NCBI RefSeq assembly: GCF_014803405.1
Contig: NZ_JACYFG010000006.1
Location: forward strand, 69,501-133,500
DNA: 64,000 nt
From: Pelagicoccus enzymogenes
Lineage (GTDB): Bacteria > Verrucomicrobiota > Verrucomicrobiia > Opitutales > Opitutaceae
Direction: 5' to 3'
The position numbers and the translations under genes are program-made. Positions 1 through 64,000 of the stretch are shown one piece after another. Below the pieces are notes generated by a model, which was given only the letters and a program-made list of their open reading frames with translations, was not told the origin of the DNA and made no database searches. Positions within the stretch are counted from its first letter, which is position 1; each line of letters begins with the position of its first letter.

Positions 1-1150
1 CCCAGAAATAATGCATCCCCGACCATTCCACCACATAGCTGTCGGTCGAGAAGATCCCCCGTACCCTCAGCGGCAAATGGGACACCCCAAAAGTTACGCC
101 TGCCCCTAGCGCAAAGCCGAGCAGGACCCCAAAAAACAAAACGATGCCTCCCTGCCACAGGAAGATGGCCGAGATGTCGGTGCGGCTGTAGCCCATGGAT
201 CGCAAGATCGCGATTTCCCGCGTCTTTTCCATCACGATCATCACCAGAGTGTTAAACATTCCGAGGCCGGAGATGAGAATGATGGTCGACACCGTAATCA
301 CTGCCGAGACCTGCAAGGCCTTGAAAACGTCGAGCCACACCTTTTCGCGGTCCTGCCACGGAGCCGCGGAATGCTGGACCAAGCTCTCAATCACCATCGC
401 GTCGTATTCAGCGCGATCCCGATCGAAAACGCTGACCTGGATAAATGACACGCCGTGCGGTCGACGCAACAAGGAGCGGGCTTGATCCAGATGCATGAAC
501 ACCCGCACCCGGTCGATGTCGGAGACACCGGTCTCGTACACCCCACTCACCCGGTAGCGACTCTGCTCTCCACGGGACTCTATTATAATAGAGTCTCCTA
601 CTCTCGCCTGCAGACGATCCGACAACTTGCGTCCGATCAAGATTCCCGTCGGCGAACTGCGAAAGCTCTCGATGTCGCCAAAAACAATCTGATCCTCCAA
701 GTCGGATACTGCCAGATGGTCGTTCAGCTCGATCCCGTAGACTTGGGCCGACTCCATGCGCAACGGACTTTGCACTTCGACGCGGCCCTTCAAGACCGAA
801 GAGGTGGCCGCGACGTTCGGAATCGTGCGCAGCGCGTCGACTATCTTTTCCGGATACTCGACGCCCTCGACGTAGCGACGGTTTCCGCGATCCGCCACGA
901 AAAACTTCGAGTCCGCCCGATTGCTGGAGGCCGCCTCCATCTGAGCCAGCGTCGCCTGAAACTTGTCCTCCACGCGGATAGCCCCGTCCGTGCCCAAAAT
1001 CGTGCGAATGAAAAACTCCTCGAAACCGCTCAGCTGAGCCTGCGTCACAATGAAGAAGCCAACCCCGAAAGCGATGCCGCAAAGGCTCATCAGCATAGAA
1101 CGCTTCTTGGCCAACAGAAAACGGGTCGCGATTTGAATATTGGGACTCAT
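1..1150 (-). CDS. FtsX/LolC-E-type ABC transporter permease, 3' end outside window
   Basis: About 383 codons are visible from the ATG; the stop lies beyond the left edge. An N-terminal membrane segment (about residues 18-38) is followed by a large periplasmic domain of roughly 240 residues (MacB-PCD-like). Two more membrane segments then flank the FtsX-family signature EIAILRSMGYS near residue 310. This one-long-loop layout is that of LolC/LolE and MacB permeases, which extract lipoproteins or drive periplasmic efflux with a separate ATPase. No ATPase gene is visible; it may lie just beyond the edge. The gene follows gspF by 79 bp on the same strand, so cotranscription with the secretion operon is possible. 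The start is the first ATG of a frame that stays open to the window edge. LolC/E versus another FtsX subfamily cannot be decided from this fragment. Confidence 0.8.
   Translation of the reverse strand, partial: MSPNIQIATRFLLAKKRSMLMSLCGIAFGVGFFIVTQAQLSGFEEFFIRTILGTDGAIRVEDKFQATLAQMEAASSNRADSKFFVADRGNRRYVEGVEYPEKIVDALRTIPNVAATSSVLKGRVEVQSPLRMESAQVYGIELNDHLAVSDLEDQIVFGDIESFRSSPTGILIGRKLSDRLQARVGDSIIIESRGEQSRYRVSGVYETGVSDIDRVRVFMHLDQARSLLRRPHGVSFIQVSVFDRDRAEYDAMVIESLVQHSAAPWQDREKVWLDVFKALQVSAVITVSTIILISGLGMFNTLVMIVMEKTREIAILRSMGYSRTDISAIFLWQGGIVLFFGVLLGFALGAGVTFGVSHLPLRVRGIFSTDSYVVEWSGMHYFW
576..595. repeat. Perfect 20-bp palindrome inside the ABC permease gene
   Basis: The sequence GACTCTATTATAATAGAGTC reads identically on both strands with no spacer. 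It encodes Asp-Ser-Ile-Ile-Ile-Glu-Ser in the periplasmic domain of the permease. It is AT-rich in the middle, unlike the GC-rich surroundings. No other copy was noticed in the window. Confidence 0.9.
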
Positions 1151-1229
1151 CTGGGAAAAAGCCCAGCAAGGCGACTTTATCCCCTGCCTTCAACTACAAC
1201 TTTGAGCCGAAAAACGCTTTGGCAAAAAG

Positions 1230-2477
1230 CTACCCCGACAAGCTTCCACTCAATTGGAAAACCGCCGAAATGATGCCCAAAGCCACCAGCCCCACGAAGA
1301 GAAAGACAAAGATCAAAACGCCGATCGAAACCACGCCAATAAATGACTTTACCGCCTGGTCCACCCGCTCGCCATACTGACGCGAGAGCTGCTTGAGCCC
1401 CGGGACCACATTGCCGGTGTTCTCCCCCACCGTGAATATATCCAGAGCCATGCCGTCAAGATAGCCTGTCCCCTTGAAAGCGCCGGAGAGCGACGAACCT
1501 TCGGTTACCTTGCCACGAGCCTCCACGAACCGCTTTCTCATGGCGTGGTTCGTGAGCGAGCGCTCCGACATCTGCAGCGACTGCACCATAGTGATTCCGT
1601 TTTCCAACAAGAGCGAGAGCACCTGCACCATGCGCAATATTTGCACATCCCTCAAGAAACGTCCAAGCACCGGCAACCCGAGAATAAACTCGTCGAAACG
1701 CAGCCTTCCCGCCTTGGTCTTTCGCCAAGACAATACAGCCGCTACGCCGAATATCACGGCAATCACCACCAGCCACCCATAGCCGAGAGCAAAGTCCGCC
1801 ATCCCGATGAGCACCTTGGTCGACAAGGGCAAATCGCCGCCCAGCGAAGCCAGCAAGCCCTCGATTTGCGGGAGCAGAACGAACAGGAACAACAGCACCA
1901 AGCCGCAGGCCACACACATCAGGAGCGAGGGATAAGCCATCGCCGCGCTCAACTTGCTCTTTATCGCCTTGGTCTCTTCCAGGTTCGCTACGAGGCGCCC
2001 AAGCACGTTATTGAGATTGCCCGTCGCCTCACCCGCTTCGATCAAGCTCACCATGCTGTCGTCGAAAACTTCAGGCTGCTTACGGCAGGCCTCCGACAAG
2101 GAGCGGCCTTGCCTCACGTCATCCCACAGCACCGTAGCCAAACGCTTCTGCGACGCGTCATTCAAGCGAGCACTCATCAACTGCAAGGCATCGCCCGCCT
2201 GCACGCCGCACGCCAGCAGCTCCTTCAACGCCGACAAGAACGGCAGCGTCACCTTATTGTCCAACCTGCCCGAAGCTCCTGAACGCGTCAGGGAAGCCCA
2301 GCTGAACCCCTCTCCTTTTCGAGACTTTCCAGCCTTTCCCCCGCTCTCGGTTACCGAGATGGGGCGAAGCTGCTGAGCGCTCAACTTCCGAACCGCGACT
2401 TTGCGCGATACAGCCTCAATCTCGCCTCTCGTCGAGGCGCCCGAAGCATCCCTAGCACTGTATTTGAAAATCGGCAC
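1230..2477 (-). CDS. gspF: Type II secretion inner-membrane platform protein GspF
   Basis: A 415-residue polytopic protein of the GspF/PilC family, the usual length. It begins MPIFKYSARDASG, the typical GspF opening, and has two T2SSF domains (about residues 80-200 and 285-405). Membrane segments lie near residues 188-210, 232-252 and 386-408. The repeated motif EAGEATGNL in domain 1 and VGENTGNV in domain 2 is characteristic of the family. GspF sits in the inner membrane and couples the GspE ATPase to pseudopilus assembly. It is the last secretion gene of the operon, 17 bp after gspE. Confidence 0.95.
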   Translation of the reverse strand: MPIFKYSARDASGASTRGEIEAVSRKVAVRKLSAQQLRPISVTESGGKAGKSRKGEGFSWASLTRSGASGRLDNKVTLPFLSALKELLACGVQAGDALQLMSARLNDASQKRLATVLWDDVRQGRSLSEACRKQPEVFDDSMVSLIEAGEATGNLNNVLGRLVANLEETKAIKSKLSAAMAYPSLLMCVACGLVLLFLFVLLPQIEGLLASLGGDLPLSTKVLIGMADFALGYGWLVVIAVIFGVAAVLSWRKTKAGRLRFDEFILGLPVLGRFLRDVQILRMVQVLSLLLENGITMVQSLQMSERSLTNHAMRKRFVEARGKVTEGSSLSGAFKGTGYLDGMALDIFTVGENTGNVVPGLKQLSRQYGERVDQAVKSFIGVVSIGVLIFVFLFVGLVALGIISAVFQLSGSLSG

Positions 2478-2494
2478 GCGACTAAATTAAAAGA

Positions 2495-4186
2495 TCACTC
2501 CCCTTCCTTGACGGAAATCGTACGAACCACCTCTTCGAGGGTCGTCAACTTGCGCTCCACCAGATTCCAGCCTGACTTCCCGAGCGAAACCATACCTGCC
2601 TGCAGACCTAAATGCCGAATGACAGGGGCCGCCTCCCGACGCACGATCGGGTCGTGCATCTTTTCCGTCACCCGTAAAATTTCATAAATGCCGATGCGTC
2701 CCTTGTATCCAATTCCTCGACACGTTTCGCAACCAACGCTTCCAGGGAGCTCCAAAACTCCATCTCCGAGCGAGGGATCCAAGTCCAGGACTCGCAACGC
2801 ATCTTCGATTTCCTGCGGCTCCGCTGCTCGCATTCCCAAGCAGCTTGGACATGCCCGACGCAACAAGCGTTGAGCGATCACCATCTCCACGCTGGATGCG
2901 ATCAAGAAGGGCTCCACTCCCATATCGATCAAACGCGTGATCGCGCCCGCCGAGTCGTTGGTGTGCAAGGTCGAAAAGACCAAGTGCCCCGTGAGCGAAG
3001 CCTGCACCGCGATGTCCGCCGTTTCGCGATCTCGGATCTCCCCGACCATAATGACGTTCGGGTCCTGACGCAAAACGTGACGCAAGGCTTCCGCGAAGCC
3101 AAAGCCGATATCCGGCTTCACCTGTATCTGGTTCACGCCCGCCACTTCGTATTCGATCGGATCCTCTACCGTAATGATGCGGCGATCGTCCGAGTTGATG
3201 GAACGAATGAAAGCATTGAGCGAGGTCGACTTGCCGGAACCCGTTGGCCCCGTCACCAGAATGATTCCATGCGGCAAATTCAAAACCCGATTCACCACCG
3301 CCGTATCGCGATCCGACATGCCTAATTGAGCGAGGCTCAGCGGCTTGTCCTTCTTGTTTAAGAGGCGTAAACTGATGCTCTCGCCATACATCACCGGCAT
3401 AGTTGAGAGACGAATATCCAGCGTGGTAGAGCCGATTCTGTGATTGATGCGCCCATCCTGCGGCAACCGACGCTCCGATATGTTGAGCTTGGCCATGATC
3501 TTGAGACGCGACACGATAGCATCCTGAAAGCGTCTCAAGTTTTCGGGTACAGGAACCGGCACCAGCAATCCATCGATACGGTAGCGAATCCGCAAATGAT
3601 CCTCCATCGGCTCGAAATGGATATCCGTCGCTCCGCCAGAAATCGCTTGATTGAAGACTTCGTTCACGAAACGGATGATCGCGGCATCTTCGTCCTCCTC
3701 TTCTTCGACCTTCTCGATGGCCATTTCCGCTTCGAGATCGAAGGAATCGTCCAAGCTTTCCGCGCCCACACCCAAATTCTGTGTAATGAAATTCGCGATA
3801 CGCTCCGGGTGCGAGATTACCCAAACGGGGCGCTCTCCACAAGCTGCATAAACCCAATCATCCATTTCCGCAGTAACCGGCCAACTCGTGGCCAGCGTAA
3901 AAGGAGGTTCCTCATCATCCTCGTCCTCAGGACCAATCGGTACGCAATGAAACTCGTGCAAAATGCGCAACGGAACCTTTTGCAAAGCCTGTAAGTCGAA
4001 TCGACTGGCGTCCACTTGATCGAAGCCGCAGTACGCCGCCATTTCGGAAACCAACTCATTCAGGCTACGGCCAGCGTACCGGGCAATCCGCTCCAAACGC
4101 TCCCCTCGCCTCGCTTCCGCGATATCGAGAAGCTGCTCTTCCGTCAGCTCAAACTTGTTTTCAAATCCCGTATCAGCTATCTGCAT
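2495..4186 (-). CDS. gspE: Type II secretion ATPase GspE
   Basis: A 563-residue secretion ATPase that powers pseudopilus assembly from the cytoplasmic face. The N-terminal GspE-N domain (to about residue 140) is followed by an acidic linker (EEEEDED near 161-167). The Walker A motif GPTGSGKS is at residues 313-320, the Asp box lies around residue 340, and the Walker B motif is VIMVGEIRDRET. A C-terminal CPSC...CETC pair forms the zinc-binding subdomain typical of GspE and PilB. A type IV pilus PilB is the alternative, but a complete pseudopilin set lies upstream and no pilT is present, so GspE is favoured. Confidence 0.95.
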   Translation of the reverse strand: MQIADTGFENKFELTEEQLLDIAEARRGERLERIARYAGRSLNELVSEMAAYCGFDQVDASRFDLQALQKVPLRILHEFHCVPIGPEDEDDEEPPFTLATSWPVTAEMDDWVYAACGERPVWVISHPERIANFITQNLGVGAESLDDSFDLEAEMAIEKVEEEEDEDAAIIRFVNEVFNQAISGGATDIHFEPMEDHLRIRYRIDGLLVPVPVPENLRRFQDAIVSRLKIMAKLNISERRLPQDGRINHRIGSTTLDIRLSTMPVMYGESISLRLLNKKDKPLSLAQLGMSDRDTAVVNRVLNLPHGIILVTGPTGSGKSTSLNAFIRSINSDDRRIITVEDPIEYEVAGVNQIQVKPDIGFGFAEALRHVLRQDPNVIMVGEIRDRETADIAVQASLTGHLVFSTLHTNDSAGAITRLIDMGVEPFLIASSVEMVIAQRLLRRACPSCLGMRAAEPQEIEDALRVLDLDPSLGDGVLELPGSVGCETCRGIGYKGRIGIYEILRVTEKMHDPIVRREAAPVIRHLGLQAGMVSLGKSGWNLVERKLTTLEEVVRTISVKEGE

Positions 4187-4205
4187 ACTCGATCACGCTC
4201 GAAGC

Positions 4206-4766
4206 TTAATTAGTTCGATTCTCCAATTGCTTGCGTCGTTCCGCTCGGCGACGCCGGATCTCTTCCGCCACTCGCTGGATGCGAGCGCGAGCCTCCTCAT
4301 CCGACTCTACATTAGCCGCGGGAGAGGGTCGTGAGACATTACCCGTCACCGCAGGCGGCGAAGGGGTTGCCCGCGGAGCGGCGATTTTAAGCGGCTCGAT
4401 CTTCACCTTGTTGAGCGAGAGCTTCTTGGTGACGCCCCCCTGAGCAATCACCACCGTCTCGTTTTCTTCGTCGAAGCGCTGAAAGCTGACTCCATATTCG
4501 CCCAACTGACCTTGTCGCACCCAAAAGCTCTTGTTCTGTTTTGCATCGAACAAACTGATGCGAACTTTTCCGTTCATCACCATCAGCCCATTGAACTGGA
4601 ACTGGTCCAAGGAGCTCGGCGCAGCATCTTCTACGATCGGACCGTTGATAGCTGGTCGGGCCGGGGCGCCAAACGGATTAACCTCAGCCGCCCCTTCATC
4701 AGCAACCTGGCCCACCAAAGCGGTGGCCCCAGCTAACATCACGACGAGTATCAATTTCCCGATCAT
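4206..4766 (-). CDS. GspC-like periplasmic secretion component
   Basis: A 186-residue protein with an N-terminal hydrophobic stretch (residues 3-20) that could be a signal peptide or an inner-membrane anchor. It is followed by a compact beta-rich domain (about 50-125) whose wording (GLMVMNGKVRISLFD, then GVTKKLSLNKV) resembles the HR domain of GspC/PilP proteins that contact the secretin. The C-terminal third is Pro/Ala-rich and ends in a strongly basic helix with Arg-Arg-Arg clusters. The gene sits between gspD and gspE, with gaps of 15 and 19 bp. No PDZ domain is present. The GspC role is inferred from position and domain character; sequence identity is too low for certainty. Confidence 0.6.
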   Translation of the reverse strand: MIGKLILVVMLAGATALVGQVADEGAAEVNPFGAPARPAINGPIVEDAAPSSLDQFQFNGLMVMNGKVRISLFDAKQNKSFWVRQGQLGEYGVSFQRFDEENETVVIAQGGVTKKLSLNKVKIEPLKIAAPRATPSPPAVTGNVSRPSPAANVESDEEARARIQRVAEEIRRRRAERRKQLENRTN

Positions 4767-4781
4767 AACGAATCCCTTTCC

Positions 4782-7010
4782 TTAGTCTCCTTTCGGAGAT
4801 GCTGTTCGCGACCCATTGGGCTCTGAGCGCGGTTGCGTGACATCGATATTGCCTGTATCCAAAAAGTCCTGGATCGCCCGAGCTCCCTCCAACTCGCGAA
4901 GTTTCTTCATCGCGTCCGTATTCACGTCGTCCGTAGTGCGGATCACCTGCGGCCTTAGAAAAACCATTAGCTCGCTCTTGGTGCTTTCTTTGGTCTTGGT
5001 ACGAAACAACTTTCCAAGAACGGGAATGTCACCGAGTAAATTCGAGCGCGTACGGTCCGTGTCCAACTTGTTCTTTTGCAGGCCTCCAAGCACAACCATT
5101 TCGCCATTGGACACGCTCACGTAGGAAGTGGCTTGACGCTTACTGATGATCGGTTGCTCGTTACCGCCAATCGTTACGTTACCGGAGATATCGTCGATGG
5201 TTTGATCGATTTCGAGCTGGATTACATCGTTCGGCCCAATCAACGGCGTCACCACCATTTCAATACCAATGTTTTGATACTGTACCGATTGCCTGAAGGT
5301 GTCGGAGATCGAAGAGTTCTGCGAGCTCGTGATAATCGGGTACGAAACGGCCTCGATAATCTTGGCTTCCTTGTTGTGAGTCGTGACCAAGGTCGGAACC
5401 GAGAGCAACTGCACGTCAGAGTTGGTGCGGGCTTGGTTGAGGATCGTACTCAAAGTTAGATTCGAAACAACGCCGTCGTCGTAATTGAAGGTACCGCTCA
5501 TTCCGAGTCCAAGAATGTTAATACCTGGCACCTCTACGTTCCCCGAGCCGTCCGCTTGCTCTTCGTAATTGACAGTGAAGGCATCCATTCCTCGGTTGAG
5601 GCCGCGCGACTCGTTTAAGTTCACCTCCGCGATGATGACTTCGATACGTACTTGCGGCAGCAATACGTCAATCTTACCCACCAAGGCACTCATGAGCTCC
5701 AAGTCGCTGCGCGTGCCGGAGATGACGAGCGCGTTGCTTCGCTCGTCCGCCAAGATTGTCATGAAGGTACTGAACTGGCTGTCGCGATCCTCGCTAGAAT
5801 TAGCGCCGCCGGAGTTGTTTGCGTTATTGCGGGCGGCATTCAGCGCTTCCGCATTGCTTGGGGCATTATTGGAAAACGTTGGGTTGCCAGCCGCGGTCCT
5901 ACGATTGTTTCGCGTATTCGAATTGGCATTACTGTTCGTGCGGTCGTTGCTGTCACTGTTGGTCTTGCCGGAAACGAACTGACTCAAGAGAGAAGCAACT
6001 TCTGTCGCATCCGCGTGCTTGAGCGGAATCACCTCCATACGAGTCGATGGGTCGGCCTTGATGTCTAGCTTTTGGATGATGTCCTCAAAGAACTTCAAGT
6101 TGCTCGGGGCCGTCATGATGATGATCTGGTTCGTGCGGTCGTCCGCAGAAATTGCCGTGTTGGAACCGAAGAGGATCTGGCTGATCGAGCCCCCCTCGCC
6201 AGCAACGAGAGCTGAGGCTCCGTCTCCTTCTGGATTGTCGCGGCGGCGAGCGCTGTTGGGACGACCCGAATTGCTCCCGGTCTCGTCACCAAAACGGCTG
6301 CGGGCATCCTCGATCATCTGCTGCACCTGTTGGGCTACCTCGCTGGCCTGGGCGAATTGCAGCGTGTAGAACGCTGGCTCAATGTTCAGACGGGAAGGCT
6401 TATCAACTTCACTCACCACGTATTCCAGACGTTGCAGGTTGCTGATCGTGTCCGTCACGATCACCGCATTGGAATTTTGGAAAGGGATGATCGAACTGAA
6501 TCCGGGACTGAGGAACTGCTGGATCTGCTGCTGAAAAGTTTGCGAATCCAAATGTTGGAGACGGAAGAGCTTGCTCACGACCTTACCGCTGGCAGGACGC
6601 TCCGCCAAGCTTTCCACCACCAGCTCGGGAGCCTGCGTGCGAATCTCGCTAAGGGGCACGACCTTCAAAAAGCGCTCCCCCAATGGAGAGATGCCGATTC
6701 CGTTCAGGCTCAGCAAACTCTCCAAGGCGAGAGTCAGCTCACCCACCGTGATCTCTCCGCCACTGTCGAACGTGATCTTAGGAGTTGGCAAGGCTTGCGG
6801 ACGAAGGATAGCGCGGCCCGTCATCTCCGAGAGAATCTCGAGCGTGCCCTCCAGCTCCTGGTCTACCACCTTGTAGCTGGCCACTTTTTCGTCCGGGTTC
6901 GGAATGACCCTCGCTAAACTTTCGTCCTGCCCGCGCAGCTGAACCGCTGAGCCTATGGCGCAGGCGATCGCCAAGATCGCAGTCGTTGTCTTGTTCACCC
7001 AAATTCTCAT
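4782..7010 (-). CDS. gspD: Type II secretion secretin GspD
   Basis: A 742-residue outer-membrane secretin with an N-terminal signal sequence (cleavage expected near residue 28). Several N-domains (N0-N3) follow, including the repeated pattern in FRLQHLDSQTFQQQIQQFL and VIPLKHADATEVASLLSQFV. The C-terminal secretin domain runs from about residue 480 to 690 with VPTLVTTHNKEAKI and GEMVVLGGLQ. Residues of about 345-405 form an insertion very rich in Asn, Ser, Ala and Arg, presumably an unstructured loop between N2 and N3. It forms the gated channel for folded exoproteins. The start overlaps gspM by the ATGA junction. Confidence 0.93.
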   Translation of the reverse strand: MRIWVNKTTTAILAIACAIGSAVQLRGQDESLARVIPNPDEKVASYKVVDQELEGTLEILSEMTGRAILRPQALPTPKITFDSGGEITVGELTLALESLLSLNGIGISPLGERFLKVVPLSEIRTQAPELVVESLAERPASGKVVSKLFRLQHLDSQTFQQQIQQFLSPGFSSIIPFQNSNAVIVTDTISNLQRLEYVVSEVDKPSRLNIEPAFYTLQFAQASEVAQQVQQMIEDARSRFGDETGSNSGRPNSARRRDNPEGDGASALVAGEGGSISQILFGSNTAISADDRTNQIIIMTAPSNLKFFEDIIQKLDIKADPSTRMEVIPLKHADATEVASLLSQFVSGKTNSDSNDRTNSNANSNTRNNRRTAAGNPTFSNNAPSNAEALNAARNNANNSGGANSSEDRDSQFSTFMTILADERSNALVISGTRSDLELMSALVGKIDVLLPQVRIEVIIAEVNLNESRGLNRGMDAFTVNYEEQADGSGNVEVPGINILGLGMSGTFNYDDGVVSNLTLSTILNQARTNSDVQLLSVPTLVTTHNKEAKIIEAVSYPIITSSQNSSISDTFRQSVQYQNIGIEMVVTPLIGPNDVIQLEIDQTIDDISGNVTIGGNEQPIISKRQATSYVSVSNGEMVVLGGLQKNKLDTDRTRSNLLGDIPVLGKLFRTKTKESTKSELMVFLRPQVIRTTDDVNTDAMKKLRELEGARAIQDFLDTGNIDVTQPRSEPNGSRTASPKGD

Positions 7011-7591
7011 TTCGTATATTCGATAGACTTAAAAACGTAGCGCACGTTTACTGGAGGCGATTCCACGTCTTGGTCCGGAGCTTGAATGATGACTTTTTCC
7101 AGACTGAGGTAGGGCATCTCTGCCTTGATCGCTTTTGTGAAGTTCTTGATTTTCGCATAGCTCGCCTTCTGCACGACGAGCTGAAAGGTGTGAAAATTCA
7201 TTTCGGCGCCGATTTCCGTGCGCGGCGGAGGAAAATCGAAACTGGAAAATCCCGCCCGGCGCACTAAAGCGTCGATTTGCCCGCTCACCTCTTCGCGGTT
7301 CGGCAAGGCCTCCAAATCGATGGCTGCCTTTTGCGTTTCGTAAAACTCACGGTGCCGCGCTTCCTCGGTCAACCAGTTCTGCTGTCCGCTTTCGACTACG
7401 CCCGCGTCCCAGTGCCTTTCCTTGAGCAACGACTGGCGATCAAGCTGCCAAGATCCCCAAACCAAAACCAAGGCGAAAGCGAACAACAAGGCCAAGACCT
7501 TCTCCCGCATCGTCATCCTGAAAAAGGCCCGACGCGTCTTTATCAGAAAAGCGGATACACGCACTGAAATGCTTGCTTCCTTGGCCACCAT
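7007..7591 (-). CDS. GspM-like inner-membrane secretion protein
   Basis: A 194-residue protein with one membrane segment (about residues 30-48, KVLALLFAFALVLVWGSW) preceded by a short basic cytoplasmic tail. A periplasmic part with a coiled region and a ferredoxin-like fold pattern follows. This is the plan of GspM/PilO, which dimerises with GspL in the inner-membrane platform. Start and stop overlap the neighbours (TAATG with the gspL-like gene, ATGA with gspD), so translation is probably coupled. Family assignment rests on size, topology and position. Confidence 0.7.
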   Translation of the reverse strand: MVAKEASISVRVSAFLIKTRRAFFRMTMREKVLALLFAFALVLVWGSWQLDRQSLLKERHWDAGVVESGQQNWLTEEARHREFYETQKAAIDLEALPNREEVSGQIDALVRRAGFSSFDFPPPRTEIGAEMNFHTFQLVVQKASYAKIKNFTKAIKAEMPYLSLEKVIIQAPDQDVESPPVNVRYVFKSIEYTK

Positions 7592-8778
7592 TACTGAGTC
7601 CCTCCCGCAAGCTGGTAAAAGGCTCCGAACTTGAAGCGAATGGTGGCGGTGAAGGTTGAGCCAGTCGGCTTGTTCACCTGCTTGGAAAGCTCGACCGAGG
7701 AAATCTTGTCGAAACGGTCCAGACGCTTCTTGAACTCCGTCACCTGAGTCTGGTTGTTGGCCCGCGCGTCGATCACGAGCACGTCCGGACCTTCCGTTTC
7801 AAACTTGCGATAGATGATATCCGGATGCTGCTGCATGGGCAAAAGAGCCTCGATCATTTCGAATGGCTGCAAGTCCGATTCCAAGAAACCGCGCAGCGTG
7901 TTGCTGGTCGACTGCAAGCCTTGGATTTCTTCGACCAAAGGAGTCCGCTCGGCGATTTTTGAATTGCGGTACGAGAGGTACGCGGAACTCGCCCCCCAGT
8001 AAACCTCTCCCAGCAAGATGAGCGCAACCAAGGCAGCAAGGGCCCCAAGGCCTTTCCACAGAATGGCGTTCTGCCGCTCTTCCTTTTGGGCGAGCTCGAT
8101 TTGCTCCGGATCGCGCAAGTCCGCCTTCCAAAGTTGCGAGCGACTGAAATCTGCCCGAGCCACCGGCGATTCGCTGGAGTCCACCGCTCCGAACCAAGCC
8201 GTCTGACCGATCCACTTTGCTTCCGTATTCGCGTACCAAATACGAAGTCTCGAGATGCCGAGACGGCTTTTGGCGATCGATTCGAAGCGGTTGAGCTGGC
8301 TCTTGAGGGAAGGAACCTCTTCCCCCTCCTCAGCGTCCAACTGTCTCGCCTCAGCGTAAAAAGACGCCGGGAGCTCGGAACTGTCGTCGAAGGAGAACGC
8401 CGCAAAAGACTTTTCCGTTACGAGAACCAGACCCTCCTCGCTCCGGGCGGCAGCGTGCAGGGCCAGCAAAAAATCCGGCAGCACCGCGTCTCCCCGCTTC
8501 CAGGCGGCTTGGTCCACCTTTTCGAAGCGCCGCTTGTAGGCTGCAAAGACGAAGGCGAAACGCCCCGCCTTGTCCAAACGATAGCCATAGTGCAGGTGGT
8601 CCAGAGGAAACGGAGACAAGGCTTCCAGCTCTAGGAGCGCAAAGCCTTCCTCCTCGCCCTTGTCCAAATCCGAGGGGATCTCGATACGGCGACAGAAGAA
8701 CCAGTGAGCGGGCGCCATAAAGGCGTCTAGCTCATATGCTTGGGCTTGAGGTTTGAACTTTGAGGGGAAAGACACCAC
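7591..8778 (-). CDS. GspL/PilN-like inner-membrane secretion protein
   Basis: A 395-residue bitopic protein. The cytoplasmic part (1-235) is compatible with the actin-like GspL domain that binds GspE. A single membrane segment (about 244-264, GALAALVALILLGEVYW) is followed by a helical stretch and a periplasmic PilN-like domain ending near residue 385. It lies between the gspK and gspM genes as in classical type II loci. The start used is a GTG, directly followed by a second GTG codon; a Met at residue 20 is an alternative. Assigned by layout and position. Confidence 0.72.
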   Translation of the reverse strand: MVSFPSKFKPQAQAYELDAFMAPAHWFFCRRIEIPSDLDKGEEEGFALLELEALSPFPLDHLHYGYRLDKAGRFAFVFAAYKRRFEKVDQAAWKRGDAVLPDFLLALHAAARSEEGLVLVTEKSFAAFSFDDSSELPASFYAEARQLDAEEGEEVPSLKSQLNRFESIAKSRLGISRLRIWYANTEAKWIGQTAWFGAVDSSESPVARADFSRSQLWKADLRDPEQIELAQKEERQNAILWKGLGALAALVALILLGEVYWGASSAYLSYRNSKIAERTPLVEEIQGLQSTSNTLRGFLESDLQPFEMIEALLPMQQHPDIIYRKFETEGPDVLVIDARANNQTQVTEFKKRLDRFDKISSVELSKQVNKPTGSTFTATIRFKFGAFYQLAGGTQ

Positions 8779-8801
8779 TGGCGAAAATCTCTAGGCAAAT
8801 G

Positions 8802-9833
8802 TTATATGGGTCGAGCATTAATAGAGCCCGGCTGTTCCCTTAGATCGAGGAAAAGAAAAGGATAGCGAAGGTTCCCTCCGCTTTGTTGCAAAGCTGGCGC
8901 TTCCGCGTCGACACTCAGGGTACCGATCAAGGTGTAGCTGTAGCCACCCTCGCTTACCGTAACCTTCAAGGTGAGCACCGAAATCTGGTGCCCGAGCGGA
9001 GCCCCCTCCGGAATGTCCACCAATACGGCCGCCACATCGTCCGCGGTTGCAAAATAGTTGTCGTCGCTGGTGCCCAGCAGCCCATCGAAGCCTTTGAGAA
9101 ACTCGTCGATCGCCTGCTTGTCGAACTCGTCCAGATCCGCGATCGCCCGCAGCGCCAGAGAGGACGCGGCATTCACGTTGAGCGAATTCACTTCGTAGAC
9201 GCTGACCGCTTGCTCGAGCTGGGCGAAAACCGGTAAGGGCAAGCCGTTCTCGTCGAAGAAAAGCTCCTGAAACCCGAACAGGTAACGTAGCTCGTCGAGC
9301 GACTTGAGAACTTGGTTCGCTGGGCGAACATCCAACTCCAAAGTGCTGTACTCCCTAGACTCCGCGCCTTCGATACGGGTCTCGTCATCCGCATCGATCC
9401 AATCCAAAAGCACGTCGCTGAGCCGCGAGGAGATATCCAGCTCGAAACCGAGTTCGTCGAAGAGCAGTACCAAGGAGTCACGGTCCAAGGTATTGATGTT
9501 TACCTTGCCACTCTCGTCGATGAACTCGAACCGCACATCCAATCCTTCGCGCGGCGCAATCCCCGCGTAGTCCAGGGGGTTGCCCCAACCTTGGGAGGGA
9601 GCGTAAAGCGCGTTGTCAATCGCCTTCACGTCCGCCAGCACCGCCACGGCCACCTCCATCATCGACCACGCTTCCTTGCGCAGCTCAGCCCGCTTCACGT
9701 AGTAGCCCTCCCCCTTGATTTCCACATGAGCCTTTTCGATGAAAAGCGTCAGGGCAAAGGAGACGACCACGATCAGCACGAGCACCAGCAAAAGGACAGA
9801 TCCCCTGCAGCGGTTGGAAACGGCGGCTCTCAT
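8802..9833 (-). CDS. gspK: Minor pseudopilin GspK
   Basis: A 343-residue protein, large for a pseudopilin, as GspK is. The N-terminus has a basic head, a Gly-Ser prepilin cleavage position (NRCRG/SVLLLVLVL) and a hydrophobic helix lacking the Glu at position 5, which is a hallmark of GspK. The following segment FEFIDESGKVNINTLDRD is a strongly conserved GspK motif, and a helix-hairpin-helix-like alpha domain is inserted. GspK caps the pseudopilus tip with GspI and GspJ. The start overlaps the end of gspJ by four bases. Confidence 0.9.
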   Translation of the reverse strand: MRAAVSNRCRGSVLLLVLVLIVVVSFALTLFIEKAHVEIKGEGYYVKRAELRKEAWSMMEVAVAVLADVKAIDNALYAPSQGWGNPLDYAGIAPREGLDVRFEFIDESGKVNINTLDRDSLVLLFDELGFELDISSRLSDVLLDWIDADDETRIEGAESREYSTLELDVRPANQVLKSLDELRYLFGFQELFFDENGLPLPVFAQLEQAVSVYEVNSLNVNAASSLALRAIADLDEFDKQAIDEFLKGFDGLLGTSDDNYFATADDVAAVLVDIPEGAPLGHQISVLTLKVTVSEGGYSYTLIGTLSVDAEAPALQQSGGNLRYPFLFLDLREQPGSINARPI

Positions 9834-10492
9834 AAGATCGGCGTCCCCTCCAAGACTTTGGGCAAGATCAGCTGCCGCGCAATCTCCTCGCCCTTGAAGC
9901 GGAACTTCAAAACGATCCTTTCCGGCATCAGATAGCTGTCGTCCGCCTCCTGCAGCGGCGAAGTTTCAACCTCCCATTCCGGATTCTCCTCCTCGTAGTT
10001 GATATAGTGATACTCGATCTCCTTAACGAACGGGGAGATCAAGGTACGCCGCGGCGGATCTTCGTCGAAGGCTTCCTCCAACCGCGAGCGCCAAAGCAAA
10101 AACAGGCCTTCGTCCTCGTCGAATTCCAAGGAACACACCACGTGCGGCAATGGATGCTCCGGCCAAATCAAGGCTCCCGGGCTCTCCTTCAGCTCGAAGC
10201 TGAGGAAAGACTCGCGCGTCGTTTCGTCTCCCTCCCAATTGAACCAGAAGAGCGACTCGTTAGCGTCAGCGGAAGCGTCGTAGCGCTGGCTCGCCTTCTG
10301 AAAACTGCTCTCGATGAAGCGTGACACCCCGCGAGCATGCTTCTCGAACAGTCGCTCGTTCGAGCCGACGCCCCAGAGCTCCGCCATGCTGAACAGAAAG
10401 CTGGTCATCGAAATCACCACCATGGCGCCCAACGCCACCGCAAGCAGCACCTCCAGCAAGGTGAAGCCAGACTGTCTCGCCCTTCGCTTCAT
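9830..10492 (-). CDS. gspJ: Minor pseudopilin GspJ
   Basis: A 220-residue pseudopilin. The start is set at the ATG giving MKRRARQSGFTLLEV, so the prepilin peptidase site (SG/FTLLE) is seven residues in; the ATG overlaps the gspI stop as ATGA. The hydrophobic helix (LLEVLLAVALGAMVVISMTS) is followed by a beta-rich acidic domain. GspJ forms the tip complex with GspI and GspK. A longer frame exists upstream but would place 27 residues of unrelated sequence before the cleavage motif. Confidence 0.88.
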   Translation of the reverse strand: MKRRARQSGFTLLEVLLAVALGAMVVISMTSFLFSMAELWGVGSNERLFEKHARGVSRFIESSFQKASQRYDASADANESLFWFNWEGDETTRESFLSFELKESPGALIWPEHPLPHVVCSLEFDEDEGLFLLWRSRLEEAFDEDPPRRTLISPFVKEIEYHYINYEEENPEWEVETSPLQEADDSYLMPERIVLKFRFKGEEIARQLILPKVLEGTPIL

Positions 10493-10965
10493 TGCCTGAT
10501 GTTCAGCTGCCGATCCAGCAGCCGCTCCTTCGTTTCCGCACGCAACTCGTCCCGTTCGGTCGGCTCCGACCAACTGGGGCGCGTCAGGTAAAACTGCTCC
10601 GTCGCCTCGGTCGCCCCCTTCTCCTTGTCGTCCGGATCCAGCTCCACCGAGAGCGTTACCAAGAACAGGTCCGCCACTTGGGTGGGTTCGTACTCCACCC
10701 GCCAGCGAGCCAGGCCATGTTCGCCCGTCACGACCTCGCCGCCCTCCTCCAGTTCCTCCACGTCCGCGATCAAAAGCGCCTGACGCCGGATCGCTGCCAT
10801 ATCCTGCTCCAGCCCTTGGTTCAGGCGCGTGCCCTCGATCGCCATCAGAGTGTTGAGGTAGGTCATGGAGAAAAAGGTCACCGCCATGAAAAAAAGGGCC
10901 AAGGCCACCAGAACCTCCAACAAAGTGAAGCCACCTGAGCCAGGGCGGCTCTTACCAAGGCGCAT
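10489..10965 (-). CDS. gspI: Minor pseudopilin GspI
   Basis: A 158-residue pseudopilin with prepilin site SGG/FTLLEVLVAL. The ATG chosen follows the gspH stop directly and has GGGGA about seven bases upstream; an in-frame ATG 24 bases earlier is less likely. The size and the order H-I-J identify it. It nucleates the pseudopilus tip. Confidence 0.85.
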   Translation of the reverse strand: MRLGKSRPGSGGFTLLEVLVALALFFMAVTFFSMTYLNTLMAIEGTRLNQGLEQDMAAIRRQALLIADVEELEEGGEVVTGEHGLARWRVEYEPTQVADLFLVTLSVELDPDDKEKGATEATEQFYLTRPSWSEPTERDELRAETKERLLDRQLNIRQ

Positions 10966-10966
10966 T

Positions 10967-11497
10967 CTAGATCCCCGCTGCATTTTCATTCGGGTTCACC
11001 AGCTGCACTCCCGTCCACGGGTCCATCTGAAAACGCGTCTCGAAATCCGCGATCCTCATCGACACTTCGTAAGGGGAGCAGGTCCCGTCGGGAAAAAAGC
11101 CGACCTTAACGATTTCCCGCTTCTGCACCAATTGCCCCGCGATCAAAACGTAGCTGTTCTCAGGAGCGATCTCCTCGAACAGTACCTCTATCTCCAGCTC
11201 CACCGGAGACTCGATCTCCACCGGAAAAGCTTCCGTAGCTCCCCCCGAGACGACGAGAAACTGTCGCCCCTCCGGATCCCACTCCAAGTAGTGGGCCTGC
11301 TGCTTGAAGACCGCGTTGGTGCGAGCGGACTCCACTGCCCGCCAATACTCTCGTTCCAAGGTCTCCATCTCCCCGTCCTTCATGAGCGAGTCGATATTGA
11401 GCACGAAGACTGTGGAAAACAGGCCGATGAGAGCCAGCACCAGCAGCAGCTCGAACAAAGTGAAGCCTCTGCGGCTGACTCCTGAAAATCGCGTCAT
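10967..11497 (-). CDS. gspH: Minor pseudopilin GspH-like
   Basis: A 176-residue pseudopilin with prepilin site RRG/FTLFELLLVLALIGL, followed by a typical GspH/FimT beta domain. It stands between gspG and gspI. Note Phe rather than Met or Ile at position 4 of the mature protein; Glu5 is present. It probably joins the major pilin to the tip complex. Confidence 0.85.
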   Translation of the reverse strand: MTRFSGVSRRGFTLFELLLVLALIGLFSTVFVLNIDSLMKDGEMETLEREYWRAVESARTNAVFKQQAHYLEWDPEGRQFLVVSGGATEAFPVEIESPVELEIEVLFEEIAPENSYVLIAGQLVQKREIVKVGFFPDGTCSPYEVSMRIADFETRFQMDPWTGVQLVNPNENAAGI

Positions 11498-11533
11498 GCA
11501 AGCCTTCTCGGCAAGGCCTCCTCCAACGGGGGC

Positions 11534-11971
11534 CTACTGCTTCCAGTTACCAATGTCGTCGCCCGACTCCACGCCATCTTCGCCCAGCGAGTAGAGATCG
11601 TAGCTGCCTTGGTTTTTGGTCCCCGGGTACTGGTACTTGAAATCGCGTTGCCAAGCGTCGACCAAGGCTTCCTCGTCCTTCACATAGGGCCCGCGCCAGC
11701 GCCCACGGTCGTTGCCCGGCTTCGTCCAGAGCGCCTGCAAGCCCTGCTCCGTGGTCGGGTAGCTGCCGGTGTCGGTCATGTACTTGAAAAGCGGCACGCT
11801 CAAGGAATCCTTGATCTTCATCTTGGTCATCTTGACCTTCTGGTCTCCGAAGATACCGCCCGCATTGACAACCACGACCGATACCAGAAGTCCGATCAAT
11901 CCCAGAACCAACAAGATTTCCATCAAGGTGAAACCGGACTTCTTACGGCGAGAGCTATTTCTACTTTTCAT
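11534..11971 (-). CDS. gspG: Major pseudopilin GspG
   Basis: A 145-residue protein with prepilin site KKSG/FTLMEILLVLGLIGLL. The GspG-specific C-terminal block has TGSYPTTEQGLQALW, WRGPYVKDE and a final YDLYSLGEDG segment contributing calcium ligands. The ATG giving MKSRNSSRRKK is chosen because it leaves a normal short basic leader; the open frame extends 41 codons further without pilin character. It is first in the operon, so the main promoter should lie in the region just upstream. A GGAACGTTCC palindrome is present there (12009-12018). Confidence 0.95.
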   Translation of the reverse strand: MKSRNSSRRKKSGFTLMEILLVLGLIGLLVSVVVVNAGGIFGDQKVKMTKMKIKDSLSVPLFKYMTDTGSYPTTEQGLQALWTKPGNDRGRWRGPYVKDEEALVDAWQRDFKYQYPGTKNQGSYDLYSLGEDGVESGDDIGNWKQ

Positions 11972-12167
11972 ACAACAAATATAGATTCTAGGGGGTTGGG
12001 ATTGTCTCGGAACGTTCCAAACGGAAGCGAATCCCGTGTAAAGTGTTAACAGACCGACCGCTTTGCAACAATGTTGCGCGCCACTCGAGAACACGCCACT
12101 TTCTCACACATCCTTTAAGAACTCAGACAAACAACCTTATTCCAGAAAAGCGCCAGCGCCTACTCCC

Positions 12168-12872
12168 ATGAGCGACGAAAATCCACTCCCCCACGATCCT
12201 CTCTCCCTTGTCGAAACCCGCATCCTCGGCTGCCTCATCGAGAAAGAGGCCACCACGCCCGACATCTATCCCCTTACTCTCAATAGCCTCGTCAACGCCT
12301 GCAACCAGAAGAGCAACCGCGCTCCCGTGCTCGAGCTCGACGACGAAGCCGTCTCCGCCGGCCTGGAGTCCCTCCGCCACAAGCGACTCGCCCTGCTCGT
12401 CACCCAGACCGCCTCCCGCGTCGCCAAGTTCAAGCACAGCCTAGACAACCACTACCCCTTGCCCAATCCCCAGGCAGCCATCCTCGCAGAGCTGCTCCTG
12501 CGCGGCCCGCAAACCGCCGGCGAGCTTCGCACCCGTTGCGAGCGCATGAGCCACTTCGAAGACCTGGATGCCATGCGCGACGAGATCGAGCAACTCATGG
12601 CTCGAGCGACACCATTGGTGGTGGAGCTCCCTCGCCAACCCGGCAAAAAGGACGCCCGCTACGCCCAGCTCCTTTCCGGCCCCATCGACCTTGAAGCCCT
12701 CGCCACTCCAGCGACCTCGTCCAGCGCACCCGTCAAGGTCGACGTCTCCATGACCCTTCCAGCGGAGGCCGAGGCTCGCATCGCCGCCCTTGAAACAACC
12801 GTCGCCGAGCAAGCGTCCGCCATCGCAGCCCTCCGCGAAGAGCTCGCCGCCTTCCGTTCCCAGTTCGAGTAG
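12168..12872 (+). CDS. YceH family (DUF480) protein
   Basis: A 234-residue protein with the diagnostic YceH opening: LSLVETRILGCLIEKEATTP, then YPLTLNSLVNACNQKSNR. Two winged-helix domains (about residues 15-95 and 105-185) are followed by an Ala/Glu coiled coil at the C-terminus (LEERIAAL-like pattern near 200-230). The family is widespread in bacteria and its function is not well established; the folds suggest DNA or protein binding. The ATG giving MSDENPLPHDP is preferred; an upstream extension of 35 codons shows no conserved sequence. It is transcribed divergently from the secretion operon. Confidence 0.9.
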   Translation: MSDENPLPHDPLSLVETRILGCLIEKEATTPDIYPLTLNSLVNACNQKSNRAPVLELDDEAVSAGLESLRHKRLALLVTQTASRVAKFKHSLDNHYPLPNPQAAILAELLLRGPQTAGELRTRCERMSHFEDLDAMRDEIEQLMARATPLVVELPRQPGKKDARYAQLLSGPIDLEALATPATSSSAPVKVDVSMTLPAEAEARIAALETTVAEQASAIAALREELAAFRSQFE

Positions 12873-12948
12873 CCGGCAACTTCCCCGTTTCCCTCGACTC
12901 GCTCCCGCTCCTCTAAGAGCGCCTAGCTGCCGGACCCTAGGCAAAAAC

Positions 12949-12975
12949 GGTCCGCTTTGCGGAAAAAGCGGAACC
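12949..12975. other. Hairpin between the yceH-like gene and the following gene
   Basis: TCCGCTTT and AAAGCGGA form an 8-bp stem around a GCGGAA loop, extended by GG/CC across one bulged base. There is no T tract on the + strand, so it may be an attenuated terminator or a leader structure. The remainder of the 214-bp gap shows nothing clear. Confidence 0.4.
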
Positions 12976-13086
12976 TTTCTGCCGATTTCCCACAGGGACA
13001 TTTTTTCCGTTCGCAGTATTTCCGTTGCTATTCAGCGACTTACATAAGTTGGCACGGCCGTAGCTAAGTTTGGCGCCGTAATCCTT

Positions 13087-13689
13087 ATGATCGCATCGAT
13101 GAAAGTGACAGAAAGAGCGCAGGAGCGCTGGGACGCCATAGTGACGCGTTTCCGCCACGCCTGTATCCTCCACCGTGACGGCAAGGAGTGGGAATCGCGT
13201 CGCATCATCAAAGAGGAGCTCCCTCCCCTCATCAAGCAGTGGATGCAGATGCTGCCCTCCGGCCTCAAAGAGGACGCCAAGGCCGACCTGCGGGACATGT
13301 TCACCCGCGAACAAAGCATCGTCGACCAAGGCCAGAAACTGCAAAGACTTTTCAAGGAAACCCTCGTCAAGCGCATCATCCCGCAGGTCGAGGAACGCAT
13401 CGCTGCCAAGTACCGCTCCCTCTACGTCACCAAGATGGAGCAGCAAAAGGCCAAGCGGCAAGAAGAGCTCTCCGGCTCCTGGGTACGCCCCAGCTACAGC
13501 GACGCGAAAAAGCCCACCACCTTCGGCTTCCAGAACGGCGACCGCCGCGTGAAGCTCGGAGACGTCAGCGAAATGATCGACGCCCTGCAAGGCGCCGACA
13601 ACGAAATCCTCGCCGACTCTATCCTCTCACTCGACGACATCGTGCAAGAAATGAACAACGCCCAGATCGATCCTATTCTCAAAGGCTAG
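13087..13689 (+). CDS. Uncharacterised helical protein, partner of the MamK-like gene
   Basis: A 200-residue protein I do not recognise. It is soluble, highly charged and predicted largely helical, with long Glu/Lys/Arg-rich stretches (residues 60-130) compatible with coiled coils and no membrane segment or signal peptide. A basic central part (KMEQQKAKRQEEL) is followed by an acidic C-terminal helix (about 155-195). It ends 54 bp before the actin-like gene on the same strand, and a terminator follows that gene, so the two probably form one transcription unit. That makes an accessory role on the filament plausible (inference). Two in-frame ATGs, four codons apart, could each be the start. Confidence 0.8.
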   Translation: MIASMKVTERAQERWDAIVTRFRHACILHRDGKEWESRRIIKEELPPLIKQWMQMLPSGLKEDAKADLRDMFTREQSIVDQGQKLQRLFKETLVKRIIPQVEERIAAKYRSLYVTKMEQQKAKRQEELSGSWVRPSYSDAKKPTTFGFQNGDRRVKLGDVSEMIDALQGADNEILADSILSLDDIVQEMNNAQIDPILKG

Positions 13690-13743
13690 TTCCTGCCGCG
13701 AGGTCCCCTGCATCAACAACACGAAATCTAACCGACCACAAAA

Positions 13744-14862
13744 ATGAGTATCACAACATCCAAAACCGCACCCAAGAAGACCAAAGCGAAGGAGACCGAA
13801 CAGGAACTCCTTCTTGTCGGGCTCGACCTCGGCACCAATACCACCTGCGTTCAAGTAGCCAAGCCCACCACCGGAAAAGTCGTAGCCTCCGAGCTCATCC
13901 CTTCCATCGTCGGCTACACCACCGAAGGCATTCTCCCAGGCATCATCCCTGGCGACGCGACCGCCCTCTACGGACAGCTCGCGCTCAAGTACAAGCTTCA
14001 CCTCAACCTCATCCAGCCCCTGCGCGACGGCATCATCGCCGACATGGACGCAGCCCGCGACTTCCTCGTACACCTTAAGGAAACCGCCGGAATCTCCCCC
14101 GACGCAGAAGTCCGCGCCGTGATCGGCATGCCGGCAAACGCCGATTCAGAGGCGCTTGAAAACACACGCCTCGCCGTCACCGGCATCTTCGACAAGGTCA
14201 TCCTCATCCCCGAGCCCTTCCTCGCCGCTCTTGGCAGCCGCGACGATTCCCAGCTCGTGAAGGCCGACTACGTCGACCCCGTCTGCAACTCTCTCTTCGT
14301 GGACATCGGCGCCGGCTCCACCGACGTCTGCCTCATCCAAGGCTACTATCCGTCCGCAGAGGACCAAATCTCCTTCGCCTTCGCAGGCGACGCCGTCGAC
14401 GAAGCCATCCAAGCATCGCTTCTCAACAAGTATCCAGACAGCCAGATCTCCATAGCCAAGTGCCGCGAGATCAAGGAAAAGCACTCTTTCGTACAGGGAG
14501 CCACCCAGCACGCGACCCACCCCGTCATGATCAGCGGCAAGATCAAGCAGCTCGAAGTGTCCGACGCCGTCGGCACAGCCTGCGACACCTTGCTCAAGAA
14601 GATTTACGATGCGGTCCGCAACCTCATCATCAAGGCCGATCCCGACAGCATCCCCGACCTCCTGCAAAACATCATCATCACCGGTGGCGGCAGCATGATC
14701 AAGGGACTCGACGCAGCCCTCCAGAAACTTCTCACCGAGGAAGGCTTCGAAGGTTGCAAGGTCACCAGCGTAGGCGAGGACTACAAGGTCCGCGTCGCGA
14801 CCGGCGCCATCACTGCGGCCTTCCAGGCCAAGGAACGCCAGTGGCAAACACTGCTCCGCTGA
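13744..14862 (+). CDS. MamK-like bacterial actin
   Basis: A 372-residue actin-superfamily ATPase. Phosphate-1 motif GLDLGTNTT is at residues 26-34, phosphate-2 VDIGAGSTD at 186-194, and the adenosine motif ITGGGSMIKGL at 312-322. Beyond the generic actin fold it matches MamK of magnetosome bacteria (recalled from memory) in several stretches: PLRDGIIADMDAARDFLVHL, the VIGMPA block, a PEDQ/AEDQ motif after phosphate 2, a CREIKEKHSFV block and LQNIIITGGGS. It is unlike MreB, ParM or FtsA. A basic 20-residue N-terminal tail precedes the fold. It lies outside any recognisable magnetosome cluster. The likely role is a cytoplasmic filament that positions some structure, with the preceding gene as partner. 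Confidence 0.85.
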   Translation: MSITTSKTAPKKTKAKETEQELLLVGLDLGTNTTCVQVAKPTTGKVVASELIPSIVGYTTEGILPGIIPGDATALYGQLALKYKLHLNLIQPLRDGIIADMDAARDFLVHLKETAGISPDAEVRAVIGMPANADSEALENTRLAVTGIFDKVILIPEPFLAALGSRDDSQLVKADYVDPVCNSLFVDIGAGSTDVCLIQGYYPSAEDQISFAFAGDAVDEAIQASLLNKYPDSQISIAKCREIKEKHSFVQGATQHATHPVMISGKIKQLEVSDAVGTACDTLLKKIYDAVRNLIIKADPDSIPDLLQNIIITGGGSMIKGLDAALQKLLTEEGFEGCKVTSVGEDYKVRVATGAITAAFQAKERQWQTLLR

Positions 14863-14933
14863 GACACTTTTTAGGTAGTAAGAAGAAAAGGTAGCAATAC
14901 CGCCCCTCACATTTTGTGGTGCAGGAATAGGAT

Positions 14934-14967
14934 GGCGGGCTCTGGGAAACTGGGGCCCGCCTTTTTT
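14934..14967 (+). terminator. Rho-independent terminator after the MamK-like gene
   Basis: GGCGGGC pairs with GCCCGCC around a 14-base loop and is followed immediately by TTTTTT. It lies 72 bp after the actin-like stop codon and closes the two-gene unit. Confidence 0.9.
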
Positions 14968-15256
14968 CGCGTCCGCGGCTCCCTTCTCGCTTTCAAAAAA
15001 CAGAGGCTAGGCCATGAGAAATAGCCCCTACTTCAATGCCGGCCGCCCTTTACCAAGAAATTTACGACCGCTTCGCTCCGCTGAGGAATCCCCCTTAAAC
15101 TCCCGTAATTAGACGGGCTATCCACTATCAGGCTCAGCCGGGACTCCGCAAAATCCCATCCCCGTAGAGCCATAGACTCCAAGGATCCTGCGCATTGGCG
15201 CTTAAGAAAAAGTTCCTCAGTCCGTAACACAAAGGAGCAAAAGGAAAACTCTCATA
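14968..15256. other. Intergenic region before the response regulator gene
   Basis: Part of a 394-bp stretch without a convincing gene. Short frames on both strands lack codon bias or recognisable motifs. It must hold the promoter of the response regulator, but I could not pick out confident -35/-10 boxes. The last bases AAAGGAGCAAAAGG upstream of the ATG offer a reasonable ribosome-binding site. Confidence 0.5.
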
Positions 15257-15895
15257 ATGAAAAGCGTCGTAATAATTGAAGATCAAACCGCAATCCGAGA
15301 AATGGTCTCTGAGTTCATCTCCATGCTTCCGGGCTACGAGATAGTGGGCTCTTTCGGGACCGGAGAAGAAGGATTGCAAGGGTGTATTAAGCTAAAGCCC
15401 GAGACCGTTATCCTCGACGTCGGCCTTCCTGAGCTCAGCGGAACAGAAGTTCTGCGTGGCCTGACCCTGCATGTCCCCGGTGTTAAAGTCCTCGTATTCT
15501 CCGGAAGAGCGAGTTCCGCGAACATCCGCGAACTGCTGTCGGCCGGAGCCCAAGGATACGTCGACAAGATGGACGGATTCGACGAGTTCAAGAAGGCTCT
15601 CGATATCATCTCCGGCGGAGGCACTTTCATCGGTCCGAAGATGGCCAGCGTCATGCGCTCGCTCATCCTCAACCCCGATGCCGCCTCCAGCGAAATCCCC
15701 CTTTCCGATCGCGAAAAGCAAATCTTGCAGCTCGTGGCCGAGTCGTTCTCCACCAAGGAGATCGCATCCCGCTTGAACATCTCCGTTCGCACCGTGGACA
15801 ACCACCGCACGAACATCATGCGCAAGCTCAACCTGCACGACGTAGCCGCCCTCACCCGCTACGCCATCAAGCACGAGCTCATCTCGCTCACTTGA
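15257..15895 (+). CDS. NarL/FixJ-type response regulator
   Basis: A 212-residue two-domain regulator. The receiver domain (1-120) has the acidic pair ED at residues 8-9, the phospho-acceptor Asp in VILDVGLP (about residue 54) and the conserved Lys in YVDKMD. The LuxR-type HTH (about 147-205) shows LSDREKQILQLVAESFSTKEIA and SVRTVDNHRTNIMRKL. It binds DNA on phosphorylation. It is followed 179 bp later by a hybrid histidine kinase on the same strand, a likely cognate partner, though the kinase carries its own receiver. Confidence 0.95.
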   Translation: MKSVVIIEDQTAIREMVSEFISMLPGYEIVGSFGTGEEGLQGCIKLKPETVILDVGLPELSGTEVLRGLTLHVPGVKVLVFSGRASSANIRELLSAGAQGYVDKMDGFDEFKKALDIISGGGTFIGPKMASVMRSLILNPDAASSEIPLSDREKQILQLVAESFSTKEIASRLNISVRTVDNHRTNIMRKLNLHDVAALTRYAIKHELISLT

Positions 15896-16074
15896 CCGCA
15901 GGCCGAACACAAAAACCTATTCCACTCAAAGCACCGCCGACGCGGTAGGCCATGACGGCCACCTGTCGATGGACTTTTTCAACAGCCGCGACCGGGTCCC
16001 TATCCCCGATCGCGGCGCTGAGCTAAAAGGACTTAGCTCATTTTCCCACCAAGCACTACCCACGGACGGACAGA

Positions 16075-18459
16075 ATGCTTCGCGAAAGCAACAGCAACCC
16101 AACTCAGCGCCAAGCCGGACCACGTCAGCCAGACTCATCCCGCATTGCAGGCCACAGCTCACTTTCTGAGGATCGACCATCCGAACAAAGACGGGATGCC
16201 CCTACCCTCGATTGGAATTTCTTCGCAAGGCTCAGCACCCCGGGCGAAAACGCCGCCTACTCGCTGCACAACGGCCATCTTGCCTTCGTCGACTGCGACT
16301 TGAACGCCGACCGCGTTTGGGGCCTCGCCCCCGGTCAAGCCAAGGCCACCACCCTCGCATTGCTCGTCGCGGACGTAGCCGCCCTCAAGGACTGGCTCTT
16401 CAACCTCGACCCCGCCACCTCCTCTCACGAGTTTCGCACGACCCTCGCCGCTCCCGGCTCAACCGGACACAGCCTGGCCCTGAAAGCCTTCCCCCTCTTC
16501 ATCTCCCCGGATCCCGAAAAGACCCGCATCGCCATCAAGGCAGTGCAAACCAACCAGTCCCCCGACAGCGCCAAAGCCTTTCCCGTCAACCTGAACTTGT
16601 CCTCGACACACGACTTCGACGGACAATTCAAGACCGCCTCCCTCTCCTGGGCAGACCTGTTAGGGACCGATATCGAGCAGGTTCGGGAACTCAACCTCAA
16701 GCACATCGTCGTTCCCTCCGACGCCCAACGACTCTCCGACTACCTCGCCGAAGCAAAGGAATGCGATTCTGTCCGTTCCTGCATCGTCCGCCTGCAAGCC
16801 GGTCCCGGTCGCGTCAAATCCGTCCTCCTTTCCGCTCGCCGCAACGCACAGCACAGCAAGCTGCTCATCGAAGCAAAGAACATGACCGTGGAGGGAAACA
16901 ACCCGGCCATGGACCTGCTCAAAACCTCCGTCGAACTCGTGAAGGAATCCGTCCTCCTTCTCATGCGCGCCGGCCCAAGCTTCCGCATCTGTTACGCTAA
17001 CCGAGCTTTCGAGCACATGACCGGCTACCGCTACTCCCGCGTCGCCGGCTCCTCCCTCGCCTGCCTGCACGGCCCCAAGACCAACGCCCGGGCTATCCTC
17101 GACATCGAGGAAAGCCTCCAAGACCAAAGCGAGCACAACGGAAACATCCTCCTGTATCGAAAAAGTGGAGACGCCTTTTGGGCAAACGCCTACCTCACTC
17201 CTCTCCGCGACGAATCCGGCATCGCCAACTACTTTGCCGTGATCCTCGAGGATGCCACCGAAGTGCGGAACGTCTCCGACGAGCTGGCCAAGAAAAACGT
17301 CGAGCTCAAAACGGCCCTCGCCGACCTGAAGGAAACGCAGAAAAACCTCATCCAACAGGAAAGCCTCAGAGCCCTCGGCCAAATGGCCTCGGGCATCGCC
17401 CACGACTTCAACAACCTGCTCGCCCCCATCCTCGGCTTCTCCGAGCTACTGCTCACCGTCCCCAAGACCATGCAGGACAAGGGCAAGCTCACCTCCTATC
17501 TCAAAAAGATCCAAGTCGCCGCCCAAGACGGAGCCGCCGTGGTCAGCCGCTTGCGCGAATTCTACCGCTCCCAAAACAGCCCCGAGGAATTCATCCAAAT
17601 CCTGCCCGACGAATTGCTATGGCAGGTCAAGGAGCTCACTCGCCACCGCTGGAAAAACCAAGCGGAAGCCAAGGGTATCAATATCGACTTTCAAATGAGC
17701 ATGTCCTCCGGCCGCCCCATCATGGGCAACGAACCGGAGCTTCGCCAGGTCTTCACCAACCTCATCATCAACGCCGTAGACGCCATGACCCACGACGGAG
17801 GCATCACCGTCAGCGTTTCCGACGCCGCCGAGAAAGTCCGCATCGTCATCGAGGACAGCGGCTGCGGCATGAACGAGGAAACCCGCCAAAAGTGCCTCGA
17901 GCCATTCTACACCACGAAAGGCAAACTCGGCACCGGCCTAGGACTCTCCATCGTTTTCGGGGTCGTGCAACGCCACCACGGCACCTTCAACATTGAATCC
18001 GAAGAAGGCGTCGGAACGAAAATAATCATGGAATTTCCCGCCGTAAAACGGGAGATCCGCGAAGAGCTCGACCTGCGCGAGAATACTGAAATGAAATCCC
18101 TCCGCATCATGCTCGTGGACGACGAGGAAGTCCTGCTCGAAGTCATCTCCGAACTTCTCGCAAGCGGAGGTCACACCGTCGACGTCTATGGCGACCCCAA
18201 CAGCGCCATCAAAGCTTTCGAGCACAAGGAGTACGACCTGGTAATCACCGACAGGGCCATGCCCCTCATGAGCGGAGACCAGCTCGCCGCCGCCATCAAG
18301 CACGCCGCTCCGCAGACTCCCATCTACATGATCACCGGCTTCGGCGACATGATCAAAGACACTGGCGAAAAGCCCGAGTACATCGACGAAGTGCTGGCCA
18401 AGCCCGTCCCCCTCGACGTGCTCAACCGCAAGCTCGCCGAGATCGCCTCCCGGAAATAG
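16075..18459 (+). CDS. Hybrid PAS sensor histidine kinase with C-terminal receiver
   Basis: A 794-residue protein with no clear membrane segments, so probably cytoplasmic. A divergent PAS-like region (about 45-150) and a second one (180-270) precede a clear PAS domain (about 285-405). That PAS carries GYRYSRVAGSSLACLHGPKT and YRKSGDAFWANAYLTPLRD, wording close to LOV domains but with the cysteine displaced. A coiled-coil linker leads to HisKA with GIAHDFNNLLAPILG and an HATPase_c domain (N box NLIINAVDAM, G boxes DSGCGMNEE and GTGLGLSIVFGVV). A receiver follows (LVDDEEVLLE, phospho-Asp in ITDRAMP). The HDFNN form of the H box is common in PAS-linked kinases. The signal is unknown. Confidence 0.92.
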   Translation: MLRESNSNPTQRQAGPRQPDSSRIAGHSSLSEDRPSEQRRDAPTLDWNFFARLSTPGENAAYSLHNGHLAFVDCDLNADRVWGLAPGQAKATTLALLVADVAALKDWLFNLDPATSSHEFRTTLAAPGSTGHSLALKAFPLFISPDPEKTRIAIKAVQTNQSPDSAKAFPVNLNLSSTHDFDGQFKTASLSWADLLGTDIEQVRELNLKHIVVPSDAQRLSDYLAEAKECDSVRSCIVRLQAGPGRVKSVLLSARRNAQHSKLLIEAKNMTVEGNNPAMDLLKTSVELVKESVLLLMRAGPSFRICYANRAFEHMTGYRYSRVAGSSLACLHGPKTNARAILDIEESLQDQSEHNGNILLYRKSGDAFWANAYLTPLRDESGIANYFAVILEDATEVRNVSDELAKKNVELKTALADLKETQKNLIQQESLRALGQMASGIAHDFNNLLAPILGFSELLLTVPKTMQDKGKLTSYLKKIQVAAQDGAAVVSRLREFYRSQNSPEEFIQILPDELLWQVKELTRHRWKNQAEAKGINIDFQMSMSSGRPIMGNEPELRQVFTNLIINAVDAMTHDGGITVSVSDAAEKVRIVIEDSGCGMNEETRQKCLEPFYTTKGKLGTGLGLSIVFGVVQRHHGTFNIESEEGVGTKIIMEFPAVKREIREELDLRENTEMKSLRIMLVDDEEVLLEVISELLASGGHTVDVYGDPNSAIKAFEHKEYDLVITDRAMPLMSGDQLAAAIKHAAPQTPIYMITGFGDMIKDTGEKPEYIDEVLAKPVPLDVLNRKLAEIASRK

Positions 18460-18478
18460 GCCCCTCCCGCGAAGCCCA

Positions 18479-18500
18479 AACAGTCTAAAAAGAGACTGTT
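18479..18500. other. Short hairpin downstream of the hybrid kinase gene
   Basis: AACAGTCT and AGACTGTT form an 8-bp stem around AAAAAG. No T tract follows, so a strong intrinsic terminator is unlikely; it may stabilise the 3' end of the kinase mRNA. Confidence 0.4.
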
Positions 18501-18609
18501 CCCCACTCGCGATCCCCTCCAGATCCGCAAGACTTGCAGCGCCGCATGCGCTAGAATTCCGCCTTTGCACCTCCTCACGAGCGAGGGCGCCTCACCGAAA
18601 TTCTACCGC

Positions 18610-20385
18610 ATGAAACACGCGACCCTACCCCTGCTTCTCGCATTAACCTGCTTCGGGCAAACCCACGCCCAAGACATCAGCCACCGCAAGGCTGAGCTGA
18701 CCGTACAGATACAGTCTCCGTCAGGCGCGCCGCTGGAGGGCGCGACCGTCGAGATCGAGATGCTCAACCATGCGTTCCGCTTCGGCTGCGCCGTCGAGCA
18801 CCACATCATCAACCCAAGCTCCAATAGCTACGACGCCTTCACGGTCGAGGCGCTGCAAAAGTACTTCAATTCCACCACCTACGGAAACATCATGAAGTGG
18901 ACCTACTACGAGGCCCGCAGCGAGGAGCAAAACCAAGCCATCGCCGCGCTCCCCCAGTCCTTCAAGGCCTTCGATGGTCCAGACTCTTTGAGGCTCCGCG
19001 GACACGTCACCGTCTGGGGATCGAGCTACCAAGTCCCAACCCGAGTCAGAAACTCGAACGACGGGACCTACATCCAACAACAAATCCTCGACCACGTCCA
19101 AGCCTACCACAGCACCTTCAAAGATTCCGGCATCGACTCCTACGATCTGTACAACGAGCACTTCGCGGTCCCAGAGCTCTTGGTCGACAAAATCGCCGAC
19201 CCTAGCGACATGTCAGCCCAGGCGACAATCGTCGCAAGCTGGTTCAACAAGGCCAAGGAAACCGATCCCAACGCCGTCCTCTACATCAACGACTTCAATA
19301 TCCTCAACGACTGGAACGGCAACGACAGCCGCGTTCACGCCTACAAAGCGTTCGTCGACGCGGTGCGCGACGCCGGAGGCCAAATCGACGGCATCGGCCT
19401 GCAAGCCCACATGGACCGGCCCACGACCAGCAAAGCCGACGTCACCCGTCGCCTCGACATCCTCGCCGCCCCCATGCCCCCAACCGCGAACTACCCCGAC
19501 GGACTGCCTGGACTGCGTCTCGAGATAACCGAGCTCGACATGTCCATCCGCAACCGGTTTTTCAACAACACTTGGGGCTGGCCAAACCCCACCACGGAAG
19601 ACGAAGTCGCGGTCACTCGCGCCGTTCTCGAGGGAGCCTTCGAACACCCATCGGTAGACGGCATCACCATCTGGGGACTCGACGACTTTTCGCACTGGCG
19701 GGGAAACGCGATCCTTTACGACAACCTCCAAGACGAAGAATCCGGCACTAGCCGCACCAAGGCAGATCCCGTCCTCAAGGAGACTGGCCAGCTTTGGATC
19801 GATAAAGTCAAAGGCGAGTGGTGGGAAGACCACAGCGGAACCTCGTCCCCAAACGGCGAATACGTAGCCAATACCTTCAAAGGGACCCACCGCGTCACCG
19901 TCACCTTCAACGGCGAGAGCAAACAGCAAATCGTTTCCCTCTCCAGCCCTGAAGACATCACTTTCAACTTCGCCGCCACTGCCGACGACGCCACGAGCTA
20001 CGAGCAATGGGCAGGCTTCATCGACTGGCAAGGAGCCGACTCCGCCCGCGACGCAGACCCCGACGGCGACGGAAACTCGAATCTCAAGGAGTACTTTTTC
20101 GGACAAGACCCTCTCGTGCTGCAAACGACAGATCCCCGCTCCTACCTCTCTTCGGACCAGTCCAACGGGCAATCACTCGACTTCTTCGCAAGAGCGGCGA
20201 TCCAAAGCATAGGCGTGGAAGTCCTCTACTCCACCGACCTTGCGTCATGGACTCGGATACAAGACCTAGCATGGTTCGGCGATCCTCCCGAGCTGGAGAC
20301 GGTTACCATAGGCGGCACCACCGTCTACAGGCTCAACATAGGGAAGAACACAGGTTTCTTCAGACTCGAGTTTTCCGAAAAGTAA
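18610..20385 (+). CDS. Secreted GH10 endo-1,4-beta-xylanase
   Basis: A 591-residue protein with a Sec signal peptide (about residues 1-20, ending in THAQ). A short beta domain that often precedes GH10 in these phyla (GAPLEGATVEIEML, then AFRFGCAV) comes first. The GH10 barrel follows to about residue 385: GNIMKWTYYE near the start, the acid/base Glu in YDLYNEHF, the nucleophile Glu in LEITELDMS, and WGLDDFSHW near the end. The C-terminal 150 residues hold DADPDGDGN, a calcium-binding thrombospondin-3-like motif, and a beta domain. It hydrolyses xylan outside the cytoplasm and could use the type II system (inference). The ATG giving MKHATLPLLLAL is preferred over one 45 bases upstream because it starts the signal peptide. 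Confidence 0.92.
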   Translation: MKHATLPLLLALTCFGQTHAQDISHRKAELTVQIQSPSGAPLEGATVEIEMLNHAFRFGCAVEHHIINPSSNSYDAFTVEALQKYFNSTTYGNIMKWTYYEARSEEQNQAIAALPQSFKAFDGPDSLRLRGHVTVWGSSYQVPTRVRNSNDGTYIQQQILDHVQAYHSTFKDSGIDSYDLYNEHFAVPELLVDKIADPSDMSAQATIVASWFNKAKETDPNAVLYINDFNILNDWNGNDSRVHAYKAFVDAVRDAGGQIDGIGLQAHMDRPTTSKADVTRRLDILAAPMPPTANYPDGLPGLRLEITELDMSIRNRFFNNTWGWPNPTTEDEVAVTRAVLEGAFEHPSVDGITIWGLDDFSHWRGNAILYDNLQDEESGTSRTKADPVLKETGQLWIDKVKGEWWEDHSGTSSPNGEYVANTFKGTHRVTVTFNGESKQQIVSLSSPEDITFNFAATADDATSYEQWAGFIDWQGADSARDADPDGDGNSNLKEYFFGQDPLVLQTTDPRSYLSSDQSNGQSLDFFARAAIQSIGVEVLYSTDLASWTRIQDLAWFGDPPELETVTIGGTTVYRLNIGKNTGFFRLEFSEK

Positions 20386-20438
20386 GGAGGCCAACGATTG
20401 TCAAAGGCGGCGTTCCCCTCCTCCAACGCGGCGACGGC

Positions 20439-21359
20439 CTACAAGAAGTAACCTTGTTGCTTTTCGCTGATCGGAAGGCCGGCCTTGTCCATGACCTTCA
20501 ACCAGTCCTCCCACGCGCTGCGCTTGTCCCGTTTCGTGTCGTTGCGAAGCAAATACGAGGGATGGTAAGTCGGCATCACCGGCACACCTTCGAAGCTCTG
20601 CCACTGCCCCTTCAGCTCGCGCAAGGAACGAAACGAGTTAGCTCCCAGCAGCCCCTTGGCCGCCGTCGCCCCTAGAGCCACGATCAGCTTCGGTTTGACG
20701 ACTTCCAGCTGGGCCTTCAGGTAAGGCAGGCAAAAGTTCATTTCCTCGACCGTCGGCGGACGGTTCCCGGTCGGAGTGGGCATCTCTGGGCGCCAGTTCA
20801 TGATGTTGCCGATATACACCTCCTCGCGCTTGAGCCCCATGGCCGCGATCATCTTGTCGAGGAGTTGGCCCGCCTTGCCCACAAAGGGCTCGCCCTGGAT
20901 TTCCTCGTCCGCCCCCGGGGCCTCGCCACAGAAGAAGATCTCCGCGTCTAGGTTCCCGACGCCAAAAACAACCTTCTTCCCAGGCTTCACACGCTGGTTG
21001 CACGTCGGGCAATTCAGTACCTTGTCGCGCAAAAACTCCCAGCGCTCCCGCTTATCGCCATTGGGCAAAAGGATACGCGGCGGACGCGGCAGCTTCGCCC
21101 CGTAGGTTTGCTTGGCAGCCGCCTTCTTCGTTTCCGACTTGGTTTCGAGCAGCACTTTGTCGAAGTCCTTCACGCTGGCAGAGCGGACCCGGTCCGGAAT
21201 GGAATCCAAGACCGCAGCTCGCGTGTTCGCGTCAACCGAAGCCACCTTGGAGAATTTCTTGAGCGACTGTATCGCTGCTTCGGACACGCTGACTCGCGTC
21301 ACGCCCGCTTTGCGCAGGCGCTTCAATTCATCTACCAATGCTTCGACTTCCGCTTTCAT
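20439..21359 (-). CDS. Uracil-DNA glycosylase, family 4-like
   Basis: A 306-residue DNA repair enzyme. The first 100 residues are a helical, basic extension of unknown role. The catalytic domain has CGEAPGADEEIQGEPFVGKAG (residues about 150-170), VYIGNIMNWRP, GNRPPTVEEMNFC, LIVALGATAAKGLL and the C-terminal MPTYHPSYLLRN. These match family 4 enzymes that excise uracil from deaminated cytosine. The iron-sulphur cysteines are partly present (CPTC and FC), but the usual Cys before Arg-Pro is Trp (NWRP). The gene overlaps ribE by ATGA on the same strand. Confidence 0.9.
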   Translation of the reverse strand: MKAEVEALVDELKRLRKAGVTRVSVSEAAIQSLKKFSKVASVDANTRAAVLDSIPDRVRSASVKDFDKVLLETKSETKKAAAKQTYGAKLPRPPRILLPNGDKRERWEFLRDKVLNCPTCNQRVKPGKKVVFGVGNLDAEIFFCGEAPGADEEIQGEPFVGKAGQLLDKMIAAMGLKREEVYIGNIMNWRPEMPTPTGNRPPTVEEMNFCLPYLKAQLEVVKPKLIVALGATAAKGLLGANSFRSLRELKGQWQSFEGVPVMPTYHPSYLLRNDTKRDKRSAWEDWLKVMDKAGLPISEKQQGYFL

Positions 21360-21952
21360 CCGTCTCTCTGCGACACGATCTTTTCCGTGTACTTGGCAAT
21401 CAAATCAAATTCCAGGTTCACCGCGTCTCCCTCAGCTCTTTCGCCAATAGTGGTCACCTCCAAGGTGTGCGGAATCAGCCAAATCGTCACCACCCGGCCT
21501 TCTACCTTGGCCACGGTCAAAGACATGCCATCGATCGCGATGCAGCCCTTGTAAACGAGGTACTTCTCGAATCCAGCCGGCGCCTCTATCTCTAGAATGA
21601 CATCCTTGCCCTCCGGACGAAGCGTCTTGATTACGCCCGTTCCATCCACATGGCCCGTCACGAAATGACCGCCTACCCGGCCGTCAAAACGCAGACTGCG
21701 CTCCAAATTCACGGACGAGCCTACCGCGATGTCGCGCAGGTTCGTCAAACGACGCGTCTCTTCTAGCACATCGAAGCTCAAAACGCCCTCGCCAATTTCC
21801 ACCACCGTGAGACAACACCCGTTCACCGCAATGCTGTCGCCAAGCGAAACACCTGAGGCAACCACCTCGACCGCAATGCGATAACGCCATGAGCCCGCTT
21901 GCTCCTCGCAAGCCAAAACCTTGCCCTTTTCCTCTACGATTCCGGTAAACAT
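21356..21952 (-). CDS. ribE: Riboflavin synthase, alpha chain
   Basis: A 198-residue protein starting MFTGIVEEKGKV, the signature of riboflavin synthase. It has the two lumazine-binding repeats (1-95 and 96-190), each with a VNGCCLTV / IDGMSLTV block and a GGHFVTGHVDGTG motif in repeat 2. It dismutates two 6,7-dimethyl-8-ribityllumazine molecules to riboflavin. Length is normal (about 200). It is followed by the uracil-DNA glycosylase, with which it is translationally coupled. No FMN riboswitch-like structure is evident in the 164-bp upstream region, which holds a repeat array instead. Confidence 0.96.
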   Translation of the reverse strand: MFTGIVEEKGKVLACEEQAGSWRYRIAVEVVASGVSLGDSIAVNGCCLTVVEIGEGVLSFDVLEETRRLTNLRDIAVGSSVNLERSLRFDGRVGGHFVTGHVDGTGVIKTLRPEGKDVILEIEAPAGFEKYLVYKGCIAIDGMSLTVAKVEGRVVTIWLIPHTLEVTTIGERAEGDAVNLEFDLIAKYTEKIVSQRDG

Positions 21953-22037
21953 AAAAACCTCGCCACCATGCCAATCCCTACTGCTCTGTCCAAGCTCAAT
22001 CAGAGCAAATCGTCTCCCTGTTCCCTAAGGCCAAATA

Positions 22038-22113
22038 TAAACCTAAATAAGTTTACATCTCAACTATAAACCTTTTTAGGTTTACTTTTCTTAAATAAAC
22101 CTTTTTAGGTTTA
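22038..22113. promoter_or_regulatory. Array of three 18-nt inverted repeats with 29-bp period, candidate operators
   Basis: Three 18-nt units of form TAAAC-N8-GTTTA lie at 22038-22055, 22067-22084 and 22096-22113. The second and third are identical (TAAACCTTTTTAGGTTTA, 7-bp arms); the first keeps the outer arms with a different centre (CTAAATAA). Start-to-start distance is exactly 29 bp both times, and the last unit ends 3 bp before the satD-like ATG, covering where a ribosome-binding site would be. The array also lies upstream of ribE on the other strand. It looks like a cooperative operator for a dimeric regulator, perhaps autoregulation by the SatD-like protein. Confidence 0.75.
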
Positions 22114-22116
22114 TCC

Positions 22117-22761
22117 ATGATTTCCGTCCTTACAGGCGACATCGTCGGATCCCGCGAGCTTTCTTCCGAAAAGCGGACCGATCTAGACGGCAAGCTGAAA
22201 GGAGCGGCCCAGCACTCAGGTCTCGGCGACAGCCTCGAGGTATTTAGGGGAGACAGCTGGCAATGCCTCTGCACGCCGCACCACTCCGCCATCGAGCGAG
22301 CCCTCCACTTCCGAGCCTTCCTTTTGGGCAAATACGAGATCGACACCCGAATCAGCATCGGGATCGGAGCCGTAGAGAGCCTGCACCGAGAAAAGGTCTC
22401 CCTCTCCCAGGGCGAAGCCTTCGAGCTATCCGGCCTCGGCTTGTCCAGCCTCCCCGATCACCGCCGCCTAGAAATCAGCCTCAGCGAGACGCTCGAGCCC
22501 TCCAGTCTCCCCTTCCTGAACGCAGCTTGCGCTTTGCTCGACGGAATCACCAGCGAATGGACCGCTCGCCAATCGCTCGCCGTGGCCCTCGCCTTAACGG
22601 ACGACAACCAATACGAGCTGGCCAAGCGCTTCGATCCCCCCATTTCCGCCCAAGCCTTCGGCAAGCACCTTGCCAAGGCTCAATGGAAACTTTTAAAACA
22701 TGCCCTCGAATCCATCCAACGCGGCCTTAGCCTGATCCTTCCACCCGAATCCGAAAAGTGA
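22117..22761 (+). CDS. SatD-family protein
   Basis: A 214-residue protein opening MISVLTGDIVGSRELS, which matches the SatD family (TGDIVgSR motif). A central nucleotidyl-cyclase-like ferredoxin pattern follows (FRGDSWQCLC, then RISIGIGAVESL; about 45-105), and a C-terminal helix-turn-helix-like segment (NQYELAKRF...SAQAFGKHLAKA, about 165-195). SatD was named from a streptococcal acid-tolerance locus; its biochemical role is unclear. A GGDEF/cyclase-like fold plus HTH suggests a ligand-responsive regulator (inference). It is followed by a DUF3307 membrane gene, a recurrent pairing, and preceded by a three-repeat array. Confidence 0.75.
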   Translation: MISVLTGDIVGSRELSSEKRTDLDGKLKGAAQHSGLGDSLEVFRGDSWQCLCTPHHSAIERALHFRAFLLGKYEIDTRISIGIGAVESLHREKVSLSQGEAFELSGLGLSSLPDHRRLEISLSETLEPSSLPFLNAACALLDGITSEWTARQSLAVALALTDDNQYELAKRFDPPISAQAFGKHLAKAQWKLLKHALESIQRGLSLILPPESEK

Positions 22762-22794
22762 GCTTCCAGCCGCTTTTCAATCTCCGCCCTACTC

Positions 22795-23529
22795 ATGCCC
22801 TCCTTCGACCTCGCCCTCTTCGTCCCCCTGCTCGCCGCCCACCTGATCTCCGACTTCGCCCTGCAGACCAACTCCATGGTCCGCAGCAAAGACCGCCCGC
22901 TCCCTTTTCTGCTCCACATTCTCATCACCGGCGCCTGTGCCTACCTGCTGCTCGGCGACTTCTCCGAATGGCGCATTCCACTGCTCGTGGTCGCCACCCA
23001 CGGACTTATCGACCTCGTAAAGATACGTCTCACCGGTCGACTCATCGACGACTTGCCAGCCTTCATCGCCGACCAAAGCGCCCACCTCGCCGTCATCTTC
23101 GCCATCAGCGCCATCGACTGGTCCCGCATCGGACTCTTCGAACCTTGGTGGCTGGAGCAAAACCCGGTCTCCTACCTGCAAACGCTGGCCGTCCTTTCCG
23201 GACTTATCGCCAATACGCTCGCAGCCGGACACTTCATCGCCAAAGCCCTGCCAAGAATGCTCTCAACCGATCCGCAGCAACTCCACCAGGACAGCGGGCT
23301 CAACGGAGCAGGTCGCTACATTGGCCACCTTGAGCGCATCCTCCTCCTTATCTTCGTCTACAGCGGCCAACTCTCAGCCGCGGGACTGCTCATCGCAGCG
23401 AAATCCGTTCTCCGCTTCCAAAAGGCCAACGAAAGCCGCCGCGAAACCGAATACATCCTCGTTGGCACCCTGCTCAGCTTTACCGTCGGAATCGTGCTCG
23501 CCTTCGCCACCAAGCAACTGATGCAGTGA
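22795..23529 (+). CDS. DUF3307 membrane protein
   Basis: A 244-residue polytopic protein with about six membrane segments. Family features include AAHLISDFALQTNSMVRSK at the N-terminus and THGLIDLVKIRL near residue 75, with conserved Asp and His in membrane helices and DQSAHL near residue 99. Function of the family is unknown; the conserved His/Asp within membranes hints at metal binding or enzymatic activity. It starts 33 bp after the satD-like stop and probably shares its promoter and the repeat array. Confidence 0.82.
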   Translation: MPSFDLALFVPLLAAHLISDFALQTNSMVRSKDRPLPFLLHILITGACAYLLLGDFSEWRIPLLVVATHGLIDLVKIRLTGRLIDDLPAFIADQSAHLAVIFAISAIDWSRIGLFEPWWLEQNPVSYLQTLAVLSGLIANTLAAGHFIAKALPRMLSTDPQQLHQDSGLNGAGRYIGHLERILLLIFVYSGQLSAAGLLIAAKSVLRFQKANESRRETEYILVGTLLSFTVGIVLAFATKQLMQ

Positions 23530-23583
23530 GGTCGCATCCCTAGGCGGGACGGCCACTTTGCGGGCGTCATTCTCCGCATCGCC

Positions 23584-24450
23584 CTAGCGTTCCAGAAACA
23601 AGCGGAACAACGCCTGGGTGCCCTCATCTCCCGAGCCAGACGCGACCAACTGCTCGTACAAGCGCTTCGCCATCGCCAAGCCCGGCAATTCGAGCTGCAT
23701 CTCTTCCGCCGACTCGAGAGCGATTTTCATGTCCTTGACGAAATGCTTCACGTAAAACCCGGGGGCATAGTCGCCCTTCAGTGCGCGCGGAACGAGATTG
23801 CTCATGCTCCAACTGCCCGCCGCGCCCGCCGCGATGCTTTGCAAAACCGTTTCCGCGTCGAGCCCGGCCTTCTGGGCATAGGCCAGCGACTCGCCGATAG
23901 CCACCATTCCACCCGCGATCGCAATCTGGTTGCACATCTTCGTATGCTGCCCCGCGCCTGCCTCGCCTTGGTAAACGATATTCTTGCCCATCGCCTCCAA
24001 CAGCGGCAAAGCCCGCTCGAAATCGACGCGAGCGCCGCCCACCATGATAGACAGACGCGCTTCGCGAGCTCCTAAATCTCCGCCCGACACCGGCGCATCC
24101 AAAACGCCAATACCACGACGCGATGCCACTTCTTCAATGCTTCGGGCAAGCGAGGGACTTGAGGTTGTCATGTCAATCGCCAGCCCTCCTGGACGCAATG
24201 CAGATAGGATACCACGCTCGCCAAGGTAAACCGATTCCACATCGCTCGGATAACCAAGGATCGTAACTACCACGTCCGCCTCCTCAGCCGCCTCGTAGGG
24301 AGAATCCTTCCAAACGGCCCCCGCTTCCACCAGCCCATCCGCCTTGGAGCGTGTTCGGTTGTATACACTAACTGGATACCCTTTATCGAGCAAATGCCCA
24401 GCCATGCTCGCTCCCATCACTCCCGTACCGATAAACGCGATCTTTTGCAT
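23584..24450 (-). CDS. 3-hydroxyisobutyrate dehydrogenase-family oxidoreductase
   Basis: A 288-residue beta-hydroxyacid dehydrogenase. The Rossmann motif GTGVMGASMAGHLLDKG is at residues 7-23, the substrate motif DAPVSGGDLGAREA near 116-129, and the catalytic Lys in GAGQHTKMCNQI near residue 170. Such enzymes reduce or oxidise small hydroxyacids (3-hydroxyisobutyrate, tartronate semialdehyde, succinic semialdehyde) with NAD(P). The exact substrate cannot be told from the sequence. The ATG giving MQKIAFIGTG is chosen because it directly precedes the dinucleotide fold; upstream codons lack similarity. Confidence 0.9.
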   Translation of the reverse strand: MQKIAFIGTGVMGASMAGHLLDKGYPVSVYNRTRSKADGLVEAGAVWKDSPYEAAEEADVVVTILGYPSDVESVYLGERGILSALRPGGLAIDMTTSSPSLARSIEEVASRRGIGVLDAPVSGGDLGAREARLSIMVGGARVDFERALPLLEAMGKNIVYQGEAGAGQHTKMCNQIAIAGGMVAIGESLAYAQKAGLDAETVLQSIAAGAAGSWSMSNLVPRALKGDYAPGFYVKHFVKDMKIALESAEEMQLELPGLAMAKRLYEQLVASGSGDEGTQALFRLFLER

Positions 24451-24582
24451 ACACCTAGCTCTAGTAGCTCTGTCGATATCCGCAAGAACAGGATTCGCAA
24501 CGTCGCGCCGCGCTTGAGCCGGCGTCCGCAATGCAAGATCCATCCTCTTCGGGCTAGCGAAAACTTTCGCAAATCCAAGCAA

Positions 24583-24614
24583 CAAAAAAGCCGGCTCCCT
24601 CTCAGGAACCGGCT
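24583..24614 (-). terminator. Rho-independent terminator of the aldolase gene
   Basis: On the minus strand AGCCGG pairs with CCGGCT, with further weaker pairing inside, and is followed by TTTTTT. It lies 31 bp after the aldolase stop codon. Confidence 0.85.
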
Positions 24615-24645
24615 CTCAAAATGGTATCTAAACAGTAACTACAAC

Positions 24646-25677
24646 TTAGACGGTGCCGAAGATGGTCTTGCCTTCGGAAAGAAGGTCAGCCGCTGCTTCC
24701 TGCAAACGCTTCGCCATGCTGGCTTCTGCCTTCTTGAGGTAACCGCGCGGGTCGTAGGTCTTCTTGTTGCCCACTTCGCCGTCGATCTTGAGCACGCCTT
24801 CGATGTTCTGGCAGATGTGAGTGACGACTGGACGGGTGAACGCGTACTGAGTGTCAGTGTCGATGTTCATCTTGACCACACCGTAGTCGAGCGTCTCGCG
24901 GATGTCGGAAAGCTCGGAACCGGAACCGCCGTGGAAGACGAGATCCATCTCGGCGCCCGCGCCGTGCTTGTCCATGACCGCCTTCTGACCGTCGCGGAGG
25001 ATGGTTGGCTTGAGCTTGACGGAGCCTGGCTTGTAAGCGCCGTGCACGTTACCGAAAGTCGCAGCGAAGAGGAAGCGGCCGATTGGCTGCAGGGCTTCGT
25101 AAACTTCGAGCATGTCCTCCGGAGTCGTGTAAAGCTTTTCAGCTGGGAGGCCGGAAGTGTCGTGACCGTCTTCTTCGCCACCAACGCAACCTGCTTCCAC
25201 TTCGAGGATGATGCCCAGATCGGCGCACTCCTTGAGGAGCTCCTTGGAAATCTTGAGGTTTTCGTCGAGAGGAACAACGGAACCGTCGAACATGTGGGAT
25301 TGGAACAATGGTCCCTTGCCTTCCGCAACGCGCTTGCGGGATGCCTCGAGAAGCGGCTTGAGGAAGCTGTCAACCTTCTCTGGGTGACAGTGGTCCGTGT
25401 GGAGAGCTACGAGTACGTCGTACTTTTCAGCGAGCAAGTGCGTTGCTTCCGCCAAAACGATCGCGCCGAAGGCTGCATCCGCTACGTTGAGCCCGGATGC
25501 GAACTGACCGCCGCCGGTAGAGACCTGGATGATACCGTCTGTCTTCGAGTCAGCGAAAGCCTTGAGGGCTGCGTTGATCGTCGTAAGGGACGTGATATTA
25601 ACGGCTGGGTATGCGTAGCCTCCCTTTTGGGCGGCATCCAACATCGCTTCGTACTGTTTAGGTGTTGCGACTGGCAT
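24646..25677 (-). CDS. fba: Class II fructose-bisphosphate aldolase
   Basis: A 343-residue zinc aldolase of glycolysis and gluconeogenesis, cleaving fructose 1,6-bisphosphate to DHAP and glyceraldehyde 3-phosphate. It has HTDHCHPEK (zinc and catalytic His/Asp, about residues 93-101), the second zinc region LEVEAGCVGGEEDGHD, the third His in FGNVHGAYKPG, and phosphate-binding LVFHGGSGS. The length and the GGEEDG insertion fit class IIA enzymes. The gene stands alone with its own terminator. Upstream is a 284-bp region to the BLUF gene that should hold both divergent promoters; a short imperfect palindrome TTAGATGTTCTAA near 25690-25702 is the only structure seen. Confidence 0.97.
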   Translation of the reverse strand: MPVATPKQYEAMLDAAQKGGYAYPAVNITSLTTINAALKAFADSKTDGIIQVSTGGGQFASGLNVADAAFGAIVLAEATHLLAEKYDVLVALHTDHCHPEKVDSFLKPLLEASRKRVAEGKGPLFQSHMFDGSVVPLDENLKISKELLKECADLGIILEVEAGCVGGEEDGHDTSGLPAEKLYTTPEDMLEVYEALQPIGRFLFAATFGNVHGAYKPGSVKLKPTILRDGQKAVMDKHGAGAEMDLVFHGGSGSELSDIRETLDYGVVKMNIDTDTQYAFTRPVVTHICQNIEGVLKIDGEVGNKKTYDPRGYLKKAEASMAKRLQEAAADLLSEGKTIFGTV

Positions 25678-25961
25678 TGATTCTCTAGATTAGATGTTCT
25701 AATTTAATTTCCTCCCTATCAGTAGAGAGGCTGATCACTCTACTAAGAAAATGTTCTCCTTCAACCAAAATCGCCCGCCAGTCGCGCATTGGTCCGGATA
25801 TACGCTGAAACTCGCCCATCCAACAGGTATTGGGGCGAAAAACGCGGCGCATTTTACAAAATTCCTGCCGCGAACTGTAGAACTTGCCATCGATTTCCAG
25901 CCATTGTAGTCACAGGAGAATTGCCCGTCGCCCTCGCAACCCAAGCGCCCTCCAGAATCAT

Positions 25962-26423
25962 ATGTCCACCTGCCGCCTCATTTACCGAAGCACCGCCCGA
26001 GAAGAAACGCTCACCAACGACGCCCTCGCCCGGCTCCAGTACACCAGCATCTCCAACAACAACAGCCTCGGGATCACTGGCATACTCGTGCTCTCGGGCG
26101 ACCAGTTTCTTCAGGTCCTCGAGGGCGATAGCGAACGCGTCAACGAACTCTACCACAAGATCGCCCAAGACCCGCGCCACCACAAGGTGCGCCTCATTTC
26201 CTTCGAGAGCATCAACGAACGCTACTTCAGCGACTGGGGCATGCGGCTGATCGACCTCTACGACCTCCCCATGCAGCCCCGAAAGTTTCTCATGCAAAAG
26301 TACCAAAGCGTGGAGGACACCATCTGCATCCCGACCCAGCTCAACCTCGTCTACGCCCTCCTGCTCGACGCTAAACTGTTCTGCCTCTCGGAGCCTTGGG
26401 ACAATTCTCCGGTCGACGTCTGA
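25962..26423 (+). CDS. BLUF-domain blue-light photoreceptor
   Basis: A 153-residue protein that is mainly a BLUF domain (about residues 3-95). It has the flavin-contacting Tyr in RLIYRSTA, the Asn cluster SISNNNSLGITGILVL, the Gln in FLQVLEG that switches hydrogen bonding on illumination, and a Trp in YFSDWGMRL. The C-terminal 55 residues form short helices with no recognised output domain. Short BLUF proteins signal by protein-protein contact. No obvious partner is adjacent. The ATG giving MSTCRLIYRS is preferred because Tyr then sits at the usual distance from the N-terminus. Confidence 0.93.
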   Translation: MSTCRLIYRSTAREETLTNDALARLQYTSISNNNSLGITGILVLSGDQFLQVLEGDSERVNELYHKIAQDPRHHKVRLISFESINERYFSDWGMRLIDLYDLPMQPRKFLMQKYQSVEDTICIPTQLNLVYALLLDAKLFCLSEPWDNSPVDV

Positions 26424-26442
26424 GAAAACGGCCTCGCTCGGC

Positions 26443-28638
26443 TCAATCCTGCCGGTAGCAGAAGTCGTATTCGGAATTCCAATCCGGGCGCCCCTCCACC
26501 CTCAGGATCAGCTTGAAGGTCTGCTCATGCATTTCCGGAACCACAAACCGGAGCACCGGCCCCACTCGATTTTCTCCATCTTCGAGGGCGTCGAAATACC
26601 AGCCAAGCACGAAACTCTCGTCGTCTCCAAACCTTAGATACGCTTCGACCCGATCCCCCTTCACTGCATTCGGCCCGTCGTGCAGCATCCAGAGCTCCGC
26701 TTCGAACAATTCGCCTGCCTTCCAAGAAAAGCGCTTCACTCGCGCCGAGGCCAATGTAGGACGACAGCTCTGTCGCACCGCACGCAGCGCCGGCTTGGCT
26801 TCGCAAGGCCAGGAGACCAAGCTGTTGTTCGCCGCCGCCGGCCACGGCTCGTTGAAGCACCAATTGATCGCCATCGAACAATAAGGCTTCTGCCGACGAG
26901 CTTCCTCGTAAATGCCCTTCAAGCCCTCGGCCTGCAAAAGCTGTCCCCATTCCACCAGCTCCTCGATCGACTCGGGACGCCCGAAATAGTGCTCCACCGT
27001 CGGCATGCAGAGCCATGATTCCTTATCCATCTCCCAAGCCCGAAAGCCATGACGCAACTCCCAAACGCCCCCCGGCTTCGGCGGGAAAAGGTCGCTCTCC
27101 GGAATCAAGTTGCGCAGTTTTTCCGCGGACGCGGGAGCTGGGATCCCAAACTCCACATAGGCCGAATTCCGAGCGTTCTGAAAAACCTCGTAGCACTCCT
27201 TCCCCCGCGAATCCCTGAACAAGTACCCGCCGTGCCCCGCTCCCATAATCGGCGAGGTCGGAAGAAACGGCGTGTCCGGATCCAACTCCAAGCAAACCTT
27301 GTTCAGCAGCCGAATGGCCTTCGATTGGTCGGTCATGCCAGACCAAGAATTATACAATTCGTTGCCGCCGCACCATATCATAACGGAAGGATGCGGCTTC
27401 AACTGCTTGACGATCGCGGTCGCCTCCTGCCCTAGCGTATCCAAAAACTCGGGACTCTCAGCATACTTGTTGCAGGCTAAAGGAAAGTCCTGCCAAACCA
27501 TTAGTCCCAATCGATCGCAAAGCTCGAAAAACGAAGGCTTTCCGATCGCCGCTCCGCCCCAACAGCGCAGCAGGTTGAAATGGCAGCTAGCCGCCTTTTC
27601 CAACAAGGGCCGGTAGGCGTCCTCACCCGCGACCCCCGGAAACACATCGGGAGCCACCCAGTTCGATCCCTTGACGAAAATGCGACGTCCATTCACCTCC
27701 AAGGCCATAGGAGCAACGCTGCGGGTCTTTGGCATTTCCGGCGTCTCGTCCCATGCCCCTTCGTTCATCACCAGCTTGGAAGTACGAAAGCCAATGGCTT
27801 CGGATCGAGAGTCGAGCATGAGCCCCTCATCGTCATGCAAGGAGACCGACAATCGATAAAGCGACTGTTCCCCGTATCCACGAGGCCACCACAACTCCGG
27901 CTCATGCACTTCGCAAAACCCGTCGACCAAGGACTGGCCTTGCAAGTTAATGGCTTCTCCATCGACGACTTCCCCGTCCGGACCGACCAAGCTCCACTCG
28001 AAGACGCCCACGGACGCTTGGCTCAGCTCGATAGAGAGATCCAGCTTCACCAAGGCAAGGTCCTCCTCCACCACGTAATCGAAATACAGCTCGCGAATGT
28101 GAGTCGGCTTCCTCAACTCTAGGTAAGTCAAACGCCAAATCCCGGAAGGAACCAAGCGCGGGTGGAAGTCCCAACCATAGCTCACAGCCGGCTTGACGGA
28201 ACTACTCGCTTCCACTCGCCCCTCTCCTAAGCCGGAGTCCGGTATCGGAAATATAACTACTTCAATCTTTTCTCCGGGCTGGGCGATCTCCGTGAGGTCT
28301 ATTTCAACCGGACTGAACATCCCCTCCTGAGCAAACAGGGTACGCTCCCCCACGCGAACGAGGAAGCGATAGTCGATCCCTCCTGAGACGAAAAACAGAC
28401 GCTCTCCTTCTAAGCCCTCCAGGCGAGGCAAGGCGGCCTCGTACACCCAATAAACCTTCTCCATCCAAGCATAGCGCCCGAAGTCGCCGTCCTGCCAAAA
28501 ATGCGGCCAACCCTCCGCCCTCGCCCAATCCAACTGCACCGCTCCCGGCACCGAGGCCGAAACCATTTTCTCCGGGCGGATGCTCGGATCGGAAGTGTAT
28601 CCGACTTTCCAATCTAGGTTGTAGCGATTTTGGGGCAT
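26443..28638 (-). CDS. Glycoside hydrolase family 2 beta-mannosidase-like enzyme
   Basis: A 731-residue GH2 enzyme, somewhat shorter than typical beta-mannosidases (about 800-850). A sugar-binding domain (1-190) with WMEKVYWVYEAAL and an Ig-like domain (190-300) precede the TIM barrel. The barrel has VKGSNWVAPDVFPG, LRCWGGAAIGKPSFFELCDRLGLMVWQDF, acid/base Glu in MIWCGGNELYNSW and nucleophile Glu in AYVEFGIPAPAS. These fit mannosidases acting on mannan or N-glycan fragments. There is no signal peptide, so it is probably cytoplasmic. The final short beta domain ends soon after the barrel. Confidence 0.88.
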   Translation of the reverse strand: MPQNRYNLDWKVGYTSDPSIRPEKMVSASVPGAVQLDWARAEGWPHFWQDGDFGRYAWMEKVYWVYEAALPRLEGLEGERLFFVSGGIDYRFLVRVGERTLFAQEGMFSPVEIDLTEIAQPGEKIEVVIFPIPDSGLGEGRVEASSSVKPAVSYGWDFHPRLVPSGIWRLTYLELRKPTHIRELYFDYVVEEDLALVKLDLSIELSQASVGVFEWSLVGPDGEVVDGEAINLQGQSLVDGFCEVHEPELWWPRGYGEQSLYRLSVSLHDDEGLMLDSRSEAIGFRTSKLVMNEGAWDETPEMPKTRSVAPMALEVNGRRIFVKGSNWVAPDVFPGVAGEDAYRPLLEKAASCHFNLLRCWGGAAIGKPSFFELCDRLGLMVWQDFPLACNKYAESPEFLDTLGQEATAIVKQLKPHPSVMIWCGGNELYNSWSGMTDQSKAIRLLNKVCLELDPDTPFLPTSPIMGAGHGGYLFRDSRGKECYEVFQNARNSAYVEFGIPAPASAEKLRNLIPESDLFPPKPGGVWELRHGFRAWEMDKESWLCMPTVEHYFGRPESIEELVEWGQLLQAEGLKGIYEEARRQKPYCSMAINWCFNEPWPAAANNSLVSWPCEAKPALRAVRQSCRPTLASARVKRFSWKAGELFEAELWMLHDGPNAVKGDRVEAYLRFGDDESFVLGWYFDALEDGENRVGPVLRFVVPEMHEQTFKLILRVEGRPDWNSEYDFCYRQD

Positions 28639-28745
28639 AGCGGGAAAACGGCAGATAAGCCAGCGTCCTCACCCCTAGGTTCCAAAATCAGTTCTCGCAA
28701 CCTTTTGCTGAAAAAGAGAAAAACTCTCGAAGACCTAGGATAGCC

Positions 28746-29276
28746 ATGAGCCAAACCGATCCCTCCCATCCCAAGTTCCAGTCCATAGCGAGGGCGTCCA
28801 TCCTCGCCAGTATCGAAAATAAACATACCCAGTACGTTTCCATGGCGGATCGACGGGCCCAAGGGCTCCTTACCATGGCAGCCGTGCTCGCGCCTGTCGC
28901 CATCTCCCGCATCAACGACGCAGCGTTTTTCCCTTCGGTCGCCGTTTTCCTCGTCGGAGCGGCCACCACGATCATCGCCGCCACCCTCTGCCTTTTCCCC
29001 AAACGATTCCGCCGTATCCAGCCCAACGACCGCTTTCCCCTACACTTCTCGTACATCAGCCGCCAAAAGAGGGACGACTACCTCGCCCAGATGAGCGACA
29101 TCATCGACGATACGACACAACTATCCAAGGAAGTCGCCAAAGACCTCTACCACCTCAGCCACGACGTGCTGATTCCCAAATTTCGATGGCTCAGAATTGC
29201 CTACGCCTCCTTTGTCGGTAGCTTGTGCCTGTCCCTCATCCTCTTGGTCTACAACGTCCTTCGAACCTCCAACTAA
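28746..29276 (+). CDS. PycTM-like (DUF5706) membrane protein
   Basis: A 176-residue protein with an N-terminal amphipathic region, then ADRRAQGLLTMAAVLAPVAI (about 38-57), resembling the ADxKAxxLL motif of the Pycsar effector membrane family. Membrane segments lie near 44-60, 67-87 and 150-170. A cytoplasmic helical stretch between them has SYISRQKRDDYLAQM. Members next to a pyrimidine cyclase act as abortive-infection effectors; many others stand alone with unknown roles. No cyclase gene is seen here. It may be cotranscribed with the following FMN protein gene 23 bp away. Confidence 0.55.
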   Translation: MSQTDPSHPKFQSIARASILASIENKHTQYVSMADRRAQGLLTMAAVLAPVAISRINDAAFFPSVAVFLVGAATTIIAATLCLFPKRFRRIQPNDRFPLHFSYISRQKRDDYLAQMSDIIDDTTQLSKEVAKDLYHLSHDVLIPKFRWLRIAYASFVGSLCLSLILLVYNVLRTSN

Positions 29277-29299
29277 CCGCCCGATCCCCGCCCCGCCCC

Positions 29300-30826
29300 A
29301 TGTCCACCAAGCTTGCCATCAACCTCCACAAGCTCGCCCGCTTCACCAACACCATCATCCCCATCGCCGCCCTTATGCTCTTCCTCGCGGGCTGGCAAAT
29401 CTCCTTCTACTTCCATTTCCTGACGGTTCCGCTGCTCGGATTGACCCTCGTCAACCTCTACTACCTCTTCGTCCAGCGAAACCACTCCTTGCTGCGAAAC
29501 TTCGGCATACTCGGCCAAGGCCGCTACATGCTGGAAAGCCTGGGGCCGGAGCTGCGCCAGTACCTCTATTCGAGCGACACCGAGGAACGCCCCTTCAACC
29601 GCACCGAACGAGCCGAGGTCTACCGCAAGGCCAACAACATCGACTCCGCATCTTCCTTCGGTTCGCAAAACGACTTCGACGCAAGGGAGATCAAGCTGCG
29701 CCATTCGCTCTTTCCCATCTCCAAGGAAGGCTTGCTCCCCTATCGACTGACCTTCGGCGAAGAGAGGGGTATCCAAAACACCTATACGCTCACCGTTCCT
29801 TTCATCGTTAGCGGCATGAGCTACGGAGCGCTGGGCCAACGCGCGGTACGCTCCCTCGCTCGCGGCATCGCCCAAACGGGCGGCCTCATGAATACCGGCG
29901 AAGGCGGCTACCCAAAGTACCACCTCATGGAAAACTGCGATCTCGCCTTCCAGATCGGCACCGCCAAGTTCGGGGTAAGGCACGAGGACGGAACCCTCCA
30001 CGAGCAAAAGCTCGCTGAGCTCTCCGCTCTCGAACAGATCAAGCTTATCGAGCTGAAGCTCAGCCAGGGGGCCAAACCTGGAAAAGGGGGAATGCTGCCG
30101 AAGGAGAAGATCACCGCAGAGATATCCGAACTGCGCGGAGTCCCCATGGGCAAAGACGTCGTTTCCCCCACCCATCACCCCGAATGCGAGGACTACCACA
30201 GCGCCGTCGCCTTCATTCGGCGCATACAAGACGTTTCGCAGCTGCCCGTCGGCATCAAGCTCTGCATCGGCGATCCCCACCAATTCGCCGAGCTCGTAGC
30301 TGAAATGAAACGCCAAGACAGCTTCCCCGACTGGATCACCATCGACGGCGCCGAGGGCGGCACCGGCGCCGCCCCCAAGGCCTTCATCGACCGCGTCGGC
30401 ATGCCCCTCTTCCCCGCCCTCAAGTCTGCCCAGGACATCCTCGTAACCGCAGGCGTTAGGCAACGCCTCAAGCTCGTCGCCTCCGGCAAACTCATCAATC
30501 CAGGTTCTCAGATCATAGCCTTCTGCCTAGGAGCCGACGCCATCGCCACCGCCCGCGGCTTCATGTTGTCCATCGGCTGCATCCAAGCCATGCAATGCGG
30601 GAGCAACACCTGCCCCGTCGGCATCACCACCCACAATCCGCGCCTGGAGCGCGGAATAGATATCGCCGACAAAGCTCTAAGAGTTGCCAACTATATACAC
30701 AGCTTGGAACACGACCTCGAGGAACTGCTCTGCGCCACCGGAGTTCGCTGCGTTCGCGAGCTCTCATTCGACAATCTCTACGTTCCCATCGAATCCAGCC
30801 TCTACCCGTTCGCCCGCCACCCATAA
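29300..30826 (+). CDS. FMN-binding glutamate synthase-family protein
   Basis: A 508-residue protein with one or two N-terminal membrane segments (about 15-60) followed by the FMN-binding synthase domain of GltB. It has SYGALGQRAVRSLARG, NTGEGGYPKYH, GAKPGKGGMLP, MGKDVVSPTHHPEC, the FMN loop IDGAEGGTGAAPKAF and GADAIATARGFM. Three cysteines in CIQAMQC...CPVG match the 3Fe-4S cluster of glutamate synthase. The glutaminase domain is absent, so it is not a full glutamate synthase; substrate unknown. The ATG giving MSTKLAINLHKL is preferred over one 75 bases upstream that overlaps the preceding gene. Confidence 0.88.
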   Translation: MSTKLAINLHKLARFTNTIIPIAALMLFLAGWQISFYFHFLTVPLLGLTLVNLYYLFVQRNHSLLRNFGILGQGRYMLESLGPELRQYLYSSDTEERPFNRTERAEVYRKANNIDSASSFGSQNDFDAREIKLRHSLFPISKEGLLPYRLTFGEERGIQNTYTLTVPFIVSGMSYGALGQRAVRSLARGIAQTGGLMNTGEGGYPKYHLMENCDLAFQIGTAKFGVRHEDGTLHEQKLAELSALEQIKLIELKLSQGAKPGKGGMLPKEKITAEISELRGVPMGKDVVSPTHHPECEDYHSAVAFIRRIQDVSQLPVGIKLCIGDPHQFAELVAEMKRQDSFPDWITIDGAEGGTGAAPKAFIDRVGMPLFPALKSAQDILVTAGVRQRLKLVASGKLINPGSQIIAFCLGADAIATARGFMLSIGCIQAMQCGSNTCPVGITTHNPRLERGIDIADKALRVANYIHSLEHDLEELLCATGVRCVRELSFDNLYVPIESSLYPFARHP

Positions 30827-30838
30827 ATCCTACCTGCC

Positions 30839-31264
30839 ATGACCTCTCCAAAGCTCAAATTGACCTCCTGGGCCGCCCAAATCGTCGCCGCCGTGATTAT
30901 GGGACAAACGCTTTACTTCAAGTTCACCGCCCATCCCGACTCCGTCCAGCTCTTCAGCGAACTCGGCATGGAGCCTCAAGGGCGCCTGATCATCGGAGCC
31001 CTCGAACTGGTCGCCTGCATCCTGCTTCTCATTCCCTCGAGCATCGTCTACGGAGCCTTGCTTGGCTCCTGCCTGATGGCCGGCGCCATCATCGGGCACA
31101 TGACCGAGCTCGGCTGGGAAGGTCCCCGACTCCAACTCGGGGCGCTCGCCATCGTCGTGCTGGTTTGCTGCATCTCCACCCTGCTTATCCGCCACCGCGA
31201 GCTCCCGCTTCTCAAGGCCATCCAAACCGAGAAGCCCACCAAGCGTCCTCGCCCGAAGAAGTAG
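30839..31264 (+). CDS. DoxX-family membrane protein
   Basis: A 141-residue protein with four membrane segments (about 10-28, 48-66, 70-88, 98-116), the DoxX/DoxD topology. It has LYFKFTAHPDSVQLFSELGMEP, a typical DoxX opening, and a very basic C-terminal tail (KPTKRPRPKK). Members are linked to redox or oxidative-stress processes, without a single agreed function. It lies 12 bp after the FMN synthase-like gene, so cotranscription and a redox link are plausible. Confidence 0.78.
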   Translation: MTSPKLKLTSWAAQIVAAVIMGQTLYFKFTAHPDSVQLFSELGMEPQGRLIIGALELVACILLLIPSSIVYGALLGSCLMAGAIIGHMTELGWEGPRLQLGALAIVVLVCCISTLLIRHRELPLLKAIQTEKPTKRPRPKK

Positions 31265-31374
31265 CTCGCCTTCAATTCTCCAGCACCTTCCGTACAAAGC
31301 TCGTAAAAAGCGAATCCCGCCCCTTGCCGCAGGGCAAAATCCGCGGTTAAGTGCGCCCATCCAATTTCTTGACG

Positions 31375-32547
31375 ATGAGCCACTCACTCATGCTTCCCCA
31401 AGCAGTGCTCGCGTTGGCGGGACTCTATGGCGCGACCTGGTTTTTCCTGAAAGCGAAAAAAGGCCAGCAAACGCCCAAGCTCGTCCTCGCCGGCGCTACC
31501 AATCTACTCGTCGCGGCTTACCTGCTCTGCGACATAGGCATGCTGCAGGCCGACAGCGCCACTCAACTAGTCGCCTTCGAAAAAGCGTCCACCAGCCTCA
31601 CGATCGCGATATTCGCGCTCGTTCCGTGGATTACCGCAGCCTGCAGACAAAGCAGCTCGCTCGTTTTCCTGTCCGGACACACCGCCCTCGCAACCTCCCT
31701 TTCCATAGCCAACTTGCTGTCCCCCGTGTCTCTCCGCTTCGAGTCCCTGCAATTTTCCTCGCTCTCCCCAGCAACCGTGCAGTCAAGACCCTCGCTCTGG
31801 GAAATGCCCTTCCTGCTGCTCGCTCTTCTCGCAGCCACCGCGCTCCTAGGACACGCCATGCGCGGTTCCGCCGCAGGCCGCTCCAAACTCCCCAAGCTGC
31901 TCGCCTTGACAGCATTCGCCACTGTCGCCTCGCCTATCGTCGAATCCCAGCAAGGCAACGGGAGCCATCCCGCCGGAAACTTAGTCTGGATCGCTCTCTC
32001 ACTGGTCGCAATTTCCGCCTGCGCCCTGCAGCAGGCCTCGCTGCCACCCGTAGCGAAAAAAGGCCACCCTTCGTCGCCCCCAAAAACCGACCCCAGCGGG
32101 CCCAGCCAGAGTGACAACGACGATTTCGCGCCCTGCCTCCAAAAACACGCGCTGCTGTTGGGCTTGAATTCCAACGACGAGGACCTCGCCTCCAAGCTCC
32201 TCGCCAATTGCGGCTACCAAGTGATGAGAGAGAGCAAATCCTCAAAAATCCCCTTAGACTACCTGAGCCGGGCCAACACCCACACGACGGTGCTGTTCGA
32301 GCGGGACGCCGAGGACTCTCCCCCTCCAGCCATCCTCGAGCTTGCCCGAGCCTCCTTGCCGCAACTCGACGTCGTAGCCCTGACCTACTTTCCCAAATCC
32401 CCCAGAATCCTCCGCGAAATCAGAAACGGTACCTATCACCACGCAATCGGAACTCCGCTAAAAGCCGCGGAACTTTTCCAAGCGACCCGAAGTCAGACCT
32501 TAGACAGTTCTCTCTGGATCCAACCGCATCACACCAAATTATCCTAG
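31375..32547 (+). CDS. Membrane protein with degenerate receiver-like domain
   Basis: A 390-residue protein I do not recognise as a named family. The first 225 residues hold about seven hydrophobic segments. After a Pro/Ser-rich linker (about 232-255), residues 262-375 follow the layout of a response-regulator receiver. KHALLLGLNSNDEDLASKLLANCGYQV fills the place of the acidic-pair strand and helix 1. DVVALTYFP stands for strand 4, and AIGTPLKAAELFQAT resembles the conserved KP(I)KxxEL ending. The phospho-Asp and Lys appear lost. No kinase domain follows. The ATG giving MSHSLMLP is used; a GTG 24 bases upstream is possible. Confidence 0.7.
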   Translation: MSHSLMLPQAVLALAGLYGATWFFLKAKKGQQTPKLVLAGATNLLVAAYLLCDIGMLQADSATQLVAFEKASTSLTIAIFALVPWITAACRQSSSLVFLSGHTALATSLSIANLLSPVSLRFESLQFSSLSPATVQSRPSLWEMPFLLLALLAATALLGHAMRGSAAGRSKLPKLLALTAFATVASPIVESQQGNGSHPAGNLVWIALSLVAISACALQQASLPPVAKKGHPSSPPKTDPSGPSQSDNDDFAPCLQKHALLLGLNSNDEDLASKLLANCGYQVMRESKSSKIPLDYLSRANTHTTVLFERDAEDSPPPAILELARASLPQLDVVALTYFPKSPRILREIRNGTYHHAIGTPLKAAELFQATRSQTLDSSLWIQPHHTKLS

Positions 32548-32643
32548 CCACACAAGAGGCTAATACCTAGGAGCTTTAGCTCATTCTGAAAAAAACTTCA
32601 AAAAAGTTGAATGCTTCCCTAAAACGTGCGTCTACCCACAGCG

Positions 32644-33453
32644 ATGCCTGATAGCAGAGGTAAATATACTCTAGAAGAGCTCATGAGAGCCAAACGCAAG
32701 GAGCAGCCAGGGCCCGAGTTCTGGGTTCGCTTCGATCGCGAATTCAAGCAGAAGCAAAAGCTTCTCATCCAGCGGCAACTCGTCAGCGAGACGGGGCTGA
32801 AATCCCTTTTCTCGACGCGCATCTACAAGGTCGGCGCATTTACTGCCACCTTTGGCGTCGCAGCAGTTGCGGTCTACCTCGGCTTCCAAGCCCCCGTCAA
32901 CGAAACGACAGTCGCCCAATCGCAAGCTCCCGCGGCTCAACCCGCTCCAAGCTTCGCCGTGGCCACAAATGCGGAGCCGGCCCGTGCCGAGACTCCCGCC
33001 AAAACGAGCGGCGGCCTGCAGGAGTTCGCGACCTTGGCCCAGCCTAGCGCCCCGCGCGTCGTCATACAATCTCCCGCCACCAGCATCGCCAAGAAGCCTT
33101 CCCCTTCGCAAATCAACGTGCTGAAGACGCTTGCTTCCTTGGAGGACACGATCCGGGCCAAGCGCGCGAGCGACCCAGCCCCCACCCCTTCCTACCAATT
33201 CGTCAGCTCGAACGGGCTCTTCGAAACAGAACTCTCCGAGCTGGAAGAAGCTTCCGTCGACGGAGTTTGGGATTTCGAAGACGCCTACCTTCTCGGCAAG
33301 TATGCCGATCCGCTGACCGGAACCTTGAACACGAACCGTTCGCTCTCCATCGACGAGATTCAGCACGTCAGCTTTTCGCAACTCGACGAGGCGCTCTCCA
33401 GCCAAGGCAGCCGCCGCAGTCGCTCGATCGACGCGCTCACCGTAAAGTTCTAG
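32644..33453 (+). CDS. Single-pass membrane protein of unknown function
   Basis: A 269-residue protein not recognised. The cytoplasmic N-terminus (1-60) has YTLEELMRAKRKEQPGPEFW, then a basic region and one membrane segment (about 68-86, VGAFTATFGVAAVAVYLGF). An Ala/Pro/Thr-rich low-complexity periplasmic stretch (90-175) and a final acidic segment with FEDAYLLGKYADPLTG follow. The layout recalls anti-sigma factors, but no sigma gene is adjacent and no zinc-binding motif is seen. A terminator follows at once. A GTG 18 bases upstream is an alternative start. Confidence 0.75.
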   Translation: MPDSRGKYTLEELMRAKRKEQPGPEFWVRFDREFKQKQKLLIQRQLVSETGLKSLFSTRIYKVGAFTATFGVAAVAVYLGFQAPVNETTVAQSQAPAAQPAPSFAVATNAEPARAETPAKTSGGLQEFATLAQPSAPRVVIQSPATSIAKKPSPSQINVLKTLASLEDTIRAKRASDPAPTPSYQFVSSNGLFETELSELEEASVDGVWDFEDAYLLGKYADPLTGTLNTNRSLSIDEIQHVSFSQLDEALSSQGSRRSRSIDALTVKF

Positions 33454-33471
33454 CGTACCGATCCACCCTTT

Positions 33472-33512
33472 CACAAAAAAAGCCGCAGCTTGAAAGCTGC
33501 GGCTTTTTTGTG
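33472..33512 (+). terminator. Strong rho-independent terminator
   Basis: AGCCGCAGCT and AGCTGCGGCT form a 10-bp stem with a TGAA loop. A-rich and T-rich flanks extend the pairing, and TTTTTT follows the stem. It lies about 20 bp after the preceding stop codon and is symmetric enough to act on both strands. Confidence 0.93.
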
Positions 33513-33524
33513 GGCTAACCAACT

Positions 33525-33555
33525 GCCATTCGAAACTGATCAGATTTCAAATGGC
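33525..33555. repeat. Imperfect palindrome upstream of the toxin-antitoxin genes
   Basis: GCCATT...AATGGC arms enclose GAAA...TTTC and a CTGATCAG core, with two interruptions. It sits between the terminator and the promoter region of the toxin-antitoxin pair. Confidence 0.45.
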
Positions 33556-33622
33556 AGGCAATAGCACCCTTGAACGCGAACCATCGCCTTAACTTTTTTC
33601 AGCTTCGATTTTGTTTTATTTC

Positions 33623-33649
33623 TAGCGTTTATGGTGCTTGTAGCGTTTA
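33623..33649. promoter_or_regulatory. Two TAGCGTTTA direct repeats, candidate antitoxin operator
   Basis: TAGCGTTTA occurs at 33623-33631 and 33641-33649, 18 bp apart, about 40-65 bp upstream of the antitoxin ATG, where a promoter would be. Autoregulation by an HTH antitoxin would fit. A strong Shine-Dalgarno sequence, AAAGGAGG, lies at 33669-33676. Confidence 0.45.
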
Positions 33650-33689
33650 CTCACTAAAAAAAATCGAGAAAGGAGGCGATTAATAAACC

Positions 33690-34145
33690 ATGATAACTTC
33701 ACAACCAAACAGACTCGACCCTTCCACAATTGATCGGGAAGAGCTCGACAAGGTCTTCGCAGCGTTCTCCCAGCCAGGGCATGTTGCGTTCGTAGACAAA
33801 GAGGGAAACAGGACTGAAATCCCCGAACCAATCTACCATCACCTCATGCGAATCGCTCGCATGATGCAACAAGGACAAGCAATCGTGATGCTTCCAGAGA
33901 ATGAGACCTTCACAACAAAAGCGGCTGCGAACTACCTTGGAATGTCTCGCCAGTTTCTCGTGAACCTGCTCGAAAATGGAGACCTCCCGTTCCACAAAGT
34001 TGGCTCCCATCGACGAGTTACCTTTAAAGACCTACTCGCCTATGAAAAGGAGCGAGATTCCAAACGACGTGGTAGGCTCGATGCTCTATCCGAAAAAATC
34101 GACGAAGCAGGCCTATACGACGCAAGCTACCGAGGCGACCAATGA
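33690..34145 (+). CDS. HTH antitoxin (excisionase-type DNA-binding domain)
   Basis: A 151-residue protein with an N-terminal helical domain (1-65) and an excisionase/MerR-type HTH at about 72-120 (TTKAAANYLGMSRQFLVNLL, then HKVGSHRRVTFKDLLAYE). An acidic tail follows, which may wrap the toxin. It overlaps the PIN-domain gene by ATGA, the standard antitoxin-first arrangement. Base composition is more AT-rich than the neighbours, suggesting horizontal acquisition. The Shine-Dalgarno match (AAAGGAGG) is one of the best in the window, 13 bases before the ATG. Confidence 0.85.
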   Translation: MITSQPNRLDPSTIDREELDKVFAAFSQPGHVAFVDKEGNRTEIPEPIYHHLMRIARMMQQGQAIVMLPENETFTTKAAANYLGMSRQFLVNLLENGDLPFHKVGSHRRVTFKDLLAYEKERDSKRRGRLDALSEKIDEAGLYDASYRGDQ

Positions 34146-34699
34146 AAGCAGATTTCAAGGTCACAATCGATGCCTGCGTGTTGGCGAACTACGCCGTTTG
34201 CGACCTGCTGCTTCGCCTCGCAGAAAGGCCGAGACAGTACCTGCCTGTATGGTCGGACAAAATCCTCGATGAAGTCTACCGCACCCAGATCAAAAAGCTG
34301 AATTGGCCAAAGCACTTGGCCGAACATTTTAGATCTGAGGTCACCGGTACCTTTCCAGAGGCATCTATATCCGATTTCGAACATATCATCCCTTCATTGA
34401 ACAACCACGAAAAGGATCGGCATGTCCTTGCAGCTGCGATTCATTCAGACAGCTCGCTTATTCTGACGTTCAACCTCAGAGACTTCCCCAAAGACGCCTT
34501 GGAACCATGGAAGGTTGAAGTGTCTCATCCCCAGGATTACCTCATTGTACTTCACGAGATGGAACCTGTCCAAATGGCGAGCAGAATAGCAGCCATCGCA
34601 GCTCAGAGGAAAATGGATCAACTCGATCTCCTTCTGTTGCTCGGGAAGTCACTGCCCAACTTCGCCAGTCGCTTGATCGACGACCTAGGATTAGGCTAG
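34142..34699 (+). CDS. PIN-domain toxin, VapC-like
   Basis: A 185-residue PIN-domain ribonuclease. Metal-binding acidic residues are visible: Asp in VTIDACVLANY (about residue 10), Glu in SDKILDEVYR, Asp in EKDRHVLAAAIH and Asp in LTFNLRDFP. This is the PIN_3 subgroup, longer than classical VapC (about 130), with a helical C-terminal extension of about 45 residues. Toxins of this type cleave tRNA or rRNA when free of antitoxin. It is coupled to the upstream HTH gene. Confidence 0.87.
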   Translation: MKADFKVTIDACVLANYAVCDLLLRLAERPRQYLPVWSDKILDEVYRTQIKKLNWPKHLAEHFRSEVTGTFPEASISDFEHIIPSLNNHEKDRHVLAAAIHSDSSLILTFNLRDFPKDALEPWKVEVSHPQDYLIVLHEMEPVQMASRIAAIAAQRKMDQLDLLLLLGKSLPNFASRLIDDLGLG

Positions 34700-34709
34700 A
34701 GATCTGTAC

Positions 34710-34732
34710 AAAAAAGCTCCCACGAGGGGAGC
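34710..34732 (-). terminator. Terminator of tRNA-Gln
   Basis: On the minus strand GCTCCC pairs with GGGAGC around CTCGT and is followed by six T. It lies 45 bp beyond the tRNA 3' end and may also stop toxin-gene transcription from the other side. Confidence 0.85.
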
Positions 34733-34777
34733 CATCTTTCGCCAACTACTAGAAGTCTTGTACCAGACCCTTAGTAG

Positions 34778-34851
34778 TGGCAGCCCGGCAGGGATTCGAA
34801 CCCCGACTGACTGGACCAAAACCAGCTGTGCTACCGTTACACCACCAGGCT
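34778..34851 (-). tRNA. tRNA-Gln (anticodon TTG)
   Basis: A 74-nt cloverleaf with encoded CCA. The acceptor arms AGCCTGG and CCGGGCT pair with one G-T wobble, the D arm is GTG...CAC, and the anticodon stem GCTGG/CCAGT encloses TTTTGGT with anticodon TTG. The T loop TTCGAAT is canonical. The 3' end faces the toxin-antitoxin pair and is followed by its own terminator. Confidence 0.96.
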
Positions 34852-35002
34852 AACCTTTGAAGGAGCGATAAGTTGGTAATAACCTTACCGTTCGTCAAGC
34901 GCCTAAATGACGATATTTTCGGAAGTCCGCTTCGCGCCAATTGACGCATAAGCAAAGCCTAGCATTGACGAGTCCAACTCACTTTGGCTTAACGAGTTTT
35001 TA

Positions 35003-35743
35003 ATGTCATCAGCGTCTAATTCGGCCGAAAAACCTAAATACAAACGCGTCGTCCTCAAACTAAGTGGAGAGGTCTTACGCTGTTCCGAGACGGGAGATCC
35101 CATCGCATGGAACACACTACGCAAAATCTGCCAGCAGATTAAGGACATACGGGAGCTTGGGGTCCAAGTTTGTATCGTGATCGGGGGAGGCAATATCTTC
35201 CGCGGCTTGTCCGGCTCGACCGATCAAGGCGTAGACCGAACCACCGGCGACTACATGGGGATGCTCTCCACCGTCATCAACGGTCTCGCGTTCATGGAAT
35301 GCCTCGAGAAGATGGGTGTGCAAACCCGAGTGCAAACCTCGATCCCCATGAACCAGGTCGCAGAGCCCTTCATCCTTCGCCGCGCAATCCGGCACTTAGA
35401 GAAAGGACGCGTCGTGATCTTCGTCGCGGGAACCGGCAACCCATACTTCTCCACCGATACCACAGCCGCCCTGCGAGCCAGCGAAATCGAGGCCGAGGTG
35501 ATAATGAAAGCCACCAAGGTCGACGGCATCTACGACAAGGATCCGATGAAGCACGACGACGCCGTTCGCTACGACTCCCTTTCCTACATAGACGCGCTCC
35601 AGCAACGCCTCAACATTCTCGACTCCACCGCATTCTCGCTTTGCATGGACAACGAGGTCCCCATCCTGGTTTTCAGCTTAAACGACTCCGACTCGATCCG
35701 TCGCGCCATCATCGGCGAAAACGTCGGCACTCTAGTTTCCTAA
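35003..35743 (+). CDS. pyrH: Uridylate kinase
   Basis: A 246-residue UMP kinase of the amino-acid kinase family (usual length about 240). It has [57 protein letters not shown] and [10 protein letters not shown]. It phosphorylates UMP to UDP and is usually allosterically controlled. It is followed 19 bp later by frr, the conserved pyrH-frr order, though tsf and rpsB are not on the upstream side here. Confidence 0.97.
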
Positions 35744-35762
35744 CTTTCACCCCTTTCCGCAA

Positions 35763-36323
35763 ATGGACGAAGAAACAGTATTCCTGACAATGGACGAAAA
35801 GGCCGAAAAGGCCGTCGAACATACCGCAAACGAATTCGCTGCCGTTAATACCGGCAAAGCAAACCCCGGCATGGTCGAGGGAATTCAGGTCGAAGCCTAC
35901 GGCAGCCAAATGGCCCTCAAGGAAATGGCCGCCATCACTACTCCCGACGCTCGTACCATCGCGGTGCAACCATGGGACAAGTCGACCCTCAAGGCCATCG
36001 AGAAAGCGATCCTCGCGTCCAACATCGGCATCACGCCCGCAATAATGGGCGACGTTATCCGTCTCCCCCTCCCCGAGCTCACCGGCGACCGCCGTCAAGA
36101 GCTTGTGAAGCTGGTGAGCAAGCAAGCAGAAGACGGACGCGTTGCGGTTCGCAACGCTCGCCGCGACGCCATGGACGCCCTCAAGAAACTCCAGAAAGCG
36201 GGCGAAATCACCGAGGACGAGCTCAAGACTGACGAGAAGGAAATCCAAGAGACCACCGACAACTCGATCAAGAAGATCAACGACCTCCTCGCCGCCAAGG
36301 AAAAGGAACTTACCACCGTTTAA
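35763..36323 (+). CDS. frr: Ribosome recycling factor
   Basis: A 186-residue protein matching ribosome recycling factor in length and motifs: MDEKAEKAVEHTANEFAAVNTGKANPGMVEGI, TTPDARTIAVQPWDKSTLKAIEKAI and the C-terminal three-helix bundle with RRDAMDALKKL. It works with EF-G to split the post-termination ribosome. It is cotranscribed with pyrH. Confidence 0.97.
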   Translation: MDEETVFLTMDEKAEKAVEHTANEFAAVNTGKANPGMVEGIQVEAYGSQMALKEMAAITTPDARTIAVQPWDKSTLKAIEKAILASNIGITPAIMGDVIRLPLPELTGDRRQELVKLVSKQAEDGRVAVRNARRDAMDALKKLQKAGEITEDELKTDEKEIQETTDNSIKKINDLLAAKEKELTTV

Positions 36324-36343
36324 GCAGCAAAGCGGCTTCCCTC

Positions 36344-36406
36344 AATAGTCTGTAGCCATTTAGTCCGTAGCCCCGACGGCTATAGACTAAACCGCTACAG
36401 ACTATT
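36344..36406. repeat. REP-like double palindrome between frr and proB
   Basis: A 63-nt element folds into one long stem. Outer 13-bp arms AATAGTCTGTAGC/GCTACAGACTATT are perfect. A 3x3 internal loop follows, then inner 13-nt arms TTAGTCCGTAGCC/GGCTATAGACTAA with two mismatches around CCGAC. Each outer/inner arm pair also reads as a direct repeat (TAGTCTGTAGCC against TAGTCCGTAGCC). It may act as an mRNA-stabilising or terminating hairpin. No second copy was seen in this window. Confidence 0.85.
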
Positions 36407-36416
36407 TTGCATCCAC

Positions 36417-37502
36417 ATGAAACGCGTCGTCATAAAACTAGGCACCGGAATCCTGACCCACGGTATCGGGAAGGTGGATACCGTTCGGGTAAACGCAATC
36501 TGTAGCCAGGTCGCTGAGCTCAGAAAACGCGGGATCGAAACTCTGATCGTTAGCTCCGGAGCCGTTGGCATGGGCATGGGGGCCCTCTCCCTCCAAGAAC
36601 GCCCCAAGACGCTCGCCAAACAGCAAGCGTGCGCCGCGATCGGCCAGAGTCGCCTCATCCAATGCTGGCAAGACGGGCTCCAGCCTCATGGCCTCATCGC
36701 CGGGCAGATCCTGCTCACCCACGAAGGCCTGCGTATACGCAACCGCTACGTCAACGCCAAGGCAACCATCGAGCAACTGCTCAACTACGGCGTCGTCCCT
36801 ATCATCAACGAAAACGATTCCGTATCCGCGATCGAGATACGGTTTGGCAACAACGACCTGCTGGGAGCCATGGTCGCGAGCCTCAGCGATGCCGACCAGT
36901 ACCAAATCCTATCAACCGCTCCAGGGCTGATCGACATGGATGGCGACGGGCAGATCATACCCGTCGTCGAGAAGATCACTCCCGAGATCGAATCGCTCGC
37001 CAAAGGCACCAGCTCCCCCACCGCCGTCGGCGGCATGGTTTCAAAACTCGAAGCCGCCAAGCTATCCACCGAATCTGGCTGCGAAACCTTTATCGCGGAC
37101 GGTTCGGCCGAAAACATCATAATCCGCATCATCGACGGAGAAGTCGTGGGCACCCGCTTCAAGGCCTCACCGCAACCCATGGGCTCAAAAAAACGCTGGC
37201 TCGCCTATTTTCAACGCGCCAGCGGCTCTATCACGATCGACGACGGAGCGAGCGACGCGATCGTTCGCCGCGGCCGTAGCCTCCTTCCCGCTGGCGTCAC
37301 CCGATTCGACGGCCACTTCAAGCCCGGCGACGTCGTCGATATCCTCAACTCGAAAGGTGAAGCCGTCGCCCGCGGCGAAATAGCCTACTCCGGCGCCGAG
37401 ATCGCAAACATCGCCGGCAAGCACGTAGAGGAACTGCAAGACCTGTACCCGGACCGCACTCGCCTGGAGGTCGTGCATCGCGACGCCCTCGTGCTGCTCT
37501 GA
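36417..37502 (+). CDS. proB: Glutamate 5-kinase
   Basis: A 361-residue enzyme catalysing the first step of proline synthesis. The amino-acid kinase domain (1-255) has VVIKLGTGIL, VSSGAVGMGMG, NENDSVSAIEIRFGNND and GTSSPTAVGGMVSKLEAAKLS. A C-terminal PUA domain (about 270-355) has RASGSITIDDGA and LPAGVTRFDGHFKPGDVVDI. Feedback inhibition by proline is usual. proA is not adjacent. Confidence 0.96.
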   Translation: MKRVVIKLGTGILTHGIGKVDTVRVNAICSQVAELRKRGIETLIVSSGAVGMGMGALSLQERPKTLAKQQACAAIGQSRLIQCWQDGLQPHGLIAGQILLTHEGLRIRNRYVNAKATIEQLLNYGVVPIINENDSVSAIEIRFGNNDLLGAMVASLSDADQYQILSTAPGLIDMDGDGQIIPVVEKITPEIESLAKGTSSPTAVGGMVSKLEAAKLSTESGCETFIADGSAENIIIRIIDGEVVGTRFKASPQPMGSKKRWLAYFQRASGSITIDDGASDAIVRRGRSLLPAGVTRFDGHFKPGDVVDILNSKGEAVARGEIAYSGAEIANIAGKHVEELQDLYPDRTRLEVVHRDALVLL

Positions 37503-37607
37503 GCCTTGGGAGCTCGCTCGTCGCGAGATTCGCTCACCCGCAGATCGCCTTCCAATGGGCAACTTCACCCTTCACACTTGTCGATTCACCACTCTTACTG
37601 CCCACGA

Positions 37608-39605
37608 ATGGACTTCGATCTCAGCCCGACGCCAAACCCTTTCGAAATTCCCGAGATAGACTTTCGGGCGCAGCTCAACGACGAGCAGTATGCCGCCGTC
37701 ACCGCCCAACCAGGCCCACTCCTTATCCTAGCCGGAGCCGGTTCCGGCAAAACACGTACCCTCACCTATCGCGTCGCCTACCTCCTCAGCAAAGGCGTCC
37801 GAGCGGGCGAAATCCTCTTGCTGACCTTCACCAACAAGGCAGCCAAAGAGATGCTCGACCGAGTGGAAGAGCTTACCGGCGTAGAAGGACGCAGCTTTTG
37901 GGGCGGCACTTTCCACAGCATCGGACATCGGCTCCTACGCATGCATGGCGAAGCCATCGGCGTCCCCAAGAACTTCACGATCCTCGACGCCGGCGAAGCC
38001 GAAACCGTCCTCAAGCATGCGGTCGAATCCGTTGAGTCCTCCTTCTTCAAGAACAAGACTCACCCCAAACCCGGTCCGCTCTCGTCCATCATCAGCATGG
38101 CCCGCAACACCTGCGAGTCCATCGAGCGGACCATCATCGATTTCTTTCCCCAACACCACGACTTCATCGAGCGCATCGAAGGCTTCGCCGAGGCTTACGC
38201 AAAAAAGAAGAAGGAGCAAAACGTGGTCGACTACGACGACCTGCTCGTCTTCTGGCTCAAACTCCTCGAAGAAGCGCCAGAAGTCGCCGAATACTACCAA
38301 AAGCGTTTTCAGCACTGCCTCGTCGACGAGTACCAAGACACCAACGTCCTGCAAGCCGCCATCATCGACAAAATGGCTCCCCACCATCGCATCATGGCAG
38401 TCGGCGACGACGCCCAGTGCATCTACTCCTGGAGAGGAGCCAACTTCGACAACATCCTTACCTTCCCTGACCGCCACCCGGGAACTGAAATCCTGCGAAT
38501 CGAAACCAACTACCGCAGTACGCCCGAGATCCTCACCATGGCCAACGCCATCATCTCAAACCGTACGACCGCTGGCTTCGACAAGGAACTCCGCGCCCAC
38601 AAGCCATCCGCTCAGCGGCCCTACGTGGTGCAAGCGATGGATACCCGGGAACAGGCCCAATTCGTCATCACCCGGATCCGAGGCCTCATCGACGAAGGAC
38701 AGGATCCGCGCGAGATCGCCGTCCTTTATCGCTCCCACTTCGTCGCCCTCGACATGCAGATGGAGCTGTCCCGCGCCGGCGTCCCCTACCAAATCACCAG
38801 CGGCGTTCGCTTCTTCGAGCAAGCTCACATCAAGGACCTCGTCGCCCACCTGCGCCTTGTCTACAATCCCGCGGACGTAACCGCATTCCTGCGACTTTTT
38901 CTGCTCCTCCCCAAAGTCGGCGAAAAGACTGCCCAGAAGCTCTACGACCACACCTTGGCAATCGCCAAGAAACACGAGCTCGACTTCATCGACGCGCTCC
39001 GCCACGAGGCGACGGTCAAGAAGGCTCCCGCCGCCTCGCGAGCCGATTGGGAAGCCGTTGCCCTCACGCTGCGCGACATGAAGCAAATAGCCGACACGGG
39101 CACCCCCGACGAAGTCGTGCAAATCGCTATCGACGGTTGGTACTCGTCCTACCTGCAAGGCGCCTACGCCAACTACAGCAATCGCTTGGAAGACCTGAAC
39201 TCCCTTGTCGGCTTCGCAGCTCGCTTCGAGGAAATGCAGGAACTTATCGCTCAGATCACGCTCCTAAACTCCGAGACCTCTGGCCGCATGGAAGAGTCCG
39301 ACGAGGCAATCCGCCTCACCACCGTCCACCAAGCCAAAGGCCTCGAGTTCAACGTCGTTTTCGTCATCGGCGCCGCAGACGGATTCTTTCCGACTCGCCG
39401 TTCCATCGACGTGGGCGACACCGAGGAAGAGCGCCGCCTCTTCTACGTCGCCGTCACCCGAGCTCGGGACGAACTCTATGTCCTGTATCCAAAAATGAAT
39501 ACTAAAGGCGGGCCAAGCATGTTCCTGAACCCCAGCCGCTTTCTACAAGAAATCTCCACCGACCTTTTCGAACCCATCCGCATCCGCCGCAACTACGGCT
39601 GGTAG
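37608..39605 (+). CDS. UvrD/Rep-family ATP-dependent DNA helicase
   Basis: A 665-residue superfamily 1A helicase. It has the Q motif LNDEQYAAV, Walker A AGAGSGKT at residues 42-49, motif Ia TFTNKAAKEML, Walker B LVDEYQDTN, motif III GDDAQCIYSWRGA, motif IV ETNYRST and motif V TTVHQAKGLEFNVVFVIGAADGFFP, followed by VAVTRARDELY. UvrD, PcrA or Rep type; the protein lacks a long C-terminal Tudor-like tail. It unwinds DNA in repair or replication restart. The ATG giving MDFDLSPTPN is preferred to an upstream ATG because the extension is not helicase-like. Confidence 0.95.
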   Translation: MDFDLSPTPNPFEIPEIDFRAQLNDEQYAAVTAQPGPLLILAGAGSGKTRTLTYRVAYLLSKGVRAGEILLLTFTNKAAKEMLDRVEELTGVEGRSFWGGTFHSIGHRLLRMHGEAIGVPKNFTILDAGEAETVLKHAVESVESSFFKNKTHPKPGPLSSIISMARNTCESIERTIIDFFPQHHDFIERIEGFAEAYAKKKKEQNVVDYDDLLVFWLKLLEEAPEVAEYYQKRFQHCLVDEYQDTNVLQAAIIDKMAPHHRIMAVGDDAQCIYSWRGANFDNILTFPDRHPGTEILRIETNYRSTPEILTMANAIISNRTTAGFDKELRAHKPSAQRPYVVQAMDTREQAQFVITRIRGLIDEGQDPREIAVLYRSHFVALDMQMELSRAGVPYQITSGVRFFEQAHIKDLVAHLRLVYNPADVTAFLRLFLLLPKVGEKTAQKLYDHTLAIAKKHELDFIDALRHEATVKKAPAASRADWEAVALTLRDMKQIADTGTPDEVVQIAIDGWYSSYLQGAYANYSNRLEDLNSLVGFAARFEEMQELIAQITLLNSETSGRMEESDEAIRLTTVHQAKGLEFNVVFVIGAADGFFPTRRSIDVGDTEEERRLFYVAVTRARDELYVLYPKMNTKGGPSMFLNPSRFLQEISTDLFEPIRIRRNYGW

Positions 39606-39644
39606 GAGCGACCTCGGTCGCGATCACACAACCACGCTTTCCCA

Positions 39645-40094
39645 ATGAGACACCTCATAACCGTTTTCACCCTGCTCGCGCTTGCCGCCACAGCCCGAGC
39701 CGAACTCACAGTCGTTTCCGCCGAGCACCGAGACGCCGACTCCTTCAAGCGCGTCAGCGAATACCTGACCGGCAAGCACAGCGACGGTCGCTACGCCGTC
39801 TTTCGCAGCGACGACAACAGCCGCGATGGTTTCTACATCTCGCTTCTCGCCGATGATAGAACTACCCTTGCTCGAGCGGAAAAACTACGCGTTCAGTTCG
39901 TCCGCAAGGGTACGCAAGAGATCGACAGCTTCCAACTGCCTGCCAAGGACCTCAAAAAGAAGCGCATCCTCGTCGGCTTTACCGGCAGCGAATGGGAAGA
40001 ATCCAGCAACCATCCCGTCGCCTGGAAAATCGAGCTGCTGGACGCATCAGGCATACCGCTCGAAACTGCTCAAAGCTTTCTCTGGTCCGAATAA
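39645..40094 (+). CDS. Small secreted protein of unknown function
   Basis: A 149-residue protein with a clear Sec signal peptide (about 1-19, ending ARAE). The mature part is a single beta-rich domain of about 125 residues without cysteines. It has RYAVFRSDDNSRDGFYISLLAD and ends WKIELLDASGIPLETAQSF. No family recognised; it looks like a small periplasmic beta-sandwich. It precedes the OGG-type gene by 45 bp on the same strand. Confidence 0.78.
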   Translation: MRHLITVFTLLALAATARAELTVVSAEHRDADSFKRVSEYLTGKHSDGRYAVFRSDDNSRDGFYISLLADDRTTLARAEKLRVQFVRKGTQEIDSFQLPAKDLKKKRILVGFTGSEWEESSNHPVAWKIELLDASGIPLETAQSFLWSE

Positions 40095-40139
40095 CCCAAC
40101 TACCTTGCGAAAAGCGGACCCCTTGCCGCGATTGAGCAC

Positions 40140-41012
40140 ATGCCGACCTGGACTCCTTGGAAGACTATCCCACTGGCAACGCCCTTCACCGAGCAAACGC
40201 TTGCGGAAACCCTGAATGGCGGCCAAGCCTTCCGGTGGAACTACCTCGAGACCAAATCGTGCTGGCAAGGAATCTGGGGACAACACGTAGCACGTATCCG
40301 TTTTTCGGATAAAGGTGGGATCGAAGTGTCCACTCCCTCCAGCCACCCCGAGACGGAACCCTCTCTTGCATCCTACCTGCGCGCTGACTTTGACTGGGCA
40401 GCCGCCATGGACAAGCTTCCTTGGCGAAGCGATTCCCACCTCCAAAAGGCACTCCAAGCCTATCCTGGTCTCCGCATCCTCAAGCAACCCTTCCCCGAGG
40501 CCGTCCTCTGTTTCCTCTGTTCGGCCACCAAGCAGATTCCGCAGATCAAAGTCATGTGCGAACGCATGGCAGAAAACCTAGGAACTGAGATCCTACCCGG
40601 GATCCATGCTCTCCCGACCTGGGAACAGCTCGCCGCCGCGAGCGAAGAGCAGCTTCGATCGCTCGGCCTCGGCTTTCGGGCCAAGAACATCAAAAAGACT
40701 GCCGACTTGCTCGCCTCCCACCCCGAGCTTCTTTCCCAGATAGAAGCCTCGCCCTATTCCGAGGCCAAGCCCATGCTCGTTTCCCTTCCCGGAGTGGGGG
40801 AGAAGATTGCAGACTGCGCCTTGCTCTTCGGAGCCGCCAAGCTCGAAGCCTTCCCCGTCGACACCTGGATCATCAAAGTCCTCGAGAAACGATATGCTCT
40901 TTTCGGATGGTCGCCTTCCCAGCTTTCCCAGTTCGGTCGCGTCCACTACGGTCCCTTAGCGGGCTTCGCCCAGCAATTCATCTTTTCCTACGAACGCCAA
41001 CATCCTGCATGA
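40140..41012 (+). CDS. OGG1-type 8-oxoguanine DNA glycosylase/lyase
   Basis: A 290-residue enzyme similar to the OGG1 branch of the HhH-GPD superfamily. It has NGGQAFRW near residue 27, FLCSATKQIPQI (substrate pocket helix), LGLGFRAKNI, and the helix-hairpin-helix LPGVGEKIADCALLF with catalytic Lys222. FPVDTWI follows with catalytic Asp241. It removes 8-oxoguanine and nicks the backbone. The OGG1 form, rather than MutM, is unusual in bacteria though not unique. It overlaps the beta-lactamase gene by ATGA. Confidence 0.9.
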   Translation: MPTWTPWKTIPLATPFTEQTLAETLNGGQAFRWNYLETKSCWQGIWGQHVARIRFSDKGGIEVSTPSSHPETEPSLASYLRADFDWAAAMDKLPWRSDSHLQKALQAYPGLRILKQPFPEAVLCFLCSATKQIPQIKVMCERMAENLGTEILPGIHALPTWEQLAAASEEQLRSLGLGFRAKNIKKTADLLASHPELLSQIEASPYSEAKPMLVSLPGVGEKIADCALLFGAAKLEAFPVDTWIIKVLEKRYALFGWSPSQLSQFGRVHYGPLAGFAQQFIFSYERQHPA

Positions 41013-41809
41013 ATCGAATCTTCGCCTGTTTCTTCCTTTTCTCGACGACAATTCTCCCAGCGGAGGAGGCGAACATCGAAATCGACCAACACGCCCGAGA
41101 GCTTGTCGAAGCAAGCGGCTACCGCGGGTGCATTTTGGTATTCGACCCGGAGAACAGCTCCTATCGAGCCAGCCACCCAGAGATAGCGAGAGAAGGCTTC
41201 ATCCCGGCCTCGACTTTCAAAATCCTCAGCACCCAGGCCGCCCTGCAGTCCGGTATCGTCTCAAGCCCTGCAAGCACCCTCAAGTGGGACGGGGTAACGC
41301 GCAGTCGCGCCGAAACTAACCGCGACCTAGACTTCACCACAGCGTTCCGCATTTCCTCCGTTCCGCACTACCAAGCGATCGTGAGAGAGATTGGAGCACA
41401 GAAGATGCAAGCGTTCATCGATTCCATTCCCTACGGAAACAGAAACATAGACGGTGGGGTAGACAGCTTTTGGCTAACGGGAGGACTTCGTATTTCGCCC
41501 CTCGAACAAATCGACTTTCTCCGTCGACTTCACCGCGACGAGCTTCCCTTCGATCCGCGCGTGATGGATAGCGTCAGGACCATGATGCTCAATCCTTCCG
41601 AAAGCTCCATCGCTTACTCCGCCAAAACGGGCTGGGCCGTCCTACCCGAAAACCGCAACATCGGCTGGTGGGTCGGCTGGGCCCAACAAGACGAGCGTAT
41701 CCTCTTTTTCGCTACCGTCCTCGATTCCCATACACCAAGAGACGACTTCGGTAAGCAGCGAATCGAGCTGACGAAAGAGATAGTCAACAGCCGCTTTGGC
41801 CAGAACTAG
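41009..41809 (+). CDS. Class D (OXA-type) beta-lactamase
   Basis: A 266-residue protein with a signal peptide (about 1-18). All class D motifs are present: STFK at 68-71 (nucleophile Ser68, Lys71 that is carboxylated in the family), SSV at 116-118, YGN at 142-144, the active-site Trp in GGVDSFWL (Trp155) and KTG at 206-208. The sequence IDGGVDSFWLTGGLRISPLEQ closely follows OXA enzymes. It would hydrolyse beta-lactams in the periplasm. The ATG overlaps the preceding stop, so it is chromosomally embedded and coupled to the OGG-type gene, with no mobile element nearby. Confidence 0.94.
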   Translation: MNRIFACFFLFSTTILPAEEANIEIDQHARELVEASGYRGCILVFDPENSSYRASHPEIAREGFIPASTFKILSTQAALQSGIVSSPASTLKWDGVTRSRAETNRDLDFTTAFRISSVPHYQAIVREIGAQKMQAFIDSIPYGNRNIDGGVDSFWLTGGLRISPLEQIDFLRRLHRDELPFDPRVMDSVRTMMLNPSESSIAYSAKTGWAVLPENRNIGWWVGWAQQDERILFFATVLDSHTPRDDFGKQRIELTKEIVNSRFGQN

Positions 41810-41811
41810 TC

Positions 41812-43521
41812 ATGAAACATAAATCTGATCTAAAGGCGACCCTGCAACGAATCGATGGCAGGCCGTATCCAGCCTACAAAGACATTCGCGGACAATACGA
41901 CTACGAGTTCTTTACGCTCAGCATAGACAAAGTCCAAGGAGACCCTTTCGCCTCTCCATCTCGCTTGTCCGTCACCCTTCCCCATGTGGAGTCAGAGCTG
42001 CCTCATCAGCTTTTTTCCAATACTTCACGCCGTACCGGAACTGAGAACTTCCTCGCTCTCTCGTTCGCAAAAGCTTGCAATCAAGCTTCCAGCCGCAGCG
42101 GCTCCGGAAAGTCAGGCCTCATCGCAATCGACATTCCTGGCCAGGAAATGCTGCAACGCACCTGTTTGGAAATCGGACCGGACACCACGATCGCTCGTTT
42201 CTCGGTAGGCCTGCCGGCCAACGGCCGCCGCATTCGCGGTCGTTCCGCTATCGAACTGCTAATCGATCAACTACCTGAAATCGTCGAAGACGCGCTCTGT
42301 TACGATCAAATCGACAAAGATGCCATCCGCTCGTTCGCAGACACTGCAGAGGACGCCGCTACGCTACGAGCCACTCTCTCGGAAAACAAGCTGATCGGAT
42401 TCGTGGCAGATGGATCCATTCTGCCGCGTGCTTCTGGCATCGACGAACGCCCGATGCGGGAGGCAGTACCTTTTCGCTCCCCTCCTTCGCTGCGAAAGAC
42501 TTTTGAGCTGCCCCACGCTGGAAAGGTATCCGGTATGGCAATACCGGAGGGCGTAACCCTCATTGTGGGAGGTGGTTATCATGGAAAATCGACCTTGCTC
42601 TCGGCTCTCGAACGCGGAGTCTACAACCACCGCCCTCAGGACGGTCGAGAGCTTGTCGTTACACGTTCAGATGCGACCAAAGTCAGAGCCGAAGATGGCC
42701 GTTCCGTGGCCAAGGTCGACCTAACCCCATTCATTGGCCAGCTACCGGGAGGCAAGGACTCTTCCTCCTTTTCCACCGAAAACGCATCCGGATCCTCCTC
42801 TCAAGCTGCAGCCATAATCGAGGCCTTAGAAACCGGAGCCAAAGCCCTCCTTATCGACGAGGACATATCGGCGACCAACCTTCTCATCCGCGACAGCCGC
42901 ATGCAGCAGCTCATCGCGAAAGACAAGGAGCCCATCACCCCATTCGTTCAACGCGTTCGTTCCTTGCATCGGGATTGCGGTGTATCCACTGTCATCGTAC
43001 TCGGAGGCTCGGGAGACTACTTTGAACCCGCCGATCATGTTATCGCACTCGACAACTACCTTCCCCAAGACCTGACCAAAGAGGCGAAGGCCCTTTGCTC
43101 CGAAGCGTTCCAGCAAGAGGCTCTCGTCCCCAGCCTCGTCGCAACAAACCCATCGCAATCGAAACGATTCGCAGACCCCGTATCCATAAACCCTTACATA
43201 TCTGGCAGAGGTCGCCCCGGACGTAGCCGCGTAAAAACCCGCGACGGGCGGGCCCTCACCTTCGGAGAGGACGAAATCGATCTATCCCTAATTCCCCAGA
43301 TCGTCGACAGCTCGCAAGCCAGAGCGATTGGAGCCGCCCTGCTCTACGCCGCCGAAAATCGTTTGTTCGCGGAGCTAAGCCTCCCCGCAGCCCTCGAGCA
43401 GGTCCTTGCCTTCGCTGATAAGGGTCGCCTTTCCACGATCGGCAAGGGCGACCTAGCAGAAATTCGCCTCCAGGAGTTAGCTGCAGCGCTCAATCGACTC
43501 CGCTCCCTAGAAATCCTGTAA
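41812..43521 (+). CDS. COG3044 ABC-class ATPase
   Basis: A 569-residue predicted ATPase of the ABC class. An N-terminal region (1-230) typical of this family has YKDIRGQYDYEFF, RSGSGKSGLI and IRGRSAIELLIDQLP. The ATPase domain has Walker A GGGYHGKSTLL (about residues 246-256), ENASGSSSQAAAIIEALE in place of the signature region, and Walker B ALLIDEDISATNLLIRD, then VIVLGGSGDYFEPADHVIALD. The function of this family is unknown; it is soluble and lacks a permease. It starts 2 bp after the beta-lactamase stop, so is very likely in the same transcript. Confidence 0.9.
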   Translation: MKHKSDLKATLQRIDGRPYPAYKDIRGQYDYEFFTLSIDKVQGDPFASPSRLSVTLPHVESELPHQLFSNTSRRTGTENFLALSFAKACNQASSRSGSGKSGLIAIDIPGQEMLQRTCLEIGPDTTIARFSVGLPANGRRIRGRSAIELLIDQLPEIVEDALCYDQIDKDAIRSFADTAEDAATLRATLSENKLIGFVADGSILPRASGIDERPMREAVPFRSPPSLRKTFELPHAGKVSGMAIPEGVTLIVGGGYHGKSTLLSALERGVYNHRPQDGRELVVTRSDATKVRAEDGRSVAKVDLTPFIGQLPGGKDSSSFSTENASGSSSQAAAIIEALETGAKALLIDEDISATNLLIRDSRMQQLIAKDKEPITPFVQRVRSLHRDCGVSTVIVLGGSGDYFEPADHVIALDNYLPQDLTKEAKALCSEAFQQEALVPSLVATNPSQSKRFADPVSINPYISGRGRPGRSRVKTRDGRALTFGEDEIDLSLIPQIVDSSQARAIGAALLYAAENRLFAELSLPAALEQVLAFADKGRLSTIGKGDLAEIRLQELAAALNRLRSLEIL

Positions 43522-43526
43522 CTCAC

Positions 43527-44276
43527 ATGTCCACAACCTGCCTCGTCGTTTTGACCGATAGCTTATACCTAAACGGCACGATCCGCACCCTAAGGTCTTG
43601 GCAGGCCCACAACCCAAACTTTCCTGTTATCGCGCTCAGTCGCGACCCAATCGCCCTGCAATCAAACGAGCTTGCTTCGCTATGCCAGGAGCGAGTCTTG
43701 ATCGACGCCCAAGATTATTCCGACATTTCCCCATACAAGAAGAGCCGTTCCAAACGGCACGCCCAAACCTTCTTCAAGTTCGAGGCCTTTCGGGACTTCG
43801 GCTACGAACGGAATATATTTCTCGACAGCGACGTGCTCTCCCTGCGTGAAGCCCCCGCCCTCTACGCGAACAACCCGTCCTATTTGCTGGCAGCCCGCGA
43901 CACCGGCTTCCGGAAAACGCGCGGCTACAAAGGCCACCCCAATGAGATAAACAGCGGCGTGCTCTCCATTGGAAGGAGCCTTCTCGGACAAACGACAGTC
44001 GAACAACTGAAGGCTATCGCCCGCGAAAATCCAGGACGAAGCGGATACAATTCCGGAGACCAAGGCATCCTAAATAAGTGGATACACAGCTACGGAATCC
44101 CCTTGGAAGCCCTTCCACCGGAGTACAATTTGATAAAGAAGGACTATACGGATACCAGCGGCCTGGAGAGCTGCCGCCTTCTCCACTACTGCGATCGCAA
44201 GCCCTGGTTTCCCTACGCCGGAGAACGAGGCGAACTCGAAGCGCTCTGGCACAATTTCACAGACGAGCAAAGGTGA
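43527..44276 (+). CDS. GT-A glycosyltransferase (GT8-like)
   Basis: A 249-residue enzyme with the GT-A nucleotide-sugar fold: LVVLTDSLYLNGTIRTLRSW at the start, the metal-binding NIFLDSDVLSL (DxD-like, about residue 100), EINSGVLSIG, SGDQGILN and HYCDRKPWF near the end. These motifs fit GT8-type retaining transferases such as glycogenin- or LPS-type enzymes. The sugar donor is unknown. It is probably peripheral or cytoplasmic, without membrane segments. It is followed after 17 bp by a kinase-fold-like gene, suggesting that a glycan is both extended and phosphorylated (inference). Confidence 0.87.
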   Translation: MSTTCLVVLTDSLYLNGTIRTLRSWQAHNPNFPVIALSRDPIALQSNELASLCQERVLIDAQDYSDISPYKKSRSKRHAQTFFKFEAFRDFGYERNIFLDSDVLSLREAPALYANNPSYLLAARDTGFRKTRGYKGHPNEINSGVLSIGRSLLGQTTVEQLKAIARENPGRSGYNSGDQGILNKWIHSYGIPLEALPPEYNLIKKDYTDTSGLESCRLLHYCDRKPWFPYAGERGELEALWHNFTDEQR

Positions 44277-44293
44277 GCATCGCGCATTGAGTC

Positions 44294-45439
44294 TTGCGGC
44301 CCTCCCCCGCTGCACTATCCTCCAGGACGAACCTCAACCAGAGCAAAGTGTCAGCAAGCGAAGACCCAAAGGACTTTCTAGAACCACCGAATGCCAAAGG
44401 GCGAAGACGGGTAACGAAAACGATTCGAAAGCCGTCCATCCCCATTAGCGAATCGCTTCGCTACTATTTGACGAGCTTCAATCGAGAGCACTCGCTCCCC
44501 GTCAAATACAACCAATTGGAACGCTTCCAGATGGGAGCTCCCCTCTATGACTCGAAAGGTGAGGACACGCTTTGGGAAACGCTCATCTACGAGCCTTTCA
44601 TCATGAGGAAACTCAACGAGGGCCTCAAACGCGTTTACGCCATCCTGAAAGCGGGAGGCGACGAGTCGGTCATGGAACACCTGTACGTCGACCGTATCGA
44701 CTACTGCGTTTTCGGCAACTCGAAGCCTTTCCGCATCCGAATCGTCAACTCACGCAACGACAATCAAGACTACTTCTACGTCAAAAAGGCAGACGCCTCC
44801 CGCGCCTACGGACTCGAACTCGAGCACCTTCTCTCGCCCAACCGAATGTTCTTCCTCACCGACGGCGACACTTTGGTAGAAGAGCACGTCGTCGGCCTTC
44901 CAGGCGACATCTTCATCGACGACTGGATGGAAAGCCCTCGCCTCAAAGCGATTCGCATCGCCAAGGAACTCATCAAGTTCAACGAACGCTGCTTCGTACG
45001 CCTTTTAGGAGACATGCGGCCCTACAATTTCGTAGTCGGCATCACTCCCGACTTCGAAGAGACTCAGATCCGTATCCGCTCCATGGATTTCGACCAGCAG
45101 ACCTACGACGGACGCAAGAACTTCTACCTTCCTCAGTTCTTCAAGGAAAACAATCCGCTCGTCGAATTCTGTACCAGCCACATCGATACAAAGACTGCTA
45201 AGCAGTATCAGCGCGAGGAACACGCTCTGATCTCTCGACGCATGGACGCGATCAAACTGCGGCTACGCGCCCTGCTCGACAGCATGTCCGACGACAAGCT
45301 CGCCCCCAAGGAAAACGTCTACCAGCTGCGCGAGGAGCTTGCCGACCACTACAAGAGCAACACCTTTCTCGGTTGCGAATCAATGGGGTCGCTCGTTCGC
45401 CAAAGCCTCGACCTCATGAGAGAGAGAGCGACTCGGTAA
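44294..45439 (+). CDS. Kinase-fold-like protein of unknown function
   Basis: A 381-residue protein without a recognised family. The sequence order resembles the APH/protein-kinase fold. FYVKK (Lys163-165 area) stands for the ATP-binding Lys, GLELEHLL (about 173-180) for helix C Glu, EEHVVGLPGDIF for the hinge, GDMRPYNF (239-246) for the catalytic loop and RSMDFDQQ (262-269) for the metal-binding Asp. It has an additional helical C-terminus. No membrane segments. The start is uncertain: TTG is used here, and GTG at 44348 is an alternative. It follows a glycosyltransferase by 17 bp; phosphorylation of a sugar acceptor is a reasonable hypothesis. Confidence 0.6.
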   Translation: MRPSPAALSSRTNLNQSKVSASEDPKDFLEPPNAKGRRRVTKTIRKPSIPISESLRYYLTSFNREHSLPVKYNQLERFQMGAPLYDSKGEDTLWETLIYEPFIMRKLNEGLKRVYAILKAGGDESVMEHLYVDRIDYCVFGNSKPFRIRIVNSRNDNQDYFYVKKADASRAYGLELEHLLSPNRMFFLTDGDTLVEEHVVGLPGDIFIDDWMESPRLKAIRIAKELIKFNERCFVRLLGDMRPYNFVVGITPDFEETQIRIRSMDFDQQTYDGRKNFYLPQFFKENNPLVEFCTSHIDTKTAKQYQREEHALISRRMDAIKLRLRALLDSMSDDKLAPKENVYQLREELADHYKSNTFLGCESMGSLVRQSLDLMRERATR

Positions 45440-45447
45440 TTTGGCCC

Positions 45448-46320
45448 ATGGCCATCGATAGCCACATCCACCTTTATCCTCCGAGCGTCTCTGCCGATCC
45501 TCTTGCATGGGCGGTCACTCAAAATGAACCCTACTGGCTCTCTTGCGTAAAGCCTTCGCATGGGAAAAGCCTACAGGCTTGGAAATCTCCCAGCGAGCTG
45601 CTCCAAGACATGGATGACGCAGGAGTCGAGAAAGTGGTCATTCTTTCTTGGTATTGGGAAAACCACGACAGCTGCCTGCATACCCTGAATTGGCAAACCG
45701 AATGGCTCGCAAAGTCTCCCCATCGCTTCATCTGCTTCGCCCCCTTTAACGCCAAAGGAGGGAACGCTGCCCTCGAGCTGCTGAAGAACGCTTTCCAGCG
45801 CGGCTGCAAGGGAATCGGAGAACTCAATCCACCCGCTCAAGGGTACGCCTACGAGGATCCGGTGCTCGCCCAAGCGCTCGAGCTCGCTGCCGCATACCGG
45901 GCTCCCGTAAACTTTCACGTCACCGACCCCACGACACACGACTACCCTGGCAAGATCGACACTCCCTACGCGTCACTCTTAAACCTAGCCAACGAGCACC
46001 CCAACACCTCCTTCATCTTTTCTCATCTCGGAGGCTGTGAACCCTTGCGAAACCGAGAACCGCCCCCGAACAACGTCGTATTCGATACGTCGGCTTGCCC
46101 CTTGCTCTACAAAACTCCGGTGTATCGGGAATTCTGCGACAAGGTGGGAGTGGACAAAATCCTCTTCGGTTCGGACTACCCTCTACGCGTCTTTCCCAAA
46201 GACAAACGTTCACCGAACTTTATCCTGCCTCTCGCTGAACTGCAAAATGGCGACCTGAGTCCCGCCGAAATCGAGGCCATCACCCTTCAAAACGCAAAAC
46301 GGCTCTTCCACTTATCATGA
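45448..46320 (+). CDS. Amidohydrolase-family (amidohydrolase 2) metal enzyme
   Basis: A 290-residue TIM-barrel hydrolase. The HxH metal motif is in MAIDSHIHLYPP, a third His in VNFHVTDPTTHD (about residue 157), another in FIFSHLGGCE and the catalytic Asp in LFGSDYPLRVFP. It belongs to the family with decarboxylases such as ACMSD and lactonases; the substrate cannot be read from the sequence. The ATG giving MAIDSHIH is preferred to an upstream ATG inside the previous gene. It overlaps the following gene by ATGA. Confidence 0.9.
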   Translation: MAIDSHIHLYPPSVSADPLAWAVTQNEPYWLSCVKPSHGKSLQAWKSPSELLQDMDDAGVEKVVILSWYWENHDSCLHTLNWQTEWLAKSPHRFICFAPFNAKGGNAALELLKNAFQRGCKGIGELNPPAQGYAYEDPVLAQALELAAAYRAPVNFHVTDPTTHDYPGKIDTPYASLLNLANEHPNTSFIFSHLGGCEPLRNREPPPNNVVFDTSACPLLYKTPVYREFCDKVGVDKILFGSDYPLRVFPKDKRSPNFILPLAELQNGDLSPAEIEAITLQNAKRLFHLS

Positions 46321-46844
46321 CACTCGAAGAACAATTCGAAACCTTCCTCGCCAAGGACCCGCAAGTCCCAGAGAGCGCCTACGTAGCAAACGAGGCGACT
46401 GTCATCGGCGACGTTCGACTCGGCGAAAACGCTAGCGTCTGGCCGGCTTGCGTTCTGCGGGGCGACATCAACTACATCGAAGTCGGCGACCGTTCGAACG
46501 TGCAAGACGGCACCATCGTGCACCTCGCCGACGACTACCCGGTCAAGATAGGCCAAGACGTGACCATCGGACACGGAGCAATCATTCATGCCTGCACCAT
46601 CGAGGACGAATGCTTGATCGGCATGGGAGCGACCGTGCTCGACGGCTCGGTCATCGGGCGAAACTCTATCGTCGGAGCCGGTGCCCTCGTCACGCCCCGC
46701 ACCATCATTCCTCCCGGAAGCATGGTCATGGGCGCTCCCGCAAGAGTAAAGCGAGCCCTCACCGATGAGGAACAAGCGAATATCAAAAACTGGGCTGCCA
46801 AGTACGTAAAAGTCTCCGCCGCTCACAAAGCTCGCTACCAGTAG
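46317..46844 (+). CDS. Gamma-class carbonic anhydrase-family protein
   Basis: A 175-residue left-handed beta-helix protein with hexapeptide repeats. The three zinc-ligand histidines of the gamma-CA/YrdA family are present: DGTIVHLADD, TIGHGAIIH and the last His of that stretch (about residues 65, 87 and 92). It has VWPACVLRGDINYIEVGDRSNVQDG and RNSIVGAGALVTP. It may hydrate CO2 or act on another acyl/CoA-linked substrate. It is the last gene of the co-directional run. Confidence 0.92.
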   Translation: MTLEEQFETFLAKDPQVPESAYVANEATVIGDVRLGENASVWPACVLRGDINYIEVGDRSNVQDGTIVHLADDYPVKIGQDVTIGHGAIIHACTIEDECLIGMGATVLDGSVIGRNSIVGAGALVTPRTIIPPGSMVMGAPARVKRALTDEEQANIKNWAAKYVKVSAAHKARYQ

Positions 46845-46871
46845 CGAGCCAAGTCGCTAGCCAACTGGTAG
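46835..46871. other. Hairpin across the convergent stop codons
   Basis: CTACCAGT/ACTGGTAG (8 bp) and AGCGA/TCGCT (5 bp) form a stem around GCCAAG, with an unpaired AGCCA on one side. It covers the stop codons of both the carbonic anhydrase-like gene and the histidine kinase gene. There is no T run, but a bidirectional 3'-end structure is likely. Confidence 0.5.
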
Positions 46872-48470
46872 CTCTACCGTGAATACACTTCCCTTGCCTT
46901 TTTCGCTACGCAGGGAAACGTTTCCGCCTACTCCGTCGACAAGACGTTTAACGATGGCAAGCCCTAGCCCTGTACCCCCAAACTCTCGCGTCGTGCTGTC
47001 GTCTTCTTGCACGAAATCTTCGAACACCGCTTTCTGGCGCGACTTGTCGATCCCAACGCCTGTATCCGTTACGACCATACGAAGAAACTCCGACTTGCGG
47101 TCTCCCCCTTGCACGCACTCCAGCTCGAGTCGCACTTCACCCTCCTTAGTGAACTTGACCGCATTGCTCATCAAGTTCCACAAGACCTGACGCAGCACCA
47201 AAGGATCCACGACCAAAGTGCTGCATTCCGGAGGAATCTCCGTCCAGTTCAAGGCAATGCCTTTCCGCTCCGCCTCCACTTTCAGCAATCCGTGAACCGG
47301 TTCGAACACCTCTTGCAAGACGACTTGCTCCGGCCGAGCTACGAAAGTCCCATGCTCCAGCTTGCTCAAGTTTAGGATATCGGACAGCAATCCGTTCAAC
47401 GCCTCGGCCGAACTGATGATCGTGGATGTCAAATCTCTCTGCTCTTCGTCTAGCTCCTCCATTTCCAGCAAGTGCGCCACTCCCACAATGCCGTTTAAAG
47501 GCGTACGAATCTCGTGGCTCATCGTCGCAAGGAAGCGTGACTTCGCCCGACTCACGCTCGCCTCCACCTCTCGGCTCTTGTGCAAACGGAGCACGTAGAT
47601 ATTGAGCAAGACCGAAATCAAAACCACGAGACAGCCCGCGAAGATGACGAAAAAGTCGATCAAGGAAGCGTTCGGCCCCTCCGTCACCCAGCCTTGCTTG
47701 GGGCGCACTCCAATTTGCCAGCTTCCCGAAAACAGCTGAACTGGAATTAGAAGCGAATGCCCGGAAAACAGCTCCGGGTCCCCAAAGAACACGTCCCCTT
47801 CAGCCCCCTTCCCATCCTTTCCCCTCAAGGCCATTTCGATTGAGAGCTGCTCGTCCAACAAACCTGAATCCTTCAAGAGCTGGTTCAAATAGATCGGTGT
47901 CGAAACGATTCCCCAAAAACCAGATTCGTCGTAAACCGGGAAGCGACCGATGACCGCAACCCCTCCTTGAACGAGATTCAACGGCCCCGCGATCACGGGC
48001 TGCCCGCTGTCCCTGACAGCCAGCGCTGCCAACTTTTGCGTCGGGTGCTTCATGTAGTCGAGGCCTAGGGCAGCCTCGTTGCCTTTCATCGGGTAGACGT
48101 AACGGATCACCAAGTCGGGCGCTGCGGCGATATTCACCAAGCCTGGCTTCGCTTCAAAGATCGTGGAGGCGAAGCGAGAGAATTCCTCCTGCGACAAATC
48201 GGGATTCACCGAAATGTAAGCGCCTAAGCTGGTAATCAGGTAAAACGAGGACAAGGTCTCCGCCTCCAGGCGATAGCGAATGGCATTCGCCTCCAGCAAT
48301 ACTGCCTCCTCCTGCAACTTCACCGCTTTCTCTAGGTCAGCCGACCGAAGGATGCCCCGCAAAGTGTTGGCCGCGAAGATCACGATTACAGCCAATACGA
48401 GCACCGCCCCCCACTGCACGAAGCTGCGGGTCAGGAGTTTCGACTTCGACTGACTTGGATTGTAGTCCAT
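46857..48470 (-). CDS. CHASE-domain sensor histidine kinase
   Basis: A 537-residue kinase. A first membrane segment (about 18-40) is followed by a periplasmic CHASE domain (about 70-215, with LSQEEFSRFASTIFEAKPGL and IRYVYPMKGNEAALGLDY). A second membrane segment lies near 280-302, then HisKA (FLATMSHEIRTPLNGIVG) and HATPase_c (NLMSNAVKF, DTGVGIDKSRQ, GTGLGLAIVKRLV). CHASE domains bind small extracellular ligands such as adenine derivatives or peptides. There is no receiver and no adjacent regulator. The ATG giving MDYNPSQSKSK is used; a TTG 18 bases upstream is possible. Confidence 0.93.
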   Translation of the reverse strand: MDYNPSQSKSKLLTRSFVQWGAVLVLAVIVIFAANTLRGILRSADLEKAVKLQEEAVLLEANAIRYRLEAETLSSFYLITSLGAYISVNPDLSQEEFSRFASTIFEAKPGLVNIAAAPDLVIRYVYPMKGNEAALGLDYMKHPTQKLAALAVRDSGQPVIAGPLNLVQGGVAVIGRFPVYDESGFWGIVSTPIYLNQLLKDSGLLDEQLSIEMALRGKDGKGAEGDVFFGDPELFSGHSLLIPVQLFSGSWQIGVRPKQGWVTEGPNASLIDFFVIFAGCLVVLISVLLNIYVLRLHKSREVEASVSRAKSRFLATMSHEIRTPLNGIVGVAHLLEMEELDEEQRDLTSTIISSAEALNGLLSDILNLSKLEHGTFVARPEQVVLQEVFEPVHGLLKVEAERKGIALNWTEIPPECSTLVVDPLVLRQVLWNLMSNAVKFTKEGEVRLELECVQGGDRKSEFLRMVVTDTGVGIDKSRQKAVFEDFVQEDDSTTREFGGTGLGLAIVKRLVDGVGGNVSLRSEKGKGSVFTVELPVG

Positions 48471-48552
48471 GGCATTGGTTTTCAGCAAGAAGCGGGCCTT
48501 AGCCGCGTTATTGCTGAGCTAGAACTCGACGTCAGCAGGAGATACTAAAACG

Positions 48553-48588
48553 AAAAAAACGCCAAACCCTCGCGGAGGATCTGGCGTT
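48553..48588 (-). terminator. Terminator of the efp gene
   Basis: On the minus strand AACGCCA pairs with TGGCGTT, with a GATCCTC/GAGGGTT inner stem, followed by a run of seven T. It lies 34 bp after the EF-P stop and just before the kinase gene. Confidence 0.85.
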
Positions 48589-48622
48589 TCGAAATAAGTG
48601 TTAATAAACGGCCCGAAGCGTC

Positions 48623-49183
48623 TTAGGCGCGGCCTTGGTAGCTCTTGTCTTCGGGGCGGATCTTGATGATCTCGCCTTCCTTGATGAAGATCGGCGTGCG
48701 CACCTCGATGCCAGTCTCCAGCACCACCGTCTTTTGCACGTTTCCAGACGTGTCGCCACGGACCGCTTCGGGAGCCTCGATCACCTTCATCTCGATGGAT
48801 GAAGGAAGCTCAACGCCTAGCGGGCTGCCGTCTACGAAGAAAATCTGGTAGCTCTTTCCTTCGATCAGGAAGTCTTTCGCATCTCCCACAACCTCCTCGG
48901 AAATCTCGATGGTCTCGTAAGTGTCGAGGTCCATGAAGGCGTACATGTCGCCGTTCGGGTAGGAGTATTCCAAGTCTTTGATTTCCTTGTGCAGTACCTC
49001 GTAGGAGTCGCCCACGTTGGTGCGGTTATGGATGACCTTGCCCGTCTTGAGGTTCTTGAGCTGCATCTGGCAGAGAGCTGACATGTTAGGCGGAGCAACG
49101 ATTTTACATTCGATCACCAAGCAGGGTTGCTTCTCGTATTCGATGACGTTGCCGCGGGAGATTTTGTTTACCTTCGTAGCCAT
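48623..49183 (-). CDS. efp: Elongation factor P with Asn at the tip position
   Basis: A 186-residue protein aligning without gaps in the N-terminal domain to E. coli EF-P (recalled from memory; 188 residues). The three OB/KOW-like domains are present: LKNLKTGKVIHNRTNVGD, YAFMDLDTYETIEI, and a C-terminal domain ending EIIKIRPED. EF-P rescues ribosomes stalled at polyproline. The tip loop, PGKG in E. coli with modified Lys34, reads PPNM here, so Asn33 replaces the modified residue. No epmA, epmB or earP lies in this window. The ATG giving MATKVNKISRG is chosen; an upstream in-frame start would add 24 unrelated residues. Confidence 0.95.
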   Translation of the reverse strand: MATKVNKISRGNVIEYEKQPCLVIECKIVAPPNMSALCQMQLKNLKTGKVIHNRTNVGDSYEVLHKEIKDLEYSYPNGDMYAFMDLDTYETIEISEEVVGDAKDFLIEGKSYQIFFVDGSPLGVELPSSIEMKVIEAPEAVRGDTSGNVQKTVVLETGIEVRTPIFIKEGEIIKIRPEDKSYQGRA

Positions 49184-49236
49184 AAGGAGCCGAAATTGGA
49201 GAGTGAATGATGAAAAGTGAAGAGTGAAATACGTCC

Positions 49237-50463
49237 CTACCAGACGATCGACCAAATCGCCTTTAAGTAGCGGCTTTCAGGGCAATTCGACATCACCGGA
49301 TGGTCGCTGCCTGCCCCAGTTCGGTCCAAGATCTGCAGACGCCGGCCCGCCCGGTGGGCCGAGCGAATCGCCATATTCTCGAATTCCTCCGCCGACAGTT
49401 GCCCGGAGCAAGAGTACGTCGCCATCACTCCGCCAGGTTTCACCAGCGTACAGGCAAGCTGGTTCAAATCCTCGTACTTCTTCATCCCCTCCGCTTGCTG
49501 GTCCTTGCTGAAGATAAGCTTCGGCGGGTCAAGGTTCACCAAGTCCCACTGCCGTCCGTTGCGCTGCATCTGCCGCATGAAGGAAAATGCGTCACAGTGC
49601 GTCCAGCTTACGCGGGCTTGCCCGTTGAGGTTGGCATTGCGTTTGGCTTGAGCGATCGCCTTCTCGTCGAGGTCGACCGCAGTCACTTCCGAAGCTTCTC
49701 CAGAAACGGCTGCATTCAGCGCAAAACCTCCCGTGTAGCAACAAACGTCGAGAACGTCTTTCCCTTTGGCGAATTCGCCAAATCGTTTTCGGTTGTCACG
49801 TTGGTCGCAGAAAAAACCAGTCTTGTGCCCGTCCCGAAAATCCGCCTCGTAACGGATCCCGTGCTCCTCGAACTTGGCGAATCGGATATCGTCCGATAGA
49901 CTCTGGTCGATACGGATTCCCTCCAAATCAGCGATCTTGGGATCGACCTCCACGATCGCCTCCGTGGCATCAAGCTTCTCCTTCAAGTATGGGATCCACT
50001 CAGCCAATCTCTGATAGACGCCGTAGGAATGTACTTGCAGGCTCAATACAACGCCCAACTTGTCTACCACCAACCCGCTCAAGCCATCGCCGTCAGAATG
50101 TATAACGCGGTAAGCGTCCGTCACCGCATCCAGGCCCATCGTTTCACGTCGCGCCGCAATCGCACGATCGATCAACTGCAAAAAGTCAGCTTCGCCAAAG
50201 GCCTCTTCCCCATGGCGATACATCCGCAAGGGCACCCGAGCCTTACCATTGTACAAACCTGAGCCGAATATCTCTCCCTTGCGGTCATAAACGGTGACGA
50301 TGTCTCCTGCCTGGGCGTCGGCAGACACCTTTCCCAACATCGACTTGTAGATGGTCGGGTGGAAGGTGAAGGTCTTGATCTCGACCCAAGGCGCGCGCCG
50401 CCCAGCAGTCGAAGCCTTCGCCCCGTCTCCTCCCTTTCGCTTCCAAACGTTTTCGTTTTTCAT
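49237..50463 (-). CDS. rlmI: RlmI-like 23S rRNA cytosine-5 methyltransferase
   Basis: A 408-residue SAM-dependent RNA methyltransferase. An N-terminal PUA domain (about 30-105) with VYDRKGEIFGSGLYNGKA is followed by a central domain with the SAM-binding motif VLDVCCYTGGFALNAA. The catalytic motif is NLDPPKLIFSK, and a later YSCSGQLS holds the Cys-rich loop. This fits RlmI, which makes m5C1962 of 23S rRNA in E. coli; related YccW/RlmK members are alternatives. The ATG at the second Met is used because the upstream codon is a TTG without a ribosome site. Confidence 0.88.
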   Translation of the reverse strand: MKNENVWKRKGGDGAKASTAGRRAPWVEIKTFTFHPTIYKSMLGKVSADAQAGDIVTVYDRKGEIFGSGLYNGKARVPLRMYRHGEEAFGEADFLQLIDRAIAARRETMGLDAVTDAYRVIHSDGDGLSGLVVDKLGVVLSLQVHSYGVYQRLAEWIPYLKEKLDATEAIVEVDPKIADLEGIRIDQSLSDDIRFAKFEEHGIRYEADFRDGHKTGFFCDQRDNRKRFGEFAKGKDVLDVCCYTGGFALNAAVSGEASEVTAVDLDEKAIAQAKRNANLNGQARVSWTHCDAFSFMRQMQRNGRQWDLVNLDPPKLIFSKDQQAEGMKKYEDLNQLACTLVKPGGVMATYSCSGQLSAEEFENMAIRSAHRAGRRLQILDRTGAGSDHPVMSNCPESRYLKAIWSIVW

Positions 50464-50505
50464 ACTCAAAATATCACAACTCGCTTCTTTCGGTTCAGAC
50501 CTCTC

Positions 50506-52293
50506 TTAGTCCCCCTTCGTTTCCTGTAGGAATTGCTGGCGAGTGATGTCATGCAAAGTCACGACTCCCACAACACGTCCCTCGTCCAAGCGACTTACAA
50601 CCGGCAGCGCGATCCACTCCGTATTCACAAACTGCTTCGCAGCCTCCCGTATCCTCGTGTCTGGATACACCTTCGGGAAAGTGTCGGAAATAAAGATGTC
50701 CCGTACCTGCTTTTTCGGCGATTGAGCGCTCACGATCTTAACCCCCTTGCGGTGCACCAATCCGACGTAGTGCATCTCGTCGTCCACAACTGGATACACT
50801 TTGAAGCCCTCGCCCTTGATTTTCTTCCATGCATCGGCCAAGGACATGTCAGCTCGCAGAGTATGGACCGTATTGGTCATGATCGAACCTACCGGCATGT
50901 TCTGCCAACCTTGGCTCGGCCGCAAAATCGGAAATTTGCGCAAGTTGATTCCATCCTGGATCAGGAGAGCTTCATAAATCGGGACGTGGCGCAGCTTGGT
51001 AGCGATCGCGTAAGACGTCAGGTTCGCTAGCATAATCGGCAGGATCAGGTTGTAGTCGCGCGTCAGCTCGAAGATGATAAGGATCGAAGTGACGGGAGCC
51101 CGGATAACTCCTGCGAACAGCGCCCCCATTCCCACCAAGGCGAGCACGTGCGGCAACAGTCCCGTCTCCGTCGTAAACGTTTCGGAGATTACCCCGATCG
51201 CTCCGCCTAGCATGGCGCCAATGAAAAGCGTGGGCGCGAAAATCCCGCCAGATCCCCCGCTTGAGTAGGAAAAGATTGTCGCCGCAAATTTTCCCAGGAA
51301 CAAAGCCAGCAAGACACCTAGTCCCAAACTCCCAGCCAAGGCCGAGGAAAGATCGAGGTATCCGATTCCGAAAACCCCCATGTGCCCAAGGTTCGAATAC
51401 ACCAAAGCTCCCACGCAGCCCGTAAGCAAGCCTCCCAAGCCCGGCATCATCCAGCTGTAGCGTCCTCGTACCAGCTTCACGCGTTCCCGCGCCCGCAACA
51501 AGCACTCAACGAAGGCATGCGACACGAAGCCGGCCAATACCCCTAGCACCAGACTCATCACCAAGCTCATGCCAGAAAGGTGGTCGGGATGCAGAGGGAC
51601 TTGAAACATGGCGTCCGTCCCCAGCAAGGAACGCTCTATCACCGCCGCGATCACCGCGACCATGACGATTCCCGCGAAGGCCTTGTGCTTCATGTCGCCC
51701 ATGATCTCCTCGATCGCAAAGACGATCGCCGCCAGCGGCGTGTTGAAAGCCGCCGCGATCCCTCCCGCGCAACCCAGCGGAATCAAAGCCATGATCTGGC
51801 GAGGAGCCAAGCCGAACCAGCGCCCCACCCACGAGGCGATCGCCGCCGAGAGGTGAACGGTCGGCCCTTCGCGTCCTAGGCTCGCGCCCGTGCCGATCGA
51901 AGCGGTCCCCAGCAAAAACTTGCCCACGGCAGCCCGAAAGCGAATGCGGCCAAACTTCAGGAAATAGGCAGCCTTAACTTGCGGAATTCCGCTCCCTGCC
52001 GCCTCCGGCGCCCAATGCTTGATCAGGAAACCCACCACCAAGCCGCCCAGAGCCGGCAGCAAAATTAAGGCCGCCACCCCCATCCAGCCCGGAATCTGGC
52101 TCACCCGATAGATCCAATTCTCCTCCGCCCAGTGAATCGACTGGTGAAAGGCCACAGCGCTCAAGCCGCTGAGAACCCCGATCAATATCGCCAAAACGTT
52201 GAAACGGCTCCTTTGGCTCAAGGCTAGCCGTTCCATCAAATCCGCGATCCAGCGACGGGATACACGATAAAAAGATCTATCGCTACGTGACAT
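50506..52293 (-). CDS. CLC chloride channel/antiporter with C-terminal CBS pair
   Basis: A 595-residue membrane protein. The CLC domain (about 25-430) has GSGIPQVKAAY, the gating Glu in GREGPTVHLSA, and GGIFAPTLFIGA, with some ten or more membrane helices. Presence of the GREGP Glu fits a Cl-/H+ exchanger. Two cytoplasmic CBS domains (about 465-520 and 530-590) probably sense nucleotides. The ATG giving MSRSDRSFYRV is chosen over one 11 codons upstream. Confidence 0.94.
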   Translation of the reverse strand: MSRSDRSFYRVSRRWIADLMERLALSQRSRFNVLAILIGVLSGLSAVAFHQSIHWAEENWIYRVSQIPGWMGVAALILLPALGGLVVGFLIKHWAPEAAGSGIPQVKAAYFLKFGRIRFRAAVGKFLLGTASIGTGASLGREGPTVHLSAAIASWVGRWFGLAPRQIMALIPLGCAGGIAAAFNTPLAAIVFAIEEIMGDMKHKAFAGIVMVAVIAAVIERSLLGTDAMFQVPLHPDHLSGMSLVMSLVLGVLAGFVSHAFVECLLRARERVKLVRGRYSWMMPGLGGLLTGCVGALVYSNLGHMGVFGIGYLDLSSALAGSLGLGVLLALFLGKFAATIFSYSSGGSGGIFAPTLFIGAMLGGAIGVISETFTTETGLLPHVLALVGMGALFAGVIRAPVTSILIIFELTRDYNLILPIMLANLTSYAIATKLRHVPIYEALLIQDGINLRKFPILRPSQGWQNMPVGSIMTNTVHTLRADMSLADAWKKIKGEGFKVYPVVDDEMHYVGLVHRKGVKIVSAQSPKKQVRDIFISDTFPKVYPDTRIREAAKQFVNTEWIALPVVSRLDEGRVVGVVTLHDITRQQFLQETKGD

Positions 52294-52537
52294 GCAGGGC
52301 GCAAAGAAACCATACCCACGGCTCAAAACAATCCTTTAGTCGCCAAATCCCCAAGTAGCGCAGCTCAGCTGTCCCGCGGCCAGCAATCGAATTCCACCCT
52401 CGCCCCGATTCCCCGCCCGGCGCCTGCCCACATCTTCTGTTGCAAAAATCGCAAGCCCCCTCAAATAATCGCTTCCAATCGAAAGCATCGCGCTGCAAAA
52501 GGAACCACTTACCCAAGCGCCAATCCTACATATAGTT

Positions 52538-53239
52538 ATGAAGCAAATAAAACGGATCGCACTTGCCTGCCTAGGCTTCGTCCTCCTCGCGGCCACCGTC
52601 AACGCCGCGCCCAAGCGCGAGAAGCTGGTAGATCGCATCGTCGCCGGCGAGTACGTGCTCGAGGAAATCATGGCGGATCCCGCTACCGCCATTCCCGCCG
52701 ACATCCTGCAAGACGCCCAAGGAATCATCTTCACCCTCAACTACCGAGGCGGCATCATGCTCGGAGGCCACGCGGGCAACGGCATCCTCATCGCCAAGAA
52801 TCCGCTCAATCAAGAGTGGGGCGTTCCCGCCTTCGTAAAAACGGGCGGAGCCAACATCGGCCTCCAGCTCGGCGTCAAGGAATTCGACGCGGTCTACGTG
52901 ATCATGGATCTCGACACCATGCGAAAAGCCTACTCGGGCCGCTTCGATTTCGGCGCGGACGCCGCAGCCGTCGCTGGTCCGCTCGAAAGCTCGCGCGAAG
53001 CCCGCCAAAGCCAGGATTACAAGAACGCAAAGATACTCGTCTACTCCAACAAGAAGGGCCTCTTCGCAGGCGTAGCAGTGAAGGCCGGCTGGGTTTCCCC
53101 CGACAACCGCGCCACCCAAACGTTCTACAACACCGACTACAACATGCCGGAAATCGTGATGAGCGACTGGTTCGACCTTCCCGTCGAAGCCAACGCCCTG
53201 CTCCAGCGCCTCAACTACTACACCGGCGGCGGACGCTAA
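52538..53239 (+). CDS. SYLF/Ysc84-domain lipid-binding protein
   Basis: A 233-residue secreted protein with a Sec signal peptide (about 1-23, ending VNAA). The SYLF domain covers most of the rest: DAQGIIFTLNYRGGIMLGGHAG, GVPAFVKTGGANIGLQLGVKEFDAVYVIMD and SNKKGLFAGVAVKAGW. Such domains bind phosphoinositides in eukaryotes; bacterial copies are periplasmic or outer-membrane linked with unknown role. It stands alone, with a terminator 28 bp downstream. Confidence 0.9.
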   Translation: MKQIKRIALACLGFVLLAATVNAAPKREKLVDRIVAGEYVLEEIMADPATAIPADILQDAQGIIFTLNYRGGIMLGGHAGNGILIAKNPLNQEWGVPAFVKTGGANIGLQLGVKEFDAVYVIMDLDTMRKAYSGRFDFGADAAAVAGPLESSREARQSQDYKNAKILVYSNKKGLFAGVAVKAGWVSPDNRATQTFYNTDYNMPEIVMSDWFDLPVEANALLQRLNYYTGGGR

Positions 53240-53266
53240 AACGAAGAGCCAAGCATCAGCTTTCCC

Positions 53267-53295
53267 AGCCCATCCCTCACCGGATGGGCTTTTTG
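53267..53295 (+). terminator. Terminator of the SYLF-domain gene
   Basis: AGCCCATCC and GGATGGGCT form a perfect 9-bp stem with a six-base loop, followed by a short T tract. Confidence 0.9.
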
Positions 53296-53391
53296 CTGAA
53301 CGACATTAAGGCGCCAACACCTGTGCTTTCAAAGCATGGCGTGAGAACCGTGCCGACGAGCGCCCAGCTGACAAAACAAGGCCAAGTCTGA

Positions 53392-54081
53392 TTACTTCAG
53401 GAATCGACGCGCCACGCCAGCAAGGCCAAGCAAACCGAGTCCAAGAAGAGCAAGAGTAGACCCAGAGTCAGGAACTGCGACATCAATGCTTGCGAGGTAG
53501 AAATCTTCGCTCGGGCCTCCGGTAGGGTCGGAGATCCCGCCCGAATGCGCGAAAGTAAAAACGGTACCCGTCAGCAGCCCCAGCGGGTGAACAGTGCCCA
53601 CCCCTTTGGGAAGGCCATACGAAACGCCATTCAGAAGGAAAGTCCCCCCATCGACCCAATTTAGAATGCCATGCTTGTCTGAGCGGAGTTCTATTTTGGA
53701 CAGGGTTACCACTTGATCGAAAGTGAGGATCAACGTCTCGCCCACATCAATATTGTCGTCAGAGAGGACAATTGGATTAATGGATTTATACACGCCCAGA
53801 CCCGCGCCTTTCACGTCTGTCCAACCAGCTTCGCTGTCCTGGATAGCGAACGCTGCATTGCCCCCAAACATCGCCGAAGCAGTAACGGACAAACCGTCTT
53901 TGACGTAGGTCAACGTTGGATTCCCCACCCTATCATTACTGTTGGAAAAACCGTCGACCGGCAGGAAATCGCCTGCCCCATTCGGCTTATCGAGTTTGTA
54001 AAAATCGAAACGAATAGCACTAACCGATGAAACAGCGCCTAATGCGGCGACTGTGAGCAGAACTAAATGTAATGTTTTCAT
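53392..54081 (-). CDS. VPDSG-CTERM surface protein
   Basis: A 229-residue exported protein. It has an N-terminal signal peptide (about 1-22, ending SVSA), a beta-sandwich region with several Gly/Thr-rich strands, and a C-terminal sorting tail VPDSGSTLALLGLGLLGLAG followed by ARRFLK. VPDSG is a PEP-CTERM variant used in Verrucomicrobiota; the tail is removed by an exosortase-type enzyme. No exosortase gene is in this window. The ligand or role of the body domain is unknown. Confidence 0.9.
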   Translation of the reverse strand: MKTLHLVLLTVAALGAVSSVSAIRFDFYKLDKPNGAGDFLPVDGFSNSNDRVGNPTLTYVKDGLSVTASAMFGGNAAFAIQDSEAGWTDVKGAGLGVYKSINPIVLSDDNIDVGETLILTFDQVVTLSKIELRSDKHGILNWVDGGTFLLNGVSYGLPKGVGTVHPLGLLTGTVFTFAHSGGISDPTGGPSEDFYLASIDVAVPDSGSTLALLGLGLLGLAGVARRFLK

Positions 54082-54375
54082 TTTAAGAAGAACAGAGTTG
54101 AGCTTCTAAAAAATGGGGCTCCGACGCCCTTGATCCTTAAAGTCAGCCAATTTTACCCGCACATCTACGGCTTTCCGTTAAGTGCTTAGGTTCTTCATTC
54201 TTGGACCTAAAAGATTTCCTCGCCCCCGATGAATCCAACGCAGGTCTCGTAAGCGCACCTTGGAATGAACCACGCAATAGCCGAAATCTCGCTACCAAGC
54301 AGCAACTTCGTAAAATGCAAATACGCCCCCCGATAGAATTGTCTGAAGCTTACAACGGCATTGATAATACCGCAA
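54082..54375. other. Intergenic region between the VPDSG gene and dppC
   Basis: A 294-bp stretch. A short frame beginning at 54201 on the + strand runs into the antisense of dppC and lacks coding character. The VPDSG gene promoter should lie here; no confident boxes or terminator were seen. Confidence 0.5.
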
Positions 54376-55143
54376 CTAGTTCCGAACGAATCTTACCAAG
54401 CCCAGCACTAAGCAAAGGGCCACCCCCGGCCAGATCACGAAAGCGGGACTGTGCAGCAACAAGCCCTGCCCCGTGCGCAGCAGCGTCCCCAGCTCCGCCC
54501 AATTCGGGTCCCCCGCCAAGCCTAGAAAGGTCAAGGCGCTGAGCTCCAGCAGGGCGAAAGCAAATACCAACTTCCAAAGCCCCAGCAACTGCGGCCAGAG
54601 GTTCGGCCAAATCGTGAAGCGAAACCGGTGCCAAACAGAACCGCCGATCGCCCGGCTGGCTTCCACGTAGGCCGTCCCGTTGAGTTCGCCCCAGAGCACC
54701 CGCAATTGGCGAAAAGCGAACGGCACTCCCGCAGCCCCAATCGCAATGGTCAGGGCAAGCGGACCTCGCTCCATGAACGTCACCACCAGCAAGCCGATGA
54801 AAATAGCGGGCATGGCGATACCAAACGACACGAAGGCTCGCACCAGCTTTCCCACGATCCGGCCGCCTGTCCGTTCCGCGGCCAATAGGATGGCCGACGC
54901 CACCAGAGCTGCCACGCTTCCCAGCAAGGCGAACAAGATGGAGTTTCCGGCTCCTCGCCAAATGCGGCTGAAATAATCCTGCCCCAAGCGATCCACTCCC
55001 AGCCAGTGACTCGCGCTCGAACCGCTGATTCGCAAGTCGAAGAAGGCCTGTTCATAAGGATCGAAAGGAGTCCACAGGATGCCCGCCGCAAGCGTTCCCA
55101 GGACAGCCAAAATCAAAAGGTTGATCCAACGCCCCTCGCTCAC
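54376..55143 (-). CDS. Peptide ABC transporter permease, DppC/OppC-like
   Basis: A 255-residue inner-membrane permease with about five or six membrane segments. It has the DppC-type block HWLGVDRLGQDYFSRIWRGA near the N-terminus and the EAA-loop region YVEASRAIGGSVWHRFRFTIWP. The start is a GTG that overlaps the dppB stop (GTGA), which avoids the 129-codon out-of-context extension. It is shorter than usual DppC (about 290-300), mainly at the N-terminus. It follows dppB and dppA in one operon. Confidence 0.87.
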   Translation of the reverse strand: MSEGRWINLLILAVLGTLAAGILWTPFDPYEQAFFDLRISGSSASHWLGVDRLGQDYFSRIWRGAGNSILFALLGSVAALVASAILLAAERTGGRIVGKLVRAFVSFGIAMPAIFIGLLVVTFMERGPLALTIAIGAAGVPFAFRQLRVLWGELNGTAYVEASRAIGGSVWHRFRFTIWPNLWPQLLGLWKLVFAFALLELSALTFLGLAGDPNWAELGTLLRTGQGLLLHSPAFVIWPGVALCLVLGLVRFVRN

Positions 55144-56150
55144 CCCCGAACCTCCTTCCGGGGATTCAGCTTGAAAACGATCATGTCCGAGACGAAGGCC
55201 ACAAAGATCACCAGAAGCACGAGGAAGGTCAGCAGGTTTTGAGCTACGAAGACATCTCGCTCCAATATGGCCGTCACCAGATACCGCCCGATTCCCGGCC
55301 AGGAAAACACCGTCTCGGTTAGAAAGGCCCCGCCCAGCAAAGCCCCAAACGAGGTGCCGATCACCGTAACGGTCGGCCCCGCCGACATCCGCAAAAGGTG
55401 CCTCCAAAGGATCCGCATCGGTCCGTATCCACGCGAACGCAGAGCCACGATGAAAGCCTGCAGTTCCGGTTCCTGCAGGCGAGCGTAGGTCACCGAGGAG
55501 ACCCCCGCGGCCGGAAAGACCGATAAGCATAAAGCAGGTAGAACGATATGAGAAAACGCTCCTCCCAAAGCTTGCAAGTTCCCCGCGATCGCCGAATCCA
55601 AAATCAGGAAGCCCGTCACGCTATCTGGAGGAATGGCTGCCATGTCGAAGCGCCCTCCCATCGGAAACCAACCCAGCCACAACGATCCCACCACCAGAAG
55701 CAAGATACCGATCCAGAAAATCGGAACCACCAGACCGATCGCCCCGACCCAGCCGGCAAGCCGAGCCACCCATGGATGCGTCCCTAAAGCCCCCACCAAG
55801 GCCACGCTCAACCCAACCCCTACGCCGACGACCAAGGCGCACAAGCTCAGCTCCAAGGTGGCTGGCATAAAAGCTCGAAAGTCTTCCGTAGTGGCCCTTC
55901 CACTACTCAAGCTGCTTCCCCACTCACCCCCCAGGAACTGCTTCTGCGAGATGAAATAGCGTTCCACAAAAGGACGATCCAAGCCCAATCGCTCTCGCTC
56001 GAGAGCAACCCGCTCCGCGTCGACCGTCTTGCCGAATCGCAAGGCAACCGGATCGCCCGGAATCGCGTCGATCGCCGCAAAAATCGCCAAACTCGCAAAG
56101 AAATAGAGCGCGAAAAAAAAGGGGATTTTCCTGAGCAAAGCCAGTGACAC
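55140..56150 (-). CDS. Peptide ABC transporter permease, DppB/OppB-like
   Basis: A 336-residue permease. The first membrane segment (about 7-27) leads to DAIPGDPVALRFGK and a periplasmic region with RLGLDRPFVERYF, both typical of DppB. Further membrane segments follow, and an EAA-like loop has VALRSRGYGPMRILWRHLL. The GTG start 57 bp after dppA is chosen because membrane segment 1 begins soon after it; upstream codons lie in unrelated sequence. Confidence 0.88.
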   Translation of the reverse strand: MSLALLRKIPFFFALYFFASLAIFAAIDAIPGDPVALRFGKTVDAERVALERERLGLDRPFVERYFISQKQFLGGEWGSSLSSGRATTEDFRAFMPATLELSLCALVVGVGVGLSVALVGALGTHPWVARLAGWVGAIGLVVPIFWIGILLLVVGSLWLGWFPMGGRFDMAAIPPDSVTGFLILDSAIAGNLQALGGAFSHIVLPALCLSVFPAAGVSSVTYARLQEPELQAFIVALRSRGYGPMRILWRHLLRMSAGPTVTVIGTSFGALLGGAFLTETVFSWPGIGRYLVTAILERDVFVAQNLLTFLVLLVIFVAFVSDMIVFKLNPRKEVRG

Positions 56151-56206
56151 GCCTGAAACTACAACCGCCTTGACCCAACGATGCGACTCGAAAACTGGCA
56201 AGCTCC

Positions 56207-57796
56207 CTACTGCGACTTCACCTGCACCTCGCTCAACCGCAAGTCGCCGATCTTCTGCAGCTTGAATCCCTCGAACCGGGAGCTGAGCACCACGATATTG
56301 TCGCCGTGACAAAGCGGCAGGATCGGCAAATCCCGTTTCCAGAGAGCCAATGCCGCTTCGTAGAGGCGGGCACGTTCCGCCGTGTCCGTCGTCTTGCGAG
56401 CGGTCAGCAGCAGTTCGTCCATATCCTCATTTCTATAAAAGCTGTAGTTGGTCGCGGTCCCCTTCTCCGCCGCCCAACTCCCGAAAAACACGCTGAGAAA
56501 ATTGTCCGTGTCGCCGTTGTCTCCAACCCAGCCGATCAATGCCGTCTCGAAGTCTCCATTTCGCAAGCGGTCCAGCTGCGTCTTGAAGTCGAGCGACACC
56601 ACTTTCGCCGGGACGCCGATCGCCTCGATCTGCCCTTTCATGAAGGTCGCTGCCATTACGGGATCAGGCAAATAAGGACGCGGAGCATTCATGACCAAGA
56701 TCTCCAAAGGCTTCTCTTTGAATCGAGCCGCATACGGAGCGGCCAACTTGCGTGCCCTTTCGAGGTCATGCAATCGAGCGTCCTCAATTTCCGGATACCC
56801 CAAGAAGCCCTTCGGAAGCGGATAAACAGCCGGCCTTCCCGCGCCTTCCAGCGCCACCGTGGCAAACGCCTCCCTGTCCACTCCCAATGAGATCGCCCGA
56901 CGCAATTCGATGTCGGCGAGCCGTTCGTTTTCGAGGTTGAACGCCATGTAGCCGACGTTCAGACCCGCGTCTTCGTAAACAGTCAGTTCCGGATCGTTCC
57001 TCAAGGCTGCAACTTCAGTCGGCTGCAAGCCATCCATGCCATGAATCGCTCCCGACTTCAATTGCAGCAGACGAGTCGTGTTGTCGGGCACCACCTTCAA
57101 AACCAGACGTTCAAATGCCGGAGACTCTCCCCAATAGTCAGGATTCCGTTCCAGGATGATCGCTTCATTGCGGCGCCATTCCTTGAATCGGTAAGGTCCA
57201 GTCCCCACTGGATTGCGTTGTATTTCGCTTCCATACGTATCCAAGGACCTAGGACTGATCAACCATGCTGGGAACACCGCGAGCGAACGAAGCATCGCCG
57301 CATTGGGCTGGGCTAGCCGAATCTCCAAGGTCATTGGCCCAACCGCCTCCACAGCCTCCACATCTTGGTACAAATAGCTCCAATAGGAAAATGCTGCGTC
57401 CGCGAGATGGGCCGGGTGCGTCTCATCCAGCTGCCTCTGGAACGAAAAGGCAGCCGCCTCCGCATCCAACTCCGTGCCATCATGGAAGCGGACTCCCTCT
57501 CGAATTTCGAAACGATAAGTCAAGCCGTCGGGAGAAATTGAATACGACTTGGCCAGCCAGGGCTCTATCTCCAAGGTTCCACTCTTGAAACGTACCAGAC
57601 CTTCGCAAATCTGCGTGAGCGTGTTGACGGATTCGCCGTCGTCGATATCCGCTGGGTCCAGCTTCTGGGCATCGCTGCCGCGGGCGAAGATGAAAACTTT
57701 CGGAGTCTCTCCTTCCGGCTGCTCCGACCTCGAGCCACAGCCCAGGTGGAAAAGCGACGACAAGGAAAGGCACAGCACAAGCAGTCTCTTTATCAT
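56207..57796 (-). CDS. Peptide ABC transporter solute-binding lipoprotein, DppA/OppA-like
   Basis: A 529-residue SBP_bac_5-family protein with a lipoprotein signal peptide. The lipobox ends at LGC near residue 20, so it is anchored by a lipidated Cys. It has RFEIREGVRFHDGTELDAEA, NPVGTGPYRFKEWRRNE and a family-typical C-terminal lobe with DFETALIGWVGDNGD, the last part typical of dipeptide binders. Met at the fourth codon of the open frame is used as start. It begins the operon and is divergent from the PhzF-like gene, 111 bp away. Confidence 0.93.
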   Translation of the reverse strand: MIKRLLVLCLSLSSLFHLGCGSRSEQPEGETPKVFIFARGSDAQKLDPADIDDGESVNTLTQICEGLVRFKSGTLEIEPWLAKSYSISPDGLTYRFEIREGVRFHDGTELDAEAAAFSFQRQLDETHPAHLADAAFSYWSYLYQDVEAVEAVGPMTLEIRLAQPNAAMLRSLAVFPAWLISPRSLDTYGSEIQRNPVGTGPYRFKEWRRNEAIILERNPDYWGESPAFERLVLKVVPDNTTRLLQLKSGAIHGMDGLQPTEVAALRNDPELTVYEDAGLNVGYMAFNLENERLADIELRRAISLGVDREAFATVALEGAGRPAVYPLPKGFLGYPEIEDARLHDLERARKLAAPYAARFKEKPLEILVMNAPRPYLPDPVMAATFMKGQIEAIGVPAKVVSLDFKTQLDRLRNGDFETALIGWVGDNGDTDNFLSVFFGSWAAEKGTATNYSFYRNEDMDELLLTARKTTDTAERARLYEAALALWKRDLPILPLCHGDNIVVLSSRFEGFKLQKIGDLRLSEVQVKSQ

Positions 57797-57907
57797 TGCT
57801 ATCATCCAAGCAACTCAACTGCTCAAAGCAACCACCGAAGGTCTTGCGACCTACCTGCCCTTCGACAAAGTGTCGCAAGAGTCCAAGCCCATCCTACGAG
57901 ACCCGCC

Positions 57908-58690
57908 ATGAAACTACCGCTCATCACCGTCAACGCCTTCGCCACCCAAGCCTTTTCAGGCAATCCCGCAGCCGTTACCCTGCTTGACGCATGGCTCGAA
58001 GACTCCCTGATGCAGGCCATCGCCGCCCAAAACAACATCGCGGAAACTGCATTTTTGCTCAAGTCCGGCCCAGCGAGCTACCACATACGTTGGTTTACCC
58101 CCGCCGTCGAAGTTCCCCTCTGCGGACACGCCACCCTCGCCAGCGCTTTCGCCCTGAGAGAATGCTTCGGAGAAAAGGCAGAGAGCATCACCTTCCAGTC
58201 GCTTAGCGGACCGCTCTCAGTTACCTGCAAGGGGGAAACCTACACTTTGGACTTTCCTTCGCAGCCCCCATCAGCAGCTCCGACGCCCGACTGGTTCATC
58301 AACGCTTTCGGTGCGAACCCCATCGAATTTCACCAGTCCGCCTACTCCCTCGCCATCTTTCCCTCGCAAGAGATCGTAGCCGCCCTCGATCCTGACTTCC
58401 CTTTGCTAGCCAAGACCAAGGGATCCAACGTCATCGTCTCCGCTCCGGGGAATGAACACGATTTCGTCTCCCGGTTCTTTGCCCCCGCCGACGGCATCGA
58501 CGAGGATCCCGTCACGGGGTCCGCCCATTGCATCCTGACCCCCTACTGGGCAAAACGCCTGAAAAAGTCGAAACTGACGGCTCGACAAATTAGTCCGCGC
58601 GGTGGCGAACTTCTCTGCGATCTGGTAGGCGACCGGGTACGAATCACCGGCAAAGCTCTGCTCTACAGCGAAGCGACAATTTACGTATAA
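57908..58690 (+). CDS. PhzF-family isomerase/epimerase-like protein
   Basis: A 260-residue enzyme with the diaminopimelate-epimerase-like fold of the PhzF family. It has VNAFATQAFSGNPAAVTLL, the catalytic Glu in NNIAETAF, CGHATLASAFALR and DEDPVTGSAHCILTPYWAK. Functions in the family vary; the phenazine pathway itself is not present here. The ATG giving MKLPLITVNAF is preferred. Confidence 0.93.
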   Translation: MKLPLITVNAFATQAFSGNPAAVTLLDAWLEDSLMQAIAAQNNIAETAFLLKSGPASYHIRWFTPAVEVPLCGHATLASAFALRECFGEKAESITFQSLSGPLSVTCKGETYTLDFPSQPPSAAPTPDWFINAFGANPIEFHQSAYSLAIFPSQEIVAALDPDFPLLAKTKGSNVIVSAPGNEHDFVSRFFAPADGIDEDPVTGSAHCILTPYWAKRLKKSKLTARQISPRGGELLCDLVGDRVRITGKALLYSEATIYV

Positions 58691-58700
58691 CCGATAAACA

Positions 58701-58731
58701 AAAACGCCAGGCCCAAGGGCCTGGCGTTTGC
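58701..58731. terminator. Bidirectional terminator between phzF-like and PEPCK-like genes
   Basis: AAACGCCAGGCCC and GGGCCTGGCGTTT form a long stem with a small loop. T-runs follow on both strands, longer on the minus strand. Confidence 0.88.
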
Positions 58732-58765
58732 TTGAAATAGGGGCCTTTCGCGAATGGCCGCGACT

Positions 58766-61700
58766 TTATTGATGCAAGCTTGGATCCGCGCCAATGCAGC
58801 CGACCAGGTTTTCCCGGTAAGCGGGTGAACGGAAGGTCTCCAGACGACGGGCGATCGCAGACTGGATTTTCTCCGCCTTGATCCGCTCCGCCATACCGAC
58901 GTTTCTTTCCGAGCTGAGATAGCTCTCGAGATAAGCCGCGTGGCGTTCCCAAAGGGCGATGTCCACCTTTTGCTTGGTGTCGAGACGCTCCTTGTACCAG
59001 TCGCTCTCAATCAACGCATCGTAGGTGAAGAGCTTGCGGAACGCTTCGTCTTGGTACCCCATGCCCTCGTACTCGCCGTAGGCCATGATGTGCAAGAGCG
59101 CCTTGAGCGGAGGACACGCTGCGTCGATAGAACCGTCAGCGAAGTAATTGAGAGCCACGCTGCGCTGCGTCTCTACAATATTCTTGATACCATCCACATA
59201 GGAATCCATCGACCGCAGCTCGGGCTTCAAAACAAACTCCGGGAATACCGAGCGCGGATTGGAGAACACGCGACCACCGATCGACTGTACGAAGTCGCTG
59301 GTGATGCGATAGCCCAAGCGGCTCGCCTCAATCTTCTCGCCTTCATGCTCGAAATCTTCGCAGGCCTCCAGGAAGCCCTTCTTGATCAAGTAGCTCGACT
59401 TGCGCTCTTCGGGGCGCATGCGGCTCCAGAGCTCCGGCACCAATAGGCTGATGTCGTGGTCCACCCGGAAGTTCGGGCCTACGCAACCCGCCGAGGAGAT
59501 GAAACACTCATATCCCGTTACGATGAAGGACACCAAGGCATTGTTGAGATCCACGATCGGCAGGAGCGCGTTGAAAGGCCCCTTCGTGAGGGCGCCTTCC
59601 GAACCAGCTCCCGTCGTCGAAGGGGACTTGCCAGTGAGGCTGGCCACGAAGTCCATGAACGCTTCAGGAAGCTCCTGGAAGTGAACAGGGCCAAACGGAG
59701 CCAAGGCACGGATCCCTTCCGAAGGAGGATTGTTGCGGCGGCCCGGCAATACGCAATTGACCGGGAAGTGGACTGTTTCCGTTTGCTCGAGACGACGATA
59801 CAAACGCGCTCCGACCTCCGCAACGTACACGCTTTGCTCGTCCTCAAGATCGAGACGATTCTGCAAGTAACGCGGATTCTTGGTGAACACACCATCCACC
59901 AAACGCGGATGAGACGAATCGATCGCGTAATCAGGACTGTCCCCCTTGTTGAAATCGGACAGCACCTTCTGCATCGGCTCGGTGAACTGTCCGAAACGAA
60001 TGGCGTCCTTCGCAAGCTCGCGAGTGGTAGCGCGATCCAGCGGCTCGTAGTTCGAGAAGAACATATTGTCCCGAGAGAAATCCTTCTCCGTGGTCTTGTC
60101 GTAGCCACGGTGAATCGCTTCGTCTGGACGTTGGAATAGGCGGTACTCGCAGTTCACGATGAACTTCAAGGAGGAGTAGCCGACAGCCCCCTTATCCAAT
60201 CCCTTTAGATGCGTGGCCGGTACCACGACAGAGGAGGAAATGTCGTCTTCCGTTTGGATCTTGGACGCTGGGTAAAAATCCTTGCGCAGGCTAAATACCC
60301 GCCAAGAACCATCTTCTTCGAAGCCGACGCGCAAGTATTGGGAAATCAACTTCTGGTCGCGATACTTAAGCTCGTTGCCGGGAGCTCCGTTCACGACGTC
60401 GACACTGAAGCGATCGCGCCAGCCCGCACCCCAGTCTTCTTTGTAGAAGCGCTTGACCACGAGCACGATGTCGATGACGTAGCCCGGAATCTCCTTCAAC
60501 CATGCGTTGTATTCATCTGTGAATACAGAGGAAGGAGACAGGAGCTGGATCACCGATCCCAAGGAACGCTTCATGCTCAGTAGAGGGCGATCGTCCGACT
60601 TGTCAGGACTCTTGAAACGCTTGCTGTAGTCTTTGCTCACGATCGCTTCGACCTGGTCGAAATCCTTCTTGAGGTCAGCGGTGAATACAGGCCCCGCTAC
60701 AATCGCGTCCGTGAGGAGCTTGGAAATCTCCGACTTGCCGCCGCCCGATACCGTACAGGGCTTGTGGCAGTAAGTGCCAACCGCGCTGGTACCAAGCAAA
60801 CGCCAGCGGCGACCTGCCATCGGTTGCTTCATCTGCACCTTGTAGCCGCCTGGCAAGATGTAAGTGCAGTCCGGCTGCAACTGTAGCTGGCGAGCCTCTC
60901 CGCCAACTTCCCAACTGATGCGTTGGTCCTGCAAACGGAAAACGGCGCGCTGCGGTATGTAATAGATATTAGGATACTTCTTATCGATCGCGTAACCTTC
61001 AGGCTTCACGTCGATCTTATCCCCCAAACGTGCAACCACTTCGTCAAAGGTGTGCTCCTCGTAATTCTTAGACTTCTGCAGCTGGAACTCCTCGCCCAAG
61101 TCGTAGCTGGCAAAGGCGAGCGCCCCGCCGGCGTGCTCCTCCTCAACGTTGCCGAGGAGGTTGGAAGCGTAAGAGATCTGAGTCTTTACCTCCTTCTTGC
61201 AGTAGCCAAAGTAGTTGTCCGCGATGAGCGTCACCACGACACCGCGACTGTCGCGCGAGGTGATCTTGAAAGCGCCTCCGTCGTTGTAGAGTTCGTCTTC
61301 CGACTCGTAGCACATGCCGTCGCGCTTTTGGCGTTCCGTAGCTCCGGAAACGTGCGGCAACCCGAGGTCCTTCTTCTTGCAGCGAATCAGATGAGGAGCC
61401 AAGATGACGCAGCCCGTGTGACCGGACCAATGCTTTACGTCCAAGCCTGAATCGTTTTCCGCGAGGAATGGGTCCCCCGCATTCCCGAAGATCGATTCCA
61501 CGAAATCGAGGTTGCTCGTCATGTTGCCGGGCGCGAAGAAACGAACTTCCATCCGCTTTTCCTCGGTGACACCGGGAACCTCCGGCTGAACGATGGGGCG
61601 CAACATGATGGAAACGAAGGTCCGCGCCTTCTCTTCCTGATTCGCGGTGAAGGGAAGCTCGAGCAAACTATCCGGCGGCTGAAGCGCGACTTCGAGCAAC

Positions 61701-62230
61701 TTGGCGAAAGTCTTGAGCGGAACTTGCTTCTTGTCGAATGGCACCGGCAGGCCTCCTTCGGAAACGTGGAAGACGCCCTTCGTAGTGCGACGGTCACTAC
61801 GAGGATTGTGGCAAACGCCCTGCTTGACGCGGAAGCTGCTTATAATGTCAGACTCGAACTTGTCAGAATCCGGCGGGATAGACAAGGCTCGCGCCATTCC
61901 ATGGCGCTCCAGGACGAGGTTGTTCGAAGGCAGCCAGACTCGGTCTTCCAGTCCGAGCGGCTCAAAAAGGGACTCCAAGTAATCTTGGACACGCTGATCG
62001 ACAGGGCAGAGATGATCCTTCAGCAAGCGATTCTTCTCTTCTACGCTCTTCAACAATGACTCTCCAAGCTTCAGCAGGGGGAAATCCTCAGCATTGCCGA
62101 AGATCGGTAAACCACGAGAACGTAGCTTCAAGTTCAAGTACTCAACTTGATTCTTGGCGTCGAAGACGTTTTCGCAGGTGGTCGGATCGAATCCGATTTG
62201 TGTTTTTAGGTCGGTACTATGCGTATCCAT
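58766..62230 (-). CDS. Pyrophosphate-type phosphoenolpyruvate carboxykinase-like protein
   Basis: A 1154-residue soluble protein. Size and motif order match PPi-type PEPCK described in Entamoeba and Propionibacterium, which interconverts oxaloacetate plus PPi and PEP plus phosphate. YFGYCKKEVK (Lys345/346) and EEEHAGGA (His366) are 20 residues apart, the same spacing as Lys244-His264 in vertebrate GTP-PEPCK (numbering recalled from memory), where both bind Mn2+. SGGGKSE (495-501) resembles the P-loop, and SDRRTTKGVF (145-154) may hold the substrate Arg. The region between His366 and the P-loop is about 110 residues longer than in GTP-PEPCK. The identification is by recall and motif spacing, not by search. 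It lies 68 bp after oppF on the same strand. Confidence 0.7.
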   Translation of the reverse strand: MDTHSTDLKTQIGFDPTTCENVFDAKNQVEYLNLKLRSRGLPIFGNAEDFPLLKLGESLLKSVEEKNRLLKDHLCPVDQRVQDYLESLFEPLGLEDRVWLPSNNLVLERHGMARALSIPPDSDKFESDIISSFRVKQGVCHNPRSDRRTTKGVFHVSEGGLPVPFDKKQVPLKTFAKLLEVALQPPDSLLELPFTANQEEKARTFVSIMLRPIVQPEVPGVTEEKRMEVRFFAPGNMTSNLDFVESIFGNAGDPFLAENDSGLDVKHWSGHTGCVILAPHLIRCKKKDLGLPHVSGATERQKRDGMCYESEDELYNDGGAFKITSRDSRGVVVTLIADNYFGYCKKEVKTQISYASNLLGNVEEEHAGGALAFASYDLGEEFQLQKSKNYEEHTFDEVVARLGDKIDVKPEGYAIDKKYPNIYYIPQRAVFRLQDQRISWEVGGEARQLQLQPDCTYILPGGYKVQMKQPMAGRRWRLLGTSAVGTYCHKPCTVSGGGKSEISKLLTDAIVAGPVFTADLKKDFDQVEAIVSKDYSKRFKSPDKSDDRPLLSMKRSLGSVIQLLSPSSVFTDEYNAWLKEIPGYVIDIVLVVKRFYKEDWGAGWRDRFSVDVVNGAPGNELKYRDQKLISQYLRVGFEEDGSWRVFSLRKDFYPASKIQTEDDISSSVVVPATHLKGLDKGAVGYSSLKFIVNCEYRLFQRPDEAIHRGYDKTTEKDFSRDNMFFSNYEPLDRATTRELAKDAIRFGQFTEPMQKVLSDFNKGDSPDYAIDSSHPRLVDGVFTKNPRYLQNRLDLEDEQSVYVAEVGARLYRRLEQTETVHFPVNCVLPGRRNNPPSEGIRALAPFGPVHFQELPEAFMDFVASLTGKSPSTTGAGSEGALTKGPFNALLPIVDLNNALVSFIVTGYECFISSAGCVGPNFRVDHDISLLVPELWSRMRPEERKSSYLIKKGFLEACEDFEHEGEKIEASRLGYRITSDFVQSIGGRVFSNPRSVFPEFVLKPELRSMDSYVDGIKNIVETQRSVALNYFADGSIDAACPPLKALLHIMAYGEYEGMGYQDEAFRKLFTYDALIESDWYKERLDTKQKVDIALWERHAAYLESYLSSERNVGMAERIKAEKIQSAIARRLETFRSPAYRENLVGCIGADPSLHQ

Positions 62231-62298
62231 TTTTGTTTCTCTTTCGGGTTAGCCAGCAAATTTTAGACGGCTGGCAATTTCGTATTCGATATCAAATT

Positions 62299-63120
62299 CT
62301 AACTTGCAATACTGGGCATCGCCGGAACGGCCGCCAACAGCTTCTTCGTGTATTCAGATTGTGGATTATTGTAAATGCTTTCGGACGTTCCTTGCTCAAC
62401 TATCTTTCCATTTTGCATGACCACCACTTCATGGCTCATGTGCTCTACCACCGCGAGATCATGGGCGATAAAAAGGTAGGTGATCGCGAATTCGTCTTGC
62501 AGGTCTTGCAGCAAGTTTACGATCTGCGCTTGCACGCTCACGTCCAAGGCGCTCACGCATTCGTCGCAGATGATGAACTCCGGACGGCTGCTCAACGCTC
62601 GCGCGATGCAAATCCGCTGGCGTTGGCCTCCACTGAATTGATGCGGATAGCGCCGCATGGCGTCGGAAGGAAGTCCCACCTTCTCCAGCAACTCCACAAC
62701 GCGAGCCTCTCGATCGGAGCGACTCAGTTGCGACTCATGCACGATAAGAGGTTCCGCGATAATGGCCCCTACCGTCAGCCGAGGATTCAAGGATGCGTAC
62801 GGATCCTGAAAGATCGTTTGGATGCGTTTTCTGAACGGAAGGAAAGCAGACTCCGAAAGCGGAGCAATATCAACGCCGTCGTATTCGATTTTTCCCGACT
62901 CGGATGGGATCAATTTCAGGATCGCCTTCCCTATCGTGCTCTTTCCGCTGCCACTCTCTCCAACGAGTCCTACCGTTTGCCCTCTGCGAACAGAAAAACT
63001 AGCGTTCGAAACCGCGCGAAACGAATCCGCTTTTCCAAAGAGTCCACCTGAGGAAGTCTGATAACTAACGTTTAAGTCCCTTACCCTTAAGAGAGGATGG
63101 CCATCGCTTGGGTCAGACAT
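62299..63120 (-). CDS. Oligopeptide ABC transporter ATP-binding protein, OppF-like
   Basis: A 273-residue ABC ATPase. It has Walker A GESGSGKSTIGK, Q-loop region FQDPYASLNPR, signature FSGGQRQRICIARAL, Walker B FIICDECVSALDVS and switch His in IAHDLAVVEHMSHE. DECVSALD is the usual OppF form. The end has QSEYTKKLLAAVP, the typical oligopeptide ATPase C-terminus. It overlaps oppD by 8 bp and powers permeases such as the dppBC pair in this window or another set outside it. Confidence 0.93.
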   Translation of the reverse strand: MSDPSDGHPLLRVRDLNVSYQTSSGGLFGKADSFRAVSNASFSVRRGQTVGLVGESGSGKSTIGKAILKLIPSESGKIEYDGVDIAPLSESAFLPFRKRIQTIFQDPYASLNPRLTVGAIIAEPLIVHESQLSRSDREARVVELLEKVGLPSDAMRRYPHQFSGGQRQRICIARALSSRPEFIICDECVSALDVSVQAQIVNLLQDLQDEFAITYLFIAHDLAVVEHMSHEVVVMQNGKIVEQGTSESIYNNPQSEYTKKLLAAVPAMPSIAS

Positions 63121-63961
63121 GGGATGCCTCCTTTTCCGCGATCGCAGCGTAGTCTACTACCGGTAAGCGCCCTTGACGAACGCCCAGTCGCGGAATGCAG
63201 CGAATCAAGGCCTTGGTGTATTCATGTTTCGGCGACGCAAGCACTTGCGTGGTCTCGCCTTGTTCCACGATTTTGCCTTGGTACATGACCGCAACCTCAT
63301 CCGCGAAACCATCTACAATTCCGAAATTGTGCGTGATGAGTATGATCGCCATGTCCTCCTTGTCTCGAAGCTCGCGGAGCAAATCCATGATCTGAGCTTC
63401 GATTGTGACATCCAAGGCGGTAGTGGGTTCGTCCGCAACAAGAATGTCCGGCTGACAAGCCAGCGCCATGGCGATGACAACACGCTGCTTCATGCCACCG
63501 CTCATCTGGTGGGGATAATTGCCATACCGCGAACTGGCATCGCGAATACCCACCTTCTCCAGAAGCCCGATACTCTCTTGCTTGAAATCCTGCACGTCGC
63601 TCCGGTGGAATTTGAGAGCTTCCTCTATCTGCGCTCCCACTGTGAAATAAGGATTCAAAGAGGTGGACGGCTCCTGGAAGACGTAAGCGATTCGCTTGCC
63701 ACGTACCGAACGCAAGCGCCTCTCCGACATTTCCAATAGATTCTCTCCATCCAGCAAGGCTTCCCCGGCAACCTCGCATTTGGGAGGAGGTGGTAGCAAG
63801 CGAGATAGCGACATCGAAGTAACGCTCTTGCCGCTGCCACTTTCTCCGACGATGGCTAGGGTTTTACCTCGATCTAGGGAAAACGAAATTCCCTTCACCG
63901 CTTCGATATTCGAGTGGCGGCTGTTGAAACGGATTTTCAGATCTCGTACCTCAAGCAGCAT
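63113..63961 (-). CDS. Oligopeptide ABC transporter ATP-binding protein, OppD-like
   Basis: A 282-residue ABC ATPase. It has Walker A GESGSGKSVTSMSL, Q-loop region FQEPSTSLNPYF, signature MSGGMKQRVVIAMAL, Walker B ILVADEPTTALDVT and switch His in LITHNFGIVDGFADE. C-terminal KHEYTKALIRCIPRLG is typical of OppD/DppD. The ATG giving MLLEVRDLKIRF is chosen; the frame extends upstream to the window edge as a TTG-started extension without ABC similarity. The start of the operon lies beyond the right edge. Confidence 0.93.
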   Translation of the reverse strand: MLLEVRDLKIRFNSRHSNIEAVKGISFSLDRGKTLAIVGESGSGKSVTSMSLSRLLPPPPKCEVAGEALLDGENLLEMSERRLRSVRGKRIAYVFQEPSTSLNPYFTVGAQIEEALKFHRSDVQDFKQESIGLLEKVGIRDASSRYGNYPHQMSGGMKQRVVIAMALACQPDILVADEPTTALDVTIEAQIMDLLRELRDKEDMAIILITHNFGIVDGFADEVAVMYQGKIVEQGETTQVLASPKHEYTKALIRCIPRLGVRQGRLPVVDYAAIAEKEASHV

Positions 63962-64000
63962 GATCGCCGCCCATCCTGCAAAGCCCACCGCAGACAACAA

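Follow-up and report, generated by a model that had tools for sequence, protein, structure and literature searches.

The minus-strand open reading frame (ORF) at 58766-62230 of the window (the whole 64,000-nucleotide stretch of Pelagicoccus DNA analyzed here) is almost certainly a PPi-dependent PEP carboxykinase (PPi-PEPCK, EC 4.1.1.38), which catalyzes the reaction oxaloacetate + PPi <-> PEP + CO2 + Pi; it is an enzyme already known but seldom annotated, and it links two central metabolites via PPi, not ATP or GTP. Taking identity and working activity jointly, with the use of PPi predicted from homology, the assignment is still very probable. In the close relatives of Pelagicoccus that make up genus g16, there seems to be no other enzyme for the direct step from oxaloacetate to PEP, as judged from profile searches.

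Identification of a PPi-type PEP carboxykinase

The ORF and its conserved features are as follows (rows refer to the alignment described below):

58766-62230, minus strand: PPi-type PEP carboxykinase (PEP carboxytransphosphorylase), 1154 aa, identified by phmmer matches to 6k31 and 8e1u and by fold search
61133-61198, minus strand: K345-K346 to H366, PEPCK-like Lys-Lys/His spacing, all three residues invariant in 99/99 rows
60731-60748, minus strand: SGGGKS loop, residues 495-500, invariant in 99/99 rows and identical in 6k31 and 8e1u
60242-60247, minus strand: D662-D663 pair, invariant in 99/99 rows, same letters in 6k31 and 8e1u
59570-59635, minus strand: TGKSPSTTGAGSEGALTKGPFN block, residues 866-887, highly conserved, 16 of 22 positions invariant across 99 rows

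The initial annotation had read a 1154-residue protein here as a PPi-type PEPCK, citing a Lys-Lys to His spacing of 20, a P-loop-like SGGGKS, and a chain length typical of such enzymes. An ATG does start an ORF at exactly these coordinates, and the reading is borne out by near end-to-end homology to the two PPi enzymes found in the PDB by phmmer: i) 6k31 (AiPEPCK) matches query residues 33-1152 with 1158 bits; ii) 8e1u (a PPi-dependent PEPCK), which supplies the alignment to the Propionibacterium enzyme that had been proposed as a check, matches query residues 31-1150 with 1141 bits; iii) E is printed as 0 for both, the aligned span is about 1120 residues in each case, and the next PDB match has E 1.6, with no Entamoeba entry among the PDB matches of the window protein; and iv) a profile built from 29 relatives recovers 6k31 (1533 bits) and 8e1u (1509 bits) as its sole matches at E < 0.2. 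The chain length of 1154 residues lies within the range of about 1100-1200 expected for PPi-PEPCKs, close to 6k31 (1153) and 8e1u (1131). It is the match along the whole protein to these two structures that puts the identity beyond chance; taken by itself, the Lys-Lys/His spacing would say little.

No Pfam or NCBIfam model matches the window protein, even at E 10, and this includes the ATP- and GTP-PEPCK families PF01293 and PF00821, consistent with the earlier remark that such genes are often left as hypothetical.

Predicted fold and conserved residues

An AlphaFold2 model of modest confidence (mean pLDDT 68.7, pTM 0.58), made from the alignment of 29 relatives, likewise agrees with the assignment: ten chains of 8e1u and 6k31 rank first in Foldseek (E 1e-101 to 1e-98, TM 0.80-0.85, 45-48% identity), followed by numerous ATP-PEPCKs (best E 2.4e-5, TM 0.2-0.3 when normalized to query length) and, behind these, by GTP-PEPCKs with weak scores (best E 2.1e-3). 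The modest-confidence model thus shows the PEPCK type of fold, in a protein roughly double the length of the ATP and GTP enzymes. Model confidence is lowest at residues 346-366, 492-514, and 865-889, which are the Lys-Lys/His, SGGGKS, and 866-887 stretches; because the model is poor exactly at these presumed active-site stretches, it backs the fold but not the geometry of the site. A sequence-profile comparison of PPi- and GTP-PEPCK gave a probability of 1.7%, leaving any link undetectable at that level, and the kinship of PPi-PEPCK with other PEPCKs, mainly the ATP-PEPCKs, shows solely in the fold search with the predicted model.

The same motifs are conserved in the alignment of the window protein with 98 relatives (99 rows, 94 of them distinct). 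The Lys-Lys and His letters recur in 6k31 and 8e1u, and K346 lies 20 residues before H366, the spacing that had been claimed; the genome's GTP-PEPCK likewise has 20 residues between K228 and H248 (numbering of the A2 row), but only 23 residues from its His to ACGKT, as against 129 from His to SGGGKS in PPi-PEPCK. The entire stretch T493-K504 (TVSGGGKSEISK) is invariant in 99/99 rows. "P-loop-like" was the right wording for SGGGKS: a Walker A motif has Gly five residues earlier, and since Thr493, not Gly, stands five residues before Gly498, the loop is not a canonical Walker A. R832 is kept in 99/99 rows and R831 in 96/99; the residue 866-887 block recurs, slightly altered, in 6k31 and 8e1u; and the D662-D663 pair may have a functional role.

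Host genome and survey of the phylum

That the host belongs to the Verrucomicrobiota, as had been supposed, is confirmed by a nearest named relative, Pelagicoccus sp. SDUM812005, at 95% identity; Pelagicoccus sp. SDUM812002 and strain DG1235 follow at 79% each. Pelagicoccus is a marine bacterium, and the assembly (6.2 Mb, 60 contigs, 95.9% complete) carries one PPi-PEPCK. The proposed check for other PEPCKs in this genome had a divided outcome, as there is no match to ATP-PEPCK but one GTP-PEPCK (NF003253, over cut-off). Also present are PEP carboxylase; two PYC_OADA matches, one of them in a 1154-aa frame as in pyruvate carboxylase; pyruvate phosphate dikinase (PPDK; TIGR01828 over cut-off, 837 aa compared); and two phosphofructokinase (PFK) genes over the NF005121 and NF010675 cut-offs, both named as PPi enzymes. 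No membrane H-PPase was matched in the window genome. With GTP-PEPCK and the other enzymes just listed beside it, PPi-PEPCK is here one of several routes between PEP and oxaloacetate.

All enzyme counts come from a single draw of 387 Verrucomicrobiota genomes, in which PPi-PEPCK was found in 69, GTP-PEPCK in 339, ATP-PEPCK over cut-off in 19, PEP carboxylase in 93, and the PYC_OADA domain in 302. Since no Pfam or NCBIfam model matches PPi-PEPCK, yet 69 of the 387 genomes carry the gene, models of verrucomicrobial central carbon metabolism that are built from family annotation may overlook the enzyme. A GTP-PEPCK match accompanies PPi-PEPCK in 53/69 genomes (in G295 by weak fragments only); the other 16 comprise 8 with ATP-PEPCK and 8 with neither (G223, G289, G310, G345, G134, G322, G127, and G157). 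Absence of GTP-PEPCK is more frequent with PPi-PEPCK (16/69) than without it (32/318), in genomes that are related to one another.

PEP carboxylase occurs in 42/69 genomes with PPi-PEPCK vs 51/318 without (Fisher p 2e-13, which is not a fair probability because the genomes are related; G160 is counted as positive on short fragments). A general replacement of PEP carboxylase by PPi-PEPCK is ruled out by this co-occurrence; across the phylum the two enzymes tend to occur together, a pattern that simple replacement would not produce.

Four genomes without GTP- or ATP-PEPCK (G223, G289, G310, and G345) also gave no PEP carboxylase in profile searches; each has a PPDK_N match (41/43 genomes overall), together with a frame of 1146-1196 aa for a protein of the pyruvate carboxylase type. 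G223, G289, and G310 form one genus, g16, whose proteins are 73-74% identical to the window protein and, Pelagicoccus itself aside, are its closest relatives in the tree. The absence calls come from searches that find GTP-PEPCK in most other genomes, with incomplete assemblies as a caveat; the G223 assembly consists of one 4.09 Mb contig and is 97% complete. As GTP-PEPCK, ATP-PEPCK, and PEP carboxylase all went unmatched, PPi-PEPCK is the sole direct oxaloacetate-to-PEP enzyme found in g16. If true, this genus, having no second enzyme of the kind, would allow a direct test of the direction of the reaction in the cell.

Gene neighborhood

PPi-PEPCK lies among genes resembling those of an oligopeptide/dipeptide ABC transporter:

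63113-64000, minus strand: transporter ATPase (OppD/DppD-like), running to the window edge; NCBIfam, none over cut-off among the best 25 matches listed
62299-63120, minus strand: transporter ATPase (OppF/DppF-like); NCBIfam, none over cut-off among the best 25 matches listed
58702-58729, minus strand: terminator-like hairpin of 12 pairs, 8 of them G-C, with a T-rich tail, 37 bases past the PPi-PEPCK stop
57908-58690, plus strand: PhzF-family isomerase gene, between PPi-PEPCK and the remaining transporter genes; TIGR00654 over cut-off
56207-57805, minus strand: oligopeptide/dipeptide substrate-binding protein of the transporter; DppA-like NCBIfam matches below cut-offs
54376-56312, minus strand: two transporter permease ORFs, OppB-like (55140-56312) and OppC-like (54376-55530); NCBIfam matches below cut-offs

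The true starts of the permeases are probably further in, as in each ORF the family match sets in only well past the first codon. The OppF-like ORF ends 68 bases before the start of PPi-PEPCK, and no minus-strand terminator-like site lies in that gap; in the region 57600-62600 there are 8 terminator-like sites where 4.8 are expected (sd 2.4), the hairpin at 58702-58729 having the longest stem, and no promoter-like sites where 1.8 are expected, in a scan that stops short of the region upstream of oppD. Together, the gap free of a terminator-like site and the 12-pair stem after the stop suggest an oppD-oppF-PPi-PEPCK transcript, so that PPi-PEPCK would be the last gene of a transcript starting with the transporter ATPases.

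The oppD-oppF pair is directly upstream of PPi-PEPCK on the same strand in 8/8 genomes of the window's clade (the window, L002, L003, L019, G289, G223, G310, and G339), and the substrate-binding and permease genes are downstream in 6/8; the opposite-strand PhzF gene intervenes only in the four Pelagicoccus-type genomes. The remainder of the transporter is not next to PPi-PEPCK in G223 and G310, an observation that counts against the explanation preferred below: the substrate-binding and permease genes were not found within 7.5-8.6 kb downstream, where there is a GluQRS-type gene instead.

At loci outside the clade, many with only 1.5 kb of flank, the oppD-oppF pair was not found beside PPi-PEPCK; at L092 a single ABC ATPase gene (32% to OppF) adjoins PPi-PEPCK, and L031 has an OppD-like gene (64%) about 4 kb away. 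Nor is there a common neighborhood across the family, since clusters of flanking ORFs recur in at most 9 loci, mostly of related genomes, although this negative is weak because at many loci the flank was no longer than 1.5 kb.

Gene tree and wider spread

In a tree of all 99 rows (quick method, SH-aLRT support), the window protein falls in a group of 9 rows with support 100, together with L002, L003, L019, four g16 rows, and G339. L004 and L039, two of the g16 rows, have one and the same sequence, and the G289 protein is identical to that of L004, named as an Opitutaceae MAG. This group is separate from a 25-row group that holds the 22 other rows of f1, the family code of the window. Simple vertical descent within f1 was rejected: grouping the 27 f1 rows costs 120.7 log units (p-AU 4e-8) in a test on 67 rows (survey and window), from which 30 related-locus rows and the long-branch rows L080 and L104 were excluded. 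The split may reflect either gene transfer or an old duplication with loss. PADLOC gave no match, and a plasmid collection gave one, to a Persicobacter replicon without annotation.

Direction of the reaction and alternative explanations

We lean, by a modest preference drawn from gene content, toward formation of PEP from oxaloacetate as the main direction, because PPi-PEPCK travels with peptide-importer ATPase genes, and because g16 has a pyruvate carboxylase-type gene and no other direct oxaloacetate-to-PEP enzyme that we could find. In this proposal PPi-PEPCK, co-transcribed behind the oppD-oppF genes of a peptide importer, would mainly make PEP during growth on carbon from peptides and amino acids, and the PPi that it spends would be supplied by biosynthesis and by PPDK. 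In the window genome itself the direction is not forced, given its GTP-PEPCK, PEP carboxylase, and pyruvate carboxylase-type gene. For g16 we suggest, quite tentatively and as something we would not expect to hold if pressed, that the PPi enzyme took over the whole PEP-oxaloacetate step and is transcribed with the importer ATPases, such that peptide carbon would enter gluconeogenesis at the expense of waste PPi rather than ATP or GTP; malic enzyme and PPDK could provide a bypass.

The main rival has the same enzyme running in the anaplerotic direction, fixing CO2 by PEP + CO2 + Pi -> oxaloacetate + PPi; the two PPi-type PFKs would then draw on the PPi released. We regard this as a serious possibility, if somewhat short of an even chance: both PFKs are assigned to PPi-type families, no membrane H-PPase was matched, and the title of Siu et al. 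1961 reportedly names CO2 fixation by PEP carboxytransphosphorylase, an enzyme said to be from Propionibacterium; yet the window genome already has both PEP carboxylase and a gene of the pyruvate carboxylase type, and the latter is present even in the four PPi-PEPCK genomes in which GTP-PEPCK, ATP-PEPCK, and PEP carboxylase went unmatched. Redundancy with GTP-PEPCK and the unusual gene neighborhood might instead bespeak a homolog with lost or changed activity, kept by the transporter as, for example, a sensor of oxaloacetate or malate, but the Lys-Lys, His, SGGGKS, and Asp-Asp residues are all intact and PPi-PEPCK is the only PEPCK found in the three g16 genomes, making such a loss very improbable. 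Hardly credible at all is the idea that additional domains have lengthened an ATP- or GTP-dependent PEPCK; it could account for the ATP-PEPCKs listed by Foldseek behind the PPi enzymes and for a Lys-Lys/His spacing common to GTP-PEPCK, but not for the lack of any Pfam or NCBIfam match, the negligible profile probability against GTP-PEPCK, or the 45-48% identity to PPi enzymes.

Comparison with known systems

The founding PPi-PEPCK paper is said to be that of Chiba et al. 2015, with a structural sequel in 2019. A 2020 review describes PPi-PEPCK from a limited but diverse set of unicellular eukaryotes and bacteria, mostly alongside ATP or GTP enzymes, with no InterPro family, and as the only PEPCK of Entamoeba histolytica (PMC8100219). 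Another paper reports that a methanotroph extract converted malate to PEP, which its authors ascribed to malate dehydrogenase and PPi-PEPCK (PMC6860931), a result that we counted toward the PEP-forming explanation; and a PPi-preferring sugar-acid kinase has been reported from Verrucomicrobiota (PMC12632266). Within the accessible parts of the open-licence literature we found no description of PPi-PEPCK in Verrucomicrobiota or of an adjoining peptide transporter.

For planctomycetes, a phylum of the same PVC superphylum, two papers list EC 4.1.1.38 with PPDK and PPi-PFK (PMC7716947, PMC7716917); by these listings Mal4, CA51, Mal33, and Poly24 have ATP-PEPCK alongside, whereas the window genome has GTP-PEPCK. 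As tabulated in PMC7716917, two Thalassoglobus strains have PPi-PEPCK without ATP- or GTP-PEPCK, plus pyruvate carboxylase and PPDK, so that a sole PPi-PEPCK in PVC bacteria is already on record; in the same table the Mal4 gene shares its locus tag with another enzyme, which raises the possibility of a mistake in that row.

The window genome's own GTP-PEPCK (NF003253, L033) shares the carbon reaction and the Lys-Lys to His spacing of 20 with PPi-PEPCK, but is about half as long and has no detectable profile similarity to it. The window protein is far more like the two PPi enzymes of known structure, from which it differs in bacterial phylum: 8e1u, the Propionibacterium freudenreichii PPi-PEPCK with malate in the structure, is homologous over query residues 31-1150 at 45-46% identity, and 6k31 (AiPEPCK), whose genus is presumably Actinomyces, is homologous over residues 33-1152 at 48% identity in the fold alignment, with the same Lys-Lys/His and SGGGKS.

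Both phosphofructokinase genes on contig C41 of the Pelagicoccus genome (loci L037 and L038, spaced about 2 kb apart) are assigned to PPi-dependent families, and a search for phosphofructokinase matches across that genome returned none beyond these two; upper glycolysis in this organism may therefore be driven by PPi.

Two PPi enzymes, PPi-PEPCK and a PPDK-type protein (pyruvate phosphate dikinase), are loosely clustered in 4 of the 43 Verrucomicrobiota genomes searched for PPDK. In G099 (C1:5296120-5307057, on a contig of 5.96 Mb) the gene for PPi-PEPCK and a PPDK-type gene are separated by about 6.5 kb, and the distance between the two genes is about 14-21 kb in G160, G360, and G345.

The single-contig genome G088 carries two PPi-PEPCK copies (loci L107 and L113), which fall on different branches of the 99-row PPi-PEPCK tree. 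Outside the Verrucomicrobiota, a PPi-PEPCK relative with 51% identity is found in Persicobacter (Bacteroidota; locus L124, CP012861.1, 11094-14513), where it is borne on a 632 kb replicon that is termed a plasmid and whose record (CP012861.1) comes without annotation.
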